Below, piece by piece: positions 1 through 64,000 of a stretch of DNA of 64,000 bases. The stretch is taken from contig DASZWQ010000033.1 of assembly GCA_035546535.1 (NCBI GenBank), positions 1 through 64,000 of the forward strand, written 5' to 3'. This stretch comes from Pirellulales bacterium. GTDB taxonomy: Bacteria; Planctomycetota; Planctomycetia; Pirellulales; JACPPG01. Each line of letters begins with the position of its first letter. The first letter of the stretch is position 1. Under the pieces are notes generated by a model. The model was given only the letters and a program-made list of their open reading frames with translations, was not told the origin of the DNA and made no database searches. A program made the translations under genes and the position numbers.

Positions 1-132
1 TGAAACCCTGCAACTTCCCCGCAACCACCGCCGGCGTCGACCTCCGTGTCATTGCAAGCCCTCCCTCGGTTGAGATGGCTTCAACAAATAACACACCCAC
101 CCATGGCGCAAAAAGCGTGCCGAACAGTATTG

Positions 133-155
133 CCCTCTCCCTGCGAGGGAGAGGG
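133..155. repeat. CCCTCTCCC/GGGAGAGGG palindrome
   Basis: A perfect inverted repeat with 10-base arms (CCCTCTCCCT and AGGGAGAGGG) around a 3-base loop, followed on the plus strand by a short T-run. It lies about 70 bases past the stop of the TerC-like gene. The same core recurs at 36221-36244 and twice at 37394-37488, so it is a dispersed element that may also act as a terminator. The first 130 bases of the window hold nothing else I can support. Confidence 0.7.
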
Positions 156-223
156 ATTTTTGTTCAGGCGTCTTCGACCCGGTTGAGGCGCTGCTACGTC
201 GTTGAGGCGCTTCGAGGTCTACA

Positions 224-1294
224 TCAGTGGACCGAGCTTTTTGTCGCGTCGCGCGCGTGCGCCGCGGCTTCGTCGTCCAGCACACCCTCTTCGCCCGGCT
301 TGTGCTCATGGTGCGGGCCGGCGAGCCTGGCATGTGCGATCGACGCTCCGATCGAAATCGACAGGAGCGACATCACGACCAATAGCGACGCCCAGGCGGG
401 TGGATGACCGATCCATTTCTGCGCCCAGGCGGGCGGCATGCCAAAGCGGTTCAACCACCACGCCGGTGGATCAGCCACCCATTGCACGAGCATCTTCAAA
501 CCGACGAAGAGCAGAATCGCCGACAGCCCGTACTTCAAGTAGCGGAACATGTCCATCACGCCAGCCAGCAGGAAGTACAGCGCCCGCAGGCCGAGGATGG
601 CGAAGACGTTCGACGAAAAAACGATGAACGGGTCGTCGGTAAAGGCAAAGATGGCCGGCACGCTATCGAAGGCGAAGGCAAAGTCCGTGGCATCGATCAC
701 GATCAGCACGAGGAACAGCGGCGTGATGCACAGCTTGCCCGCCTCGCGCGCGAAAAACTTCTCGCCGTAGTTTTCCTTTGAGATCGGCAGGAAGCGGCGT
801 GACAGCCGCAACGTCCAGCCCTTCTCGGGATCGGCTTCTTCGTCCGAGAAAGCCAATTTGAACGCGGTCCATACCAGGAACAAGCCCAGCGCATAGGTAA
901 TGAACTCGAACCGCTTGATCAGTTCACCGCCGACGAGGACGAACGTCAGCCGCATCACCACAGCGCCCAGGATGCCCCAGAACAGCACCCGGTACTGGTA
1001 CTTCATGGGGACGCTAAAGTAACTGAAGATCACGGCAAAGACGAAGACGTTGTCCATCGACAACGACCATTCGACCAGGTAGCCGGTGAAGAACTCGGTG
1101 GCGGGCTGCAGGCCGGCGTAGAACAGGATGAAGGCGTTAAAGCCCAGTGCTACGGCCACCCACGTGGCGGTGGCCCGGGCGGCTTCGGCGAGCGTGGTTT
1201 CCTTGGCGCCGCGATGAAAGATGCCCAGGTCGAGCGCCAGGAGCAGCGAGACGAACGCGGAAAAGGCCAACCAATGCCAGAGAGCGACTTGCAT
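224..1294 (-). CDS. TerC-family integral membrane protein
   Basis: A 356-residue polytopic membrane protein of the TerC/Alx family. Visible family marks are the WSLSMDNVFVFAVIF segment near residue 75, with its acidic residue inside a membrane helix, and the second-half counterpart DATDFAFAFDSVPAIFAFT with further intramembrane acidic residues. About eight or nine hydrophobic helices can be counted, with a charged, His-containing cytoplasmic tail (AGPHHEHKPGEEG). Family members have been tied to tellurite resistance, manganese export and metal loading of exported enzymes; which applies here cannot be read from sequence. It stands alone, transcribed away from the ExbB/ExbD cluster. I looked upstream for the manganese riboswitch that often precedes this family and saw no convincing one. 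ATG start; length is normal for the family. Confidence 0.9.
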   Translation of the reverse strand: MQVALWHWLAFSAFVSLLLALDLGIFHRGAKETTLAEAARATATWVAVALGFNAFILFYAGLQPATEFFTGYLVEWSLSMDNVFVFAVIFSYFSVPMKYQYRVLFWGILGAVVMRLTFVLVGGELIKRFEFITYALGLFLVWTAFKLAFSDEEADPEKGWTLRLSRRFLPISKENYGEKFFAREAGKLCITPLFLVLIVIDATDFAFAFDSVPAIFAFTDDPFIVFSSNVFAILGLRALYFLLAGVMDMFRYLKYGLSAILLFVGLKMLVQWVADPPAWWLNRFGMPPAWAQKWIGHPPAWASLLVVMSLLSISIGASIAHARLAGPHHEHKPGEEGVLDDEAAAHARDATKSSVH

Positions 1295-1809
1295 CGAGGA
1301 TCTGATTATCTCTCGCTGTAATGAGATGCCGCCGCAGGTTTTCAGCCGGAGCTGCCCTCAACCAGCGCTGTAGCGGCGTCGGCATCATCGCCAGCACTGC
1401 GCGGTCATCATAGACGTTACGACCGATAGCGACAACCGCAGCCCGCATGCCGTGCCACAGCCCTTTGAGCGCTCGTTAGCAAGCGAAGGCCTCTCACGCG
1501 GCGCGGTCGCAACGCGGCGCATGGTGCGCCCCCAACCACTGGCGGGGGAGCCGTGACCCGCCGCGGCCGACAGAGGCCCGGTTGTGCCGATTCTGACGAA
1601 TTGGATTGCTTGCTGCGACGTAACCTCCGGCGCGTGCGCGGATTCTGTTGCTGCCCTGGGAGTCCGGGGATAGCATGAATCTTGGCGGCATTCATGTCCG
1701 GCAAAGCGCGAGCGCGGAGGATCGAGTGCGGCTCGTACGAAGCCCTTGGCTTTCGACGAGCGCCGGTTCACGAATCGCGCGACAGCTTCCATCGGTAAGG
1801 AGAAGAGAC
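1295..1809. other. Divergent intergenic region
   Basis: About 515 bases between the divergently transcribed TerC-like gene and the ExbB-like gene. It must hold both promoters, but I could not pick out convincing -35/-10 pairs. The ExbB reading frame stays open upstream to 1648, but that extension has no signal-peptide character. The strong ribosome-binding site AAGGAG at 1797-1802, seven bases before GTG 1810, ends the region. Confidence 0.5.
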
Positions 1810-2607
1810 GTGCATTCCTGGTTCGGTCGCATGCGGCGCATTCGCCCTTTAGTGCCTCTCGCCACGGCTGTTGCGCTCGCGGCGTTCATGGCCGGTGTCG
1901 CTGGCGCCGCCGAGGGAGATCAGGCCGCCCCCACGCAGGGCGAAAGCTACCTGGTGTGGGTCGCCAAATCGTCGGGCGCGATCGGCGTCGTGATCCTGAT
2001 CCTCAGCGTCTACTTCGTAGCCACGGTCGTGCGCATGTTCATGGAGCTGCGCGAAAAAGTGGCCGCCCCGCCCGAGCTGATCGCGCAGTGCGAGGATTTG
2101 ATCCAGCAGCGCGATTTCCGCCAGCTCTACAAGGTTCTGCGCGAAAGCGATTCGTTCTTCGGCCGCACGCTGTCGACCGGCATTTCGGAATTGCCCAACG
2201 GGCTGGCCGAGGCGCGCGAAAGCATGGACCGCACCAGCGAAGCGGTCACGATGGAAATGGAGCGCATGATCAGCATGCTGGCCGTGCTCGGCACGCTGGG
2301 GCCGATGATTGGCCTGTTGGGCACTTTGAAGGGGATGATCTCCAGCTTCAGCGTGATCGCCATGTCGGGCACGCACCTCGATGCGTCGCAAGTCGCCGGC
2401 GGTATTTCCGAAGCCCTCCTGTTGACGTTCGAAGGCGTGGGCCTCTCGGTGCCGGCCATTTATTTCTACGCCCTGTTCCGCAACCGCATTTCGGCCATCT
2501 CGTCGAACACGACGCTCTTGTGCGACCAGATGCTCCGTCGGCTGTATCACATGGCGCAGTGGAAAGCCGCCCCGGCCACGACCGGCGCGGCGCCAGCCCC
2601 CAAGTAA
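1810..2607 (+). CDS. MotA/TolQ/ExbB proton-channel family protein
   Basis: Inner-membrane proton-channel subunit of the MotA/TolQ/ExbB family, 265 residues from GTG 1810. That start sits seven bases after AAGGAG and directly before a typical signal peptide (residues about 1-36, ending AGVAGA), so I prefer it to the in-frame ATG at 1648. Three membrane segments follow: around SGAIGVVILILSVYFVATVV, around LAVLGTLGPMIGLLGTLKGM with the family's Gly-rich GTLGPMIGLLGT motif, and around ISEALLLTFEGVGLSVPAIY. The segment between TM1 and TM2 is the usual cytoplasmic domain. Two ExbD/TolR genes follow, the standard partner arrangement, so the complex probably couples proton flow to work in the periplasm. 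No TonB, TolA or TolB gene is visible nearby, so the client is unknown. Confidence 0.9.
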   Translation: MHSWFGRMRRIRPLVPLATAVALAAFMAGVAGAAEGDQAAPTQGESYLVWVAKSSGAIGVVILILSVYFVATVVRMFMELREKVAAPPELIAQCEDLIQQRDFRQLYKVLRESDSFFGRTLSTGISELPNGLAEARESMDRTSEAVTMEMERMISMLAVLGTLGPMIGLLGTLKGMISSFSVIAMSGTHLDASQVAGGISEALLLTFEGVGLSVPAIYFYALFRNRISAISSNTTLLCDQMLRRLYHMAQWKAAPATTGAAPAPK

Positions 2608-2698
2608 ACCCCAATGCCCGCGACGCGACTTCGCAGGCGCGCTCCTGGTTCGACATTTGAATTTCGTCATTCGTCATTTTCCGCAGCAGGGTTAACTC

Positions 2699-3154
2699 GT
2701 GTCCGGCAGCAATTCCGGCGATCGTGCCGAACCGAATCTGACGCCGATTCTGGACATGGTGTTCCAGCTGATCACCTTTTTCATGTTGGTGGTCAACTTC
2801 AAGGCGGCCAGCGTCGACCTGAACCTGGAACTGCCGGTGATCGGCTCGGCCATGCCGTCCGAGAGTGACGACAGCGACGTCATGGTGCTGAACATCGACA
2901 AGGAGGGACGCCTGCGCGTTTACGGCGAGGAAAAGAACGTGGACGCCTACGTCGCGCAAGAGGCGCAACTGGCGCTGCGCAAAGCGCGGCAGACCGATCC
3001 CGAACTGGAGCCGGGCGGCGAATTGCCGCGCACCGTCGTGATCCGCGCCGACAAGGCGACTCCGTTCGGTCTTTTGAATCACGTGATCCGCACGTGCCAG
3101 GGGCAGGGATTTCGCAAGTTCCAATATCGGGCCATGACCGGCGGAGAAACGTGA
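2699..3154 (+). CDS. ExbD/TolR family protein (first copy)
   Basis: A 151-residue ExbD/TolR-type protein with one N-terminal membrane helix and a periplasmic domain. The family signature is clear: LTPILDMVFQLITFFMLV at residues about 14-31, with the conserved membrane Asp at residue 19 that takes part in proton coupling. The periplasmic part ends with the usual fold pattern (VVIRADKATPFGLLNHVIRTCQ). GTG start at 2699 with a CAGGG ribosome-binding site. The 91 bases between it and the ExbB-like gene hold no gene. It is followed after one base by a second, divergent ExbD paralogue. Confidence 0.9.
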   Translation: MSGSNSGDRAEPNLTPILDMVFQLITFFMLVVNFKAASVDLNLELPVIGSAMPSESDDSDVMVLNIDKEGRLRVYGEEKNVDAYVAQEAQLALRKARQTDPELEPGGELPRTVVIRADKATPFGLLNHVIRTCQGQGFRKFQYRAMTGGET

Positions 3155-3155
3155 C

Positions 3156-3665
3156 ATGGGCCGGCGCAAGAAAAAGAAACATCTGCAGGGCGAGGTCGAG
3201 CTGAACCTGGCCGCCATGCTCGACATGGCGTTCCAGTTGCTGGCGTTCTTCATCCTCACCTTCAAGCCGGCGCCGACCGAAGGATTCATCGCGCTGCGCA
3301 TGCCGCCGCCGCAGGCCACGACCAAGCCGGGCGCCGCGGCGGCCAGCGAGCCTAATCCAGCCAGCACGCCCATGGAGCGGCTCGAGACCCTGATGGTTAC
3401 GATCAAGTCGAACGCGGAAGGGGGCATCGGCACGCTGCAGATCGAGGAGGGAGCGCCCAGCGCGAACCTTAACGAGTTTGAGCAGCAGTTGAACACCTTG
3501 TTGGGGGCGCCCGGCGCCAACTTCGAGCAAGTTATCCTGCAAGTCGGATCGGGCCTGCACTACGACAGCCTGGTGCGAATCCTCGATATCTGCTCGCGCG
3601 TCAAGTTGGCCTCGGGCGAGCAATTGACCAAACTCAGCATCACCGAACTGCCCGAGGGCACGTAG
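3156..3665 (+). CDS. ExbD/TolR family protein (second copy)
   Basis: A second ExbD/TolR-type protein, 169 residues, starting one base after the stop of the first. It opens with a very basic cytoplasmic tip (MGRRKKKKHLQ), then ELNLAAMLDMAFQLLAFFILTF with the conserved membrane Asp at residue 23. The periplasmic domain differs from the first copy: it is longer, with a Pro/Ala/Thr linker (residues about 50-70), and ends in a VILQVGSGLHYDSLVRILDIC strand-helix typical of the family. Paired non-identical ExbD genes next to one ExbB suggest a heteromeric stator. GC and codon use look like the neighbours. Confidence 0.88.
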   Translation: MGRRKKKKHLQGEVELNLAAMLDMAFQLLAFFILTFKPAPTEGFIALRMPPPQATTKPGAAAASEPNPASTPMERLETLMVTIKSNAEGGIGTLQIEEGAPSANLNEFEQQLNTLLGAPGANFEQVILQVGSGLHYDSLVRILDICSRVKLASGEQLTKLSITELPEGT

Positions 3666-3694
3666 CCGGGCAACGTGGCAGAAGAGAATACGTC

Positions 3695-3809
3695 CACAGA
3701 TTTCTCAGATTACGCAGAGAAGCAGAGAGTCGGACAAGTTCCAAGACGAAGCGTGAAGCTCAAGGGCCTTCGGTCTGCTTCTTCGCATCTGCGGAATCTG
3801 TGTCATCTG
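3695..3809. repeat. Imperfect inverted repeat of the CACAGATT type
   Basis: The left arm CACAGATTTCTCAGATTACG (from 3695, continuing to 3718) and the right arm TCTGCGGAATCTGTGTCATC (from 3788, continuing to 3809) match in about 18 of 22 positions when one is reverse-complemented, with roughly 70 bases between. The region is poorer in GC than its flanks and reads like a dispersed noncoding element. It sits between the ExbD pair and the next gene. The downstream reading frame happens to stay open through it to 3675, which is why I place the next start at 3960. Confidence 0.6.
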
Positions 3810-3959
3810 CTCAGTAAATCGTCCGGAAGCCAACGTCGAAACATAACCGCCAACGCATATTTTCATGCCTTCGGGTGCCGCTCGGGCGGCATGAACACTG
3901 CGGATGGGTTTCTCGCGTCTGCGGACGGACGCCATCGCGAACGTCGGAAGCAAACGATC

Positions 3960-5189
3960 ATGCCGTCACGATATCAACGGCGCGCACGGCGATCGGCGTT
4001 AGCACCGTTTGCGCAGAATCTGCGCCTGTTGAGCATGATCGTGATGCTGGTCGTAATCGGCATGACCATCGCGCGCAACGGCCGCTTTGGCGCGCCGGCC
4101 AATGTCGGGCCGCCGCCGGCCGCAAATCCTGGTGACGCCGCGGCGCCGGAAGTTGCGGCGCATCCGCCGCAAGAAGCGCCGCCAAGGCCTTCGGACACCA
4201 AGGTCGTCACGAACAACAAGCCACCCGGCAACGAAGCGGAGGGCGACCAAGGGGCGGGCGAGGAAGCTGCTGACGGCAAATCATCCAATAGTCATTTAGC
4301 GGAGGGACCTCCAGCGGAGGGGCAATTAGCCGACAACGAGCAAGGCTCGCTCAATTCGCCGCCGCCACCGGTAGATGCCGCAACCGCCGAAGAGCACCAC
4401 GACGATCGCGACCCGGCCGAGGTCAACGAGTTTCGCCGGCAAGCCGAGGCAATCGCCGACTGGGGCCTGGCGATCCAGGGCATCGAGAACCCTGCCTATT
4501 GGCGTTTGCTGCAATGGATCAATGGCCAGTCCTTGGCCGAACTGAAAGAGCGCGATCCGCCCGAGGCCGTGTTCCAACAATTGCGGCAGCGTCCCGGCAA
4601 GTATCGCGGCAAGCTGCTCGAATTGGAACTCTCGGTCCGCCGCGTCGTGACGTATGACGTGGAAAAGGAAAACCCGGCCGGTGTAAAGCGCTTGTACGAG
4701 CTGTGGGGTTGGCCCACCGCAGGCAAGGGCTGGTTTTACGTCGTTGTCACGCCGGAGCTGCCGCCCGGATTTCCCACCGATATCTCGGTAGCGCAAACGG
4801 TGCGGGTCTACGGCTATTTCTTCAAGCTGCAAGGCTATCAACCGGCCAATGCGCAGCCGAATGCCCCGCCGCTGGCCGCGCCGATGATCGTGGGGCGCGT
4901 GGAATGGATACGGCTCGTTACGCCTACCAACCCGGCGGAGACAGCACTGTCGTATGTGATCCTGGCCGTGGGCGGCCTGCTGGTCGTGGGGACGATTCTC
5001 TATTGGGTCATCGCCGCACGGCGCAAGAAAGCCGCGCACGCCTCACGGGCCGTTGAATCGCCGATGGTTGCCGCGCATGACGCCGAAGACGACGACGGAC
5101 GCACGCCCTATGAGCGCGCGTACGAGGACGACGACCAGCACGACTCGGATCGGCCCCCGCCCGGCGCTTTTGATTGGGTGCGGGATTAG
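3960..5189 (+). CDS. Two-anchor membrane protein, unknown function
   Basis: I do not recognise this 409-residue protein. From ATG 3960 it has a basic N-terminus, a membrane helix at about residues 22-38, and a long disordered stretch rich in Pro, Ala, Glu and Asp (about 40-150). A compact domain follows (about 155-320, with NEFRRQAEAIADWGLAIQ and FYVVVTPELPPGF), then a second helix at about 327-350 and an acidic C-terminal tail. Both ends are therefore probably cytoplasmic, with the domain outside. It follows the ExbB/ExbD genes on the same strand, so it may be an accessory to that complex. GGAAG nine bases upstream supports the start. The frame is open upstream to 3675 but passes through repeat-like sequence. 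Confidence 0.7.
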   Translation: MPSRYQRRARRSALAPFAQNLRLLSMIVMLVVIGMTIARNGRFGAPANVGPPPAANPGDAAAPEVAAHPPQEAPPRPSDTKVVTNNKPPGNEAEGDQGAGEEAADGKSSNSHLAEGPPAEGQLADNEQGSLNSPPPPVDAATAEEHHDDRDPAEVNEFRRQAEAIADWGLAIQGIENPAYWRLLQWINGQSLAELKERDPPEAVFQQLRQRPGKYRGKLLELELSVRRVVTYDVEKENPAGVKRLYELWGWPTAGKGWFYVVVTPELPPGFPTDISVAQTVRVYGYFFKLQGYQPANAQPNAPPLAAPMIVGRVEWIRLVTPTNPAETALSYVILAVGGLLVVGTILYWVIAARRKKAAHASRAVESPMVAAHDAEDDDGRTPYERAYEDDDQHDSDRPPPGAFDWVRD

Positions 5190-5250
5190 GCGGCGCCACC
5201 AGGACCGCGATTCCGATCCCCGAGCGGCGACCAGGAGTTAACTCCGCGCA

Positions 5251-5979
5251 TCAACTGTGCGTCCCGAGCAGGTAGAGCAGCGGCAACAGGAAGATCCACA
5301 CGACGTCGACGAAGTGCCAGTACAGGCCCGTCACGTCGATCGGCGAATTGTAATCGGCCGAAAAACGGCCGCGGGCGGCGAGCGCCGCCAGGACGAGCAC
5401 GATCGCGATTCCGATCGTCAGGTGTACGGCATGGATCGCGGTCATGATGTAGTACATCATCAAGAACAGCTTTACTTGCGCGACTTGGGCCAGCGACAGC
5501 CCCTTGCCTTCGACCCACTCGTGCGGGTCGAACTTCCAGCCGGGCACGAGGTTCTCGCGGTAATCGCCGTAATATTCGATTGCCTTGAGGACCAGAAACA
5601 GGGTGCCGATCGCCGCGGTCGCGAGTAAATAGACCACGAGCTTCCGGCGCTCGCCTCGCCGGGCCGAATGCACCGCCATCACCATGGTGAAGCTGCTGAC
5701 CAACAGCACGAGCGTATTGGTGCCGCCAATCTGCCAGTTGAGCTGCTCGCTGGCCTTCTCGAACGCTTCGGCGTATTGAAACCGGTAGATGTTGAACGCC
5801 AGGATCAACGCGCCGAAGAACATCACCTCGGTGGCGAGAAACAGCCACATGCCCAAGGTCGCGGTGGCCGTCTGATGCTCGAAGTCGCGGAACTGTTCTT
5901 CCAGCGGAGTGCGCACCAGCACCGTGTGCTTGAACATCTCGTGCGCGTCAGCGGTCAGGAAGCTGTCTTCACGGCTCAT
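5251..5979 (-). CDS. coxC: Cytochrome c oxidase subunit III
   Basis: Subunit III of the aa3/caa3-type oxygen reductase, 242 residues. The helices and family residues are visible: TLGMWLFLATEVMFFGALILAF near residue 43, the RRGERRKLVVYLLATAAIG turn, FLVLKAIEYY with the conserved helix Glu, and the C-terminal HFVDVVWIFLLPLLYLLG ending. The frame is open upstream to 6120, but the start at 5979 (MSREDSF) overlaps the end of coxA by 11 bases and matches family length. It is the last gene of the 13-gene respiratory operon and faces the end of the 3960-5189 gene. The 61 bases between the two stops hold only a weak GGAGTTAACTCC palindrome. Confidence 0.95.
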   Translation of the reverse strand: MSREDSFLTADAHEMFKHTVLVRTPLEEQFRDFEHQTATATLGMWLFLATEVMFFGALILAFNIYRFQYAEAFEKASEQLNWQIGGTNTLVLLVSSFTMVMAVHSARRGERRKLVVYLLATAAIGTLFLVLKAIEYYGDYRENLVPGWKFDPHEWVEGKGLSLAQVAQVKLFLMMYYIMTAIHAVHLTIGIAIVLVLAALAARGRFSADYNSPIDVTGLYWHFVDVVWIFLLPLLYLLGTHS

Positions 5980-7618
5980 TCTGCGGTTTCCCCGCTGCGT
6001 AGTCGTAGGGCTCACGGACGACGACCGGTGTCTCGTCGAAATTGTCGCGCGGCGGCGGTGAAGGGGTCTGCCACTCCAGCCCCGTGGCGTGCCAGGGATT
6101 GGGCCCGGCGGGCCTTCCATTGCGCAAGGAAAGCGGAAAGTAAAACAGCGGCAGCAAATAGCCGATGCCCAGGATCGACGAGCCCGCGGTGGAAAGAACG
6201 TTCCACGCCTGAAACTCGGGCGGGTAGGTGTGGTAGCGCCGCGGCATTCCCTGATAGCCGAGCACGTACTGCGGCACGAACGTAAAGAAGAAACCGACGC
6301 AGATGATGAGCGCGCTCAAGCGCGACCACCACTCGGAATACATCCGGCCGGTCATCTTCGGCCACCAGAAATGCAGCCCGCCCATGTAGGCGGTTACCAT
6401 GCCGCCCACCATGATGAAATGAAAATGCGAGACCACGAAATACGTGTCGTGTACGTGCATGTCGACGCCCAGCGTGGCCAGGAACAAGCCGGCCATGCCT
6501 CCGAACGTAAAGAGCACGACGAAGCCCAGGCCGAAGAGCATCGGCGCTTCGAAACTGATCGAACCCTTGTAGAGCGTCGCCGTCCAATTGAACACCTTGA
6601 TGGCCGAGGGAACTGCCACCAGGAAGCTCAAGGCCGAAAAGATCAGCGCCGCGTACGACGAGATGCCTGCCACGAACATGTGATGCGCCCACACGAAGAA
6701 GCCGACCCAGGCAATGCCGAACGTGGCAACCACGACGAACGTGTATCCAAACAACCGCTTGCGGGCGAAGCACGGAATGACCTCGCTGACCACGCCCATC
6801 CCGGGCAGGATCATGATGTAAACGGCCGGATGTGAGTAAAACCAAAACAGGTGCTGAAACAACAGCGGGTCGCCCCCGAGTGCCGGATCGTAAATCCCCA
6901 CGCCGAACAAGCGTTCCACGATCACCAGGATCAAAGCCATTGCCAAAACCGGAACGGCCAGCAGAAAGATGAAGCTCGTCGCGTACAGCGTCCAGACGAA
7001 AACCGGCAGCCGCATCCAGGTCATTCCCGGCGCGCGCAGCCAGTGCGTGGTGGCGATGAAGTTGATGCCGGTCATCATCGACGAGAAGCCGGAAATCACG
7101 ACCGCGATCATCGTCGGCACGACGTTGTAGTGGCTGCCATGCGAACTGTACGGAGTATAGAAAGTCCAACCGGTATCGACGCCCCCCGCGATAATCGCCA
7201 CCAAAGCCCAGATCGCGGCAAACATGTACGTGTACCAGCTCAACAAGTTCAAGCGCGGGAAGGCCAGGTCCTTGGCGCCGATCATGAGCGGCAGGCAGAA
7301 ATTGCCCAGCACCGTGGGAACCACCGGCACCAAAAAGAAAAAGACCATGATCACGCCGTGCGCGGTGAAGCTCTTGTTGTACGTGTCTGCCGAGACGAGC
7401 GCGCCGGTGGGAGTCATCAGGTTCAAACGCACGATCACCATGAAGAACGCGCCGATGAAGAACATCGCGGTCACGGGAAACAGGTACAGGATCGCGATCC
7501 GCTTGTGATCCTTGGGCAACAGCCATGAGGCGAAGCCGCGCGACGCGTTCAGATAGTTGCGCGCGGGCCGCTCGGGCGGCAGAGGACTGGGGCGCGGGAT
7601 CTCCAACAAGCGCGTCAT
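5969..7618 (-). CDS. coxA: Cytochrome c oxidase subunit I, A2-type
   Basis: Catalytic subunit of a heme-copper oxygen reductase, 549 residues, about 12 membrane helices. The heme a ligand region (FTAHGVIMVFF, His87), the CuB/active-site motif FYSHPAVYIMILPGMGVVSE (His263, cross-linking Tyr267), the CuB His pair in VWAHHMF, and the distal HVHDTYFVVSHFHFIMVGG ligands are all present. Tyr-Ser precedes the HP motif (residues 261-262) where A1-type enzymes carry a Glu two residues after it, so this looks like an A2-type oxidase, in which the tyrosine is thought to take over in the D-channel. The ATG at 7618 overlaps the coxB stop by four bases (ATGA). The same frame is open a further 267 codons upstream, but that is a shadow of coxB. 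Confidence 0.96.
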   Translation of the reverse strand: MTRLLEIPRPSPLPPERPARNYLNASRGFASWLLPKDHKRIAILYLFPVTAMFFIGAFFMVIVRLNLMTPTGALVSADTYNKSFTAHGVIMVFFFLVPVVPTVLGNFCLPLMIGAKDLAFPRLNLLSWYTYMFAAIWALVAIIAGGVDTGWTFYTPYSSHGSHYNVVPTMIAVVISGFSSMMTGINFIATTHWLRAPGMTWMRLPVFVWTLYATSFIFLLAVPVLAMALILVIVERLFGVGIYDPALGGDPLLFQHLFWFYSHPAVYIMILPGMGVVSEVIPCFARKRLFGYTFVVVATFGIAWVGFFVWAHHMFVAGISSYAALIFSALSFLVAVPSAIKVFNWTATLYKGSISFEAPMLFGLGFVVLFTFGGMAGLFLATLGVDMHVHDTYFVVSHFHFIMVGGMVTAYMGGLHFWWPKMTGRMYSEWWSRLSALIICVGFFFTFVPQYVLGYQGMPRRYHTYPPEFQAWNVLSTAGSSILGIGYLLPLFYFPLSLRNGRPAGPNPWHATGLEWQTPSPPPRDNFDETPVVVREPYDYAAGKPQNEP

Positions 7619-8622
7619 GGGAAAGTCCTCTCGGCGGGGATGCGCTCTTTGTTGGCCGGCGGAGGATAAGTCTCGACGCGCCGCGGTGTCTCGCCCGTTT
7701 TCAACGACTGGATGAAGGCCACGAGCGCCAGCACCTGCTCTTCGCTGATCTGCCCGTCGAAGGGGGGCATGATGTCGCGGTAGCCGGCCACGACCTGGGC
7801 GCTTGCGTGCAAGATGGAATCGCGCAAGTAAGTGTGATCGGCGCGGACGAGTTTGCCGTTGTCGAGAGCGACCATCTTGTCGAAGAGATTTTCCAGTGTC
7901 GGCGCACGCGCTCCCGAGTCGGCACTGTGGCAACTCACACAGCGATACTGCAGGAACACTTGCCGCCCTTTGAGTGCCAGCGAACCTTCGGCTTCGCCGG
8001 TGAGCCACGCCTGATACTCCGCCTCGCCCATCGCGATGACCCGCCCGACCATGCCCGAGTGGTCGGTTCCGCAATACTGCGAGCAGAACAAGTGATAGGT
8101 GCCCGGCGTGGTGGCCTGGAACCAGACGGACGTGTACCGCTCGGGGATCACATCCATATGGATGCGAAAGGCGGGGACGAAGAAGCTGTGAATCACGTCT
8201 TCGGAGACCAACAGCAGCTTGACCGGCTTGCCGACGGGCACGTGCAGCGTATTGATCTCGCGCTGCCCTTCGGGGTGTTGAAACTTCCACATCCACTGCT
8301 TGGCTACCACATAGACCGGCGTCGCCTCTGGTGGGGCCATGTACGCATTCAAGTACACTTCGCCTCCCCACACGAACAGAATGGCAAACACGCCCAGCGG
8401 CGCAATGGTCCACGACCACTCCAGCAGGCGGGACTGCTTGACGTCGGGCGGGTTAGCCTCGTCGGTGCTGCGGCGCCGATAGCGAGCGCAGAAGTAAATC
8501 AAGAGCACCGCCACGAGCACACCGACACTGCCGCACACGGCCATGAGAAAGAAAAACAGCAGGTCGACTTGCCGGGCCGTCGTCGAGGCGGCGCTCGTCC
8601 ACAGTGAGATTTCCGCGAACAT
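7615..8622 (-). CDS. coxB: Cytochrome c oxidase subunit II with fused cytochrome c domain (caa3-type)
   Basis: Subunit II of the oxidase, 335 residues. Two N-terminal membrane helices (about 20-43 and 70-90) are followed by the CuA domain: VVAKQWMWKFQHPEG, SEDVIHSFFVPAFRI and the binuclear copper loop CSQYCGTDHSGM. A C-terminal cytochrome c domain carries one heme site, CVSCH, with a likely distal Met in IMPPFDGQISEE. The fused heme makes the enzyme caa3-type, able to take electrons without a separate soluble carrier. I start at ATG 8622; the TTG one codon earlier is possible. Its stop overlaps the coxA start. The SCO-type copper chaperone gene lies just upstream. Confidence 0.95.
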   Translation of the reverse strand: MFAEISLWTSAASTTARQVDLLFFFLMAVCGSVGVLVAVLLIYFCARYRRRSTDEANPPDVKQSRLLEWSWTIAPLGVFAILFVWGGEVYLNAYMAPPEATPVYVVAKQWMWKFQHPEGQREINTLHVPVGKPVKLLLVSEDVIHSFFVPAFRIHMDVIPERYTSVWFQATTPGTYHLFCSQYCGTDHSGMVGRVIAMGEAEYQAWLTGEAEGSLALKGRQVFLQYRCVSCHSADSGARAPTLENLFDKMVALDNGKLVRADHTYLRDSILHASAQVVAGYRDIMPPFDGQISEEQVLALVAFIQSLKTGETPRRVETYPPPANKERIPAERTFP

Positions 8623-8653
8623 CAATTGTCTCGCTTTTGCGCAGCGATTGTTC

Positions 8654-9508
8654 CTAGCGTGCCGCCGTTACATTTGCTTCCGGAAGGTCGGTGACCGGCG
8701 GCGTTCGGCGGACGACGCGCGCGTGAGATCGCTGCAGGAAAACGACGAATGCTCCGATCGCGATCATGGTCACCACTCCCAGGCCGCGCACCATGTTCAT
8801 GATGCTGGCCGAGTAACGGCCCAGTGCCGCGTCGTAGTGAAAGCAATACAGCAATATCTGATCGACGGGCGAGCCGATCTGGAGATTCGCAGCCTCGACC
8901 AGCCCCAGCCGCAGGTCCCGGCCCGAGTAGTTCACGTCGTAGAAGTAGCGCGACGCGCGGCCTTCTGGTGTCAGGATCACGATGCCAGCAGCGTGGAGGA
9001 ACTGGTTTTGTGCCGGATCGAACCGGTAGCGAAACCCGACGGCATCGGCCACGCGATGAATCTGCTCCTCGGTTCCGGTAAGGAAATGCCAGCCGGCGGC
9101 GGCGCCCGGCCGCGCGTAGCGCAAGATGTAGCTCTCCTTTTTGCTCGCCGCCAGGCGCCAATCCTCGCGCGGATCGAAGCTGATCGTGACCACCTGAAAA
9201 TCGCGGCCCGCGTCGAGCTTCATTTCCAACATCCCCTGCACCAGGCCATTGAGCACGAGCGTGCACAAACGAGGGCATTGGTAGTAGGCCAGCACGAGGA
9301 TGACGGGCTTGCCGTGGAAGTAATCGGTCAACTGCACGGACCGGCCGGCTTCGTCCGTGAACTCCGCATCCAATGGCACCTGCTGGTTCAGACGCTGATC
9401 GAAGCCAACGCCCTGCAGCGCGGCCGGCACCGCCTGCGCGCTACGAAACAGGCTGGCAATGATGGCAGCCGCCAGCGCCGCGCACGCTATTTGTCGCCGC
9501 GCATCCAT
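8654..9508 (-). CDS. SCO1/SenC-type copper chaperone, membrane anchored
   Basis: A 284-residue SCO1/SenC-family thioredoxin-fold protein that would insert copper into the CuA site of CoxB. The metal-binding CPRLC motif lies in YYQCPRLCTLVLNGLVQGML, and the later metal-ligand histidine is probably in NQFLHAAGIVIL. There is an N-terminal signal (MDARRQIACAALAAAIIASL, cleavage around SAQA) and an unusual C-terminal membrane helix (VVTMIAIGAFVVFL) followed by a basic tail. The start overlaps the preceding gene's end by 22 bases. Placement directly upstream of coxB fits copper delivery to that subunit. Confidence 0.9.
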   Translation of the reverse strand: MDARRQIACAALAAAIIASLFRSAQAVPAALQGVGFDQRLNQQVPLDAEFTDEAGRSVQLTDYFHGKPVILVLAYYQCPRLCTLVLNGLVQGMLEMKLDAGRDFQVVTISFDPREDWRLAASKKESYILRYARPGAAAGWHFLTGTEEQIHRVADAVGFRYRFDPAQNQFLHAAGIVILTPEGRASRYFYDVNYSGRDLRLGLVEAANLQIGSPVDQILLYCFHYDAALGRYSASIMNMVRGLGVVTMIAIGAFVVFLQRSHARVVRRTPPVTDLPEANVTAAR

Positions 9509-10026
9509 CGGGGAGGCTCCGCGTACCGTGTTCCTGAGTTCGATTCCCCACCGCCGACCAGGCCGAAGGCTTTCTCGGGCGGGCTCGCGTCCTCTTCTTC
9601 GGGCAACGATTTCACGACCAGTTTCATCGCCGCCTCGATGGGTATTCGAACGTAGTCGTTCTCGTTAGTGGTGCCATAAGAATGAAGCGCGCGCTCCCTG
9701 GCCAACTGCGCGCCGAATACGTTCGGATGAACTTCGGTTTCGTAATCCAGCAGATCAAGGCGCGGCGGACGCGGCTTGGCCTCGGCCGGAAAGCTGTAAT
9801 TCGAGCCGGCAGCCACCTCGTTCGTTGCCTGGTCACGAGTCGCCAAAAACCATCTTCCGATGACCATCACGGCCGCGAACACGACCGCGATCCCGCACAA
9901 CACCAAGATCACGCCGAACGGCGAGACTTGCGATTCGTCGAAGCGCACGTCGTCATGCCGCCTGACGCCGTCGGGCGGAGCGCCGCTGTCGCTGTCGTTC
10001 GATTGGCGAGCCGAATCGTCAGCCAT
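9487..10026 (-). CDS. Conserved single-anchor protein of the ActF-SCO interval
   Basis: A 179-residue protein without a named function. It has a polar N-terminal tail (residues 1-32, many Asp and Ser), one membrane helix (about 35-58, PFGVILVLCGIAVVFAAVMV), then a soluble part containing RLDLLDYETE and the block LHSYGTTNENDYVRIPIEAA, followed by a Pro/Glu-rich tail. A similar block ending in RIPI with a following helix occurs, from memory, in small proteins beside cytochrome oxidase genes in other phyla, which suggests a role in oxidase assembly or supercomplex linking. The ATG at 10026 overlaps the actF stop by eight bases, so it is translated with the operon. Confidence 0.75.
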   Translation of the reverse strand: MADDSARQSNDSDSGAPPDGVRRHDDVRFDESQVSPFGVILVLCGIAVVFAAVMVIGRWFLATRDQATNEVAAGSNYSFPAEAKPRPPRLDLLDYETEVHPNVFGAQLARERALHSYGTTNENDYVRIPIEAAMKLVVKSLPEEEDASPPEKAFGLVGGGESNSGTRYAEPPRWMRGDK

Positions 10027-11230
10027 GGGCCAGCGCCTCGTCGCGGGCAACTTCCTCGAGATCAATCTCCCGAAGCAGGAAGGCCTGTTCGTAGTTCATG
10101 TCGTACACTGGCAGTAACGGACGTCGTGCAAGAAGCCACGTGAAGGATGCAAACCATATACCGCCGAGCGCCAGCGGCGTCAGTAGGTCGACCCAGTGAT
10201 TGGCCCAGCCCGGCATGTTCAAAAGCGGTCCCACCTGGGCGTACGTGGCAACCAACTGGCCTGTGAAGACCAGGGCGGCGACGGCCGACAAAGCGCGCGG
10301 GCTTTGCTTCACCACGCGCAGCAGCAGCAAGAAAAAGGGAAGCACGAACTGAAACAGTAGAAGGATCGCGCCGGCCACGCCCCAACCGTCGCGCCAGCGC
10401 ACCAAATACCAGACGTTGTCGTGCGGCAGATCGGCCATCCACACGAGCATGAATTGAAACCACGCCAGGTAGGCCCACAGCGTTAACATGGTCAACAGCA
10501 AGCTGCCTAGATCGGTCACGGCTTTGCTGGAAACGATGTGCTCGAATTCCGGCGTCACCACCAACCAGGCGCCGATCACGACGCACAGCGAATACGCCGA
10601 AAGCACCTGATTGGCGAACATCACGGGCCCCAAGGCCGTCGAAGTGAACCCGCGCGCAAGCGACATGATCCAATCGATCGAGGCAAAGTGAACCGTGACT
10701 CCGAGCGCCAACAGCCCGAAGCCACTCACCTTGTACGCGCGCCAGAAGCGGCGGACGTTGGGCGACGAATCCTGCCCGCGCGACCAACGTGTCAAGAGAG
10801 CCGTCAAGACCAGCCACACGACGAAGTACCCGGCGGCACGGCCGAAGAAGAACGACGGTTCCAAGTAGTGCCGCCAGAAGTCTGACGTGCTGGGCGACGG
10901 TTCGGCCTCGATGCTGGCCCAGGGATAGATTTGCCTCAGGCCAATAACGAGCGGAATCGCAAGCGCCGCAACGAGCGGCAGCGTTCGCATCTGGGCCTCG
11001 GCGATCCGGCGAATGTAAAGCCCCCACACGCCGCCGGTTAGATTGTGAATCATCACCAGGGCCATTCCTCCCAACGACAATCCCAGCACGACCAGCCAGG
11101 CATACAAATACGCGCGCAGAAACGACGGCCAATTCCACACGGCGCCGATAGCGCAGCCGACCGCCGCGGCCGCGGCAATCAGCAGTGCGTATCGCGAGAG
11201 CCTTCGCATCGTTTGCACCACGGCATTCAT
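10019..11230 (-). CDS. actF: Alternative complex III subunit ActF, NrfD-like quinone-binding
   Basis: A 403-residue integral membrane protein with about ten helices, the second and shorter NrfD/PsrC-like subunit of alternative complex III. Recognisable parts are the N-terminal helices with WNWPSFLRAYLYAWLVVLGLSLGG and MIHNLTGGVWG, the ALAIPLVIGLRQIYPWA segment, VHFASIDWIMSL, and AYLAWFQFMLVWMADLPHDN. In characterised complexes ActC and ActF form the membrane core that binds quinol. The ATG at 11230 overlaps the actE stop (ATGA). Order and identity match the actABCDEF clusters known from Rhodothermus, Flavobacterium and planctomycetes. Confidence 0.93.
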   Translation of the reverse strand: MNAVVQTMRRLSRYALLIAAAAAVGCAIGAVWNWPSFLRAYLYAWLVVLGLSLGGMALVMIHNLTGGVWGLYIRRIAEAQMRTLPLVAALAIPLVIGLRQIYPWASIEAEPSPSTSDFWRHYLEPSFFFGRAAGYFVVWLVLTALLTRWSRGQDSSPNVRRFWRAYKVSGFGLLALGVTVHFASIDWIMSLARGFTSTALGPVMFANQVLSAYSLCVVIGAWLVVTPEFEHIVSSKAVTDLGSLLLTMLTLWAYLAWFQFMLVWMADLPHDNVWYLVRWRDGWGVAGAILLLFQFVLPFFLLLLRVVKQSPRALSAVAALVFTGQLVATYAQVGPLLNMPGWANHWVDLLTPLALGGIWFASFTWLLARRPLLPVYDMNYEQAFLLREIDLEEVARDEALAHG

Positions 11231-11994
11231 GGCGTGTCACCTCTCGCGGTGGCCGCGCCGTCGGATGATGAGTGGTTCTGCGCCAAGCTCGTCGACAAGG
11301 CCTTTTCCATTTCCGGCGTCAACGCGCTGCGCGGAAAGTGCTGGCTCAATTGCAGCGCGCGCACATACGCCACGATGGCCCACCGATCGGCTGGCGGAAT
11401 CTGGTCGGCATACGAAGGCATGGAACCGTAGCCCTCGGTAATGATGGCGAAGATCCGACCCGCCGGCGCGTTACGAAGTCGATCGATGTGGTACGAAGGG
11501 GGCGGCGTGTAGCCACGCTCGACGATCCGCCCGCGCCCCGTGCCCAGCGGATCGTGACAGACGACGCAATAGATCATGTACCGGTTGTAGCCGTGCTCGA
11601 TCATCGACTCGCTGACTTCGACCGGGAAACGATCGACGAATGCGCTGTTCTCCGCAAAATCGCTCGCCGCGGCGCCGCTTTGTGGTAACGGCTGCCGATC
11701 CTGGTTCTCCTCTGGCGGTGGCTCGGCAGGCGCGGCGGCCTCGACCGGTGGTTGATCTACACGACCGGTGAAGAACGCCCGATCGATGCGCAAGTGGCCG
11801 CGGGCCACGGTATAGCGGAGCGGAGGACGGGCCGAGCGGCCGTCGTCAAAAAAATCACTCTTCTCAAGCGTCTTGTAACTGGGCTGCGCGGCCATCTTTT
11901 GCTGGCATCCGGAAATCGGGATCACGGCCGCACACAGAATCCCGGTGGACAGGATCAAGCGATACCAGGAAGTAGAAATCTCGCGCGCCACCAT
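11227..11994 (-). CDS. actE: Alternative complex III subunit ActE, monoheme cytochrome c lipoprotein
   Basis: A 255-residue periplasmic cytochrome c. The signal ends in an ISGC lipobox (LSTGILCAAVIPISGC), so it is probably lipid anchored. A Pro/Glu/Gln-rich linker follows (residues about 85-125). The cytochrome domain has one heme motif, CVVCH, and a distal Met candidate in ITEGYGSMPSYADQI. It would pass electrons from complex III to the oxidase. I take ATG 11994, eight bases after the actD stop; the frame is open to 12060 but that would overlap actD and bury the signal peptide. The stop overlaps the actF start. Confidence 0.92.
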   Translation of the reverse strand: MVAREISTSWYRLILSTGILCAAVIPISGCQQKMAAQPSYKTLEKSDFFDDGRSARPPLRYTVARGHLRIDRAFFTGRVDQPPVEAAAPAEPPPEENQDRQPLPQSGAAASDFAENSAFVDRFPVEVSESMIEHGYNRYMIYCVVCHDPLGTGRGRIVERGYTPPPSYHIDRLRNAPAGRIFAIITEGYGSMPSYADQIPPADRWAIVAYVRALQLSQHFPRSALTPEMEKALSTSLAQNHSSSDGAATARGDTP

Positions 11995-12001
11995 GATCCG
12001 T

Positions 12002-12628
12002 TCACCCCGCGTCGTGTTGCGAAGACACCGTGACGCCGCCTTCGCCTGACTCTTGTTCATCGCCCGACTCGGGCTCTTCCAGCGCTTCGGGAGCGATGGG
12101 AACCAGCATGACGTCGCCGTACGGGTCGAGGCTTCTAAGAAACTCGGCCGTTTTATCCAGATCGAACAGCGGATCCTCGGCTTCGATGCACAAGAAGAAG
12201 CGATCCTGGCTGGCCCGCACGAATTCCGGAACGTTGAATACCGGGTGGTTCGGATGCGGCAGCGCGTTGAGCACGATCATGGTCATGAACGCCGCCAGCG
12301 AAGCAACCAGCACCATCAACTCGAACGCAACCGGCATGAAGGCGGGCCAACTGTTGTAGGGCTTGCCGCCGGAGTTAAAGCGATAGTTGATCGCCATCGC
12401 GTAGTACTGCATGCCGAAGCCCGTTGCCGCGCCGACCAGTCCGGCGATCAGCACGACCGACGGAATGCGCGAACGCTTCATGCCGAGCTCCGTCGCCAGG
12501 CCTTCGACCGTATAGGGCGTGTAGGCGTCCATCAGCCGGTAGCCGGCCCGGCGCGCTTTGCGCGTCGCGGCCAGCACCGCATCGGGCGTCAGGAATTGGA
12601 CCATCAGGCCGTGGTATTTGAGATACAT
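12002..12628 (-). CDS. actD: Alternative complex III subunit ActD (DUF3341)
   Basis: A 208-residue membrane protein of the DUF3341 type. It has an N-terminal soluble part resembling VLAATRKARRAGYRLMDAYTPY, then two helices (SVVLIAGLVGAATGFGMQYYA and FELMVLVASLAAFMTMIVL), and a C-terminal soluble part with HPVFNVPEFVRASQDRFFLC that faces the same side. The acidic tail is extended compared with many homologues. The ATG at 12628 shares a base with the actC stop (TGATG). ActD has no cofactor in known structures and is structural. Confidence 0.92.
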   Translation of the reverse strand: MYLKYHGLMVQFLTPDAVLAATRKARRAGYRLMDAYTPYTVEGLATELGMKRSRIPSVVLIAGLVGAATGFGMQYYAMAINYRFNSGGKPYNSWPAFMPVAFELMVLVASLAAFMTMIVLNALPHPNHPVFNVPEFVRASQDRFFLCIEAEDPLFDLDKTAEFLRSLDPYGDVMLVPIAPEALEEPESGDEQESGEGGVTVSSQHDAG

Positions 12629-14043
12629 CAGGCGCGCCCCACTTCCGACCCATGCGCGCCGGGCAATAGCGCCTGGGTTTCGGAGATCGACATCAAAGGC
12701 AGATACCGAACGAACAGCAGGAACGGCACCATGAAGAAACCGATCGAGCCGGCGAATGTGAGGATGTCCCACAAGGTCGGCTTGAAGAATCCCCACGACG
12801 ACGGCAGAAAATCTTCGCTCAGGCTGCTGGTGACGATCATGTACCGCTCGAGCCACATGCCGACCAGCACCAGCAACGAAACGCCAAACAGCACTGCCTG
12901 GTTGCGGCGCAGGGCTCGGATCCATAGCAGCTGCGGAACAATCGTGTTGCACGAGAAGAGAATCCACACGAACCAGCCGTACTTGGCGAAATCGGTCAGC
13001 CGGTACCAATAGACGTGCGTGTCGTAAACATCTCCGCCGTAGTACGTCACGGTTTGTTCGGAAAGGTATCCGTACGACGTGACCAGGCTTGTCACCAGCA
13101 GCAGCTTTCCCATCACGTCCAAATGATCGCGCGTGATGAACTCCTGCACGCCGTAGGCAACGCGAATCGGAATGCACAGCACGAGAACCATCGCGAAGCC
13201 TGAGAGAATGGCGCCCGCGACGAAATAGGGAGGAAAGACCGTTTCGTGCCAGCCCGGCACCAGCGACGACGCAAAGTCGGAGCTCACGACCGAATGCACC
13301 GAGACCACCAGCGGCGTGGCCAGGCCGGCCAGCAGCAGATACGTCGTCTCGTAACGGTGCCAATGCCGGGCCGAGTTGCGCCACCCCATCGCCAGCACGC
13401 CATAGAACGATCGCCAGGCGGTCGACGACGAACGGTCGCGCAGCTTCGCCAGGTCGGGGATCATTCCCATGTACCAGAACAACAGCGACACCAATAAATA
13501 GGTCGAGACCGCAAACACGTCCCACACCAGCGCGCTGCGAAACTGGGGCCACAGTCCCATCGTGTCGGGATAGGGCAAGAGCCAATACAAAAACCAGGGG
13601 CGGCCCAAGTGCAAAAGCGGAAAAAGACCGGCGGTCATCACGGCGAAGACCGTCATCGCTTCGGCCAGCCGATTGATCGACGTGCGCCACTTCTGGTGCA
13701 TCAGCAGAAGAAACGCCGAGATCAGCGTGCCCGCATGGCCGATACCGATCCACCACACGAACGACGTAATGGCAAAGCCCCAGGCCACCGGAACGTTGAT
13801 GCCCCAAATGCCGACGCCGCGGACCAATAAATACGTCACGACACCCGCAAACAATGTCGACAGACCTCCGCCGACGAGAAACAGCGCCCACCACCAGGGG
13901 CGCGGTCGCGGCGCGGTGACGAGCGAGGTGATTTTGTCGCTGACGCTCGCCACGGAATGCTCGGTGGGCACGTACTGCGGCTTTAACCCGTAGCGCTCCA
14001 GCTCTTCCTGCGAGATCGTCACGGGCGCGGCGTCGACTCCCAT
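12628..14043 (-). CDS. actC: Alternative complex III subunit ActC, NrfD-like quinone-binding
   Basis: A 471-residue integral membrane protein of the NrfD/PsrC family with about ten helices, the main quinol-binding subunit of alternative complex III. The soluble N-terminus (about 60 residues) leads into PWWWALFLVGGGLSTLFAG, then WGFAITSFVWWIGIGHAGTLISAFLLL with the conserved GHAGT motif, LGRPWFLYWLLPYP, and VVSVHSVVSSDFASSLVPGWH, all family landmarks. The ATG at 14043 shares a base with the actB stop (TGATG). The frame stays open upstream inside actB, but only the 14043 start gives the family N-terminus. Confidence 0.95.
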   Translation of the reverse strand: MGVDAAPVTISQEELERYGLKPQYVPTEHSVASVSDKITSLVTAPRPRPWWWALFLVGGGLSTLFAGVVTYLLVRGVGIWGINVPVAWGFAITSFVWWIGIGHAGTLISAFLLLMHQKWRTSINRLAEAMTVFAVMTAGLFPLLHLGRPWFLYWLLPYPDTMGLWPQFRSALVWDVFAVSTYLLVSLLFWYMGMIPDLAKLRDRSSSTAWRSFYGVLAMGWRNSARHWHRYETTYLLLAGLATPLVVSVHSVVSSDFASSLVPGWHETVFPPYFVAGAILSGFAMVLVLCIPIRVAYGVQEFITRDHLDVMGKLLLVTSLVTSYGYLSEQTVTYYGGDVYDTHVYWYRLTDFAKYGWFVWILFSCNTIVPQLLWIRALRRNQAVLFGVSLLVLVGMWLERYMIVTSSLSEDFLPSSWGFFKPTLWDILTFAGSIGFFMVPFLLFVRYLPLMSISETQALLPGAHGSEVGRA

Positions 14044-17000
14044 CACGCACCCTCCAGCTCGGGATTGGGATTTCGCAGCGCCGCCATGTACGTCGTGCGC
14101 GGGAAAGTATTGAGTTCCGCAAGCAGAGAGTAGTCCAGCGGCGAATCCTTGCACTGCGCCACGGCGCTCGATGCGTCGTTGATATCGCCGAACGTGATGG
14201 CCCGCGCCGGGCAAGCCGCTTGACAAGCGGTGACGACATCGCCGTCGCGGAGCGGTCGGCCGGCGGCCTCCGCATGAATTTCCGCCTGGCGGATACGCTG
14301 CACGCAGTACGTGCATTTCTCCATCACGCCCCGGCTGCGCACGGTGACGTCGGGGTTGTACTGCATCCGCAGCGGCACCGTTTCGAAGTCGGCGAATGCC
14401 AGGAAATTGAAGCGCCGCACCTTGTACGGGCAGTTGTTCGAGCAAAACCGCGTCCCCACGCAGCGGTTGTAAACCATCTCGTTCAAGCCCTCGGCGCTGT
14501 GCACCGTGGCCGCGACCGGGCAAACGTATTCGCACGGCGCATGCTCACAATGCATGCAGGGAACCGGCTGGAAATGAAATTCCTCGGGCGATTCCGGCGC
14601 TCCCTTGATGTAGCGATCGACGCGTATCCAATGCATCTCGCGGCCGAAACTCACTTGCTCCTTGCCGACGACCGGGATGTTGTTCTCCGCCTGGCAGGCA
14701 ACGACGCAGGCATTGCAACCGATGCATGCCGTGGTATCGATCGACATGCCCCATTTGTGCTTGGGCGGGCTGTAATCGTACGGTTCGTACAAGCTCCCGC
14801 GCGGTGGCCGGCCGACCTTGCCGATCGATCCGCGTGGCTCCTCTTCCTGTTCGGCGATCTCGTGCGGGTGCTGCTGATAGTCTTCTAGTGTTCCCGCGCG
14901 AATCGGCGCGCGCTCGGCCATCGTCTGATGGGCCTGCGTGCAGGCGAGCGGATAGGTTCTGTCCAGCTTTTCGACCACAAGTCCCGAAGCGAACCACGGC
15001 GCCTCGCTGGTCCGCAATCGATAGGCGTTGAAGCCCTCGGTCGAATGCCACTGTCCGCCGGCACGCGCGGCGTGCTGTTGACCATAGCCCAGGTAGACCG
15101 TGATCGAACCGTCGGCGTGTCCCGGCATGATCCACGCGGGAGCCTCCACTTGCCGATCGCCCAATTGCAGGCGCAACATGCTGACGCTGTAGCCGCCATG
15201 TTCTCCGCCGTGCTCGAAGTGAGGATATGCGACGCCGAGCTCGGCGGCCGTGCGCGGACTGACAAGCGCTGCATTGTCCCACGTCAATTTCGTGATGGGC
15301 TTGGGCAGTTCCTGCAGCCAACCGTTGTTGGCGTAGCGGCCATCGTGAATGGTGGGATCGGCCTGGAAAGCAATCTCTAGCGCGCCCGCCGCCGCCGGGG
15401 AAGTCGCGTTGCGAAGTGCTGCTGCCCGTTGTTGCCAGTCGGAAGCGAGTCGCACTTCCAGTGGTGACGAGGCGGAATCGGCGAACAAACCATCATGAAG
15501 TACGGTTTGCCACTGGTCGTCGAAGGTCGCGGGACGCTCGTCGGACGTTGCTTCTTGGCGCGCGCTGCTTTGCGCGTGCCAACACGCGTACACGAGCTCG
15601 CGGCCTTCCGCGCCGCGGTTTCCTGATAAGGCGGCGATGACTTCGTGCGCCGATCGCCCTTGGTAAAGCGGTGCGATGAGTGGTTGAACGATGGACGTCG
15701 TGCCGTCGAATGCGCGTGCATCACTCCATGCCTCCAGATAATGGGTTTCCGGCAAGTGCCAGGTGCACCGCCGGGAGGTTTCGTTTTCGTAATGGCTAAG
15801 GTGAAAGCTCGTGCCCACCCGGTCGAGCGCCGCCGCGAAATCGACGTCGGCCGGCGCGTTGTAGGCTGGGTCGCCGCCAAGGATCAACAAGACGTCGACG
15901 CGGCGGCTTTGCATGTCATCAACCAGTTCGCGCAATTCTCGCTGTTCGTCAGTTGGCCGACACGCCACCGGCTTGATGTACCGCAACGTGCGACCGACGT
16001 TTCCCAATTGCTGGTTCATCGCGTGGGCGAGCAAGTGAACGAAGGCCGGCTGCCGGTGACCGGCCAGCACGAGGCATTCTCCCGCGTGCGCTTGCAGGTC
16101 GCGCGCGACGGCAGACGCCCACCCGGCATGTTCGTCGGCGATTTTCGCATCAACCTCCAGGCCCAACGTCGAAGCGACCGCCGCCGCGACCTGCTCCAGG
16201 TCTCGCATCCGCACGGCGAGGCGATGGTCGGCCTTCGCGCCGGTACAAGTCACTTCGGTTTCGACAACGTACAACCGGTTCATTGTCGCGTTGGGCGCCG
16301 TCTCGGCACTGGATCGAACCCGGCGAGCCGACATGAAGTCGTTGGCATACCGCACGTGGCCGGGACCACTCGTTAAGAAGTCATGATCCAGCGACAGCAC
16401 GACGCGGGCCGCTTGAAAGTCGCAGACGATGTCGACCGGTTGACCGAAGGCAATTTGCGCGGCTTGTCTTTCACCAGAGCGATCGACCGGCTCGTATTGA
16501 TGCCATCGGGCTGAAGGAAAGGCCTCTAGTAGCTGATCGATTTGCGAACCCAAAGTGGGCGAGTTCACCCGCCCGGTCAGGACTCGCAATCCAGACCCAC
16601 GTTTCGCGGTTTGATCGCGCATCGCGGCCTGCATGGCCGTGTCCGCATCGTCCCAGCCGCGAATCCGATCGCCGTGCATCACGGCTTGTAAGCGCAGTGG
16701 GTCGTAGAGCGAAAGAATGGACGCCTGGCAAAAGGCGTCCGTCGCGCCGAGACTCGCGGGGTGATCGGGGTTGCCTTCGATTTTCGTCGGCCGGCCCTCG
16801 TGCGTCTCCACCAACAGGCCCACGGCATCGCCATCGTGAACCATCGTCGTCGCGTAAAACAGCGGCACGCCAGGCAGCAGTTCCTCGGGCGGATGCGCGT
16901 AAGGCACGATCGTCCCTTGCGGAGCCGGCCTTACGGAGCAACCTCCAAGGCCCGCTAGCGCCAGCGAAGCACCCAGCAAACCGAGGAACTTGCGGCGGCT

Positions 17001-17174
17001 CAATCCGGCGGGCCAGATATCCGCGAGCGCCGCAAACTCCTGGCGCACGAACTCGTCGAAGGCTTCGCTATCGGCCAGCTCCTCCAGGCATTGCCAATAC
17101 GAGCGCCCGCTCGTGTCACGCAGCTTTCGCTGGATCTTGGCGAACATCGGGCTGAGCTGCTTGCGAGGATTCAT
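14043..17174 (-). CDS. actB: Alternative complex III subunit ActB, Mo-oxidoreductase-like plus Fe-S domain
   Basis: A 1043-residue fusion of a degenerate molybdopterin-oxidoreductase-like domain (residues about 70-770) and a ferredoxin-like domain (about 790-1000). The N-terminus has a twin-arginine type signal (SRRKFLGLLGASLALAGLGG) followed by Cys, a possible lipidation site. The cluster-binding sets CIGCNACVVACQ, CMHCEHAPCEYVC, CVGTRFCSNNC and CTYC with a distant CQAACP fit three 4Fe-4S and one 3Fe-4S cluster as in known ActB. In characterised complexes the Mo-like half carries no cofactor. ATG 17174 overlaps the actA stop (ATGA); the frame extends six codons further upstream. It wires quinol electrons to ActA and ActE. 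Confidence 0.95.
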   Translation of the reverse strand: MNPRKQLSPMFAKIQRKLRDTSGRSYWQCLEELADSEAFDEFVRQEFAALADIWPAGLSRRKFLGLLGASLALAGLGGCSVRPAPQGTIVPYAHPPEELLPGVPLFYATTMVHDGDAVGLLVETHEGRPTKIEGNPDHPASLGATDAFCQASILSLYDPLRLQAVMHGDRIRGWDDADTAMQAAMRDQTAKRGSGLRVLTGRVNSPTLGSQIDQLLEAFPSARWHQYEPVDRSGERQAAQIAFGQPVDIVCDFQAARVVLSLDHDFLTSGPGHVRYANDFMSARRVRSSAETAPNATMNRLYVVETEVTCTGAKADHRLAVRMRDLEQVAAAVASTLGLEVDAKIADEHAGWASAVARDLQAHAGECLVLAGHRQPAFVHLLAHAMNQQLGNVGRTLRYIKPVACRPTDEQRELRELVDDMQSRRVDVLLILGGDPAYNAPADVDFAAALDRVGTSFHLSHYENETSRRCTWHLPETHYLEAWSDARAFDGTTSIVQPLIAPLYQGRSAHEVIAALSGNRGAEGRELVYACWHAQSSARQEATSDERPATFDDQWQTVLHDGLFADSASSPLEVRLASDWQQRAAALRNATSPAAAGALEIAFQADPTIHDGRYANNGWLQELPKPITKLTWDNAALVSPRTAAELGVAYPHFEHGGEHGGYSVSMLRLQLGDRQVEAPAWIMPGHADGSITVYLGYGQQHAARAGGQWHSTEGFNAYRLRTSEAPWFASGLVVEKLDRTYPLACTQAHQTMAERAPIRAGTLEDYQQHPHEIAEQEEEPRGSIGKVGRPPRGSLYEPYDYSPPKHKWGMSIDTTACIGCNACVVACQAENNIPVVGKEQVSFGREMHWIRVDRYIKGAPESPEEFHFQPVPCMHCEHAPCEYVCPVAATVHSAEGLNEMVYNRCVGTRFCSNNCPYKVRRFNFLAFADFETVPLRMQYNPDVTVRSRGVMEKCTYCVQRIRQAEIHAEAAGRPLRDGDVVTACQAACPARAITFGDINDASSAVAQCKDSPLDYSLLAELNTFPRTTYMAALRNPNPELEGA

Positions 17175-17830
17175 CGATGGCACACGGTGCAACTTGTCAG
17201 CGCTTCCGGCGTGTCGATCTGGTATTCGGCAACGAGGCTCCGGCCGAGTTCCAACTGCTCACGCGGCTTCTCGTACTGCATGTCAAACACCTTGTCGCGC
17301 GGGCGCACTTCGCGCGCCGGATCCCGGTGGCAATCCAGGCACCACTTCATCAGCAACGTCGGCACCTGGTAGGTAAACGGCATGCGGTCGATTTCGCCGT
17401 GACACGTCGAGCAGCCAATCCCCTTGTGGATGTGGATGCTGTGATCGAAGTAAACGAAGCCGGGCAGGTTGTAGACCCGCTTCCACTCGATCGAGCGATT
17501 GTTGGCGTAGCTGGCGCGAACGGGCGCCAGCATTTGGCTGCCGACCCACATTTGCGAATGGCAATTCATACAGGTCTTCGTGGCCGGCATGCCCGCGAAC
17601 GACGCGGATTCGACGCTCGCGTGGCAGTAGCGACAATCAATTCCCAAGATCCCCACGTGATGTTCGTGACTGAACGGAATCGGCTGGACGGGCGCGACGC
17701 CCGCGGCCGTTCCGTACGACGAGCTGACGATCACGATGCCAACCCAGGTCGCCAGCGCCAGCAGCATCACGCCGCCGAGGATGCTCCCTTTCGAGCCGAC
17801 GTTCGTCCACCGATGGAAGGCTTGAGCCAT
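17171..17830 (-). CDS. actA: Alternative complex III subunit ActA, pentaheme cytochrome c
   Basis: A 219-residue membrane-anchored cytochrome with five heme motifs: CRYCH, CMNCH, CSTCH, CLDCH and CTVCH, the last at the C-terminus. One N-terminal helix (SILGGVMLLALATWVGIVIV) holds it in the membrane, and the HEHH near residue 53 and HSIHIHKG supply extra histidines as distal ligands. This is the expected pentaheme electron outlet of alternative complex III. The stop overlaps the actB start, and 59 bases separate its start from the upstream small membrane protein. Confidence 0.95.
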   Translation of the reverse strand: MAQAFHRWTNVGSKGSILGGVMLLALATWVGIVIVSSSYGTAAGVAPVQPIPFSHEHHVGILGIDCRYCHASVESASFAGMPATKTCMNCHSQMWVGSQMLAPVRASYANNRSIEWKRVYNLPGFVYFDHSIHIHKGIGCSTCHGEIDRMPFTYQVPTLLMKWCLDCHRDPAREVRPRDKVFDMQYEKPREQLELGRSLVAEYQIDTPEALTSCTVCHR

Positions 17831-17889
17831 CGCCGCTTGCTTTCAAACGTTTCCAAGGCGCGATGCCAGGGCGGCCTCACGCCTGCGAT

Positions 17890-18291
17890 TTACAGGGATG
17901 CCGGTGGCGGCACGTAGGGGCGTTCCGCCGCGGGCGACATCGAGGGGAAAATGGTTTTTGGCCCGAAGTATCCGGCCGGCGCGTGCGCAATCGCCGCGAC
18001 GAGGACTAAAGCCGTCATCGAGATGGCCAGGCCGGCAACGCCCAAGCGCAAACCCGCGGTGCGGCCGAAAAGCGCCGCAACGATTCCCGCCAGCCCCAGC
18101 ACGGCTGCGGACGCGCTTAAGGGAATCGAGATCACCGGTAGCAGGAACAGGCAGGCGGCGATCGCCCCCAGCACCATCGAACTGATGCCAAGCGCGACAG
18201 GTGGCAGGCCGGCCCTTTCCAACACTGCCCGAGCGGTTGCCGCGTGTTGCTCTCGATCGTGCATGGGAAGTCGCGGTGCAACGCCGCCCAT
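17890..18291 (-). CDS. Small membrane protein at the head of the act operon
   Basis: A 133-residue protein with three hydrophobic segments: LGISSMVLGAIAACLFLLPVI, ASAAVLGLAGIVAALFG and GVAGLAISMTALVLVAAIAH, followed by a Pro-rich tail. The pattern resembles the small DUF4190-type proteins, but the match is loose. It lies between the cox4-like gene (9 bases upstream) and actA on the same strand, so it belongs to the operon; a role in complex assembly is only inference. The start could be 18291, taken here, or the internal ATG at 18264. Confidence 0.7.
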   Translation of the reverse strand: MGGVAPRLPMHDREQHAATARAVLERAGLPPVALGISSMVLGAIAACLFLLPVISIPLSASAAVLGLAGIVAALFGRTAGLRLGVAGLAISMTALVLVAAIAHAPAGYFGPKTIFPSMSPAAERPYVPPPASL

Positions 18292-18300
18292 CAGTTCTCA

Positions 18301-18609
18301 TTAGTGGCCGGGAACATACGGTACCCAGGGCCTGGATACGTAATCCGCAAAGGTCAGCGCGCCGAGCACCATGACCAGCCAAAACAGCGCGACACACACG
18401 ACGGACCAGACCGCCGCTCGACTTTGCAGCAGGTGCATGAAGAACAATCCGACGAGCGAGGCTTTCACCACGGCGATCAGCAACCCCAGCGCCAGGTGCC
18501 AATCATGTGCCAGTGGGATAAAGGAAATTCCGACCGTCACGCACGTCAGCACGACGAGCACGGCAAGCACGACCAGGTATGCCGCCGGAGAGATAGCTCG
18601 GCTGGACAT
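18301..18609 (-). CDS. Cytochrome c oxidase subunit IV family protein
   Basis: A 102-residue protein with three membrane helices (YLVVLAVLVVLTCVTVGISF, LALGLLIAVVKASLVGLFFMHLL and VVCVALFWLVMVLGALTFADY). The VKASLVGLFFMHL motif is the mark of the bacterial small subunit IV (cox4/CtaF type). The ATG at 18609 has AGGGA five bases before it; the frame is open to 18735 but without membrane-protein character. It is the first gene of the respiratory operon, separated from coxC by the entire act cluster, which is unusual because it often directly follows coxC. Confidence 0.88.
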   Translation of the reverse strand: MSSRAISPAAYLVVLAVLVVLTCVTVGISFIPLAHDWHLALGLLIAVVKASLVGLFFMHLLQSRAAVWSVVCVALFWLVMVLGALTFADYVSRPWVPYVPGH

Positions 18610-19257
18610 GGAGTCCCTTTCGCTCGTGGCGGCCGCGAAGCCCAACGGAAAAGAACGAACGGTTCGCGGTGCAATGCGGGCCATGTCTGTGCAAAGTAAA
18701 TGCCGCCCGCGAACGTGAGCGCCCCGCGAACGCAACGGTCATTTGGCGGACGGTCGACGCCGGCCGCCGAGATTTGGTGGCGGGAGAGCGCCCATAGTGC
18801 GCGGCAAACGGCCACGCGCATTGAAGACATCGCTTTAGTCCGGGATCCATTCATTTGCGGTAGCCGGCACGAAAAGGCACCCCCCGAATGCTGCCGCGAG
18901 ACGCTTCCGGGGGAACGCATCTGAAAAAGCGACATGTTGACGCAGGAATCGTCGAGCCTCGAACGTGGTCCGCGCGCGAGCGGTTCTTAACGACCAAAAC
19001 CGAGGCAACTGCGGATCCCCTGCGCCGCCGAAACGGGGTTCTGTGGTTCTGTGCCGTTTTTCAGCACGTGGCCGAAGACGGTTTCCGCCGTACGCTTGTT
19101 AAGAAGCCCGCCGCCGAGCGGTGTGTAAACAACGGCAGGCGGCGCCTGATTAGTAGTGCATGCAAATGAATTGACAGGAAAGGGTTAGGCGACTGCCGAA
19201 CGATGATCCTCTGGGGTTGCTTAAATGTTGTGCGTCCCTGCGCCAGGGGATAGGATC
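18610..19257. other. Divergent promoter region between respiratory and MoxR operons
   Basis: About 650 bases between two large operons transcribed in opposite directions, so it should hold both promoters. Short open frames on both strands have no domain, signal or ribosome-binding site I would trust. A TTGACA hexamer lies at 19171-19176, but no good -10 box is found at the right distance. I see no repeat or RNA structure that I can name. Confidence 0.45.
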
Positions 19258-19356
19258 ATGAGTGGAATTCGGGACGATTCACGGGTGATTGAGGCATTGC
19301 CGGCGGCGGCCACGCACGGCGCTCTCGGCGCGACACTTCTACCGGGGCTTCAATGA
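19258..19356 (+). CDS. Possible small leader ORF coupled to the MoxR operon
   Basis: An ATG at 19258 after a GGGGATAGGATC purine-rich stretch opens a 32-codon frame (MSGIRDDSRVIEALPAAA, continuing to GLQ). Its TGA overlaps the ATG of the next gene as ATGA, exactly the coupling used by later genes of this operon. That coincidence is the only support: there is no recognisable domain, and short frames are common by chance at this GC content. It could be a leader peptide that sets translation of the downstream gene, or nothing. Confidence 0.3.
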   Translation: MSGIRDDSRVIEALPAAATHGALGATLLPGLQ

Positions 19357-20786
19357 TCGACCACGAACGAACCATCGCAAGTACGCGCGCCAAGATCGGC
19401 GCCGTCTTGGGTGTTCGCGCTTTTGTCACGGCCCTCTCGGTCTGGTTGCTCACTTGGGGAACGATTGCGTTGGTGCTGCGCGCGGCGCTCGCGACTCCGC
19501 GCGAACCGCTCGCCTGGGGCGCCCTCGGGATTCTTGGCGCGGCGGCTTTCGGCGGCGTCGTTGCTCACCGCAAGCAGCCGACCATCGCGGCCGTGCGGGC
19601 CCTGCTGGATGGTCACTGGCGCTGCGGTGGATTGCTGATGGCCGCCGGTGATACGGACACGAGCGGGTGGTCGCTTCACAACTCCGCCGTCTCGGCCGCA
19701 CCGCGCGTCGCCTGGAACGGAAGGCGGCAATGCGGCATTCTGTCGTGCTGTGCTCTGTTTGCACTCTTTGCATTCGTCGTGCCGGCGCGCTTCCTGGAGC
19801 AGCCGAATTCGCAGCGCCTGGTGGTGGCCGATGAGGTCGAGAAGCTGGCCGCCAAGATCGAGGTCTTGAAGGAAGAGAATATCCTGCCTCCGCAAAAAGC
19901 CGAAGCGCTCGAGCAGGCGCTCGACGAACTCGAGCGCGACGCAGCCGGAAACGATCCGAGCAAGACCTGGGAGGCGCTCGACCACCTGGAGCAAGCACTC
20001 GCAAAAGCGGCCGCTGAAGCCGCCGAGGACAAGGCGCGCGCGGCCGAGAAAGCCGCGCAGGCCGAAGAGCTGGCCTCGGCACTCGACGATGCTCACAGTC
20101 AGATGGCAGCCGCCGAGCTTGCTAAGGCTATGAAGCTGCTGGCCGAGGATGTGCAGCTCGCGACCAAGGAAAGCGAATCGCTGGACGGGGCGCTTGCCGA
20201 AGCTATGAAGCAGCTTGCCGAAGGGGGTGAGCTCGCCCCGGCGCAGCTTGCGGAATTGGCGCAAGCGCTTGGTAACTGCAAGGGGGGCAACCTGGCCACG
20301 CTCGGCCGGCTATGCGAGGCACGCTTGATCGACCCTTCGATGCTCGCGCAACTGCGCGGCCAGTGCGAGATCGATCCCGACGCGCTGGCGGCGCTTCTGG
20401 CCGCGTGCGATGGCGAGGGCTTTTGCTTGTCGGACGCGCTGGCCCAGTGCAACAAGCCCGGCCGCGGCGGCATCAATCGTGGGCGCGGCGATGCGGCCAT
20501 GACCTGGACCGACGGCGCGAGCGCGGAAAACACGCAGTTCAAGGAAAAGGTGCTGCCGCCAGGGGCCGTGGCCTCGGTCAAGGACAGCACCTTGCAGGGA
20601 GTCAGCATCGGCGATCCGACGGCGGATACTCCGGCCGAGACGACCGCCGGCGGCGCACTAGACACATCCAACGCGGGGCGTGGATCGGCGCGGACGCAGG
20701 TCATCCTGCCCGAGCATCGCAAGGCGGTCCAACGCTACTTCGCCCGCGAAACGCAGGGACGGAACAAGGCTTCCGAGGCACCATGA
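19353..20786 (+). CDS. Membrane-anchored Ala-rich coiled-coil protein, head of the MoxR operon
   Basis: I do not recognise this 477-residue protein as a named family. Two helices at about residues 21-43 and 54-71 and a third at 127-146 anchor it. An Ala/Glu/Lys-rich coiled coil follows at about 155-295 (KAAAEAAEDKARAAEKAAQA and similar). Then comes a segment with six cysteines at about 300-375 (NCKGG, LCEAR, QCEID, ACDGEGFC, QCNKPG). A Gly-rich, Thr-rich part and a final ILPEHRKAVQRYFARE helix end it; this last motif resembles C-termini of large membrane proteins found beside MoxR/VWA genes in planctomycetes. The stop overlaps the MoxR start (ATGA), so the two are probably made together. Confidence 0.75.
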   Translation: MIDHERTIASTRAKIGAVLGVRAFVTALSVWLLTWGTIALVLRAALATPREPLAWGALGILGAAAFGGVVAHRKQPTIAAVRALLDGHWRCGGLLMAAGDTDTSGWSLHNSAVSAAPRVAWNGRRQCGILSCCALFALFAFVVPARFLEQPNSQRLVVADEVEKLAAKIEVLKEENILPPQKAEALEQALDELERDAAGNDPSKTWEALDHLEQALAKAAAEAAEDKARAAEKAAQAEELASALDDAHSQMAAAELAKAMKLLAEDVQLATKESESLDGALAEAMKQLAEGGELAPAQLAELAQALGNCKGGNLATLGRLCEARLIDPSMLAQLRGQCEIDPDALAALLAACDGEGFCLSDALAQCNKPGRGGINRGRGDAAMTWTDGASAENTQFKEKVLPPGAVASVKDSTLQGVSIGDPTADTPAETTAGGALDTSNAGRGSARTQVILPEHRKAVQRYFARETQGRNKASEAP

Positions 20787-21862
20787 CATCTGATCTCGCG
20801 TCAGCGTCAGGCGCTAGCGCTCAGTCTGCGCTTGTCTCGCCGCAAACGATCGCCGAGAGCACGGCGCTCACGCGCCGCGTGCTCGTTCAGTTGGACCAGA
20901 TGTTGCTCGGTCGCGAGCAACTGCACCGCCTGGTCCTGGTTGGCATTCTCAGCCGTGGGCATATCCTGCTCGAAGGCCTGCCCGGCGTCGGTAAGACCGC
21001 GCTAATCAAGGGGTTGGGCCAGATTCTGGACCTGAAGTTCAATCGCGTCCAGTTCACGCCCGACCTCATGCCCAGCGACATTCTCGGCACCCACATGCTG
21101 CGCGACGTGCCGGGGGGCGGGCGGGAGATGTCGTTTCAGCCGGGCCCGATCTTTACCAACATCCTGCTGGCCGACGAGATCAATCGTGCCTCGCCCAAGA
21201 CGCAATCCGCCTTGCTCGAAGCGATGCAAGAGGGCTCGGTCACGCTGATGGGACAGACGCGCCCGCTGCCGCGGCCGTTTTTCGTGCTGGCCAGCCAGAA
21301 CCCGATCGAGCTGGAAGGAACGTATCCGCTGCCCGAGGCGCAGCTGGACCGGTTCCTTTTCAAGCTGGCGGTCGGCGACGTCAATGTGGACGTGCTGACC
21401 GAGATCATCGCCACGCGTCGCCGCGGCGAAGCGCCGCCGGCCGAGGCCCCCTCGACCTCGGCCGACCTCGAACGGCTGATGGCGATCATGGACAAGATTT
21501 ATCTGCCACGGCCCGTCTGCCGGTATATCTCGCGGCTGGTTGTCGCCACGCATCCCGGCGCGGCCGAAGCGATCGACGATGTGAATTCGTACGTCACTTA
21601 CGGCGCGTCGCCGCGCGCCGCCATTGCCATGGCCGAGGCCGCTCGGGCACACGCCTTGATCGACGGCCGGCCGACCGCCGGCTTCGAGGACGTGAAGGCC
21701 ATCGCGGCGCCGGTGATGAACCACCGGCTGATCCTCAATTACAAGGCGCGGTTCGAACAGGTGACGCCGGCGGTCATCATTCAGCGCCTGTTGAATCGCA
21801 TCGACGAATCGGGCATGTCGCTTCCCGCGGATGTCCGCATTCAAGGAGACGGCCGATCATGA
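20783..21862 (+). CDS. MoxR-family AAA+ ATPase
   Basis: A 359-residue AAA+ ATPase of the MoxR type. Walker A is GLPGVGKT (residues 65-72), Walker B ILLADE (127-132) followed by INRASPKTQSALLEAMQE, sensor 1 is the Asn in ASQNPIE (residue 173), and the MoxR landmark GTYPLPEAQLDRF follows. A C-terminal lid domain contains YGASPRAAIAMAEAARAHAL. MoxR proteins act as chaperones that help assemble or activate protein complexes, usually together with VWA proteins, and the operon supplies DUF58 and two VWA partners. I start at ATG 20783, overlapping the previous stop; an open frame further upstream is a shadow of the coiled-coil gene. Confidence 0.95.
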   Translation: MTSDLASASGASAQSALVSPQTIAESTALTRRVLVQLDQMLLGREQLHRLVLVGILSRGHILLEGLPGVGKTALIKGLGQILDLKFNRVQFTPDLMPSDILGTHMLRDVPGGGREMSFQPGPIFTNILLADEINRASPKTQSALLEAMQEGSVTLMGQTRPLPRPFFVLASQNPIELEGTYPLPEAQLDRFLFKLAVGDVNVDVLTEIIATRRRGEAPPAEAPSTSADLERLMAIMDKIYLPRPVCRYISRLVVATHPGAAEAIDDVNSYVTYGASPRAAIAMAEAARAHALIDGRPTAGFEDVKAIAAPVMNHRLILNYKARFEQVTPAVIIQRLLNRIDESGMSLPADVRIQGDGRS

Positions 21863-23649
21863 TTGCTCGCGGGCCGATTCGCAGCGTGTTGCGGCATGCG
21901 TCGTGGCTGCTCGTGGCGGCTTGGGCAGTTTTGGCGGCTTCCTGTTGCCTGGCAGCGCAACAGCATTTCGGCGATATCACGGTCACCGTGCAGCCGCAAC
22001 CGACCCCCGAGGGGACGGTCTTCCAGACAGGGAAAGAGGGATATCTCGAATTCCGCATCACGGTCGAGAATCGCTCGACGACCAAGGAACACGAAGTGCG
22101 GTTGGTCTATCCGCCGCATATGAGCACGTTCTACGGCGATTGCGTCACGCGCAATGCGCGCACCGTGCGGGTCGCGCCCGAAACAACCTCCACGGTGTCG
22201 TTATTTCAGCCGGCGCTGCAAGTGGTCGACGAGCGGCTGGCCGTCGAAATCAATGGCAGGCGTCAGGAAGGGCAGCTCTCGATGGACAACCCGTTCAACT
22301 TCGGTTACCGCGGTTACAGCCACCCGACGAGCGGCAACCGAGTATTGAACGTGCTGGCCAGTCGCGGAGTTCCGCAGGAATTAAAAGATCAGGTGCGCGT
22401 CGCGCACGGCGACCAGGCGGGATTTCTGCGCAGCGAGCTGCCGGTCAGCGAGTGGAGCCCGCAGTGGCTGGGCTACACCTGTTACGACGTGGTGTTGTTG
22501 ACCCGCGAAGAGGCCGAGTCATTGACGGCAGATGTCGGTCGCGCGCTGCACCGCTATGCGGAAAGTGGCGGCATGATCCTGGTCCACGGGGTCCCCCTGG
22601 CAACCGCCATACCCGAGACGTTGCGAAATCCCACTGACAAGGCCAATCACGGGCTGTATCGGATCGGCTTCGGGATCCTGCGCCCCTGCCCGACGAAGGC
22701 GCCCTGGCCCACGGAGTTCTGGGAAGGCATGAACCGCACGCAAAACGCGCCGAATGATCCGACCCTGCAAGTGGTGGGCGAGGTGAAGGTGCCGGTGCGC
22801 GGCCTGCTGGTCTTGGTGATCGCCTTCGCCGTGGGCATCGGACCCGTCAACGTATGGTTTCTGTCGCGCCGCGGCCGGAAGATGTGGTTGTGGTGGATCG
22901 TGCCGGCCGTGTCGCTGGCCACTTGCCTGGTGGTGTTCGCCTACTCGCTCGCTTCCGAGGGAGTTCACGGCCACGGCCGCACGTCGCTGGTCACGATCCT
23001 CGACGAGAACAACCATCGCGCCTCGACGCTTGGCTTCGTCTCGTACTACTGCCCACTGACTCCGTCCGACGGATTGCATTTTTCCTACGATACGGCGGTG
23101 GCGCCTTTGTACGCCAACGACCGGTATGCTGATCCCTTCCGGCATCAGCGGTCGCGGACGCTCGATTGGACGAACGATCAGCACCTTGACTCGGGCTGGG
23201 TGATGGCCCGCGTGCCGGCGTGCTTGGCTCTCCGCATGAACGAAACCCGGCGCGAGCGGCTCTCCATTCGCCGCGACGCCGACGGCACGATCACGGTCGT
23301 CAACGGCCTGGGAGAGGAGATCGAATCGTTGCACTACCGCGATGCCGACGGCAACTTTCACGTCGCCCAGAACCTGCCGGCCGGCCAGGAAGCGAAACTC
23401 GACAAAGATGACAAGCTCGCCAAGCGTGCAGGCACCGTAAGCAAGCCCTTGCGCGAGTTGTTTACGCAGAACTGGAGCTACTCGCTGAACACGTTGCGGC
23501 AGTACCCCGACACTTTTCTCGTTCCGGGAACCTACCTGGCCGTGGTCAAGAAGAGTCCCTTTCTGAACGATCCACTCCCGACGGCGCCGCAGGAGGGGAG
23601 CGTGGGGATCATTTACGGCATCTGCGCGGAAACGGGCGATGGACGTTAG
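21859..23649 (+). CDS. Large exported membrane protein with GATase-like fold, unknown function
   Basis: A 596-residue protein in the MoxR operon. It has an N-terminal signal (residues about 1-34, WLLVAAWAVLAASCCLAA), an Ig-like domain (about 40-130, DITVTVQPQPTPEGTVF and TVENRSTTKEHEV), and an alpha/beta domain with YDVVLLTREEAESL and SGGMILVHG that resembles the glutamine-amidotransferase-like fold of DUF4350 proteins. Two membrane helices near 310-370 (LLVLVIAFAVGIGPVNVWFL and IVPAVSLATCLVVFAYSL) are followed by a C-terminal beta-rich domain. Coupled to moxR by ATGA and followed two bases later by the ABC ATPase gene. Function unknown; it could be a periplasmic client or sensor for the complex. 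Confidence 0.75.
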   Translation: MIARGPIRSVLRHASWLLVAAWAVLAASCCLAAQQHFGDITVTVQPQPTPEGTVFQTGKEGYLEFRITVENRSTTKEHEVRLVYPPHMSTFYGDCVTRNARTVRVAPETTSTVSLFQPALQVVDERLAVEINGRRQEGQLSMDNPFNFGYRGYSHPTSGNRVLNVLASRGVPQELKDQVRVAHGDQAGFLRSELPVSEWSPQWLGYTCYDVVLLTREEAESLTADVGRALHRYAESGGMILVHGVPLATAIPETLRNPTDKANHGLYRIGFGILRPCPTKAPWPTEFWEGMNRTQNAPNDPTLQVVGEVKVPVRGLLVLVIAFAVGIGPVNVWFLSRRGRKMWLWWIVPAVSLATCLVVFAYSLASEGVHGHGRTSLVTILDENNHRASTLGFVSYYCPLTPSDGLHFSYDTAVAPLYANDRYADPFRHQRSRTLDWTNDQHLDSGWVMARVPACLALRMNETRRERLSIRRDADGTITVVNGLGEEIESLHYRDADGNFHVAQNLPAGQEAKLDKDDKLAKRAGTVSKPLRELFTQNWSYSLNTLRQYPDTFLVPGTYLAVVKKSPFLNDPLPTAPQEGSVGIIYGICAETGDGR

Positions 23650-23651
23650 AA

Positions 23652-24581
23652 ATGGACGTTAATGTCAGCAACCTGAAGCGCTACTTCGGCGGCACCAAGG
23701 CCGTGGACGGTGTCTCGTTCAGCTTCTCGTCCGGACATATCGTCGGCTTCGTCGGTCCCAACGGCGCCGGCAAAACCACTACGATGCGCATCCTGGCCAC
23801 GCTGGACGAGCCCACGGAAGGAGACGCCACGATCGACGGCATCTCGGTCGTCGACGAGCCTGAAAAAGCGCGTCGCCTCGTGGGCTTCATGCCTGACACC
23901 CTGCCGACGCACCGCGACATGACCGTACACGAATACCTGGACTTCTTCGCCCGGGCCTACGGTTTGCGCGGCGTGAATCGCGATTCGCTGGTCGAACGCG
24001 TCGAGGAGTTCACAAACCTGACGGGCATCAACCGCAAGTTCTTGCGCGATCTCTCGAAAGGCATGAAACAGCGGGTCAGCCTGGCCCGGTCGCTCGTACA
24101 CGATCCGCCGGTGCTGGTGCTGGACGAGCCGGCCAACGCGCTCGATCCGCGGGCCCGCATCGAGCTGCGCGAACTGTTGAAGGTGCTGGCCGACCAGGGC
24201 AAGGCCATCCTGGTCAGCTCGCACATCCTCACCGAGCTTTCGGAAATGTGCAACGGCGTTGTGATCGTCGAGCAGGGGCGCATGCTGCGCGCCGGGCAGA
24301 TGGATCACGTCGTGGAGGCCGAAAACATCGAGCGCACGGTGATCATCCGCTGCGAAGGGCCGATCGATGCACTTCAGCGGGCCCTGCTCGAGTCGCCCCT
24401 GGTGCGCGAATCGCGCATCGCGGGGCCCGTGGTCGAGGCCGAGGTCAACGGCGGCGACGACGTCTGCGGCGACCTGCTGCGGCAACTCGTGACCGCGGGC
24501 GTGAGAATCGTGGAGTTTCATCAGCGCCGCGCTGATCTGGAAGACATCTTCATGACCGTCACCAAGGGACAAGTGCAATGA
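23652..24581 (+). CDS. ABC transporter ATP-binding protein
   Basis: A 309-residue ABC ATPase of the ABC-2 export type. Walker A is GPNGAGKT (residues 35-42), the signature is LSKGMKQR (about 134-141), Walker B is VLVLDEPANALDP, and the switch His is in LVSSHILTELSEM. A C-terminal extension of about 90 residues (ERTVIIRCEGPIDALQRALL, ending QRRADLEDIFMTVTKG) resembles that of gliding/copper-type exporters such as GldA or NosF. Its stop overlaps the permease start (ATGA), forming a one-ATPase, one-permease transporter inside the MoxR operon. Confidence 0.95.
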   Translation: MDVNVSNLKRYFGGTKAVDGVSFSFSSGHIVGFVGPNGAGKTTTMRILATLDEPTEGDATIDGISVVDEPEKARRLVGFMPDTLPTHRDMTVHEYLDFFARAYGLRGVNRDSLVERVEEFTNLTGINRKFLRDLSKGMKQRVSLARSLVHDPPVLVLDEPANALDPRARIELRELLKVLADQGKAILVSSHILTELSEMCNGVVIVEQGRMLRAGQMDHVVEAENIERTVIIRCEGPIDALQRALLESPLVRESRIAGPVVEAEVNGGDDVCGDLLRQLVTAGVRIVEFHQRRADLEDIFMTVTKGQVQ

Positions 24582-26122
24582 CCCGGCTGGCCAAGATCGC
24601 CGCCACGATCGGCGATCGCGCGAATCCGATCGTCGTCAAAGAGCTGCGCCAGGCCGTGCAAAGCCGGCTGGTGATCGCCATCTTGCTCGTCTTTTTGCTC
24701 GTGAACGTGTTCGTGGTGTGCAGCTTCCTGATGCTCAACGCCGACGCGAACTCGAACGAAACGGCCGGTCAGGAGCTGTTCGCCTGGCTGTTCGTGGTGC
24801 TGGCTTTGACGTGCCTGGTGTTCGTGCCGTTGTATGCCGGCATCCGCCTGACGATGGAGCGCAACGACGCGAACATCGATCTCTTGTTTACCACCACGAT
24901 TGCCCCGGCCGCCATCATCCGGGGCAAATTCTGGGCCGCCGTGGCGCTGATCGCCTTGATCTATAGCGCGTGCATGCCCTTTTTGACATTCACTTACTTG
25001 CTGCGGGGGATCGATCTGCCGTCGATCTTTGCCAGCCTGGCCATCGCTTTCGCCTGTACCGCCGGCGTCACGATGCTGGCCATCTTCGTCGGCAGCGTGG
25101 CGGGCGGATGGCTGCTGCGCTTGCTGCTGGCCGGCGCCTTCCTCTTCGCCTGGTGCTGGATCACGACCATGGTGATCGTTGGCTGCATGCAGCTGGCACG
25201 GATGGGCCTGACCTTCATGTTCAACGATCGCGAGGCTTGGGCCGTCTTTGGCTGCGTCGTCCTGTTCGGGCTGTGTGCATGGGGATTTTTCTATCTGCTG
25301 GCCGTGGCCTCGATCAGCGCGCGGTCATCGAACCGCATGCTCCCCGTGCGCGTCTTCGTGACGGCCTGCTGGATAGTGTTCGGCCTGATCATGGGCGTCT
25401 GGAGCTGGATCGAGGAAAGCCCGCTGCCAATGGGGAGCTGGCTGGTAACCAGCGTCATGGTCGTTAGCGTCGTGCTGGTATTCGTGCTGGCCGAGCGCGA
25501 GAGCTGGAGCCCGCGCGTCCGGCGCGCGATCCCGCGCGGCAGGCTGCCGCGATTTGTTGCCTGGCTCCTCTTTACGGGTTCGGCGGGGGGCGTACTGTGG
25601 TGCTTTACGCTCGGCGCCGTGACGCTACTCGCGGCGATCGCGGCGAATGGTATGCTTCCGCGTTCCCATCTGGGAGGCATTCGGCCAGAGGCGCTGCGCG
25701 ACAGCATCGCCATGATGACCGGCGCGCTACTGTACGCCGTATGCTACGCGATGACGGGTTTGCTCGTGCGCCGCTGGCTCGCGCCCAAGTCGCCACCCAT
25801 CCTGGGCGCCGTGCTCGCTTGCATTCTGTTTGCCGTCGGCTGCTTGGCGCCTCTTCTCTTGGCTTACCTGATCGAAGGTCCGCTGTGGAGATTCGACACG
25901 TTACCGATCGAGTTCGTGCTCACGAATCCGGCAGTGCTGGAACGTGAATTCGCGCGCTATATCGTGCTTTATTTCCTTATGATCTGGGCGATCGTGGCCA
26001 CCGGTTGCAACTTCCGGTGGTTCCGTCAGCAATGGAGTGCGTTTGCGCGGCATGAGCTCAAGCCGGCCGAACCACAGCCGGTCGCCTTGGCCGAACCGGC
26101 CCCGGCGGTGGCTCATGGCTGA
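24578..26122 (+). CDS. ABC-2 type transporter permease
   Basis: A 514-residue permease with about twelve hydrophobic helices, starting with the family-typical GDRANPIVVKELRQAVQSRL amphipathic segment and first helix VIAILLVFLLVNVFVVCSFL. Later helices include ALTCLVFVPLYAGIRLTMER, which contains the RxxxER-type turn seen in ABC-2 permeases. It is about twice the length of single six-helix members, so it could act without a second permease gene. The stop overlaps the DUF58 gene by eight bases. What it exports is unknown; its partners suggest an envelope protein or lipid. Confidence 0.9.
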   Translation: MTRLAKIAATIGDRANPIVVKELRQAVQSRLVIAILLVFLLVNVFVVCSFLMLNADANSNETAGQELFAWLFVVLALTCLVFVPLYAGIRLTMERNDANIDLLFTTTIAPAAIIRGKFWAAVALIALIYSACMPFLTFTYLLRGIDLPSIFASLAIAFACTAGVTMLAIFVGSVAGGWLLRLLLAGAFLFAWCWITTMVIVGCMQLARMGLTFMFNDREAWAVFGCVVLFGLCAWGFFYLLAVASISARSSNRMLPVRVFVTACWIVFGLIMGVWSWIEESPLPMGSWLVTSVMVVSVVLVFVLAERESWSPRVRRAIPRGRLPRFVAWLLFTGSAGGVLWCFTLGAVTLLAAIAANGMLPRSHLGGIRPEALRDSIAMMTGALLYAVCYAMTGLLVRRWLAPKSPPILGAVLACILFAVGCLAPLLLAYLIEGPLWRFDTLPIEFVLTNPAVLEREFARYIVLYFLMIWAIVATGCNFRWFRQQWSAFARHELKPAEPQPVALAEPAPAVAHG

Positions 26123-26984
26123 CGAAACTCGCCGGTTTCTGGCCGAAGGGGAGCAGGCCGGCGCGCGCTATCGCCTGGCCGCGCCCCGCAGCGCGCCGGC
26201 CGGACTCGTGGGATCGCAACTGGCGCGGGCGGCGGGCGAAAGCCTCGAATTCCTCGAGCATCGCGACTACGAGCCGGGCGACGATTTGCGGCGTATCAAC
26301 TGGAGCGCCTACGCGCGGACCGACAAGCTGGTGATCAAGGTCTTTCGGCAAGAGGTCTGCCCGCACCTCGACCTGGTTGTCGATGGTTCGCGCTCGATGA
26401 TGCTCGCCGGCACTGAAAAACGGCGCGCCGCGCTCGGATTGGCCGCGGCCGCGGCTTGCGCCGCCGAGAACGCGGGCTACAGCCGGCAAGTCTTTCTGAC
26501 GACCGGCGGTTGCCATCCGATCGTCGGCGGCTCACAAAGCCCGCGCGCCTGGCAAGGTCTCGATTTCGAATCTCATAACACGCCCGCCGAGGCATTTCGC
26601 ACGCTCCCCCCGGCCTGGCGGCCGCGCGGCATTCGCATGTTCATTAGCGACTGCCTGTGGCTGGGCGATCCGCTCGAAATCCTGAATTCCATGGCCGATC
26701 GCGCGGCGGCCGTGTTCGTCGTGCAGCTCCTGGCGGCCGAAGACGTCGAACCTCCCGGGCTGGGCAACCGCCGCCTGGTCGATTCCGAGACTGGCGAAAC
26801 GCTCGAAGCGTTTGTCGATGCGCAGGGACAGGCCCGTTATCGAGAAAAGCTGGCGCGGCATCAGGAGGACTGGCACCTGGCGGCGCGCAAGGTCGGGGCG
26901 CAATTCGTATCGTTCGTGGCCGAGGACTTGTGTCGCACCTGGGACCTCTCGCCGCTGGTCAAAGCCGAGGCGCTGGCGGTCTAG
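26115..26984 (+). CDS. DUF58 domain protein
   Basis: A 289-residue cytoplasmic protein of the DUF58 family. The hallmark YEPGDDLRRINW lies at residues 52-63, followed by the VWA-like fold with LDLVVDGSRSMML and the family-typical AAAACAAENAGYSRQVFLTTG. DUF58 proteins are coded next to MoxR ATPases almost everywhere and probably belong to the same chaperone system. The ATG at 26115 lies inside the permease's last codons (eight-base overlap). 27 bases separate it from the next VWA gene. Confidence 0.93.
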   Translation: MADETRRFLAEGEQAGARYRLAAPRSAPAGLVGSQLARAAGESLEFLEHRDYEPGDDLRRINWSAYARTDKLVIKVFRQEVCPHLDLVVDGSRSMMLAGTEKRRAALGLAAAAACAAENAGYSRQVFLTTGGCHPIVGGSQSPRAWQGLDFESHNTPAEAFRTLPPAWRPRGIRMFISDCLWLGDPLEILNSMADRAAAVFVVQLLAAEDVEPPGLGNRRLVDSETGETLEAFVDAQGQARYREKLARHQEDWHLAARKVGAQFVSFVAEDLCRTWDLSPLVKAEALAV

Positions 26985-27011
26985 ATTCGTACGAACGGGG
27001 AACGATCCTCC

Positions 27012-28796
27012 ATGTTCTTTACGCTCCCCTGGATGCTGGCGGGACTGGTAGGCGTGCCGGCACTGGCGGCCATCTATTGGCTGCGCAGCCGAGCCCAAGT
27101 GCGCGTGGTATCGAGCCTTTTCCTGTGGATCGACCAGCGCCGGCCGAAACAAGGAGGCCGGATCGTCGAGAAGATCCAAACGCCGCTGGCTTTTTTCCTC
27201 GAGCTGCTGGCGATCACGGCGATCGTGTTGGCCGCCGCGGGCTTTAGCTTCACGCGGTCGCAGTTCGCCCGGCCCATCGTGCTGGTGCTCGACGACTCGT
27301 ATTCGATGCAGGCCGGAAAGGACAAAAGTACGCGCGCGCGTGCCCGCGAGGCGCTTGTCAAGGAGTTCCAGCGGACCGCGTACGTCGCGCGCGTGGTGTT
27401 GGCCGGTTCGCAACCAAGACTACTCGGCGAGTCGATCCGCAACGCCGATCAATTGCAGGAGGCGCTCGAAGACTGGCGCTGTACGGCGCCCACGGCGGCG
27501 CTCGAGCCGGCCGTGGCGCTCGCCGCGGAAATCGGCGGCGAAACGGCGCGGATTCTCGTAATCAGCGACCATGAACCGCCCGAAGAGCTTACGCCCGGCA
27601 AAGTGCAATGGTGGGCTTTCGGACAGCCGCTATCGAATACCGCCATCACGGCAGCCGCCCGCGAACGGTCGAGCGGTGGCGAAACTGGCGAGGAAGATCG
27701 AACGCTGCTGGAGATTACCCATCTTGGCTCGACGGGCACGCGCGCAGGCCTCGTGCTCCAAGGGGCGAATCTCGGCGAGCCGCAGCGAAAGACATTGGAC
27801 CTGGGGGCCGGGGCTGCCAGCCGGTTGATCATGAGTTTCGTGTCCGGTTCGGCCGAGCTGCGCGCCAAGCTGAACGACGATGAGCTGGCGATCGACAACG
27901 AAGTGGTGCTGGTTTCGCCGCGCCGGGCGCCCGTGCGCGTGCAAATCGCGGTCGCCGAGGACGAGCGGGCAGGCGATAAGCTAAAGGGCGCGATCACGCG
28001 CGCCCTCGAGGCTGCCGGTCAGTCGCTGGTCGTCGACAGCCGCCCGCAGCTGATCATCGCCGACCGCGCTTCCGCACCCGATAGCGACGCCTGGCAGTTC
28101 GAGTTGCTCGGCGGGACCGATGCGGTCGCCTTCGAAGGGCCTTATGTCGTGGATCGTAGCCATCCGCTGACCGAAGGCTTGTCGCTCGAGGCGATCATCT
28201 GGTCGGCGGCCGAAAACAACGTGCCGCACGGAGTGCCGGTGATCACCGCCGGTAACCGCGTGCTGGTGGCGGACGAGGAGCATGCCTCGGGCAAGCACCA
28301 CGTGCAACTGGCCATCGACATGGAACTGTCGAATCTTGCTGACAGTCCGGAGTGGCCGATCCTGATCGCCAACCTGGTGCGTTGGCGCGCGGCGGCATTG
28401 CCGGGACCCGCGGCGACGAATCTGCAGCTCGGTCAATTGCTGCGTTTTACCCTAGTCGAGGAACCGACGCGCGACACCCAAGTGGTTGTGAAACGACCCG
28501 ACGGCAGCGAGCAAAGCGTTATTGCCGAAGGTAAGCGCCACGAAGTGCGGCCGGACCAGATAGGGCTATACAATGTTCGCGCCGGTGCGCAGCAGTTCGC
28601 CTTTGCCTGCAATGCGGTCAACGCCGACGAATCGAATCTGTTAGAGTGCGCTACCGGTCGCTGGGGAAGTTGGAATGATTCCGAAGTTTTTCAAGACCAG
28701 CACGTGCGGCTCGATTGGGTGTTTCTGCTCGTTGCCATCGGTTGCCTGGTGGCTCATCTGGTCGTTCTCTCGCGCAGCGGAGCACCAGGCTCATGA
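27012..28796 (+). CDS. BatA-like VWA domain membrane protein
   Basis: A 594-residue protein with the BatA N-terminus: FFTLPWMLAGLVGVPALAAIYWLRSRA, a second helix (LELLAITAIVLAAAGF) and a VWA domain whose metal site DDSYS lies at residues 94-98. The middle part carries beta-rich regions with an Ig-like pattern, a GATase-like segment with SLVVDSRPQLIIADRAS, and a final membrane helix near the C-terminus (WVFLLVAIGCLVAHLVVL). The domain order resembles planctomycetal and Bacteroidetes aerotolerance-type proteins. Its stop overlaps the next VWA gene (ATGA). Confidence 0.9.
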   Translation: MFFTLPWMLAGLVGVPALAAIYWLRSRAQVRVVSSLFLWIDQRRPKQGGRIVEKIQTPLAFFLELLAITAIVLAAAGFSFTRSQFARPIVLVLDDSYSMQAGKDKSTRARAREALVKEFQRTAYVARVVLAGSQPRLLGESIRNADQLQEALEDWRCTAPTAALEPAVALAAEIGGETARILVISDHEPPEELTPGKVQWWAFGQPLSNTAITAAARERSSGGETGEEDRTLLEITHLGSTGTRAGLVLQGANLGEPQRKTLDLGAGAASRLIMSFVSGSAELRAKLNDDELAIDNEVVLVSPRRAPVRVQIAVAEDERAGDKLKGAITRALEAAGQSLVVDSRPQLIIADRASAPDSDAWQFELLGGTDAVAFEGPYVVDRSHPLTEGLSLEAIIWSAAENNVPHGVPVITAGNRVLVADEEHASGKHHVQLAIDMELSNLADSPEWPILIANLVRWRAAALPGPAATNLQLGQLLRFTLVEEPTRDTQVVVKRPDGSEQSVIAEGKRHEVRPDQIGLYNVRAGAQQFAFACNAVNADESNLLECATGRWGSWNDSEVFQDQHVRLDWVFLLVAIGCLVAHLVVLSRSGAPGS

Positions 28797-31615
28797 CATT
28801 CACCTGGCCGTTCTGGCTGATTTTGATTATTCCGATCGTCGTCACCTTCTGGCTGCGGCCGCTGCGCACGCGCGGACTCACGATCCTGCACGCGATCACG
28901 CTGGGGCTTCTATTGTTGGCGCTGTGCGGCCTGAGCATCGTGCTGCCCAGCCGAAATGGTTGCATCGTGCTGGTCGCGGATCGCAGCTTGTCGATGCCCT
29001 CGGGCAGCCAGGACCAGCAGGCGGAAGCCGCGGAATTGCTCTATCGCGCGATGGGGGCCGGCGACGAGTTGGCGGTCGTGTCGTTTGGTCAGCGCGCCGC
29101 GGTGGAGCAGCCGCCGCAGCACGCGCGGTTCAGCGGCTTCATGAGCGACGTGGGTAACGAAGCCTCGAACCTGGCCGAAGGGCTGGAGCGAGCCATTTCC
29201 CTCATTCCGCGCGACAGCCCGGGACGCATCCTACTAATCTCCGACGGCAATACGACCGGCGGCGACGTGGCGGCAGCCGCCGCGCGCGCGGCCAGCGCCG
29301 GCGTCTCGATCGACTATCGTCCCCTCGGGCGGCAGGGAGTGGGCGACCTGGCGATCGATCACGTCGACGCACCGTCGTCCGTGGCGGCGGCCGAAGCGTT
29401 CATGATTTCCGGTTGGGTCGAAAGCCCACGCGCGCAAGAAGTTTCCTACGAGCTGGTATTCGGCGACCAGGTGTTGACCAAAGGAAAGCGCACCGTGCCG
29501 GCCGGGCGCAGCCGTTTAGTCTTCCGCGATAAGGCCGGCGACGCCGGTGCCCGCCAATACGTTTTGCGCGTGCGCGCGGCGGGTAACGACGACCAGGTTA
29601 TGGAAAACAATAGCGCCCGCTTCCTGGTGGGCGTCCGCGGTGCGAAGCCCTTGCTGTGTGTCAGCCCGGCCGGCTCGTCGCTGCCGGAATTGCTATCCGC
29701 GGGCGGGCTGAAGATCGATCGCCGACTGCCCGAGCAATGTGCCTGGTCGCTGGCCGATCTGGCCGGCTTCACGGCCGTGCTGATCGAAGACATTCCGGCC
29801 AGCAAGATCGGCACGGCAGGAATGGAAACGCTCGCCGCCTGGATCACCGAAGCCGGCGGCGGACTGTTGACGACCGGCGGTCGCAACGCTTACGGGACCG
29901 GCGGATACTTCAAAAGCGCGCTGGAACGCGTGCTGCCCGTCTCGATGGAGTTGCGTCGCGAACATCGCAAGTTGTCGCTGGCCATCGTCGTGGCGCTCGA
30001 TCGCAGCGGCAGCATGGCCATTCCCGTTCCGGGCGGCCGCTCGAAGATGGACCTGGCCGACCTGGCCACGGCCGAGGTTCTCAACCAACTCTCGGGCGCC
30101 GATCAGTTTGGCTGCCTGGCGGTCGATTCGATCTCTCACGAAATCGTCCCCTTGTCGGACCTGTCGGACACCGAGGCGATGCGGAACAAGATTCTCGGCA
30201 TCGATTCCGGCGGCGGCGGCATCTTCGTTTATGAGGCGCTACAGAAGGCCGCGGCGATGATCGCATCCGCCTCGGCAGGCACGCGGCACATCATTCTCTT
30301 TTCCGACGCCAACGACAGCGAAGAGCCCGGCGACTACATCAACCTGGTCGACCAGATCGTCAAGGCGGGCATCACGGTCAGCGTGATCGGTTTGGGGACC
30401 GAGCGCGATCGCGACTCCGAATTGCTCAAGGATATTGCTCGCCGCGGCGGTGGGCAGTGCATGTTCACCGAAGACGCCCACGAACTGCCGCGCTTGTTCG
30501 CGCAAGACACGTTCCTGGTGGCGCGCAGCTCATTTCTCGAAGATCCGACCACAGTGCGCACCACGGCGGGCATGATCGCGCTCACGGCGCAGCCCTGGGG
30601 CGAACTGCCGCAAGTCGGTGGTTACAACCTCTGCTACTTGCGACCCGAGGCAAATCTCGCCGCCGTCACCGTCGACGATTACCAGGCTCCGCTCGTGGCC
30701 ACCTGGCAAGCCGGGCTGGGACGCGTGTTGAGCTACACCGGGCAAGCCGATGGACAATACACCGGAGCGCTCGGTAAGTGGCCGCAAGTGGGCGAATTCT
30801 TTTCGTCGCTCGCCCGCTGGGTGAGCGCACAAGAGCAAGGCCTTGGGCCCGACATGCTGCTCACCCAGGAACTGCGTGGAGGCACGTGCCATGTCGAGTT
30901 GCACCTGGATAGCGAACGCGAGAAGACCCCCTTTGCCGCCGTGCCGCAATTGTCGGTGCTCTTGGGCAAGGAGGGCCAAAAGCCCGCCGCCGAGCACGTG
31001 CCGCTGCGTTGGACCACGGCGGACGTCCTTTCGGCCGACGTCCCGTTGCGTGGCGAGCAAACCTTGCTGACGAGCCTGGAACTACCGGGCATCGGTCGCG
31101 CGACGCTGCCCCCCGTCTGCCTCCCCTACTCGCCCGAGTTCGCGCCGCGGCCCGAGGGAGAAGGCCTACGCACGCTGGAACGCCTGGCACGTACGACCGG
31201 GGGCGTCGAGCGGATCAATCTGGCCGATGCCTGGGGCGATCTGCCGAAGCGACCGCGCTACGTGAACCTGGCTCCCTGGCTGTCGATGGCGGCCATGCTC
31301 TTGCTCTTGGCCGAAGTTCTGCAGCGGCGCACCGGGCTGCTTACCAGCGCCGTGCGCTTGTTGAAGATGCCGGCGCTTGTGCGCACGCGCGGCGAAGTCT
31401 CCGCGGATGGGACACCGACGGGGCGCGAGGCAGCGACTCCGGCCACGCGCCCGGCCGCGGTTCCGCTGCGCACCGCGCCAGTCGCGCGCGCAGCAGCGCC
31501 GAGTGCCGAAGCGCCGGCAGCGCCCGCGCCGCAACCGCCGCCGGCCAGCGACGAGAAAGTGATCGACGCGCTGAGCGAAGCGCGCCAACGCGCCGCGCGG
31601 CGGACGCAACGGTAG
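28793..31615 (+). CDS. Large membrane protein with two VWA domains and a GATase-like domain
   Basis: A 940-residue protein beginning with two membrane helices (FWLILIIPIVVTFWL and ITLGLLLLALCGLSIVL). A first VWA domain has the metal site DRSLS at residues 63-67, followed by a GATase-like segment (about 285-385, MKPLL-type strand then ITEAGGGLLTTGGRNAYG). A second VWA domain starts at the site DRSGS (403-407). A C-terminal part of about 300 residues ends in a helix (PWLSMAAMLLLLAEVLQRR) and an Ala/Pro-rich cytoplasmic tail. Two separate metal-dependent VWA domains in one chain are unusual. Coupled to the BatA-like gene by ATGA; the last gene of the operon. Confidence 0.9.
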   Translation: MTFTWPFWLILIIPIVVTFWLRPLRTRGLTILHAITLGLLLLALCGLSIVLPSRNGCIVLVADRSLSMPSGSQDQQAEAAELLYRAMGAGDELAVVSFGQRAAVEQPPQHARFSGFMSDVGNEASNLAEGLERAISLIPRDSPGRILLISDGNTTGGDVAAAAARAASAGVSIDYRPLGRQGVGDLAIDHVDAPSSVAAAEAFMISGWVESPRAQEVSYELVFGDQVLTKGKRTVPAGRSRLVFRDKAGDAGARQYVLRVRAAGNDDQVMENNSARFLVGVRGAKPLLCVSPAGSSLPELLSAGGLKIDRRLPEQCAWSLADLAGFTAVLIEDIPASKIGTAGMETLAAWITEAGGGLLTTGGRNAYGTGGYFKSALERVLPVSMELRREHRKLSLAIVVALDRSGSMAIPVPGGRSKMDLADLATAEVLNQLSGADQFGCLAVDSISHEIVPLSDLSDTEAMRNKILGIDSGGGGIFVYEALQKAAAMIASASAGTRHIILFSDANDSEEPGDYINLVDQIVKAGITVSVIGLGTERDRDSELLKDIARRGGGQCMFTEDAHELPRLFAQDTFLVARSSFLEDPTTVRTTAGMIALTAQPWGELPQVGGYNLCYLRPEANLAAVTVDDYQAPLVATWQAGLGRVLSYTGQADGQYTGALGKWPQVGEFFSSLARWVSAQEQGLGPDMLLTQELRGGTCHVELHLDSEREKTPFAAVPQLSVLLGKEGQKPAAEHVPLRWTTADVLSADVPLRGEQTLLTSLELPGIGRATLPPVCLPYSPEFAPRPEGEGLRTLERLARTTGGVERINLADAWGDLPKRPRYVNLAPWLSMAAMLLLLAEVLQRRTGLLTSAVRLLKMPALVRTRGEVSADGTPTGREAATPATRPAAVPLRTAPVARAAAPSAEAPAAPAPQPPPASDEKVIDALSEARQRAARRTQR

Positions 31616-31683
31616 GTGTCGATGGATTGGCAAGTGGTGGGCACCGCCTTTTTCCAATCTCATTTCGCGATCGGATCCGTCTC

Positions 31684-31740
31684 AGCCCCGGCAGGGGTGC
31701 CATCGTGCAGCCGCGGGCGGTAAGCCCACGGATCGCTTTT
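31684..31740 (+). terminator. Dispersed hairpin element, probable terminator of the MoxR operon
   Basis: An AGCCCC-GGCAGGGG hairpin is followed by the stem CCGCGGGC (31711-31718) and GCCCACGG (31724-31731) with one mismatch, then ATCGCTTTT. This is a reasonable intrinsic terminator 95 bases after the operon's last stop, before the convergent putA gene. A sister copy of the sequence occurs at 41164-41210, so it is also a repeated element. Confidence 0.55.
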
Positions 31741-31796
31741 GCTTCAACAGTTACCGTGGACTCGCGTCTCCGCTGCGCGCCGATGCGAAAACGCCG

Positions 31797-34700
31797 TTAC
31801 GATTCTTCGATCGCGGGGGCGAAGCCGCGGCGCATGGTGTTTTCGGTCACCGTGCGCGGAACGACGAACTGCAGCAGGTATTCGCCGCCGCCGGCCTGGC
31901 TGCCGATGCCTGACATCTTGAATCCGCCGAACGGCTGCCGCGACACGAGCGCGCCGGTGATCGGCCGATTCAAGTACAAGTTGCCCACTAGCATCTCGCG
32001 CTGCGCGCGTTCCAAATGGGCGGGGCTGCGCGAGAAGATGCCGCCGGTCAGGGCATAGTCCGTCCCGTTGGCGATCGCGATCGCTTCGTCGAGATCCGCG
32101 GCGCGCAGCACGGCCAGCACCGGACCGAAGATCTCCTCCTGGGCGATGCGCGCCGTCGATGCCACGTCGGTAAAGATGTGCGGGCCGATGTAAAAGCCCT
32201 TTGCGGCCAGCTTGCCGACGTCGATCGCGAGCGCTTCGGTCGCTTCGCTGCGCCCGATCGCAACGTACTGCTGGATGCGCGCGAAGGCCTCGGCGTCGAT
32301 CACCGGCCCGACAGATGTCGCCGGATCGTCGGCCGGTCCGACCTTCAGGCTCCGTGTGGCCTCGATGAGGCGCGCGAGAAATTGGTCGTAGACCGCCGCG
32401 AGCACGATCACGCGCGAGCAGGCCGAGCACTTCTGCCCTTGATAACCGAAGGCACTTTTCACTACCCCTAACACCGCTTCGTCGAGATCGGCGTCGTCGT
32501 CGATGATGATCGCGTTCTTGCCTCCCATTTCCGCGATCACGCGCTTCACGCGCGGGCAGCCGGGGACGCCCGAGGTTTCGGCCGCGCGGCGATTGATGGC
32601 CAGCCCCACGCTGCGCGAGCCAGTGAACGCGATCACGGCCGTATCCGGATGCTCGACCAACGCCGCGCCGACCGTCTCGCCGCGGCCGGGCAGATAATTC
32701 AGCACGCCGGCCGGCAGTTGCAGCTCCTGAAAAATGTCGAACATGCGCGCCGCGACGACCGACGACTGCTCGGCCGGCTTTATCACCACGGTATTGCCGG
32801 TCACGAGCGCGGCCGTGGTCATGCCGGTGAGAATCGCCAGCGGAAAGTTCCACGGCGCGATCACGACCGCCACGCCGCGCGGCAAATGCAAGAAACGATT
32901 CTCCTCGCCGGGCATGTCGCGGCCTCGCTCCGACTGCAGGGCAATTCCCTGGCGGGCATAGAATTCACAAAAGTCGATGGCCTCGCAGACGTCGGCATCG
33001 GCTTCGCGCCATTGCTTGCCGCACTCGTACACTTCCCAAGCGGCCAGCTCGAAGCGCCGCTCGCGCATGATTGTCGCGACCCGGCGCAGATATTCGGCTC
33101 GTTCTTCAACGGGGCGGGCGCTCCAGGCCGGCAGGGCTTCGCGCGCGGCGGTCATGGCACGATCGGCTTCGGCGCGACCCGCTGCCGCCACGATGCCCAC
33201 GACCCGTTCCTTGTCCGAAGGGTCGATCGATAGTAATTGGTCGTTCGTCTCGACGGGCCGGCCGCCGATCCATAACGGATGAAACTGGCCGAACGCCGTA
33301 CGGACGCGGGACAACGCTTCGCTCATTGCCTGGCGATTTTCGGCCTTTGAGAAGTCCGCCAGCGGCTCGTTGCGAAACTCCGCGTCGTTGGTCGCGGCCG
33401 TGCCTTGCGGCAACGTATTCACCGTGACAGGTTGCACTTTTTCGGCGCGAGGGGAATCGAGGGGGGTCATCAGCAAAGTCTCCGGCGAGACGTTTTCGGC
33501 AAAGCTCGCTCTGAGGAAGGAATCGTTCGAAGTGTTTTCCAGCAGCCGTCGCACGAGATAGGCCATGCCGGGGATCAGCTCGCCATACGGCATGTAAATC
33601 CGCATGCGGTAGCCCAGATCGACGAGAACCTGCTTTTCGGGATCGCCCATGCCGTACAGCATCTGCAGCTCGAGTCCCGTTTCCGGCAGGCCCAGATGCC
33701 GCGCGACGGCCAACCCATGTGCCAGCGAGCGAATGTTGTGACTGCCCAGCGCCGGGCGCAGCAGCGTGTGGTTGGCCAGGAGGAAATCGGTCAGCCGTTC
33801 GTAGTTGGCGTCGGTCTCCCATTTGCGCTCGAAGACGGGCACCGGCCAATCGAGCTGCCGGGCCAGGACCGTCTCGTAGTCCCAATAGGCTCCCTTAACG
33901 AGCCGCACCCAGACGGGCGTGCCGCGGCGGCGGGCCCAGTCGGCCATCGTGCGCAAATCGGCTTCCGAGTCTTTCAGATAAGCCTGAATCACGATGCCCA
34001 CGTGCGGCGTGCCGCGGAATTCGTCCTCTTCCAGGATCTGGCGAAAGATCGTGAGCGTCAGGTCTTTGACCTTATACGATTCCATGTCGACGTTGACGAA
34101 CGCCCGGGCCTTGCGCGCGGCGCGCAGCAGAGTTCGCAAGCGGCGACCAGCGCGCTCGGCACTTCCCACCGGATCGATCGGGTCGAACTGGCTATCGAGC
34201 GCTGATAGTTTGACCGACACGTTCACGCGCGGCAGGTTGCCGCCGGCGTCACGATCGATCTGCGGCACCTCGGGCCAGGAATTGACCGTCGGCGCGATGC
34301 CGGCGATCAGATCGAGATACGCCTGCAGGTAATGATCGGCCTCCGCTTCGCTGGCCACGGCTTCGCCCAGGATGTCGAGCGTGAAGGCGCGTCGCAGCTT
34401 GCGTTCGCGCATGGCGGCGGCGAGCACTTCGCCGGCGTTGGTGCCGGCGATGAAGCGACGGGCGTGCGACAGCGCATTGCGGCGTGTGGCGATCGCCAGC
34501 GCGCGCCCGGCTAGCGACCGCGGCGTCGCCACGGACAAACCCAATCGTGCGGCGGCGGGCAGGAACCGCGCCACGTCGTCGAAGTATTCGTGCAGGTGGC
34601 GCGTCAACGACTCGCCCGAGTCGAGCATCGGCAGCACGTCCAGCAGGCGGAACATCTGCACCTTGACCGACTCGTCGCGCATGGCCCAGGCCATGATGCG

Positions 34701-34829
34701 GTCGTCCCACCAGCCGCGTTCGAGGATGTTCGGCCGCTGGTCGGCCAGGTGATCGAAGATGTGCCGGCCAATGCGCCGCGTCGAGGCTTCGATCGTCGCC
34801 AGGTCTTTATCGGTCAAAGGGGCAATCAA
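31797..34829 (-). CDS. putA: Bifunctional proline dehydrogenase / P5C dehydrogenase
   Basis: About 1010 residues, converting proline to glutamate in two steps. The N-terminal half is the FAD-dependent proline dehydrogenase barrel (LQMLYGMGDPEKQ, RIYMPYGELIPGMAYLVRR and RLLEN), the C-terminal half an aldehyde dehydrogenase with the NAD-binding loop region (VAVVIAPWNFPLAI), the EMGGKNAIIIDDDAD glutamate motif and the catalytic Cys in GQKCSAC. It lacks the ribbon-helix-helix DNA-binding domain of enterobacterial PutA and is of the short type A size, so it is not an autoregulator. I start at TTG 34829, six bases after AAGGA; TTG 34901 is possible but lacks a clear site. Convergent with the MoxR operon. 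Confidence 0.93.
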   Translation of the reverse strand: MIAPLTDKDLATIEASTRRIGRHIFDHLADQRPNILERGWWDDRIMAWAMRDESVKVQMFRLLDVLPMLDSGESLTRHLHEYFDDVARFLPAAARLGLSVATPRSLAGRALAIATRRNALSHARRFIAGTNAGEVLAAAMRERKLRRAFTLDILGEAVASEAEADHYLQAYLDLIAGIAPTVNSWPEVPQIDRDAGGNLPRVNVSVKLSALDSQFDPIDPVGSAERAGRRLRTLLRAARKARAFVNVDMESYKVKDLTLTIFRQILEEDEFRGTPHVGIVIQAYLKDSEADLRTMADWARRRGTPVWVRLVKGAYWDYETVLARQLDWPVPVFERKWETDANYERLTDFLLANHTLLRPALGSHNIRSLAHGLAVARHLGLPETGLELQMLYGMGDPEKQVLVDLGYRMRIYMPYGELIPGMAYLVRRLLENTSNDSFLRASFAENVSPETLLMTPLDSPRAEKVQPVTVNTLPQGTAATNDAEFRNEPLADFSKAENRQAMSEALSRVRTAFGQFHPLWIGGRPVETNDQLLSIDPSDKERVVGIVAAAGRAEADRAMTAAREALPAWSARPVEERAEYLRRVATIMRERRFELAAWEVYECGKQWREADADVCEAIDFCEFYARQGIALQSERGRDMPGEENRFLHLPRGVAVVIAPWNFPLAILTGMTTAALVTGNTVVIKPAEQSSVVAARMFDIFQELQLPAGVLNYLPGRGETVGAALVEHPDTAVIAFTGSRSVGLAINRRAAETSGVPGCPRVKRVIAEMGGKNAIIIDDDADLDEAVLGVVKSAFGYQGQKCSACSRVIVLAAVYDQFLARLIEATRSLKVGPADDPATSVGPVIDAEAFARIQQYVAIGRSEATEALAIDVGKLAAKGFYIGPHIFTDVASTARIAQEEIFGPVLAVLRAADLDEAIAIANGTDYALTGGIFSRSPAHLERAQREMLVGNLYLNRPITGALVSRQPFGGFKMSGIGSQAGGGEYLLQFVVPRTVTENTMRRGFAPAIEES

Positions 34830-34940
34830 CGCCGTTCCTTCACGTGCGGACAAGTGCTTTGGGCTGAAAGAATCGTATGCGGGCGCTAGCGTGCGCGGCA
34901 AATGTGCGGCGCCTCACGCGGGAAACGTCCGTCTGGGTGG

Positions 34941-34962
34941 CCCTGACAACTCGTTGTCAGGG
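34941..34962. repeat. Perfect 10-base-arm palindrome
   Basis: CCCTGACAAC, two bases, then GTTGTCAGGG: a 22-base perfect inverted repeat upstream of putA. A transcription factor site, a dispersed repeat or a small hairpin are all possible; no sister copy in the window was noticed. Confidence 0.6.
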
Positions 34963-35069
34963 CGCCGTAGGTGTTTCAGCGTAAACCAGCCTCGTCGTTC
35001 TGGCGGCACATGCGGCGCGGCGGACGTATTTCATAGTTGAAGTTGGGAAAACGTGCAGCCGAGACGGCC

Positions 35070-35121
35070 GCACCACAACTTGTTTCGCCTCGGAATCTTG
35101 TGGTGCAGGCGTCTCGCCTGC
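35070..35121 (+). repeat. Nested inverted repeats with GCAGGCG hairpin
   Basis: GCACCACAA at 35070-35078 pairs with TTGTGGTGC at 35098-35106, and the hairpin GCAGGCG-TCT-CGCCTGC follows at 35105-35121 with ATTTTTG after it. Structure typical of a dispersed repeat that may terminate transcription. It lies about 130 bases upstream of the SDR start. Confidence 0.5.
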
Positions 35122-35254
35122 ATTTTTGTGAGGATTAGAAAACCGAACAGCCGTGGCCTCTACGGCCCGCCCCCTTGCCTTGGACGCCTGCCGGCTCGAT
35201 AACTTTCCTACGCCGCATGCGGTGCGGTGGGTGCTGAATCAGGAAAGGTCGACC

Positions 35255-35992
35255 ATGTCAAAACGTCTAGCGGGTAAAACGGCTCTGGTAACCGGCGGTG
35301 GAACGGGCATCGGATTGGGCGTGGCCCTGGCCCTGGCCCACGAAGGGTGCCGCGTGGCGATCGCCGGGCGCCGGCGCGAGCCTCTCGAGGCCGCCTGCAA
35401 AGAGTTCACAGGGTCGCCCGCCATGAGCTGCCACCCGGTCGACGTGGGGGACCTGGCGAGCGTCGAGACCTTGTTCCGCTGGTCGATGGCCACGCTCGGG
35501 CCGCTCGATATCCTGGTCAATAGCGCTGGCGTGAATGTGCGCAAGCGCACGATGGCCGAGCTCAGTCCGGAGGACTGGGACAAGATGATGCGCATCAATG
35601 CCAGCGGCGCGTTCTACTGCATGCGCGCCGTGCTGCCCGAGATGCGCTCACAGCGCAATGGCTTGATCGTGAATATTTCGTCGATCGCGGGCATTCGCTC
35701 GTCGCTGTTGGGGGGCGTCGGCTACACGGCATCAAAATTCGCCATGACCGGGCTAGGGACGACCGTGGGGCGCGAAGAGGCGACGCACCATATCCGCGTC
35801 ACGAATGTCTATCCGGGCGAGGTCGAGACACCGATTTTGGACAATCGCCCGGTGCCGGTCAGCGCCGAGCATCGCGCGCGAATCTTGCAGCCTGATGACG
35901 TGGCGGCGGCCGTCTTGATGGTGGCCTGCCTGCCGCCGCGGGCGCACGTGACGGACCTGGTAATCAAGCCGACGAGCCAGGATTTCGCGTAA
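35255..35992 (+). CDS. SDR-family oxidoreductase
   Basis: A 245-residue short-chain dehydrogenase. The cofactor motif GGGTGIG lies near residues 15-21, the NSAGVNV strand motif follows, and the catalytic Ser (ISSIAGIRS region) and Tyr-Lys pair YTASK are present, with the family-typical TNVYPGEVETPIL after it. The ATG at 35255 has AGGAAAGG six bases before it; the frame is open upstream to 35153 through sequence with no family similarity. NAD(P) preference is not certain; the RR pair after the second strand (IAGRRREPLEA) suggests NADP. Substrate unknown. It stands alone. Confidence 0.9.
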   Translation: MSKRLAGKTALVTGGGTGIGLGVALALAHEGCRVAIAGRRREPLEAACKEFTGSPAMSCHPVDVGDLASVETLFRWSMATLGPLDILVNSAGVNVRKRTMAELSPEDWDKMMRINASGAFYCMRAVLPEMRSQRNGLIVNISSIAGIRSSLLGGVGYTASKFAMTGLGTTVGREEATHHIRVTNVYPGEVETPILDNRPVPVSAEHRARILQPDDVAAAVLMVACLPPRAHVTDLVIKPTSQDFA

Positions 35993-36322
35993 GCGGACGC
36001 TCTTCCGTCGTATTTCGGCGGTTTGAGGATCTTCATTCGTTGGCACTCGGGTCTTCTCTGAGCGTTCACTGGTGGACGAGCCACCGACGGCACCGGAATC
36101 GGAATCGGCCAGAACGAGATTCTTTTCTGCTGGATTACAGTTCCGGCGCGCGGCAGAATGGGCTTGTGGCGCGGCGGCGCTCAGGGCAAGATTTCGGGGA
36201 CGCCCGACGTTTTCACCCTGCCCTCTCCCCGCTCGGGGAGAGGGAAACTTCATTCTCGCAACTGCCTGGCGAAAAACGGGAGGCAGCATCGCGAATCGGG
36301 ACGAACGAAGGGGGGACATCGC
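35993..36322. other. Intergenic region with one dispersed palindrome
   Basis: 330 bases between the SDR gene and the secreted protein gene. It contains the CCCTCTCCCC-GCTC-GGGGAGAGGG palindrome at 36221-36244 and no other structure I can support. The downstream frame is open to 36158 but that part reads through the palindrome and is not coding. Confidence 0.5.
36221..36244. repeat. CCCTCTCCC/GGGAGAGGG palindrome
   Basis: A perfect 10-base-arm inverted repeat with a four-base loop (GCTC), about 80 bases upstream of the 36323 gene. Same family as 133-155 and the pair at 37394-37488. Confidence 0.7.
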
Positions 36323-37348
36323 ATGAGAGGTGCATGCCTGTTGCTGGCGTGCTGGGGAGCATTGATCGTGACGCGCGGCGCGGGACCAGCCGTTGCTCAG
36401 CAGCCGGCGCCCGCGGCGCCTGCTACCGCGGATCCGGAGGTGCTGAAGATCCACCTGATGGACGGCTCGCAGGTTGGCGGCAAGCTCGCCACGCGCGAGT
36501 TGGAGGTCGACACCGCGTACGGGAAGCTGACGATTCCCGTGACTGCGATCGTCAGTCTCACGCCCGGACTGGGCAGCCATCCGCAAGTCGGCCAGAATCT
36601 CGACGAGTTGATCGAGAAGCTGGGCTCCTCGGCGTTCACCGAGCGCGAAGCGGCGCAAAAGGCGCTCGTGGCGATGGGCCCTTCGATCCGCGTGAAGCTC
36701 GCCCGAGTGGCCGAAGATGCCGACACCGAGCGCCGCAGCCGCGTGAAGGCGATTCTCGAAGAGTTTGATCAGGCCGAAGAGGAGGCCGACAGTGACGAGC
36801 AGTCGCCGGCGCCACGGTTGATCGAGCGCGACACGATCGAGACCGCCGATTTCACCGTGGTGGGCAAAATCGTGCCGCAGGAATTCGAGATCGCCAGCCA
36901 GTACGGCGTGCTGAAGGTGAAGCTCAGCGACATCCGCCGCATCGAGCGCGAAACGTCGTCCAAGCGCGACACGCAAAAAACCGTGACCGTGGAAGGCACG
37001 AACCTGGTGATGCGCAACATCAAGGACTCGGGCGTGCGCGTCGAGCGCGGTGATAAAATTACGATCACCGCCGACGGTACGATCACCATGACCCCTTGGG
37101 GCAACCAGGCCGTGAGCACGCCCGACGGTGCCCCGAATTACGGCTGGTTCGTGCCGAACAAGATCTCCGGCGGAACGCTGGTGGGCAAAATCGGACCGCA
37201 GGGGAGCGTATTTCGCATCGGTTCGAAACACTCGTTCACCGCCGACCGTGCGGGCGTATTGCAACTGGCCGTGGCCATGCAAGGAGATCCGCAGAATCAG
37301 CAATTCCCCGGCGAGTATCGGGTGAAGATTCGCGTTAAGCGGAAATAG
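36323..37348 (+). CDS. Secreted protein with HEAT-like and PA-IL-lectin-like domains
   Basis: A 341-residue exported protein. The signal peptide is MRGACLLLACWGALIVTRGA with cleavage near AVAQ. A small beta domain follows (residues about 38-80, LKIHLMDGSQVGGKL), which appears again at about 170-210 (TVVGKIVPQEFEIASQYGVL), suggesting a repeat. Between them is one HEAT-like helical unit (LIEKLGSSAFTEREAAQKAL). The C-terminal 110 residues (GVRVERGDKITITADGTITM, TLVGKIGPQG, GEYRVKIRVKRK) look like the sugar-binding PA-IL/LecA-type domain. This suggests binding of a surface or dead-algal polysaccharide. Start at ATG 36323, preceded by GGGGGG. No operon partner. Confidence 0.75.
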   Translation: MRGACLLLACWGALIVTRGAGPAVAQQPAPAAPATADPEVLKIHLMDGSQVGGKLATRELEVDTAYGKLTIPVTAIVSLTPGLGSHPQVGQNLDELIEKLGSSAFTEREAAQKALVAMGPSIRVKLARVAEDADTERRSRVKAILEEFDQAEEEADSDEQSPAPRLIERDTIETADFTVVGKIVPQEFEIASQYGVLKVKLSDIRRIERETSSKRDTQKTVTVEGTNLVMRNIKDSGVRVERGDKITITADGTITMTPWGNQAVSTPDGAPNYGWFVPNKISGGTLVGKIGPQGSVFRIGSKHSFTADRAGVLQLAVAMQGDPQNQQFPGEYRVKIRVKRK

Positions 37349-37371
37349 GAGTTAGTGGGCCGTAGGCAGCC

Positions 37372-37553
37372 GGCAGAGGGCAGTAAGGAACATCCCCTCT
37401 CCCATCGGGAGAGGGTTAGGGTGAGGGTCTTCAAGGTTGAAGCTGATCGCTGATCCCCTCACCCCGGCCCTCTCCCGATGGGAGAGGGAGTTCGCGCCGG
37501 TCTTCAGTGGCTACTGACTACCGACTACTCTTCACTGCCTGCTGCCCTCTGCC
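37372..37553. repeat. Nested inverted repeat, possible miniature element
   Basis: Inner arms are 34 bases: the left at 37394-37427 (CCCCTCTCCCATCGGGAGAG, continuing to GTGAGGG), the right at 37455-37488, which is close to the reverse complement. Each arm is itself a palindrome of CCCTCTCCC with GGGAGAGGG. Outside them GGCAGAGGGCAG (37372-37383) is the exact complement of CTGCCCTCTGCC (37542-37553). The whole structure fills the gap between two convergent genes and could be a MITE-like element or a strong bidirectional terminator. Confidence 0.7.
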
Positions 37554-37560
37554 CGCTCTC

Positions 37561-38553
37561 TTACGGCACGAGCACGATCTTTCCGGCTAGCGTGCCGGCT
37601 TTGTGCAGCGTGTTATCTTCTTGCAGTTTGTGGGCGGCGGCCGCTTCGGAGAGTTTGAATTCGCGACCGATCTTTGGTTTCAATTTGCCCTCGGCGAGCC
37701 AGCGGTTGATATCGTCGGCACACGCGCGATGCTCGGCGACCGACGAATTGAACATCGCGAAACCGTGCAGCGAGCAATCCTTCACGTAGAAAGGACCGAC
37801 GGGAAACACCGGGCGCGCGTCGCGACCGGCCATCAGCACCATGCGGCCGCGCAACGACAACAGGCCCACCGTGCGGTCGAAATCGGGCTCGCGCAGCGTC
37901 TCCCACCAGACGTTCACGCCATTTGGTGCAAATTTGCGCACCTCGGCATCGACGTCGGCGGTCTTGTAATTCAGCGCCAGGTCAGCGCCCAGCGTGCGGC
38001 ATTCGGCCACCTTTTCATCGCTGCCGGCCGTGGTGATGACGCGCGCCCCCGCGGCCTTGGCCATTTGCACGACCATCGAGCCGACGCCCCCCGTGCCGCC
38101 GTTGACGAACAGAATCTCGCCGGATTGCAGCTTGGCGTGCTTGAACAAACCCAGGTGCGCCGTGATGCCCACGAGCGCCACGGCGGCGGCCGCGCGATCG
38201 TCGACGCCGGCGGGCGTGGGATAGAGCCATTGCTCGTTGACGGCGACCAACTCGGCGAACGAGCCCTGCCGGCCGGCCATTCCCTGGCTGCTGGCCCACA
38301 CCCGATCGCCCGGTTTATAGCGCGACGCCTTCGGCCCGCATTTCTCGACGACGCCGGCCAGGTCCGAGCCGATGACGAACGGGCTGGGAAGCGCCGCCTT
38401 CACCAGCCCGCCACGGATGTACGTATCGATCGGGTTCACGGCCACGGCTTTCATGCGCACGAGCACTTCGCCTTCGCCCGGCGTGGGGTCCGCGAGGTCG
38501 CCGTAGATGATCGCATCGGCGGGACCGGGCGTTTTGATGTAAGCGGCTTTCAT
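37561..38553 (-). CDS. Zinc-free quinone oxidoreductase-type MDR protein
   Basis: A 330-residue medium-chain dehydrogenase/reductase of the quinone oxidoreductase branch. The family parts are the N-terminal MKAAYIKTPGPADAI, the RGGLVKAALPSPFVIGSDLAGVV segment, and the cofactor site GTGGVGSMVVQMAKAAGARV, whose Gly-rich turn favours NADPH. The zinc ligands of alcohol dehydrogenases are not seen. It probably reduces quinones or activated alkenes with NADPH. The ATG at 38553 is the first in frame. It is convergent with the 36323 gene and divergent from the dioxygenase gene. Confidence 0.88.
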   Translation of the reverse strand: MKAAYIKTPGPADAIIYGDLADPTPGEGEVLVRMKAVAVNPIDTYIRGGLVKAALPSPFVIGSDLAGVVEKCGPKASRYKPGDRVWASSQGMAGRQGSFAELVAVNEQWLYPTPAGVDDRAAAAVALVGITAHLGLFKHAKLQSGEILFVNGGTGGVGSMVVQMAKAAGARVITTAGSDEKVAECRTLGADLALNYKTADVDAEVRKFAPNGVNVWWETLREPDFDRTVGLLSLRGRMVLMAGRDARPVFPVGPFYVKDCSLHGFAMFNSSVAEHRACADDINRWLAEGKLKPKIGREFKLSEAAAAHKLQEDNTLHKAGTLAGKIVLVP

Positions 38554-38587
38554 GGTTGTCGGTGTCCTCTCCGGGTGTATGCGGGCG

Positions 38588-38644
38588 CGCCTGCGGCGCT
38601 GCCGTTAAACGGCATCAGGCACGCCTGCGGCGCTGCCGTTAAAC
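38588..38644. repeat. Tandem 34-base-period repeat
   Basis: The 23-base unit CGCCTGCGGCGCTGCCGTTA (continuing AAC) occurs at 38588-38610 and again, unchanged, at 38622-38644, with period 34. It lies between the divergent quinone oxidoreductase and dioxygenase genes, in the likely promoter region. GCCGTTAAACGGC within it is palindromic. Confidence 0.65.
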
Positions 38645-38695
38645 ACTGTTATATTGGCAGATGGACGGGCGACACAATCTAGCGAGGAGCGTCGG

Positions 38696-39472
38696 ATGTC
38701 GAGCAGCGTGCTATCGGGCCAGGACCTCGTCAGTTTCGATCGCGACGGCTATCTGCTGGTGCGGCAGTTGTTCGACGCCGAGGAGATGGAGATCCTGCTC
38801 TCCTTCGCGCGTCGCGATCCGGCCCTGGCGGCCGGCGCTTACGCCCGCAAGGACGCGGCGGGCAATGAAACGCGGCTGGCGCTGTGGAACCAGGCGGGCG
38901 ACGACCTGTACAGCATGTTCTCGCGCTCGCCGCGGATCGTCGACCGGATGGAAGGACTGCTCGGCGGCGAAGTGTATCACTATCACACCAAGATGATGCT
39001 CAAGGAGCCGTTCGTCGGCGGCGCGTGGGAGTGGCATCAGGACTACGGCTACTGGTACCACAACGGTTGTCTGTTTCCGCTGTTGGCCAGTTGCCTGATC
39101 GCTGTGGATCACGCGACCAAAGCCAACGGTTGCCTGCAAGTGATCCGCGGCTCGCACCATATGGGCCGCCTGGACCATGGTCGCGTGGGCGAGCAAACCG
39201 GCGCTGACATGGAGCGCGTGGAAGAGGCGCTTGCGCGGATGGATCTCGTTTACATCGAGGCAGACCCTGGCGACGCCCTCTTCTTTCACTCAAACCTGCT
39301 GCACCGCTCGGACGAAAACCGCTCGCCGAATTCGCGCTGGTCGCTGATCTGCTGCTACAACGCCGCGCGGAACGACCCCTACAAGGAATCACGCCATCCG
39401 CGCTACGAGCCGCTGGTGAAAGTCACGGACACGGCGATCAAGGAGTGGGCCGCCCGGGCCGAGGCGCCGTGA
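38696..39472 (+). CDS. Phytanoyl-CoA dioxygenase (PhyH) family protein
   Basis: A 258-residue Fe(II)/2-oxoglutarate dioxygenase-like protein of the PhyH family. N-terminal FDRDGYLLVRQLFDAEEMEI is typical. The iron site is WHQDYGYW (HxD) with a distal His in HSNLLHRSDENRS, and Arg in NSRWSLICCYN is the likely 2-oxoglutarate ligand. The substrate cannot be told; family members act on phytanoyl-CoA, antibiotics, ectoine and others. The ATG at 38696 follows GAGGAG. The upstream region carries the tandem repeat. Confidence 0.9.
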   Translation: MSSSVLSGQDLVSFDRDGYLLVRQLFDAEEMEILLSFARRDPALAAGAYARKDAAGNETRLALWNQAGDDLYSMFSRSPRIVDRMEGLLGGEVYHYHTKMMLKEPFVGGAWEWHQDYGYWYHNGCLFPLLASCLIAVDHATKANGCLQVIRGSHHMGRLDHGRVGEQTGADMERVEEALARMDLVYIEADPGDALFFHSNLLHRSDENRSPNSRWSLICCYNAARNDPYKESRHPRYEPLVKVTDTAIKEWAARAEAP

Positions 39473-39531
39473 GGGGGGTGAGTCTTCAGACAACCGGATC
39501 GCGCCAAAGGACCGTTATCCGCCTGACCTAT

Positions 39532-39912
39532 TTAAGTCGTGACCCGGTTCACGCGTGCCTGGTGCGATTGTGAGCGGATCAACGCGTAGAGCTTGCGGGC
39601 CGCCGAATCCCAGCTTCCGGCGCGGGCCTGGCCGACGATCTTTTCCAGATACGCCGCGGCACCTGACGGCAACTGGCCCGACTCGCGCAGGGCGAGCAAG
39701 CGCCGTTCGCATTCGTTCAGCCGGTCGTGATTATGCGACGTGAGGGCCGTGAACAAAGCGTCGGTGGTTGCGACGACGTCACGATCGTTTCCTAGCGAGG
39801 GCTTGACGGGCCACCACGACCAGGCAAGCAGGAATGCCAAAACAATCAGGCCAGCCACGATTATTGCGGCGCCACGGTAATGCGGGGCATCTTTTTTCTT
39901 CGGCGATGCCAT
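39532..39912 (-). CDS. Small single-helix protein downstream of the DUF1559 gene
   Basis: A 126-residue protein with a basic start (MASPKKKDAPHYRG), one membrane helix (AAIIVAGLIVLAFLLAWSWW) and a helical soluble part (VVATTDALFTALTSHNHDRL, SGAAAYLEKIVGQARAGSWD). Its ATG is adjacent to the stop of the DUF1559 gene, so the two form an operon. Function unknown; it might help secrete or assemble the neighbour. Confidence 0.75.
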   Translation of the reverse strand: MASPKKKDAPHYRGAAIIVAGLIVLAFLLAWSWWPVKPSLGNDRDVVATTDALFTALTSHNHDRLNECERRLLALRESGQLPSGAAAYLEKIVGQARAGSWDSAARKLYALIRSQSHQARVNRVTT

Positions 39913-41043
39913 CTAATAGGCCCCCGGCAAGTCGCCCACGTTCATCGTCGACAGGTACCACCAGGTGTCGGCGTCCATGAATGCCGAGATAAACCGCACC
40001 GAGCCGTCACCGAACAGCACATTGCAGCCGGGTGCCGAATGCTCGCCCCACATTTCGTCCGTATGGCCGAAAGGATTGTTCGGGGCGTGGATGATGACCT
40101 GCGGATGGTCGTGAGTATCGGGCCCGCTGTGGCAGCCGACCATGTTCGTCGCGGCGTTGTTCTCGGACGGCCAAGAATACAGGTCCATGCGCGGGATGGT
40201 GCCTCCGCCTGGTACGACGCCCACCCAGGTGTTGTTGCACAAAAAGGAACTCCGCTCGCCGACGAAAACCGTATTCGAGAGGCCATCGGTGACATCGGCC
40301 ACACGAGTATGCGAATTCGGATAGAACGGCCCATTGATCACGCAGGGAGGCCGGCCGCCGTTCAAGGGCTCAGGCAGGTCCATGTTGCGCGTGTAATCGT
40401 GGTTCGCATTGTCGTCCGCATTCCGGCCCCAGGGCTGATTCTGGCCGGCATTCGTGACGTAATGCGAATGGGCAAAGAGAATCGGGCTGCCGTCGGAGCG
40501 AAGCATGTCGGTTCCCGTGTTGCCACTGCCGGTCACCGTCGGACCGGGGACGGGGCTCTCGACCACATAGCCGTCGCTGCCGCCGGTGGCCGAAGGACAT
40601 AGAAAGGCCGGCACTCGGGTCGCCGCAGCGGTTGCATTCGAAATCGCCCAGCAGGCCGTGTTGAAATTGAATTGGTTGTATAGCCCCGTCTGCTCGAGCT
40701 GCGGCAAAAGCAGCGCTCCCCAGCCGAAGCCGCTGGGGAAAACCATGAGATTGTCGGGCCAGGAAATTCCATCCGTATTTCCCGAGCGAGGGTACAGGCC
40801 GACGCTGGTGACGCACGACGGGGGGAATCGCCCGTGTGTGCTCTCGTAACTTTGCAGGGCGAGGCCGATCTGCTTCAGGTTGTTGACGCATTGCGCGCGG
40901 CGGGCCGCCTCGCGCGCCGCTTGTACGGCCGGCAGCAACATGCCGACGAGCATGCCAATCACGGCGATCACGACCAAGAGCTCGATGAGCGTGAAGCCGC
41001 TGTAGCGACTGCGCGAACGCTTTGGCGGATGGAAACGCGACAC
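39913..41043 (-). CDS. DUF1559 protein with prepilin-type N-terminus
   Basis: A 376-residue type-II-secretion/pilin-like protein. The N-terminus has the prepilin cleavage and helix motif (SGFTLIELLVVIAVIGMLVG), followed by the DUF1559 core (LLPAVQAAREAARRAQCVNN and LKQIGLALQSYESTHGRFPP). The C-terminus ends with the family's FGDGSVRFIS motif. This protein family is greatly expanded in planctomycetes and gives the best lineage pointer in the window. It probably forms a surface or periplasmic pseudopilin; the exact role is not known. Confidence 0.93.
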   Translation of the reverse strand: MSRFHPPKRSRSRYSGFTLIELLVVIAVIGMLVGMLLPAVQAAREAARRAQCVNNLKQIGLALQSYESTHGRFPPSCVTSVGLYPRSGNTDGISWPDNLMVFPSGFGWGALLLPQLEQTGLYNQFNFNTACWAISNATAAATRVPAFLCPSATGGSDGYVVESPVPGPTVTGSGNTGTDMLRSDGSPILFAHSHYVTNAGQNQPWGRNADDNANHDYTRNMDLPEPLNGGRPPCVINGPFYPNSHTRVADVTDGLSNTVFVGERSSFLCNNTWVGVVPGGGTIPRMDLYSWPSENNAATNMVGCHSGPDTHDHPQVIIHAPNNPFGHTDEMWGEHSAPGCNVLFGDGSVRFISAFMDADTWWYLSTMNVGDLPGAY

Positions 41044-41163
41044 GGGCCCCTCAGCAGCGTCGGAGAACAGCTGATCCGAGATTTCACCTCATGATACTCG
41101 TGATTTCGTTCTATGCAATACGTGATTTTGAGTGATCAAAACTCTCAAGGCACTGGTACTTCG

Positions 41164-41210
41164 AGCCCCACGGGGGCGAAATCGTGTAGCCGTGGGCGCC
41201 GACGCGGAAC
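41164..41210. repeat. AGCCCC-GGGGGC dispersed repeat
   Basis: AGCCCCACGGGGGCGAAATC followed by GTGTAGCCGTGGGCG matches the copy at 31684-31731 (AGCCCCGGCAGGGGTGCCAT then CGTGCAGCCGCGGGCG) over about 38 positions with a few changes. It fills the 210-base gap between the diadenylate cyclase stop (41254) and the DUF1559 gene start (41043). Confidence 0.6.
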
Positions 41211-41253
41211 CGTAATGCCCGCAAAGTCGACGTGGCGCCGAGAACGCCCCCCG

Positions 41254-42183
41254 CTAGTGATCGGCTCCGTCGTGATCCCGATCCTTCCACTTCATGGGGC
41301 GGCGGAAGGGTTCGATGCGGAGCACGACCTCGCCATCCTGGAAGACGCGCACCGTACCGTTTGATTCGCTCACGGCGACGGCCACGGCTTTGGTAGCGCG
41401 GCTGATGGCGGCGGCGGCCCAATGCCGCGCGCCGAGTCCCTTGGAAAGCGTCACGTCCGCGGCCGACGCGTCGAGATATTGCGCCGCGGCCTCGACCGTG
41501 CCGTCCGGCGCCACGAGGATAGCGCCATCCATCTGCGCGATCTCCTTGATCGCTTCGCGGACGCGCGGCGACTTCAGATTCCGCTCGCGGCGGCTATAGC
41601 CCTTTACCGGGTCGAAACTGGCCGGATGGCTCATGCGGCGCACCTTGGGCGTGTCGCCCACGACGAACAGCGTGCCGACCGGCTTTCCTTCGCGTCCTTC
41701 GCGGCCGATTTCCACGGCCAGGTTCAGCACGGTTTGCAGCGTGTCGAGCGGCACGCGCGTTTCCAATTGGCGCAGATCCTTCACCGTCAGGCGACCCAGG
41801 TGATCGCCCAGATCGATCAAGCTGATCGAGTCGATCGAATGCGGTTCGAAGCCTCCGTACAGCGCGACCACACGCGCGCCACTGACCAACAGATCGTCGG
41901 CCACGGCGTTCAACAGCGCTTGCGAAAGCTTTTCGGGGACCGGCGTATCGAAGGCGTCAGGCAAAACGACCGACGCGAATCCCGCCTGTTCGGCGCCGGT
42001 CACGACCGAATCTTTTTCCGCCGCCAATAGAAGCTTCTGATTGCCGCAGTGCTCCTTCAATTGCAGCCAGTCGAGCGAGTCCTCGAGCAAGAGGAGAATC
42101 GCATCGACGTGTACCGCCTCGGCCAAGCGCACCGCCGCCCGGAAAATCGTCAGGAATTCCTCGCTGGGACGGGTCGGGGTCAT
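41254..42183 (-). CDS. DacZ-like diadenylate cyclase
   Basis: A 309-residue protein joining a pyruvate-kinase-C-like domain (residues about 1-125, VHVDAILLLLEDSLDWLQL) to a DisA_N diadenylate cyclase domain. The join VEIGREGREGKPVGTLFVVGDT and RERNLKSPRVREAIKEIAQM are like the archaeal DacZ proteins. The cyclase motifs are DGAILVAPDG and GLGARHWAAAAISRAT, with the DGA and RH residues needed for making c-di-AMP from two ATP present. This fused type is best known in archaea such as Haloferax. c-di-AMP usually controls potassium and osmotic balance; no partner gene lies nearby. ATG 42183 starts it. Confidence 0.88.
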   Translation of the reverse strand: MTPTRPSEEFLTIFRAAVRLAEAVHVDAILLLLEDSLDWLQLKEHCGNQKLLLAAEKDSVVTGAEQAGFASVVLPDAFDTPVPEKLSQALLNAVADDLLVSGARVVALYGGFEPHSIDSISLIDLGDHLGRLTVKDLRQLETRVPLDTLQTVLNLAVEIGREGREGKPVGTLFVVGDTPKVRRMSHPASFDPVKGYSRRERNLKSPRVREAIKEIAQMDGAILVAPDGTVEAAAQYLDASAADVTLSKGLGARHWAAAAISRATKAVAVAVSESNGTVRVFQDGEVVLRIEPFRRPMKWKDRDHDGADH

Positions 42184-42492
42184 GCGGCTCTAGGGCACGT
42201 GGTGCGGACATAGGACAGCGCGACGAAACGGCAGAAGCGCGAAGAGCAGGCACGCAAGCGCCCGAAAATGTACGGGTTTTCGCCGCTCTGGGCAACAGGA
42301 GCTGACGGCCTGCCAACTTCCAAATTCGCAAGGCGCCCCACGGTGCGCGCGGTGGGTGCCAGGGGCCGCGAACCAAGCCGCGAGGATCGCCATCGGCCGC
42401 GTCGAATTGCCTGCGCCTCGACCAAGGGTCAGGAATCACCCGGCTGACGCAATCGGCGATTTTGTGCACCGCAGGCGGCCGTTTCGCGACTT
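42184..42492. other. Intergenic region, nothing identified
   Basis: 309 bases upstream of the diadenylate cyclase and downstream of the lipoprotein gene. It likely holds the cyclase promoter. I saw no repeat, RNA or credible small gene. Confidence 0.4.
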
Positions 42493-44016
42493 TTAGTTGT
42501 GGGGGCGCGGAGCAGTGGGCCGATTGCTTCGAGCCGAGGGGGGCGTGCCGGGGCGTCGGGTGGTATGCGTCGTCTGTTGCCGCATCTTGGCACGTGGCGA
42601 AGGAGTGTCGCTGTCGCTCAGAACAACGTCCGGCGTGAAGTCGCTCGCGCCGCCTGCGACGTTGTCTTCCTCTTCCGCCTGGCGGTCGAGCGGTTTGAAC
42701 ACCCGGCCATCGTAAATCGCCAGCGCGTGCAGAGCGTGTCCCAGCGGCCCCACTTCCCAGTCCTGGCTCATCCCGTCGTGCAGCACGCCGGACAGATACT
42801 CGACCGCCTTCACGACCTTGGCGGACTGCAATTCGCTTTCGGGCAGTGAGTAAGAAAGCCATTCCAGGATGTGACCGGTTGTTTGAATGCGACGTCCCAG
42901 GTCGGGCCGCGCGCCGGGGGCTTTGAACCATTCGGTGCTGAACGAGCCGTCTGGGTTTTGCAGCTTCGTGAATGTGTAGCGGTGATAATCGTCGAGGTAT
43001 TTCTGGGCGCGGCGGAATTCACCGTTCATCGGCCGCCCCGACGTTTCGCGTTTCCGCACGGCGTAAGCCAGGCCCATCAGGCGGTGCGTTCCTCCGCAAG
43101 CGGCCCCCACGATCGGCTGTCCGAGCTCCTCGCGCACGAGTCGCTCGATCGACCACATCTGGCCGGTCGAATTCTTCCACCGCGAATCGATATCCAGGTA
43201 ATAGCTCAAGCCAATCAGCTTGAACGTCAGCTCCATGCCGGGCTGGCAGCCGAGCTTTTCGGATTCGATCAGATCCTCGAGCGTGAACTGCTGTTTGCCG
43301 ACTTTGATCGGGCAGTTCGTCGCGATGTCCCACTGGGCGAGGATGGCCAGGAACTGCCCGGGATGACCTTGGACTTGCGGCCCCTTACGCGCCGCCAATT
43401 TGCCGTCCGCGACCTCGAGAATGCGGTTGCCTTTGCACTCGCCGTTCCAGCACAGCCAGGAGATGGCGTTCACCATCGGTCCGTCGGGGCCGTTGCGATT
43501 CAGATTCGACGCTGCGCCGTACGCCACGATCGAATGCATGACTTCCCACGGGTTGTGATCGCGGGTGTTGAGCCGCTTGTTGTGGTAGTAACCGAGCGTT
43601 TCGCGAATGCGCTCGCGGAGCATCGACATGCGCGGGGTCAGCCGGACGATATGCCGCCGCATCGTTTCACTTTGCGGCTGCTCGATCGCTGTGGAAAGGG
43701 GACCGTCGGGCGACGGAGCATCGGCCGGCGCCACGGCGTCGGCATCGGTGTCGTCTTCGCAATTGGCGGGGACGCGCGGGCCGCCGTCGGTTGCTGTCTC
43801 GTCGGTCGGCGGCGTTCCCAAAATGGACGACGCTGCATCAGCGTCTTTATCTTCCTCAACGAAATTGACGCCGGCCCCCTCAAGACTGATGAACACGCCG
43901 CGCTCATCGGTATCGGCCATGGTGCGCGATCGACTGCCCGCGGCGTGTACGCAAGCGGACAGGAGCAGGGCCATCGCGCACCACGTGGTGGCGGCACACA
44001 GAGTTTGTCGCTTCAT
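42493..44016 (-). CDS. Lipoprotein with helical, toroid-like domain
   Basis: A 507-residue lipoprotein (signal MKRQTLCAATTWCAMALLLS, lipobox LSAC). A disordered acidic linker runs to about residue 110. A mostly helical domain follows (about 115-425): NPWEVMHSIVAYGAASNLNR, GHPGQFLAILAQWDIATNCP, CGGTHRLMGLAYAVRKRE, QTTGHILEWLSYSLPESEL, GPLGHALHALAIYDGRVFK. The recurring Gly-His-helix starts resemble the alpha/alpha toroid fold, but no catalytic motif can be named. The last 60 residues are basic and Pro/Thr-rich. Function unknown; it is exported and monocistronic. Confidence 0.75.
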   Translation of the reverse strand: MKRQTLCAATTWCAMALLLSACVHAAGSRSRTMADTDERGVFISLEGAGVNFVEEDKDADAASSILGTPPTDETATDGGPRVPANCEDDTDADAVAPADAPSPDGPLSTAIEQPQSETMRRHIVRLTPRMSMLRERIRETLGYYHNKRLNTRDHNPWEVMHSIVAYGAASNLNRNGPDGPMVNAISWLCWNGECKGNRILEVADGKLAARKGPQVQGHPGQFLAILAQWDIATNCPIKVGKQQFTLEDLIESEKLGCQPGMELTFKLIGLSYYLDIDSRWKNSTGQMWSIERLVREELGQPIVGAACGGTHRLMGLAYAVRKRETSGRPMNGEFRRAQKYLDDYHRYTFTKLQNPDGSFSTEWFKAPGARPDLGRRIQTTGHILEWLSYSLPESELQSAKVVKAVEYLSGVLHDGMSQDWEVGPLGHALHALAIYDGRVFKPLDRQAEEEDNVAGGASDFTPDVVLSDSDTPSPRAKMRQQTTHTTRRPGTPPSARSNRPTAPRPHN

Positions 44017-44466
44017 AAAATTCCGATTGCTGCCGACCGGAGGCGCGGAGACCTCCGAGGAAAGATTTCGGGCGAGTGATCATCCAACGCGATCCGCCGC
44101 GCACATTTCCGAGCGCGCTTGATCGCCTCGATTTGCTGCGCCGACGGGGTCCTTTGGGCCGGCCCCTTTTCGCAAGGAGTGAATGCGGCCGGTCCGTTTA
44201 CTTAACTTTGCTGGGATTCGACCAATTTCATTGCCACGGCGCAGAGAGCTCGCGCAGGGTTTGTACTGTTGTATCGGATGAAGCGCGACCAGCCCTTGAC
44301 GCGTGCAGGCAAATGCCCAAAGGGGATAGCAGGCTTGCAATCGGCATCGCCACAAGGCGTTCGCATTGTATGACTTCGGTGCACGCGGGCAGCGAGCGAT
44401 CGGCGACCAACTCAGACAGCCGGGGGTGCGTGGGCGGGCAGGGTTTAGTTTGCCTTGCAAACAGGT
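44017..44466. other. Intergenic region upstream of the Rrf2 gene
   Basis: 450 bases between the divergent lipoprotein gene and the regulator promoter. It contains no coding frame I would support on either strand, and no repeat. The lipoprotein promoter should lie at its left end. Confidence 0.4.
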
Positions 44467-44495
44467 TGACCAGCATGGCGAGACTGGCTATCCTG
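44467..44495 (+). promoter_or_regulatory. Sigma70-type promoter of the Rrf2 gene
   Basis: TTGACC (44467-44472), a 17-base spacer and TATCCT (44490-44495): five of six and four of six consensus bases with ideal spacing. The expected transcription start is near 44502, inside the palindrome that follows. Confidence 0.65.
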
Positions 44496-44498
44496 CCA

Positions 44499-44523
44499 AA
44501 CATGTAAAACAGGTACATGTTTT
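44499..44523. promoter_or_regulatory. Perfect palindromic operator, probably bound by the Rrf2 protein
   Basis: AAACATGTA (44499-44507) and TACATGTTT (44515-44523) are exact reverse complements around a 7-base centre. The size and A/T-rich, CAT-containing arms resemble NsrR sites (11-1-11, AAGATGCAT-type). It covers the expected start of transcription and ends 12 bases before the start codon, so binding would block the regulator's own gene. Confidence 0.7.
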
Positions 44524-44535
44524 AACTAAATCGCC

Positions 44536-44970
44536 ATGCGACTCGCCCTGCTTACCGATTACGCCCTGAGAACCCTGATTTACCTCGTCGGTAAGCCCGG
44601 CAGAGCCAACATCCACGATGTCTCTGACTTCTACCGCATCTCGCCCCACCACGTGGCCAAGGTTGTCCACCGGCTGGGACGTCTCGGTTACGTGCGCAGT
44701 ATTCGCGGGGTCGGCGGCGGCATCGAGATGGCCCGCGACCCCGATGACATCCGCATTGGCGAAGTCATCGTGGCCTTCGAGGGGCACATGCATCTTTTGG
44801 AATGCGTGGCAACGCCCAAGGTGTGCGTCATTCAGCCGCAATGCCGTTTGCGCGACGTGCTGGCCGAAGCGGAACGGCTGCAACGGGAGTACCTCAACAG
44901 CGTGCGTCTGTCGGACATCGTTCAACCAGGGGGCCAATTGGCCGATTTGCCGGTCTACGAGCTGCGCTGA
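44536..44970 (+). CDS. Rrf2-family transcriptional regulator, NsrR-like
   Basis: A 144-residue Rrf2 protein. The winged helix-turn-helix lies at residues about 1-60 (LALLTDYALRTLIYLVGKPG, then SPHHVAKVVHRLGRLGYVRS), with the wing GVGGGIEMARDPDDI. The cluster ligands are the three cysteines in ECVATPKVCVIQPQC (spacing 6 and 5), as in NsrR, which senses nitric oxide through a Fe-S cluster. The gene is probably autoregulated through the palindrome directly upstream. The DUF3365-type heme protein gene follows after 100 bases and is the likely target partner. Confidence 0.93.
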   Translation: MRLALLTDYALRTLIYLVGKPGRANIHDVSDFYRISPHHVAKVVHRLGRLGYVRSIRGVGGGIEMARDPDDIRIGEVIVAFEGHMHLLECVATPKVCVIQPQCRLRDVLAEAERLQREYLNSVRLSDIVQPGGQLADLPVYELR

Positions 44971-45070
44971 CCACGCGCGAGTCGATCCTGCCCTGCTTTC
45001 ACGCCCTGATTCGGCGGCCGCGGGCCGCCCCGCATCGTTCGATCCCACCTGTCCTTCTGGAGAAGTCGTC

Positions 45071-45613
45071 ATGTTGTCTCGTTCTCGTTCATGGCTGGTT
45101 GTGGCGGTGTCTGGCGCAGCGTTAGGTGCGTTCCTTTTAGCGCCTCGATTTTCGGTCGATGCCGGCGAACCGGCGAAAGAAGACACGGCCGTGAAACGCG
45201 CTCGCGAGACCACGCGCATGCTCGACGACCTCTACAAGACCGCCGTAGTGCTGATCACCGAGCACTACGTCGAGGTCGATTCCGACCTGCCGGCCGGCAC
45301 GGCGGCAATCGCGCTGTTTGACGCGATGAAGAAGAAAGGATGGCACGAAGTGCGGCTGTTGGACGCAACCGGCCAGCCCATCGAGGAGAAAAACTCGCCA
45401 CAAGACGCGTTCGAAAAAGAAGCGGTCAAGCAACTCCTCGCGGGAGAAACCTGGCATGAACAGATCGTGGACCGCGATGGCAGTCGTTTCCTGCGCGCCG
45501 CGACGCCCATACCGGTCGTGCTGGCGAAATGCACGATGTGCCACGAGCACTACAAGCAGGCAAAGCCCAACGAGCCGATCGGCGCACTCAGCTACACGTT
45601 GAAGATCGACTGA
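45071..45613 (+). CDS. Tll0287-like heme sensor domain protein (DUF3365)
   Basis: A 180-residue exported protein. The signal runs through residues about 1-30 (SWLVVAVSGAALGAFLLA). The single domain is of the DUF3365/Tll0287 type, with IPVVLAKCTMCHEHYKQ carrying one c-type heme motif CTMCH. Such domains bind heme and have been proposed as redox or gas sensors. The ATG at 45071 has GGAG about nine bases before it; an open frame further upstream overlaps the regulator gene and is not coding. Adjacent to the Rrf2 gene in the same direction. Confidence 0.85.
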   Translation: MLSRSRSWLVVAVSGAALGAFLLAPRFSVDAGEPAKEDTAVKRARETTRMLDDLYKTAVVLITEHYVEVDSDLPAGTAAIALFDAMKKKGWHEVRLLDATGQPIEEKNSPQDAFEKEAVKQLLAGETWHEQIVDRDGSRFLRAATPIPVVLAKCTMCHEHYKQAKPNEPIGALSYTLKID

Positions 45614-45675
45614 CGGGGCGCGCTCGCCGCGTTGCAGGGCAGCAGAGACGATGAAAAAGGGGTCGATCGCGAGTG

Positions 45676-46368
45676 TTATTGGAATCGCTTGAAGATGCGG
45701 GCGATGAACGAAGGCTGCTCCGGCGCCTGTCCGCTCTTGGCGAACTCGCGATAGGCCCCTATGTCATTGCCGAAATCCTTCCCCGAAATTTGCTTGATCG
45801 ACGCCATGGCTCGATGCTGTAAGGCCGGGTCCTGGTCTTCGAGTGCGTCGCCGAGGGCTGGCAGCGAGGCATTGGCTTTGGCTTCCCCCAAGGCACGCGC
45901 TGCAGCGAGGCGGACATCCATGTCGGCGTCTTCGGCGAGGACGCGCGCCAGCTCCGTGGCGGCCAGTGGTCCGCCGTGCCGGCCCAGCCCTTCGCAGGCG
46001 GCGATTCTCACGTCGCGCTCGTGATCGTGCAGTCCGGCGGCGAGCATCGCGCCGGATTTCTCGTTAGGGAAATGTCCCAAGGTGCGCAAAACCTGGGCGC
46101 GGAGAACCGGATCCTGCTCATGGGCAATGCCCTGTGCCAGCTCTTCCGAAACGCGTTGCTGCAACTCGGGGGTCATTTTCTTGGCGTTGTCGCTGAGGGC
46201 GCGCATCTGCTCCATCTTGTCTTTCGGTGTGATCACCTTGGGACCGGGCTCCTCTTTTTTGCCGCCCAGCCAGGTCGGCCTCTTGGGCATGTGCATTTGC
46301 GCGCAGCCGCTAGCGAGCCCAACGCTCAACAGTAGCGCTAGCAAATGCCGGGTGTGCCCAGTGCGCAT
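45676..46368 (-). CDS. HEAT-repeat lipoprotein
   Basis: A 230-residue lipoprotein (signal MRTGHTRHLLALLLSVGLAS, lipobox ASGC). After a short basic, Pro-rich stretch, HEAT-like helix pairs follow from about residue 85: VLRAQVLRTLGHF, DHERDVRIAACEGLGRHGGP, DADMDVRLAAARALGEAKAN, ALQHRAMASIKQISG, about five repeats. Typical of scaffold or binding proteins. I start at ATG 46368; the frame is open to 46557 but that would remove the clear signal. No functional partner. Confidence 0.85.
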   Translation of the reverse strand: MRTGHTRHLLALLLSVGLASGCAQMHMPKRPTWLGGKKEEPGPKVITPKDKMEQMRALSDNAKKMTPELQQRVSEELAQGIAHEQDPVLRAQVLRTLGHFPNEKSGAMLAAGLHDHERDVRIAACEGLGRHGGPLAATELARVLAEDADMDVRLAAARALGEAKANASLPALGDALEDQDPALQHRAMASIKQISGKDFGNDIGAYREFAKSGQAPEQPSFIARIFKRFQ

Positions 46369-46767
46369 GCGAGACCGAATATGAGGTGAACCCGGGGCAG
46401 AACGCCCCCGACCGTGAAAGGAGGGCGGACTATACACGGCCTCCGGACGACCGCCAAGACGATTCCGCCGACGAGCCGCGTGGTACCGGCGACCTGACAG
46501 CACCCGAGGCGCTTCCGGTACCCGGGTACACCTGTTTTGGGCCCGCGGCAGCGGCATCGCGGTTTCCGCCGGGTCGCCATTGACCCGATACCCAGCAGAC
46601 CCCTAGATTCTACACCCGCGAATCCAGGCCAAATCCTTGCCGCTGCCCGAGCCGACACTGCCTGGCGGGCGTACACTTACGCGGTTCTTCTGCTACCGTA
46701 GGAAGTAGGTGTTCCGGCCGACGACCGGCAGCATTGCCAGCATCCTTAACGCCCGAATTAGCTTCCC
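46369..46767. other. Divergent intergenic region
   Basis: About 400 GC-rich bases between the HEAT lipoprotein and HExxH protein genes, which diverge. Both promoters should be here. No repeat or RNA noticed. Confidence 0.4.
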
Positions 46768-47934
46768 ATGGTCGGATTGCGGTGGTCCCTGCCGACGCTT
46801 AGCGGTGCGCTGCTCGTGGCGCTTGCCACAAGCGCTCTGGTGCCGGCGCGCGCGCTGGACAAAATCGTGCTGCGCAAGAACGACCGCGAGCAGACCATTC
46901 TGGGACAGGTACTGGTCACGGCCGAGGATGGCGGATTGCTTGTGATGTCGGCCGACGGCGCGCTCTGTACCGTGCCGCCGGAGGAATTGGTTTCGCATTC
47001 CGAAGACACCGACGCCTTCAAAGCCTACTCCTCGAACGAGCTGGCCTCGCGGCTCTTGGCCGAGTTGCCCGCGGGCTTCGAGGTTCATACGACCAGGCAC
47101 TACCTGATCGCTTACAACACATCGAAGGCCTACGCGCAATGGTGTGGGTCGCTCTTCGAGCGGCTGTACGGGGCATTCACGAATTACTGGACGCGGCAAG
47201 GCTTCGAGCTGCGCGCCCCGGAATTTCCGCTGGTGGCCATCGTGTTTGCCGACCAGGCGTCTTATGCGCACTTCGCGCATGCTGAGCTCGGCGAAGCCGC
47301 TTCGTCGATCATCGGTTACTACAGCCTGGCCACGAACCGCATGACGATGTACGACTTGACGGGCATCGAGAGCTTGCGCGCTCCGGGCGATCGGCGCGGC
47401 TCGCCGGCGCAGATCAATCTCATGCTCTCGCGCCCCGATGCCGAGCGCACCGTGGCCACCGTAATTCACGAGGCCACACACCAGATCGCTTACAACTGCG
47501 GATTGCAAACACGATACGCCGACATACCGCTGTGGATTAGCGAAGGAATCGCCGTCTATTTCGAGACGCCGGACCTTTCCAGTCCCAAGGGATGGCGTGA
47601 TTTCGGCGGGATCAATCAATCGCGACTGGCGGCCTTCGCCGACTACGCGGAACGCCGCGGCCCCGACAGTTTGCGCAGCCTTATTGCGGACGACAGCCGA
47701 TTCCGCGACACCTCGAAAGCACTCGACGCCTACGCCGAGGCCTGGGCGCTCAACTATTTCCTGATTCACAAGCGGCCCAAGCAATATCGGGCCTATCTGC
47801 AAGTGCTGGCCGCGAAAAAGCAATTGATCTGGGACGAGCCGAGCGAGCGGCTGGCCGAATTCACCGCCGCCTTCGGGAACCTTACGGCGCTCGATACCGA
47901 TTTTCAGCGGTATATGGCGAAGATGCTGCATTAG
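46768..47934 (+). CDS. Secreted HExxH protein (DUF1570, peptidase MA-like)
   Basis: A 388-residue exported protein with a signal peptide at about residues 1-30 (SGALLVALATSALVPARA). The metallopeptidase-type motif HEATH is at residues 234-238 in VATVIHEATHQIAYN, followed by the third-ligand type segment PLWISEGIAVYFE, the DUF1570 pattern. It is probably a zinc protease or a degenerate form of one; substrate unknown. A second protein of the same kind lies at 55913-56746. A GC-rich hairpin (47937-47955) just past the stop may terminate it. Confidence 0.85.
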   Translation: MVGLRWSLPTLSGALLVALATSALVPARALDKIVLRKNDREQTILGQVLVTAEDGGLLVMSADGALCTVPPEELVSHSEDTDAFKAYSSNELASRLLAELPAGFEVHTTRHYLIAYNTSKAYAQWCGSLFERLYGAFTNYWTRQGFELRAPEFPLVAIVFADQASYAHFAHAELGEAASSIIGYYSLATNRMTMYDLTGIESLRAPGDRRGSPAQINLMLSRPDAERTVATVIHEATHQIAYNCGLQTRYADIPLWISEGIAVYFETPDLSSPKGWRDFGGINQSRLAAFADYAERRGPDSLRSLIADDSRFRDTSKALDAYAEAWALNYFLIHKRPKQYRAYLQVLAAKKQLIWDEPSERLAEFTAAFGNLTALDTDFQRYMAKMLH

Positions 47935-48147
47935 CGCCCCGCGGCACGCGCGGGGGGCTACCGTGACGCGGCGCTTGCCCTGCCGGATCGTGTATGCACA
48001 ATAGGGTCTGTTGAACCTCGGGCCCCGTGCCCAAGCCTGCCCCGCAAGACCCCGCCCGCTTACGACCGCGTGTTCTTTGCTCGTTGTCGAGCCTTGTCGC
48101 TCGCGGAGCGAGCCCTCCTCGCCCCCCTTCGCCAGGAATTGCCCCTT

Positions 48148-49395
48148 ATGAAGCGTTACGGTTTGTTCGCCGCGTTGATCGTGAGTACACAGCTGGGCGC
48201 GGCCCCGGTGCCGCGCGTTTCCAACGATTGGCCCGCCTGGCGTGGCCAACAGCGAACAGGCGTCTCGCGCGAGCGTGGACTATTAACCGACTGGCCCGAC
48301 GGGGGACCGAAGCTCGCCTGGCAGGCGGCCGGCATGGGCATCGGCTTTTCGACGCCCGCTGTGGCCGACGGCCGCATTTTCTTGATGGGCAACCGCGACG
48401 GCCAGGAAATGATCCTGGCCTTAAGCGCGCGCGAACAAGGGCGCGAACTGTGGTCGGCACCCATCGGTCCGGTGCGGCACGAAGGAGCCGGCTATCCCGG
48501 CCCGCGGTCTACACCCACGGTTGATGGCAACAACGTTTATGTGCTGGGCATCAACGGCGACCTGGTGTGCCTGAATGCCAAGAACGGTGCGGGCATCTGG
48601 CGCCGTAACCTGGTCAGCGAGTTCGGCGGCGCCATTCCCAATTGGGGCTACAGCGAATCGGTGCTGGTCGACGGGCCGTGGGTCCTCTGCACGCCCGGCG
48701 GCAGCGAAGCCACGATCGCGGCGCTCGACAAGGCTTCGGGCGAAACGGTATGGAAGGCCAAGGTCGGCGACCCGGCTCACTACTCGTCGATCATTCGCGC
48801 CGACATCGGCGGCGTGAAGCAATACATCCAGTTCACGGCCAAGGGAGTGATCGCGGTCAATGCCGCCGATGGCACGTTCCTGTGGCGCTACGACGCGCCG
48901 GCCAACGGCACCGCGAATTGTGCCACAGCGGTGTGCGTCGATAACCAGGTCTTCGCCGCCAGCGGCTACGGCACGGGGGGCGGAATGGTGAAAGTTACCG
49001 GCGGCGCGGGCAAGTTCGAGGCCCAGGAAGCGTATTTCACCAAGCGCATGAAGAACCACCACGGCGGCTATGTCGTGGTCGACGGATATCTCTACGGCAG
49101 CGACGACCCGGGCGTACTCACCTGCCTCGACCTTGCGACGGGCGAAGTGAAATGGGCCGATCGCAGCTCCGGAAAATGCTCGATCGTCTGCGTCGACGGC
49201 CTCTTGTACTGCCGCAGCGAGGCGGGACTGGTGAGCCTGGTAGCGGCCAAGCCGGACGGCTTCGAGCTGCACGGCCGCTTCGAACAGCCGGAGCGGAGTG
49301 ACGCCCCCAGTTGGCCGCACCCCGTGGTGGCCGACGGCCGGCTGTACCTGCGCGACCAGGACAAGCTCTTGGTCTACGACGTGCGGAAGCCGTAA
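48148..49395 (+). CDS. PQQ-like beta-propeller protein
   Basis: A 415-residue exported protein with a short signal (MKRYGLFAALIVSTQLGAAP) and beta-propeller repeats of the PQQ/quinoprotein type: WPAWRGQQRTGVS, then units such as VYVLGINGDLVCLNAKNGAG, AALDKASGETVWKAKVG, VIAVNAADGTFLWRYDAP, VLTCLDLATGEVKWADR. The W-R-G and A-x-D-x-x-T-G-x-x-x-W patterns fit. No dehydrogenase active-site Asp/Glu can be assigned, so it is more likely a structural or binding propeller, common in planctomycetes. The ATG at 48148 has AGGA 10 bases upstream. Confidence 0.88.
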   Translation: MKRYGLFAALIVSTQLGAAPVPRVSNDWPAWRGQQRTGVSRERGLLTDWPDGGPKLAWQAAGMGIGFSTPAVADGRIFLMGNRDGQEMILALSAREQGRELWSAPIGPVRHEGAGYPGPRSTPTVDGNNVYVLGINGDLVCLNAKNGAGIWRRNLVSEFGGAIPNWGYSESVLVDGPWVLCTPGGSEATIAALDKASGETVWKAKVGDPAHYSSIIRADIGGVKQYIQFTAKGVIAVNAADGTFLWRYDAPANGTANCATAVCVDNQVFAASGYGTGGGMVKVTGGAGKFEAQEAYFTKRMKNHHGGYVVVDGYLYGSDDPGVLTCLDLATGEVKWADRSSGKCSIVCVDGLLYCRSEAGLVSLVAAKPDGFELHGRFEQPERSDAPSWPHPVVADGRLYLRDQDKLLVYDVRKP

Positions 49396-49434
49396 ACCGC
49401 GCCGCATTCACAGGCAATACATGAAAATAACAGC

Positions 49435-49482
49435 CCGAAGCGCCAGCGAGGCGAAGGCGAAAGACCGTCGCTGGCGCTTCGG
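49435..49482. terminator. 15-base-arm inverted repeat between convergent genes
   Basis: CCGAAGCGCCAGCGA (49435-49449) and TCGCTGGCGCTTCGG (49468-49482) are exact complements with an 18-base loop. Lying between the converging PQQ-propeller and cysE stops, it could stop transcription from both sides. Its left arm matches the repeat at 50979-50996, so it is also a dispersed element. Confidence 0.6.
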
Positions 49483-49506
49483 ACTTGTGATGCCAAAGTC
49501 AAGTCC

Positions 49507-50463
49507 TCAGATCTGGTAATTCAGCTCGGGCTCTTCTTCAACTTGCTCGCCGCGCATCCGCAGGCGCGGCTTTTCCAGGACGACGGTCGTCCGCGGCGGA
49601 ATGCTGCGCGTCAGCCACACGCTGGAACCGATGACGGAATCGGCTCCGATCACGGTCTGTCCTCCCAAAACCGTCGCGTTGGCGTAAATGATCACGCGAT
49701 CTTCGATCGTCGGATGGCGCTTGTTGCCACGCACGATGTGCCCTTCACCATCGGTCGGGAAGCTGAGCGCGCCAAGCGTCACGCCTTGGTAGAGCTTCAC
49801 GTGGTCGCCGATCTCGCAGGTTTCGCCGATCACCACGCCGGTGCCGTGATCGATGAAGAAATGCCTGCCGATCGTCGCGCCGGGGTGAATGTCGATGCCG
49901 GTGCGCCCGTGAGCCCATTCGGTCATCATGCGCGGAATCAGCGGCACGTCGAGTTCGTGCAGCACGTGGGCCAGGCGATAAACCGTAATCGCCACCAGGC
50001 CTGGGTAGCAGAAAATGACCTCATCGGGCGTTTTTACGGCCGGGTCGCCGTCGTAGGCCGCCTGCACGTCGAGCGCGAGCAGGCGCCGCTGCTCGGGTAG
50101 TTGCTTGAGGAACTCGACGGTCCTGGCCTGGCCGAGCGCCTCGAAATCCACGGCCTGCTCGCCTTCGCAAGGTGCCCGAGCTTCGTGGCGCAGCGCACGG
50201 CCGATTTGCGTCGTCAGCCGATCGTGCAAGCGATCGACCAGCGCGCCAATGTAGTAGCTTACATTGCCCTGGTGCAGGCCTTCTTGCCGCCGGTAGCCGG
50301 GATAGATGATCTCTTGCAGGTCTTCGATCACCTGGATGATCACATCGTAGTTGGGTAGCGGGCAGTGCCCGAGGTGGTTGATCGTCCCCACCTCGGTAAA
50401 GGTATCAACGATGCGCTCGGTGAGATCGGGAAGCTGCTCTTTCAGACGGGCGTCAGTGGCCAT
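49507..50463 (-). CDS. cysE: Serine O-acetyltransferase
   Basis: A 318-residue enzyme making O-acetylserine from serine and acetyl-CoA, the first step of cysteine synthesis. The left-handed beta-helix hexapeptides are clear: [47 protein letters not shown], then [20 protein letters not shown]. The catalytic His-Asp pair (FIDHGT, with the upstream TEWAHGRTG His) is present. The long N-terminal helical part resembles the EpsC-type enzymes of Bacteroides and planctomycetes. I start at ATG 50463, giving MATDARL; the frame is open upstream to 50547. Confidence 0.93.
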
Positions 50464-50847
50464 GGCGGATTGCTCTCTGTGCCGGCGGGTACAGTTGGAT
50501 CGAGGCGCGCCGAAACAATATTCGACAATCGGGCAATCAACACGCAACGAGAACGACGGAGTGCGAAGGGTGTCCGGTTAGCCCGGACAACAACAGCGGC
50601 AGGGCGCGACCGCGTGCGTGCGAGGTGAGACGTGCCACGTGCGGAAGCCATCGGTCATGGTCGTGCGAGCGGGCATTTCGTCTTGGTTGGCGAGTAGATG
50701 GGCTGGGTTGCGACCGAACGTGCGGTGCTTCGCGGCCGCAGAACCACTGAAAGCCCCCTTACGGGGTGAATCGTAGAAGTGGCATTGGGCAAAATCAAGG
50801 TTCCAGGCATTCTCATCGGCGGGGGTAGCGCTGGAAGTTTATTGATT

Positions 50848-50870
50848 GCAGGCCGTTTAACACGGCCTGC
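50848..50870. repeat. GCAGGCCGT hairpin
   Basis: GCAGGCCGT and ACGGCCTGC are exact complements around TTAAC. It could be a terminator stem (no T-run follows), a small RNA stem or part of a dispersed repeat. Confidence 0.5.
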
Positions 50871-50978
50871 GGACAGGAGTTAGCTAGCACGCGGCCGGCT
50901 GACGTTTGCTGGCATACTGACCATTCGCCGAACTTCACGGGTACTTCGGGCATTGCCGCTGAGGCATCGTCCCACAAC

Positions 50979-50996
50979 GGCCCGAAGCGCTAGCGA
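50979..50996. repeat. CCCGAAGCGCTAGCGA dispersed repeat
   Basis: GGCCCGAAGCGCTAGCGA matches the arm at 49434-49449 with one change (C to T). Of the kind repeated through planctomycete genomes. Confidence 0.55.
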
Positions 50997-51167
50997 TCGG
51001 GGCACTCGCCTTGGTCGTGGCGCACGGCGACTCGGAAACCGCTCTTTGTGCCGTCGCAGGTTCGTGGCACAATCCGCGGGCTTTGAACTTCCTCAGATGA
51101 CCGAATCCCTCCACCGCCGGCCGCCCTGGTAAATCTGGCGCGTGGTTTTTCGCGAGAACTGCGCAGC

Positions 51168-52094
51168 GTGTCGCTCGAGAAGACGCTTCATTACCTGGCT
51201 TACATCGCGGTGCGGCTGTTCATTTGCCTTGTGCAAGCGGTGCGCATCGAGACGTGCGAGCGCCTGGCCGACGTTCTGGCCACGATCGCGACCGACGTAA
51301 TTCCGTTACGGCGCAAGCTGGTCGACGAAAACCTGCGGCACGCCTTTCCGGAACTCGACGAGCGCCGCCGCCGGCGGCTGGCCAAGCGGATGTGGAAGCA
51401 TTTGTTTCTGTTCGTGGCCGAGGTGGCCCATGCCCCGCGCAAGATTCACGAAACGAATTGGCGACACTATGTGCGGCTGAAGGATCCCGACCTGTTGGTC
51501 CGCGTGCTGCTCGATAGTCGGCCGGTCATTCTCGTGAGCGGCCACTTCGGAAATTTCGAGCTGTGCGGCTTCATGCTCGGGGTTCTTGGCTTTCCGACGT
51601 ACACCGTCGCGCGGCCGCTCGATAACCCGTACTTGCACCAGTTCGTCGGACGTTTTCGCGGCGCGACGGGCCAGCACATCATTCCGACCAAGGGGGGCTA
51701 CGATCAGATTCAGGCCGTGCTGCGCGGCGGAGGCGCGATGGCCTTTCTGGCCGATCAGTACGCCGGAACCAAGGGCTGCTGGGTGCAATTTTTTGGGCGC
51801 CCCGCCTCGGCCCACAAGGCGATCGGACTGCTGGCTCTCGATAACGATGCGCCGATGGCCGTCGGCTACGCGATGCGCCTGGGGGAGCCTCTCAAATACG
51901 AACTCACGATCTGTGACGTGGCCGATCCGCGCAGTACCACGGATCGCACGGTAACGGGCGTTCGCCCGCTGACGCAATGGTACAGCCGCACGATCGAGGA
52001 TTTCGTCCGCCTGGCACCCGATCAATACTGGTGGTTGCACGATCGGTGGAAAGACCGCCGAAATCCCAAGCAGCGCAGCCGCCAGGCAGCATGA
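51168..52094 (+). CDS. LpxL/HtrB-type lysophospholipid (lipid A) acyltransferase
   Basis: A 308-residue protein of the LABLAT family. The N-terminal helix is LEKTLHYLAYIAVRLFICLV. The acyltransferase site is VILVSGHFGNFELCGFMLG (HFGNFE), with later family motifs YTVARPLDNPYLHQFVG, IIPTKGGYDQIQAVLRGGG, AFLADQYAGTKGCWVQFFG and the C-terminal YWWLHDRWKDR. It would add a secondary acyl chain to lipid A or a related lipid at the inner membrane, consistent with planctomycetes having an outer membrane. GTG start at 51168. No other lipid A gene is adjacent. Confidence 0.92.
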   Translation: MSLEKTLHYLAYIAVRLFICLVQAVRIETCERLADVLATIATDVIPLRRKLVDENLRHAFPELDERRRRRLAKRMWKHLFLFVAEVAHAPRKIHETNWRHYVRLKDPDLLVRVLLDSRPVILVSGHFGNFELCGFMLGVLGFPTYTVARPLDNPYLHQFVGRFRGATGQHIIPTKGGYDQIQAVLRGGGAMAFLADQYAGTKGCWVQFFGRPASAHKAIGLLALDNDAPMAVGYAMRLGEPLKYELTICDVADPRSTTDRTVTGVRPLTQWYSRTIEDFVRLAPDQYWWLHDRWKDRRNPKQRSRQAA

Positions 52095-52215
52095 GGCCGC
52101 GCTCTCGTTCGTGCGCGAAGGCGGATGCCTCTATAATCGTCGGTGGTTCGAAGTTCGGGTGGCGTGCGCGTGGCATGCCCGCAGGAAACTTGTCCGTAGG
52201 TCCTGGCAAGCCGTC

Positions 52216-52527
52216 ATGTCACGCTGGATTCGTGCGGCCGAGCTGAGCGCATGTCCGCCGGGTGCGGCACTGGAATGCGTCGTCGAGGATCGCATCGTGG
52301 CCTTGTTCAACGTCGACGGCTCGATTTACGCGCTCGATGGCGTCTGCCCGCACCAGGGAGGCCCATTGGGCAAAGGATGCCTGACAGGTACGATCATTAC
52401 GTGCCCGTGGCATGGGTGGCAGTTCGACGTGCGCTCCGGGCAGCATTCGCTGAGCCGATCCATCCGTCAGCCCGCGTTTCCCGTGCGCATTGAGAACGAA
52501 GCGATCTGGATCGACTTAGGCGCATAG
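52216..52527 (+). CDS. Rieske [2Fe-2S] ferredoxin
   Basis: A 103-residue soluble ferredoxin of the Rieske type. The cluster motifs are CPHQGGPLGKG and CPWHGWQFD, the C-x-H and C-x-x-H pair, which fix one [2Fe-2S] cluster with two Cys and two His. It has no signal or helix, so it acts in the cytoplasm, probably as an electron carrier for a dioxygenase or nitrite-reductase-like enzyme. The start at ATG 52216 is preferred over the longer in-frame GTG/ATG at 52111, which lacks similarity. Same strand as the acyltransferase, 121 bases further. Confidence 0.9.
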   Translation: MSRWIRAAELSACPPGAALECVVEDRIVALFNVDGSIYALDGVCPHQGGPLGKGCLTGTIITCPWHGWQFDVRSGQHSLSRSIRQPAFPVRIENEAIWIDLGA

Positions 52528-52643
52528 CGACGGCGCGGCGAAGGCGGCCCGGAAATCGCAGGCATTTGTCAAAACCAAACCGCACTTCGCTCGTGGCCGC
52601 AAGATGACCGCGCAAGACCAGCCCACTAGTCGAGTGATCAACG

Positions 52644-53606
52644 TTGATTAGCTATCGTTCGTTTCGCAACCATGATACGCCGCAATTGATCGAGGTTTGG
52701 CGATCCCAGCCGCGTGCGCGCGGCCTGGCGCAACCCGTTTCGGTCGAACTGTTCGAGCAGTTGGTGCTGGCCAAGCCGTATTTCGAGAACGAAGGTTTGA
52801 TCGTCGCCTTCGACGGCCGCACCGCCGTCGGGTTTGTACACGCCGGTTTCGGTGCGACCGACAACGCCGAAAGTTTGAATCGACGATTCGGGGTCACCTC
52901 ACTCTTGCTGGTGCGCCCCGAGTCTCAGCAAAGCGCCGTCGGCCCTGACTTGCTCGCCCGCAGCGAGGAGTATCTGCGCTCGCGCGGCGCGGGGGTACTG
53001 TACGCGGGCGGAATCCGACCGCTCGACCCCTTTTATCGTGGACTATACGGTGGCAGCGAAATGCCCGGCGTGCTGGCCTCGGATTCCTTTGCCAATGGCC
53101 TCTACCGGGCGCATGGTTATCGAGAAATCGATCGCGTGGTCATGCTCGAGCGAGAGCTGGCGAGCTTCCGGCCGCCGATCGATCGGGCGCAAATGCAAAT
53201 CCGCCGCACTTCAATCGTCGAAGAGGTTTCCGACGCCCTCCCGCGCAACTGGTGGGAAGCGTGCGCGCTCGAGCACTTTCAGGTCATCGCCTTTCACCTT
53301 TGCGAGCGCAACGAATCGTGCCCCGTCGCCACTGCGCGATTCTGGTTGCTGGAAACATTCGCAGCCGGTTGGGGTGTGCAGGCCGCGGGCCTGTTCGAGT
53401 TGGAAGTCGCTTCGGACCATCGGCGGCGAGGACTCGCCACGTTTTTACTCGGTGACGCGGTTCGTCGTCTCGCCGCCCAGGGAATCGGACTGGTCGAGGT
53501 CGCGACCATGGCGGGCAACGCGGCCGCCCGCGCGCTCTATGAAAAGCTCGGCTTTCGCGAGGTCGACCAGGGAATCGCCTACCGCAAGGAAGGCCCCGCT
53601 GTCTGA
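52644..53606 (+). CDS. Tandem GNAT acetyltransferase
   Basis: A 320-residue protein made of two GNAT-like halves. The C-terminal one carries the acetyl-CoA motif LFELEVASDHRRRGLATFLL and the following GNAAARALYEKLGFREV, both textbook. The N-terminal one (about residues 1-160) retains the FDGRTAVGFVHAGFG and LARSEEYLRSRGAGVLYAGG strand patterns. Substrate unknown; double-GNAT proteins include mycothiol synthase-like and antibiotic-modifying enzymes. TTG start at 52644, as the only in-frame option before the domain; the start should be checked. Confidence 0.85.
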   Translation: MISYRSFRNHDTPQLIEVWRSQPRARGLAQPVSVELFEQLVLAKPYFENEGLIVAFDGRTAVGFVHAGFGATDNAESLNRRFGVTSLLLVRPESQQSAVGPDLLARSEEYLRSRGAGVLYAGGIRPLDPFYRGLYGGSEMPGVLASDSFANGLYRAHGYREIDRVVMLERELASFRPPIDRAQMQIRRTSIVEEVSDALPRNWWEACALEHFQVIAFHLCERNESCPVATARFWLLETFAAGWGVQAAGLFELEVASDHRRRGLATFLLGDAVRRLAAQGIGLVEVATMAGNAAARALYEKLGFREVDQGIAYRKEGPAV

Positions 53607-54108
53607 GAATTCGCAGGCCGCGAAAGCGTTCATGCCTCCCTCTGGCGGCGTAATCTGCGCAAACTTTTCCGCCCCTGGCGCGGTCAGAGCGCATTTCAAG
53701 TTTGGGCCGCGCGCACGGAACATTTTCTGCTTCTTACCCATCTGTTAGCCCGCTGTGAGCATTTCGCGATTGCAGCGAATATTCGTGGGCGAGCGCTTGG
53801 AGCGGTTGTAGCGGACCTGCCGATAGTGCCGGTAGGAGAGTTCAAAGTCTGGCCGAAACCCGCCGGCCATTGCCCGCAAGCGCAGGACGCAAAAGGGCGT
53901 CTCGCGCGAGCAAACCTTTCGACCCACTCGGCAATGGTTCGCGCCCTGTACCGCGCCAGGACATGGCTCGTCACGCGTAGGGACCATCACGCCGGCCCGG
54001 GCCCGGCGCGTGCGTGCCAACGGTTGCGAGTTGATACCCGCCGCTGCGCGCTCAACGACAGCGCAGCGAGATTACAACATGGTGAGGGCGAAAGGCCCCG
54101 AAGGCGTT
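53607..54108. other. Intergenic region, nothing identified
   Basis: About 500 bases before the barrel gene. Several short frames on both strands have no supporting features. It must hold the barrel promoter, but no good box is seen. Confidence 0.4.
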
Positions 54109-55875
54109 ATGCAGATATTTGCGCGAGTTATTTTGCTCGGGGCATGTCTCGCGACCACACCGGCGGTCGCGCAGCCATACGGCAGCACGATCGGCAGCGA
54201 GCGGATCGTTCCGTCCATGTCCGATCAACGACAATCATCTTCGGTTGCTCCTGGCGTAGCGCCAATGAGCGCTGGAAGCTTCGCGGCGCAACCACCCGCC
54301 GCCAGTCCAGTCGCGCCGACGATGGCGCCGAACACAGTGCCCGCTATGGGGCCACCGCCGGCAATGGGTTATTCACAGCAACCGGCGCTTGCGCCTGCTG
54401 CGACGGCTCTGCAACCGATTGTGCAGCCACAAGGGGATGCTCGCATCGCCGCGCCAGCTCCCGCTGTGGGATTGTTCCCCGTAGCGCCGCCTCCGCTGGG
54501 CAACGTGACGGCCGTGCCCTTCGCTGGCGCGCCGAGCGCACCGATTGCCAATCCCAACATTCAGCTCATGGCGCAACAATCCCTTGGCGGGCAGCAGCCC
54601 AGCGTGGTGTATGTGCCTGAACGAGCCGCCGCCTCGGCCGGTGCTCCGTCGGCAACTCCAACTCCGCCAGCGCCTCCGGCGCCGCCTGCGGGGCCTCCGC
54701 AAGCGGCTCCTACCGAGCCTCCTGCCGAAGCGCAGGCGATGGCCGACGCGGCTAGCACGGGGGCCACGACCGCGCCCTCGATCGATGTGCAACGTTTCGA
54801 TAAATGGATCGGCTCGAACTATTACTCTGGCGGTTGGACCGGTGGCGGCTGCCAGTACTGTCCCTGTTACGTCCGCGGTGAGTACCTGGCCTGGTGGTTC
54901 ACCGGCGACCATTTGCCGCCTTTGGTCACGACCAGCCCCGTCGGCACGCCCGCAAACGAAGCGGGCGTATTAGGCCAGCCCGGCACGAGCGTGATTTTTG
55001 GTGATCAACCAACGAATGGCGGCGTGAAGATGGGCGCCCGAATCACGCTGGGCGCCTGGATTGCGCCCTCGGCGCGCTTCGAGCTCGAGTGGTTCGGACT
55101 CGGTGGCAACAACACCTCGTTCAGTGCCAATACGGACAGTACGCCCATCATCGCGACGCCGCATTTTGATCTCTCGAACGGCACCCAAACGGCCTACCTG
55201 CTCGGCTATCCGGGCGTGGCGTCCGCGTCGATCACGGCGCAGGAAACGAGTTTCTTCAATGGTGCCGGGGCCCACCTGATGCGCGACAGCTTCAGCAATC
55301 GCACCGAAGGGGGCGGCCTGTTTCGCTTCGGCGGACTCGTCGGCTTTCGCTACCTGGGGCTATACGAAAAGCTGACGATGAACAGCTTCACGGACCTTAC
55401 GGGCGGCGCCACCACCGCCGACGCGTTTCGCACGACGAATAGCTTTTATGGCGGCAACTTCGGCCTGTACGCCTGGAACCAACGTGGCCGCTGGAACTGG
55501 GAAACGATCGGCCGGCTGGGGCTGGGCACGACGTCGGAGCACGCCACGATCTCGGGCTCGTCGTCGGGACTGTCACAGGCGGGCGGAGCAGGCTTGTTCG
55601 CCGTCCCGTCGAACATCGGGAGCTACGTTCACGACGTTTTCGCGGTGGTGCCGCAACTCGAGTTGAAGCTCGCTTACTCGATCACGCCGCGCTGGACCGC
55701 GCGGGTGGGCTATGATCTCTTGTTTTGGAACCGTGTGGCCCGCCCCGGCGAGCAAATCAATCCCGCATTCAACCCCGTCCAATTGTCCGGCGTGGCCGTG
55801 CCGTCGACGTTTCGCTTTCAAGAGAGCGGCTTATTGATTCAGGGCGTCAGCTGCGGAGTGGAGCTGCGTTACTAA
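54109..55875 (+). CDS. BBP7-family outer-membrane beta-barrel protein
   Basis: A 588-residue exported protein. The signal is MQIFARVILLGACLATTPAVA. A long Pro/Ala/Gln-rich disordered part follows (residues about 25-235). From about 253 the barrel begins with CPCYVRGEYLAWWFTGDHLP, then PPLVTTSP, the planctomycete BBP7 pattern (WW, then LPPLVTT). The strands alternate to the end, with GNFGLYAWNQRGRWNWE and a final SGVAVPSTFRFQESGLLIQ, and a C-terminal Tyr (VELRY) as in barrels inserted by BamA. I take ATG 54109 with GAAGG before it; 54079 is another possibility. Confidence 0.9.
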   Translation: MQIFARVILLGACLATTPAVAQPYGSTIGSERIVPSMSDQRQSSSVAPGVAPMSAGSFAAQPPAASPVAPTMAPNTVPAMGPPPAMGYSQQPALAPAATALQPIVQPQGDARIAAPAPAVGLFPVAPPPLGNVTAVPFAGAPSAPIANPNIQLMAQQSLGGQQPSVVYVPERAAASAGAPSATPTPPAPPAPPAGPPQAAPTEPPAEAQAMADAASTGATTAPSIDVQRFDKWIGSNYYSGGWTGGGCQYCPCYVRGEYLAWWFTGDHLPPLVTTSPVGTPANEAGVLGQPGTSVIFGDQPTNGGVKMGARITLGAWIAPSARFELEWFGLGGNNTSFSANTDSTPIIATPHFDLSNGTQTAYLLGYPGVASASITAQETSFFNGAGAHLMRDSFSNRTEGGGLFRFGGLVGFRYLGLYEKLTMNSFTDLTGGATTADAFRTTNSFYGGNFGLYAWNQRGRWNWETIGRLGLGTTSEHATISGSSSGLSQAGGAGLFAVPSNIGSYVHDVFAVVPQLELKLAYSITPRWTARVGYDLLFWNRVARPGEQINPAFNPVQLSGVAVPSTFRFQESGLLIQGVSCGVELRY

Positions 55876-55912
55876 GCCCTGCAGAGACCGACCGACTTCG
55901 ACGGGGTGGGCG

Positions 55913-56746
55913 CTAATTCGTCCCTTGCGATTTGCCCAGCTGCGTCAGATGGTCGACTAGCACCTGGTCGGGATGCGGCATCGAACGCGCCACGACGGTC
56001 GACAGCGGCTCAGGCGGTCCATCGCGGCGGATGGTACGCAAGAAATCTTGCACCAGCTCGCGGCGCTGAGGGATCGTTTCCAGGAGCATGTGCATCCACG
56101 CCCAGCACTCGGCGTAATCGGCCTGCTTCATGTCCGAGGCGCTCGTGATTTGTTCGAGCCTCGTCAGGTTGGGACGCCAGCCGTCACGAGTCATGAGTGT
56201 GTTGAGCAGCGTCACATGCGGCCGGTTCAAGCCCGCGTCGCCGCGCGGCGTTTCGAAGTATTCGGCCAATCCCTCATCGAGCCATAACGGCAGCGAGGGG
56301 AACGACGCGTGCAGGTAGCCATGCGTAACTTCGTGACGCAGATCCTCGGCCACACGATCGCCACGGTGGGCGTACACGGCCAGTGAGTTTTCCTGCTGCA
56401 CGAAGAAGGCGCGACGATCCGGGAATTCGGGGTAATGTTTCGCCAGGAACGCCTTGAAACGCTTCTCATTCTCGAACAGGTATACGTGGATGGGTTCTTT
56501 GGAAAGTTGCAGGGCCAATGTGGCGGACAGCGCCTCACGCAGGGCGCGCAGCTCATCGAACAAGCGATCCTGCTTGGCGAGGCGCGAATCGCTGTGAATC
56601 ACTAGCTGATCGAGCACCACCGCATGGCGCACCGGGAGCGCCGCGGAACGCTCGATGACGCTCGCGCAACCCGCGGCTATCGCAGCCAGAAGAGCTCCCG
56701 ACACGAAACCGCGTCGAGAGATCGTGACCCCTGAAGGATGAACCAC
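55913..56746 (-). CDS. Exported HExxH protein with Tat-like lipoprotein signal (DUF1570-like)
   Basis: A 277-residue protein with the signal SRRGFVSGALLAAIAAGC, a twin-arginine pair plus a lipobox, so it may be exported folded. The motif HEVTH lies at residues 138-142 (LRHEVTHGYLHASFP) followed by PLWLDEGLAEYFE, the DUF1570/peptidase MA arrangement. Related in style to the 46768 protein. GTG start at 56746 with AAAGG upstream. It faces the barrel gene end to end. Probably a zinc peptidase. Confidence 0.85.
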   Translation of the reverse strand: MVHPSGVTISRRGFVSGALLAAIAAGCASVIERSAALPVRHAVVLDQLVIHSDSRLAKQDRLFDELRALREALSATLALQLSKEPIHVYLFENEKRFKAFLAKHYPEFPDRRAFFVQQENSLAVYAHRGDRVAEDLRHEVTHGYLHASFPSLPLWLDEGLAEYFETPRGDAGLNRPHVTLLNTLMTRDGWRPNLTRLEQITSASDMKQADYAECWAWMHMLLETIPQRRELVQDFLRTIRRDGPPEPLSTVVARSMPHPDQVLVDHLTQLGKSQGTN

Positions 56747-56932
56747 TGTTCGCCTTTACTGGTTCCCAAACGCCCACTACCGGGCGGGCGGAATGTTACC
56801 AAGTCGGCGAAATTGGCAGAAGGCCAAGCCGGGTTCGTGCTAGCAGTGCCACGTTCATGCCTGCAAGTGGCTCCTGGGGCCGGCGCTTCGCAATGCGCGA
56901 ACCTTGGTTCGCTAGCGATGCCGACATCGGTC

Positions 56933-57412
56933 TCAAATCCAGCGCCGCACGCGCGCCTGGTAGGCGCGGTACTCCTCGCCAAACGTCTCGCCCAGCATCG
57001 CTTCCTCGACGGGAATAACATTCACGGCGATCACGGCGACAAAGACGGGCACCAACAGCCAGGGAGTGAGCACGCCAAGCATGAGGGCCACGCCTGCCAG
57101 CAGCACCGTCATGGCTACGTAGATCGGATTGCGGGTCCAATGGTAGGGGCCAGCGGTCAAAAGGTGACTTGACGTGTGACCCGGTCGGATGGCTGTCTTG
57201 TGCCGGGCAAAGAGCCGGGCGGCGACCGCCCCCAGCCCGATCCCTCCCAACAGAGGTACCAGGCCGAGCCAATTCCAGGGCGCAGGAATGATGGTCGGCC
57301 CCGGCACCAGCCAGGCCAGCACGATCATGCCCGCCACGGCGGCTAACAGATACACTGGTGGCACGACGCGGACCCGTGGACTCGATTTTTCGGCTGCAGC
57401 TTGCTGAGCCAT
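56933..57412 (-). CDS. Isoprenylcysteine methyltransferase-like (ICMT/PEMT fold) membrane protein
   Basis: A 159-residue protein with three to four helices (PVYLLAAVAGMIVLAWLVPG, LGLVPLLGGIGLGAVAARLF, PIYVAMTVLLAGVALMLGV, LLVPVFVAVIAVNV). The motif LLTAGPYHWTRNPIYVAM followed by EEAMLGETFGEEYRAYQARV is that of small methyltransferases of the ICMT/PEMT fold, with the S-adenosylmethionine-binding RNPIY and EE residues. Its methyl acceptor is not known. Start at ATG 57412; the frame is open to 57526. Confidence 0.88.
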   Translation of the reverse strand: MAQQAAAEKSSPRVRVVPPVYLLAAVAGMIVLAWLVPGPTIIPAPWNWLGLVPLLGGIGLGAVAARLFARHKTAIRPGHTSSHLLTAGPYHWTRNPIYVAMTVLLAGVALMLGVLTPWLLVPVFVAVIAVNVIPVEEAMLGETFGEEYRAYQARVRRWI

Positions 57413-57480
57413 GTTGCTCCTCGACTTTTTTGATTCACCAGTATTCCTGGGCTGCACTTTTAAATGGGGTCGAGCTTTGC

Positions 57481-58233
57481 CTAGCGGAATCCGCCCGAGA
57501 TGTAGAACGATTCGCCGGTGACCCATTCCGAGTCGCTCGAGGCGAGAAACACCGCGGCCGGAGCGATATCCTTGGGCTGGCCGATGCGCCCCAGTGGTGT
57601 GTGCGCTTCGACCTGCGTGCGGAATTCACTCTCGTCAATGCCGGCCGCGCGAAAGCCTTCGGTTTCTACCATGCCAGGATTGATCGAATTGACGCGAATC
57701 TTCTTGGGTCCCAGCTCTTGGGCCAATGATCGCGTAATGGCATTCACCGCCGCTTTCGTCGCGCTGTACACCGAGCCGCCCGGCACGGGAGAAGCAGCCA
57801 CGACCGAGCTGATGTTGATGATCGAACCGCCCGCCGCATCGAACTGCTTCACGGCCGCCTGCGTTGCCAGTAGCAGCCCGAGCACGTTCAGGTCGAATTG
57901 CTTGTGATAATGCTCGGCGGTGATATTTTCCAACGGGGCAAATTCGTAGATGCCGGCGTTGTTGACCAAGATATCCAGGCGGCCGAATTCCTTCTTTGCC
58001 GTGGCCATCAGCTTCTCGATATCGGCGGCCTTTGACATGTCGGCCTGCACGGCGAGGGCTTTGCCGCCGGCCTTCTGAATCGTGGCCACGACCCGATCGG
58101 CTCCCTCTTTGCTCTTGGCATAGTTAACGACGACCGCGGCACCGGCGGCGCCCAACTCGGCGGCGATTTCGGCGCCGATGCCCTTCGATGCGCCGGTAAC
58201 GACGGCGACTTTGCCGGCAAGTTTTCCAGCCAT
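57481..58233 (-). CDS. SDR-family oxidoreductase (3-oxoacyl-reductase type)
   Basis: A 250-residue short-chain dehydrogenase. The cofactor motif TGASKGIG lies at about residues 13-20, NNAGIYE and the catalytic Ser (INISSVVAAS) and YSATK follow, with GPKKIRVNSINPGMVETEG and the SDSEWVTGESFYISGGFR end typical of the FabG-like branch. Strong AGGAGA eight bases before ATG 58233. Specific substrate unknown. It lies between the methyltransferase-like gene and ispG with 68 and 241 bases of spacing, so probably separate. Confidence 0.92.
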   Translation of the reverse strand: MAGKLAGKVAVVTGASKGIGAEIAAELGAAGAAVVVNYAKSKEGADRVVATIQKAGGKALAVQADMSKAADIEKLMATAKKEFGRLDILVNNAGIYEFAPLENITAEHYHKQFDLNVLGLLLATQAAVKQFDAAGGSIINISSVVAASPVPGGSVYSATKAAVNAITRSLAQELGPKKIRVNSINPGMVETEGFRAAGIDESEFRTQVEAHTPLGRIGQPKDIAPAAVFLASSDSEWVTGESFYISGGFR

Positions 58234-58474
58234 TGCGAGTTCTCCTGTGCTATGTGTGACCGCGCTGATTGCAGGAGAATCGTAGGCGACGCGACAAGTC
58301 CTGGGAACGTACCGCCGTGGATGCCTATCCCTCACAAGTGCGGAACCAGCGATGAAGACGCTCGCAACCGCGGGGAAGGGAGGCCGGCGCGCAGCAATTG
58401 CTTGACGTCTGGGCCGGACCTGACGAACAGGACAGCGCAGCGAGACGCCGCCCACCGCGCGTCAGACGAGAAGC

Positions 58475-59626
58475 TCAGGTGGCGCCTGCACCCGTCCGCT
58501 CGGCAATCAGCGCATCGAGCTCTTGCTTCAAGCGGGGCAAGATGGCGTCGTAGGGAAACGCGCCGAGCTCGGCCGGGCCACGCTTGAGGTTCACGAAGTT
58601 CGGCCCGCACCACAAGCCCAAGTCGGCATCGTCCGTTTCACCGGGGCCGTTCACGCGGCAGCCCATCACGGCGATCGTGATGGCGTGCTGGCGCGCGTAT
58701 TCGGTCATCTGCTTGACATCCTGGGCCAGCTCGATGAACGCCTCGTTTTCGACGCGCGAGCAGCTAGGGCAACTGATGATGTTGAGCGTGTTCAGGCCGA
58801 AATCGACGACGCTGCGTACCCTGCCCGCGGCGATGTCGGCCAGGATGGCGCGGCCCGCCGCGATCTCCTCGGGCTTGCGGTTGTTCGGCACCGTCAGCGA
58901 AACGCGAATGGTGTCGCCGATGCCGCGGCTGATCAACTGCTCGAAGGCGATGCGGGTCTTGATGATGCCGTCGGGCGGCATGCCCGCTTCGGTCACGCCG
59001 AGATGTAGCGGCACGTCGGGTCGGGCCTCGGCAAAACGGCGATTCACCTCGATGACCTTGGCGGGATCCGAATCCTTGAGCGACACGCAGTACCGCGTGA
59101 AGCCGAGCGAATCCAACAGCTCGCAATGGGCAAGCGCGCTGGCCAACATCGGCGAGATCGAATCGTCTTCGGCGAACTTGCCGGCCATGGCCGGATCGAC
59201 CGAGCCGCAATTCACACCGACGCGCATGGCGCAATCGTTTTCGCCGGCCACGTCGGCCAGGAAGCGCACCTTGTCCTGCCACGGCTTGCTGCGCTCATGA
59301 TGGTAGAGATGGCCCGGGTTGTAGCGCACTTTGTCGACGTGCGGGGCGACTTCCGTGGCCAGGCGATAGTTTTCTTGCAGGTCGACGGACAGATTGGCAC
59401 GCGTCTGCTGGCGAATCTCGGCCAGGGCCGCCGCGTCTTTGCCGTTGTCGACCGCGATCCGCACCACGTCGGCACCGGCGTCGACCAAGGCATTCACCTG
59501 ACCGACCGTGGCCGCGATGTCCTGCGTATGCGTGGCTGTCATGCTTTGCACGGCCACCGGATTCTCGCCGCCGATCGTACACGAACCAATGCGGACCGCC
59601 CGAGTGGGGTTTCGCTTGACTTCCAC
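58475..59626 (-). CDS. ispG: 4-hydroxy-3-methylbut-2-enyl-diphosphate synthase
   Basis: A 383-residue enzyme of the methylerythritol phosphate isoprenoid pathway, reducing methylerythritol cyclodiphosphate with a [4Fe-4S] cluster. The N-terminal barrel motifs are present ([40 protein letters not shown]). The cluster ligands are in [12 protein letters not shown] and [16 protein letters not shown], three cysteines plus Glu. It is the short bacterial form. The GTG start has GGAG upstream. Standalone gene. Shows the organism uses the non-mevalonate route. Confidence 0.95.
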
Positions 59627-59689
59627 GGAATTCGACTCCGATTTTCCTGCGGCACTACGATATCTCGTAACCGCAAACGAGGGCGGGCC

Positions 59690-60685
59690 TTAATTGGCAG
59701 ATTTTTCCGGTGCGAGCAACGCAGCCATTTCCGGCTGATCCATATTCTCGGGCGTGGCAATGAACTCGCCGGTGGAAACGCGCTTTTCGACCGATTTGCC
59801 ACGCACGTGCTCGACCAAGGTTTTGACGCCCAGGTATCCCATCTTGATCGGATCCTGCAAGACGATGCCCGACACGGTCCCTTCGCGCATGGCCTGGATC
59901 AGCCGGGCGTTGGGGTCGAAGGCAATGAACTTCACCTTGCCGGCCAACTCGGCATGTCCCTGCAGGGCGCCGAGCATGCCGGTGCTGTTCGGTTCGCAAA
60001 CGGTGAAGATGCCGTCGACCTGGTCGCCGTATTTCAGCAGCATTTGCTGGCTGACCGAAAGAGAGTCTTCGAACGACGTACCGCTGAACTGATCGCTGGA
60101 GAGAATCTCGACATTGGGAAACGGCTTGAGCCCTTTGAGAAATCCTTCTTCGCGCTGCTCGGTGCTTTCGCTGCCGGGGTTGTATCGCAGCAGGATGACC
60201 TTTGGATGGGGCCGGCCCTCGAGCATTTTGGCCATGGTCTGCGCCGCCAGCTCGCCGCAGCGGAAATTATCCGTCGCCACGTAACTGACGATGTCCGTTT
60301 CGTCGGCCAGGGCGCTATCGAAGATCACGGTGGGAATCCCCTCGGCTTTGGCGCTGCGCACGGCGGCCACCAGTGCTTGCGAATCCAAGGGCGCCAGGCA
60401 GATCCCGTCGACCCGACTGGTGACGAAATCCTGCACCAGCGAAATCTGCCCTTCGCGATCGCTTTCCTGCAAGGGCCCTTTCCAGATCACTTCGACGCCG
60501 CCCAATTCCTGCGCCGCTTTCTCGGCGCCGGCGTGCACCGATCGCCAGAACTCGTGCGTGGTCCCCTTGGGAATGACGGCAATGCGCAGCAGTCCCGTCC
60601 GGGGGCCGCTGCCGCCCGAGGGGGCTTCGGCACCGCAACCTGCGGCCAAGATAATGCACGCCAGAAGGGGGAACAGTTTCTTCAC
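59690..60685 (-). CDS. Sugar-type ABC transporter substrate-binding lipoprotein
   Basis: A 331-residue lipoprotein (signal MKKLFPLLACIILAAGC) of the RbsB/periplasmic-binding type 1 family. Recognisable segments: IAVIPKGTTHEFWRSVHAGA, VDGICLAPLDSQALV, GIPTVIFDSALADETDIVSY, VDGIFTVCEPNSTGMLGAL, VKFIAFDPNARLIQAM. The ATPase and permease of an importer are not in the window, so it is an orphan and could feed a transporter elsewhere or a sensor. GTG start with GGAGGAG seven bases before. 40 bases separate its start from the stop of the Arg/Asp-rich gene upstream on the same strand. Confidence 0.9.
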   Translation of the reverse strand: MKKLFPLLACIILAAGCGAEAPSGGSGPRTGLLRIAVIPKGTTHEFWRSVHAGAEKAAQELGGVEVIWKGPLQESDREGQISLVQDFVTSRVDGICLAPLDSQALVAAVRSAKAEGIPTVIFDSALADETDIVSYVATDNFRCGELAAQTMAKMLEGRPHPKVILLRYNPGSESTEQREEGFLKGLKPFPNVEILSSDQFSGTSFEDSLSVSQQMLLKYGDQVDGIFTVCEPNSTGMLGALQGHAELAGKVKFIAFDPNARLIQAMREGTVSGIVLQDPIKMGYLGVKTLVEHVRGKSVEKRVSTGEFIATPENMDQPEMAALLAPEKSAN

Positions 60686-60725
60686 CGCCGGTCTCCTCCG
60701 GATCGCGCCCGGGAGCTAGGGTCGC

Positions 60726-61967
60726 TCAACGATGATGTCCGCGCCCGCGACCGTGACCGCGCCGCCCGCGCGAGCCGGACGAGCCGCTGGGGTTTTTGGC
60801 GCGGGCTTCCATGTTCGTGGCCACGATCATGCCGATGGCCTCGTCCCAGGTGGGAATGCCGCGATGATGCGTCTTGAAATCCACGTCGTCATCGTCGTCG
60901 AGATCGGCGTGCTCGCCGTTGTTCACTCCGTGCAGAGAATCGCTGTCGTCGCGCAGAGAGATATCCAAATCGTCGCTGTCGTCGTCACGATCGTCTCTTT
61001 CCCGGTCAGCCCTCCCGCGATCATCGGCGGGCGACTCGGCGCGCGTGCGCTCGCCACGTGGGTGATCGGCACGCGAACGATTTGCGTCGCGCGAGTCGCC
61101 GTCACGGCGACCGCCGCGGCGGCGACGGCGACGGCGCGATCGGCCAGGACGCTCTTCGCCCGACTCACCCGCCGCAGGTGCAGGGGCACGATCTTCGATC
61201 GCTTCGCCCTCTTCTTCATCCCGCGGTTCGACCGTTTCGTCGACCGCGGCGGAATCGACGTCCCATATCTCTGGTTCGCGCGACGGCGACTGCGGGCGGT
61301 CGCCCCCGCGACCTCGGCCGCGGCGACGACGGCGGCGACGGCGACCTTTGCGTTCGCCTTCGTCCGCGGCTTCGCCAGCGCTCTCGGCCGGCTTGCCGCC
61401 CACGAAGAACTCGAGCGTCTCCTCGACCTCTTCAAAGACGAAGCTGCTCCGCACCTCTTCCACTTCGAAAGACGGCTCGGCGGGCGACGACTCACGAAGA
61501 GCCTGTGGCTCCGCGCGGCGGATCTCTTCGCGATGGGGCTCTTCGCGCCAGGCGGGCAGCGATTCCGCTCGACTCTCGTACGTCTCGCGCGGCCGCCGCT
61601 CTTCGCACCGCTGCTCCTGAGGGCGCTGCTCCTCGCGCCGCACTTCCTCACGACGCCGTTCTTCCCGTCGAGGGGCGTCGTCGGCATGACGCTCGCGCGG
61701 CGGGCGCTGCTCTTGGCGGGCAGGCTCCTCGCGCGGCTGACTGCGCTCACGCGGTGGAGTAGTGGCCGGGGCCGGCGTCACTCCCAAATCGGCTGCCAGA
61801 GCCGACCAATCCGAAGCCGGCGGCTCGCTCCGCGGCGCGTCGCGCACGCGACGTGGCGCCGGCGGGGGGACGTGGGCAACGGGCTTCGGCGGCGCAGGCG
61901 GAGGTGCCTCCGCGCCTAGCTCCTTTGCCAAATCGGACCAATGGTTGGATTCTGGTTGATCGGTCAT
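60726..61967 (-). CDS. Arginine/aspartate-rich disordered protein, unknown function
   Basis: A 413-residue protein, almost wholly low-complexity. It has two copies of a short N-terminal motif (HWSDLAKELG and DWSALAADLG, near residues 10 and 54), a Glu/Arg-rich middle, two basic runs (GRRRRRRRRGRGRG and RSRRRRRRRGGRR) and a Ser/Asp-rich stretch. One conserved-looking C-terminal block, FKTHHRGIPTWDEAIGMIVA then TNMEAR, ends in a Gly/Arg tail. Arg-rich disordered tails are common in RNA-binding proteins such as RNase E, so an RNA or ribosome role is a fair guess. The opposite strand also carries a long frame, caused by the skewed composition. Confidence 0.7.
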   Translation of the reverse strand: MTDQPESNHWSDLAKELGAEAPPPAPPKPVAHVPPPAPRRVRDAPRSEPPASDWSALAADLGVTPAPATTPPRERSQPREEPARQEQRPPRERHADDAPRREERRREEVRREEQRPQEQRCEERRPRETYESRAESLPAWREEPHREEIRRAEPQALRESSPAEPSFEVEEVRSSFVFEEVEETLEFFVGGKPAESAGEAADEGERKGRRRRRRRRGRGRGGDRPQSPSREPEIWDVDSAAVDETVEPRDEEEGEAIEDRAPAPAAGESGEERPGRSRRRRRRRGGRRDGDSRDANRSRADHPRGERTRAESPADDRGRADRERDDRDDDSDDLDISLRDDSDSLHGVNNGEHADLDDDDDVDFKTHHRGIPTWDEAIGMIVATNMEARAKNPSGSSGSRGRRGHGRGRGHHR

Positions 61968-62288
61968 GCCCGTCGTGCGTTCGTTGAATTTGGCGAAAAG
62001 AAAGGCGCGCCCGGGATGCCCCCCTCGAGCGCGGTAAACCGCCAGTATAGAGGCCTATCGCCGCGTTGTGAAGTAACGACGCCGCACCGAGTTAGGCCAC
62101 GTCGTGCACGGCTCGAAACAAGGATGCGCAAGTGGCCCGAAAATGACTGCTGACCTAGAATTACGGGGCGAGCAACTATGGGCGCACGAGCCGTCCTTTC
62201 CGAGCGCCTGATGTCTCCTGGTGGGTCCGGTCCGGACGCGCCGGGGCGGTCGCAGTGAGCGAAAACCTTTCTTTCGCGAGTGCGCGCG
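61968..62288. other. Divergent intergenic region, nothing identified
   Basis: About 320 bases between the Arg-rich gene and the arginine/ornithine genes, which diverge. Promoters expected; no repeat or small gene I would support. Confidence 0.4.
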
Positions 62289-63578
62289 ATGAAACTCGAT
62301 CCTGATGCTCGTCACGCGAGTTCCGCAGCCGCGGCGATCCCGGCGTTCGTCGAGGACGTCGAGATTCGCGGGCATATTATCGACAGCCTGATTCTGCCCA
62401 AGGTCCTCGATCTGATCACCGGTTTGGGCGGCTCGTTCCGCATCAAGCAGATCGCGATTGGCCAGGCGCGCACCGACGTCAGCCACGCGTTGGTCGAGGT
62501 GCAAGCGCCCACGGCCGAGGCGTTGGCGGCGATCATTGCCGAAATCGCCGATCATGGCGCGGTCCCCACCGTTTCTCAAGATTGCCGGCTGGAGGCGGCC
62601 GACATGGACGGCGCCTTTCCCGAGGGCTTCTACAGCACGACCAACCAGCGGACCGAGGTGCGGATTTCGGGGCACTGGCACGAGGTCGACGTGCAGGAAA
62701 TGGATTGCGGTATCGTCGTCTCGGCCGATCGCAAGCACGCCAAATGCCTGCCCATGATCGACGTGCGCCGCGGCGATTCGCTCGTCGTGGGCCACGCCGG
62801 CGTGCGTGTCTTTCCACCCGAACGCGCCGTGCAGCACCATTTGTTCGAGTTCATGGGCAGCAATGTCTCGACGGAAAAGCCCAAGACGGTCGCCATCCGA
62901 GCGATCGCGCGCGAACTGGCGAACAATCGCGCCGCCGGCGGCCGCACGCTGCTGGTCGGCGGCCCGGCGATCGTACACACTGGCAGCGGGGCGCATGTCT
63001 GCCGGATGATCCGCGACGGATACATCGACGTGCTGTTTGCGGGCAATGCCCTGGCGACGCACGATATCGAGCAGGCCTTGTTCGGCACGAGCCTCGGCGT
63101 TCACATGGCGCACGGCAATCCCACCGAGGGAGGCCACGAGCACCACTTGCGGGCGATTAATCGCATTCGCCGCGCGGGCGGCATTCGACAAGCCGTGGAG
63201 TCGGGACTGCTCACCTCGGGCATCATGTATGAGTGCGTGCGGAATCACGTCGACTTTTTACTGGCCGGCAGCATTCGCGACGACGGGCCTCTGCCGGAGG
63301 TGATCACCGACTCGCTCGAGGCGCAGCGGCAAATGCGCGAGGCGGTGCGCGACGTCACGTTTTGTCTCATGATCGCCACCACGCTGCACTCGATTGCCGT
63401 GGGGAATTTGCTGCCCGCCTGGGTCAAGGTGGTGTGCGCGGATATCAATCCTTCTACGGTGATCAAGCTGGCTGACCGCGGCACGTTTCAAACCGTGGGC
63501 CTGGTGACCGACGTCGAACCGTTTCTGCGGGCGCTAGTGCGCGAGCTGGCCGATATCGAAGCGGAGGCCAGCGTATGA
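62289..63578 (+). CDS. TIGR00300-type ornithine cyclodeaminase (AgrE/ArgZ C-terminal domain homologue)
   Basis: A 429-residue protein matching the TIGR00300 family (LOR/SDH domain), the C-terminal domain of the cyanobacterial arginine-degrading enzyme AgrE/ArgZ and its archaeal stand-alone homologue, which turn ornithine into proline with ammonia release. Recognisable are VEIRGHIIDSLILPKVLDLI, SHALVEVQAPTAEAL, RRGDSLVVGHAGVRVFPPER, LVGGPAIVHTGSGAHVCRMI, LFAGNALATHDIEQALFGTS, GGHEHHLRAINRIRRAGGI and SLLPAWVKVVCADINPSTV. ATG 62289 is preferred over GTG 62280. Coupled to the next gene by ATGA. Confidence 0.88.
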   Translation: MKLDPDARHASSAAAAIPAFVEDVEIRGHIIDSLILPKVLDLITGLGGSFRIKQIAIGQARTDVSHALVEVQAPTAEALAAIIAEIADHGAVPTVSQDCRLEAADMDGAFPEGFYSTTNQRTEVRISGHWHEVDVQEMDCGIVVSADRKHAKCLPMIDVRRGDSLVVGHAGVRVFPPERAVQHHLFEFMGSNVSTEKPKTVAIRAIARELANNRAAGGRTLLVGGPAIVHTGSGAHVCRMIRDGYIDVLFAGNALATHDIEQALFGTSLGVHMAHGNPTEGGHEHHLRAINRIRRAGGIRQAVESGLLTSGIMYECVRNHVDFLLAGSIRDDGPLPEVITDSLEAQRQMREAVRDVTFCLMIATTLHSIAVGNLLPAWVKVVCADINPSTVIKLADRGTFQTVGLVTDVEPFLRALVRELADIEAEASV

Positions 63579-64000
63579 TTCCGCCGCGCATCTTGATGTG
63601 CCAGCCCGACTTTTACGGCATCGAGTACGAAATCAACGCCTGGATGCATCGCGACCATCCGGCCGATCGGCCAACGGCACGCGCGCAATGGATATCGCTT
63701 CGCCGCGCGATGGAAGAAGCCGGAGCCATGGTCGAGATACTGCCGGCCGTGGCGGGTCTGCCCGACCTGGTCTTCACCGCAAACGCGGCGATCGTTTATC
63801 ACAACCTGGCGATCGTGGCCCACTTTCGTCATGCCGAACGTCAAGGGGAGGAAACCTATGACGAACGCTGGCTGACGGAGCACGGCTTTCGCGTCGAGCA
63901 CCTGCCGCCGGGAATGTACTTCGAAGGGGCGGGCGATGCACTGTTTTGCGGTGAGACACTCTTCGCCGGGTACCGGTTGCGCAGCGAATTTCGCGCGCAC
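63575..64000 (+). CDS. Amidinotransferase-family arginine dihydrolase-like protein (cut by window edge)
   Basis: The first 142 codons of a gene that runs off the right edge. It starts as MIPPRILMCQPDFYGIEYEI and continues with TARAQWISLRRAMEEAGAMV, GLPDLVFTANAAIVYHNLAI, FEGAGDALFCGETLFAGYR, the N-terminal half of the DDAH/arginine-dihydrolase (amidinotransferase) fold; the catalytic His and Cys would lie beyond the edge. The start overlaps the TIGR00300 stop (ATGA). In cyanobacteria these two activities are fused in a single AgrE/ArgZ protein; here they are adjacent genes. Confidence 0.85.
   Translation, partial: MIPPRILMCQPDFYGIEYEINAWMHRDHPADRPTARAQWISLRRAMEEAGAMVEILPAVAGLPDLVFTANAAIVYHNLAIVAHFRHAERQGEETYDERWLTEHGFRVEHLPPGMYFEGAGDALFCGETLFAGYRLRSEFRAH

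Follow-up and report, generated by a model that had tools for sequence, protein, structure and literature searches.

A putative NsrR-type operator ahead of a regulator gene and a DUF3365 heme protein gene in a Pirellulales bacterium

The closest described systems are the NsrR circuits of Streptomyces and of proteobacteria. In Streptomyces coelicolor, NsrR is an autoregulated Rrf2 repressor with 23-bp operator sites and very few targets, the regulon consisting of nsrR, hmpA1 and hmpA2 (PMC4861436, PMC9338935), and three cysteines and Asp8 ligate its [4Fe-4S] cluster (PMC5411485). The NsrR operators of Escherichia coli and other proteobacteria have an 11-1-11 geometry (PMC5320621, PMC1274295), as in the ytfE site AAGATGCATTTAAAATGCATCTT (PMC5320621), and the regulons include hmp, ytfE/dnrN, hcp and nnrS.

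The DUF3365 family was described in a 2026 preprint as a Cache domain with covalently bound heme c (PMC12889525). According to the same study, DUF3365 domains fused to signaling modules are NO sensors and a HAMP-fused member binds NO tightly, while the one stand-alone protein assayed so far, a Pseudomonas putida member with an axial cysteine, binds NO weakly, as does its cysteine-less variant, and redox roles were proposed for the stand-alone forms. Geobacter Cache hemes with a methionine ligand bind NO with displacement of the methionine (PMC8396549). Stand-alone DUF3365/Tll0287 proteins are widespread and without assigned function, the sole family study found assigning them a redox and not an NO role (PMC12889525); its main text makes no mention of operons, Rrf2 or Planctomycetes. 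In the literature searched (subscription literature and regulon databases were outside its scope), no paper naming both NsrR and DUF3365 was found.

Here, an Rrf2 regulator gene and the DUF3365 gene following it were analyzed in the window, i.e. the whole stretch of 64,000 nucleotides of a Pirellulales bacterium. The locus resembles the S. coelicolor system in its apparently autoregulated Rrf2 repressor, 23-bp operator, cluster-ligand positions and small number of targets; however, the regulators are only distantly alike (47 bits), and the target, a cytoplasmic flavohemoglobin there, would be an exported c-type heme Cache protein here. With proteobacterial NsrR it shares the 11-1-11 operator with closely similar arms and the repressor subfamily, whereas a search of the genome for Hmp, Hcp and ScdA_N gave no match. 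The heme protein has the PF11845 domain and single CxxCH motif of Tll0287, the P. putida protein and GSU0582/GSU0935, and like Tll0287 it is stand-alone and predicted to be exported; unlike these proteins, it lacks an axial cysteine and stands under an NsrR-type operator. A possible functional parallel is cytochrome c', a periplasmic NO scavenger, as both would encounter NO as exported c-type proteins with one heme; its fold is different, and the parallel is hypothetical. The following features were assigned:

44466 to 44494, + strand: sigma-70-like promoter TTGACC-17-TATCCT, assigned by sequence match, with a similar layout in most homologous loci
44499 to 44521, no strand assigned: putative NsrR-type operator AACATGTAAAACAGGTACATGTT, 23 bp, 11-1-11, overlapping the predicted start site
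44536 to 44970, + strand: nsrR-like gene for an Rrf2 regulator of 144 aa with Asp8, Cys90, Cys97 and Cys103
45071 to 45613, + strand: gene for a stand-alone DUF3365/Tll0287 (sCache_heme) protein of 180 aa, predicted to be exported, with PF11845 and CTMCH

Regulator, promoter and operator

The regulator was assigned to the Rrf2 family by PF02082 (114 bits, cut-off 30) and by TIGR00738, also above its cut-off. Its three cysteines, noticed already in the first-pass annotation, are spaced Cys90-X6-Cys97-X5-Cys103, and alignment to 5N07 added Asp8, so that the positions correspond to the cluster ligands of S. coelicolor NsrR, which was also the best match among solved structures. Asp8 and all three cysteines are kept throughout an aligned clade of 63 sequences. 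By model scores the protein is closer to NsrR (99 bits) than to RirA (57 bits), IscR (54 bits) or CymR. The cut-off of the NCBIfam NsrR equivalog (182 bits) was set aside as a membership criterion, because an authentic S. coelicolor NsrR fragment scored just 91 bits and thus also falls below it, the window protein scoring 99 bits and E. coli NsrR 293 bits. In a tree built from few columns, in which the deep order is not resolved, E. coli IscR stands apart on a very long branch. The nearest named relative, 88% identical, belongs to an uncultured Planctomycetaceae bacterium. The regulator itself is a further member of a type already known.

The promoter consists of TTGACC at 44466-44471, a spacer of 17 and TATCCT at 44489-44494, and it is the sole sigma-70-like match between 44400 and 45700 (mean of shuffles 0.3); the elements and spacer given in the first-pass annotation were correct, its position lying one base off the real start at 44466. 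It is directly followed by a perfect 9-N7-9 palindrome, AAACATGTA-AAACAGG-TACATGTTT, at 44498-44522, which ends 13 bases before the Rrf2 gene. Its center at 44510 lies approximately 9-10 bases past the expected start site and 26 bases before the ATG at 44536 (25 in the first-pass annotation). As a 23-bp site, the palindrome has the sequence AACATGTAAAA-C-AGGTACATGTT, which is the standard 11-1-11 form of NsrR operators and equals the E. coli ytfE site in geometry (PMC5320621); the S. coelicolor sites are likewise 23 bp long (PMC9338935).

AAACATGTA-N7-TACATGTTT occurs once in the window, and 100 shuffles gave no match at up to three mismatches. The first-pass annotation had suggested searching the genome for the motif upstream of other genes; the palindrome proved to be present in a single copy in the whole 6.36-Mb genome, even at up to three mismatches, and no operator of another gene was evident. 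A loose operator pattern gave 14 other matches in the genome, all overlapping ORFs and near the level of a control pattern (10), and further operators were rejected on these grounds.

Operator boxes and DUF3365 genes in related genomes

Relatives of the regulator were examined in an order-level sample of 146 genomes, 23 of which carry a homologue at E < 1e-27, and in a class-wide search of 297 genomes, where 69 genomes hold a relative. Since the sampled genomes include several of the same genus, the counts are not independent events. Neighborhoods of 1.5-2 kb around the regulators were scored with profiles, and the starts of some DUF3365 homologue genes were taken from profile matches. Known NsrR sites, the site in the window and the relatives encountered first all contributed to the arm pattern AASATGYA-N7-TRCATSTT, and the rows that shaped it are for this reason not independent tests.

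A box was present within approximately 100 bp upstream of 20 of the 23 order-level homologues, and the summed arm score reached 323, while 500 shuffles averaged 220 and did not exceed 234. In most homologous loci, a TTGACN element and a TA-rich -10 region stand just ahead of the box. The box was not recognizable, despite a following DUF3365 gene, in a deeper branch (G058, G080, G118 and G336) and in part of the clade, e.g. family f21. Absence of the palindrome upstream of close homologues had been named beforehand as refuting the reading of the locus; instead, the operator form was conserved before most homologues. That the palindrome arose by chance or is an unrelated repeat has a negligible probability in view of the conservation and placement of the boxes, its uniqueness in the genome and the shuffles. 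Together with the operator geometry and the cluster ligands, this conservation gives good support to the earlier proposal of an NsrR-like regulator with an autoregulatory switch.

A DUF3365 gene lies nearby, within the 1.5-2 kb scored, in 58 of the 63 close-clade regulators and in four members of the deeper branch, and was found in the same neighborhoods of none of the 20 outside relatives. In a gene-independent search, 25 exact boxes were detected in 18 of the 297 genomes (reversed control: 5), and their placement is nearly exclusive: 21 stand directly upstream of an nsrR or DUF3365 gene, one (G274:C2) approximately 0.4 kb upstream of a DUF3365 gene, and three (G237, G070 and G309) inside unrelated genes. 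At four loci (L157, L159, L162 and L164) the DUF3365 gene is opposite in strand to nsrR and has its own exact box on the DUF3365 side, no nsrR-side box above background being found in L157, L159 and L164; a fifth opposite-strand locus (L158) has a box on neither side. Some boxed DUF3365 genes are far from nsrR, and in one genus a second DUF3365 gene, which likewise carries an exact box, is clustered with the flavohemoglobin gene hmp (311 bits for 211 residues against the NO-inducible flavohemoprotein model). Since opposite-strand and distant DUF3365 genes can bear their own box, the boxes go with the heme-protein gene as well as with the regulator.

This placement bears on the view, taken in the first-pass annotation, that two sensors stand side by side, the exported heme protein sensing NO and relaying the signal in parallel to the cytoplasmic Rrf2 protein. 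DUF3365 domains fused to signaling modules are indeed NO sensors (PMC12889525), but the domain is stand-alone here and has no output module, and the boxes, which precede DUF3365 genes even where nsrR is distant or on the opposite strand, mark the heme protein as a regulated product. Two-compartment sensing is accordingly regarded as very improbable, and the heme protein is most likely a dedicated target of a repressor that would be lifted by NO. As far as the literature was searched, this pairing of DUF3365 with NsrR is undescribed.

Heme protein and proposed circuit

The DUF3365 assignment, made previously together with the CTMCH motif and the export, is supported by a PF11845 match above the gathering score (41 bits, cut-off 24.1, E = 3e-10), while a signal peptide at the N-terminus was recognized only by eye. 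Heme would be attached at a single c-type motif, CTMCH (residues 154-158), and a genome search found this single DUF3365 protein. A profile search among solved structures matched no DUF3365 structure, and an AlphaFold model of this protein built on two sequences (mean pLDDT 41) was left unused for the fold.

The mature part of the window protein has no further cysteine, and the axial cysteine of the Tll0287 subtype with Cys/His heme ligation was not found in it; more generally, none of 86 planctomycete DUF3365 proteins has a cysteine outside CxxCH in its mature part, so that these proteins are stand-alone yet without the P. putida-type ligand. The missing cysteine is no proof of NO binding, which is weak in the Cys-free P. 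putida variant too. Among 55 proteins of the C-x-M-C-H type, 46 retain Met50; as a universal sixth heme ligand it was rejected, since it is replaced in the remaining nine and in numerous further proteins. Another candidate is the Lys or His at position 56.

Taken together, these features probably represent a circuit in which an NsrR-type repressor lifted by NO controls itself and the DUF3365 heme protein. The Rrf2 protein would be a [4Fe-4S] repressor whose holo-dimer binds the 23-bp palindrome, which overlaps the predicted start site, and thereby blocks the promoter, from which nsrR and then the downstream DUF3365 gene would be read, although the gap of 100 bp between the two genes speaks against taking a single transcript for granted. 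NO, or a related nitrosative signal, would attack the cluster, release the repressor and open the promoter, and the cell would then make more repressor, restoring repression by negative feedback, and the exported mono-heme c-type Cache protein. In the periplasm, the latter would most likely encounter NO or the redox changes that follow from it, and could bind or scavenge NO with its heme or act as a redox partner.

In relatives, the boxed DUF3365 gene clustered with hmp and small ScdA_N-like ORFs beside some loci, the latter below the Pfam cut-off, provide a link to NO. In the genome of the window, no match to the usual NsrR targets Hmp, Hcp and ScdA_N was obtained, so that NO is assumed as the signal from the resemblance of the regulator to the NsrR family. 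This absence would also suit the same operator circuit with a cluster that senses oxygen or redox state or iron-sulfur status, as in IscR and RirA, and a heme protein taking part in a redox response; three-cysteine Rrf2 proteins sense several signals, and stand-alone DUF3365 proteins have been assigned redox roles (PMC12889525). Such a signal is nevertheless judged unlikely, given an NsrR model score well above those of RirA and IscR, the kept position of Asp8, the NsrR type of the operator and the clustering of a boxed DUF3365 gene with hmp in one genus.

For an NO-responsive circuit, the last step alone has a stronger competitor, in which the heme protein would be a cytochrome for electron transfer or redox buffering, without useful NO binding. 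Weak NO binding and the behavior of a redox protein were reported for the stand-alone P. putida homologue (PMC12889525), and Met50, a candidate sixth ligand of the heme protein, is kept in most but not all C-x-M-C-H forms; against this, the axial cysteine of the P. putida class is missing from all 86 planctomycete proteins and Met-ligated Geobacter Cache hemes do bind NO, displacing the methionine (PMC8396549). This role for the heme protein is a realistic possibility, if short of an even chance.

Since no Hmp, Hcp or ScdA_N match was obtained, the main output of a circuit with an NO-lifted repressor may be the heme protein. It is tentatively suggested, with rather less confidence, that the axial-cysteine-free stand-alone sCache_heme proteins of Planctomycetes are a dedicated envelope device for handling NO, as scavenger or NO-converting protein, which an NsrR circuit would make as its only or principal product and which would replace flavohemoglobin where that is absent. 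A conserved NsrR-type operator dedicated to DUF3365 in Planctomycetes would provide a concrete signal (NO) and a circuit of one regulator and one target, tie an under-studied heme-protein family to nitric oxide, and extend regulation of the NsrR type to a phylum from which the literature searched gave no account of it.

Further observations at DUF3365 loci

Several neighboring genes were recorded in the class-wide search. Small ORFs resembling ScdA_N, a domain of proteins that repair iron-sulfur clusters in the NO response, are located beside the nsrR/DUF3365 pair at L157:1673-1858 and L164:2404-2655 (E 3e-6 to 4e-5, below the Pfam cut-off). Tandem DUF3365 genes of differing types are present at one nsrR locus in L124, L127, L135, L154, L157 and L159. 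In one genus, a single-PAS-domain protein is encoded between nsrR and DUF3365 (L125:2152-2583, L126:1967-2383). A conserved exported CxxCH protein with a motif like RISPRxPRALYFNDxSYxG, for which no Pfam or NCBIfam match was found, recurs downstream of nsrR/DUF3365 in L041, L042, L045, L046 and L201.

DUF3365 loci from genomes without this NsrR (L068-L085) have a different palindrome, GGAYnTTGACATCC, over a TTGACA-like element in approximately half of 13 loci. Another copy, GGAY-N6-RTCC, frequently follows after approximately 45 bp, and the palindrome perhaps points to a second regulator for the DUF3365 gene. A second Rrf2 type (CPLG...CPLH) is encoded divergently from DUF3365 in two genomes (L077:2248-2718, L085:2145-2705), and in another genus a CPLG...CPLH Rrf2 gene (L191:763-1182) is flanked by hmp on one side and by a boxed DUF3365 gene on the other.
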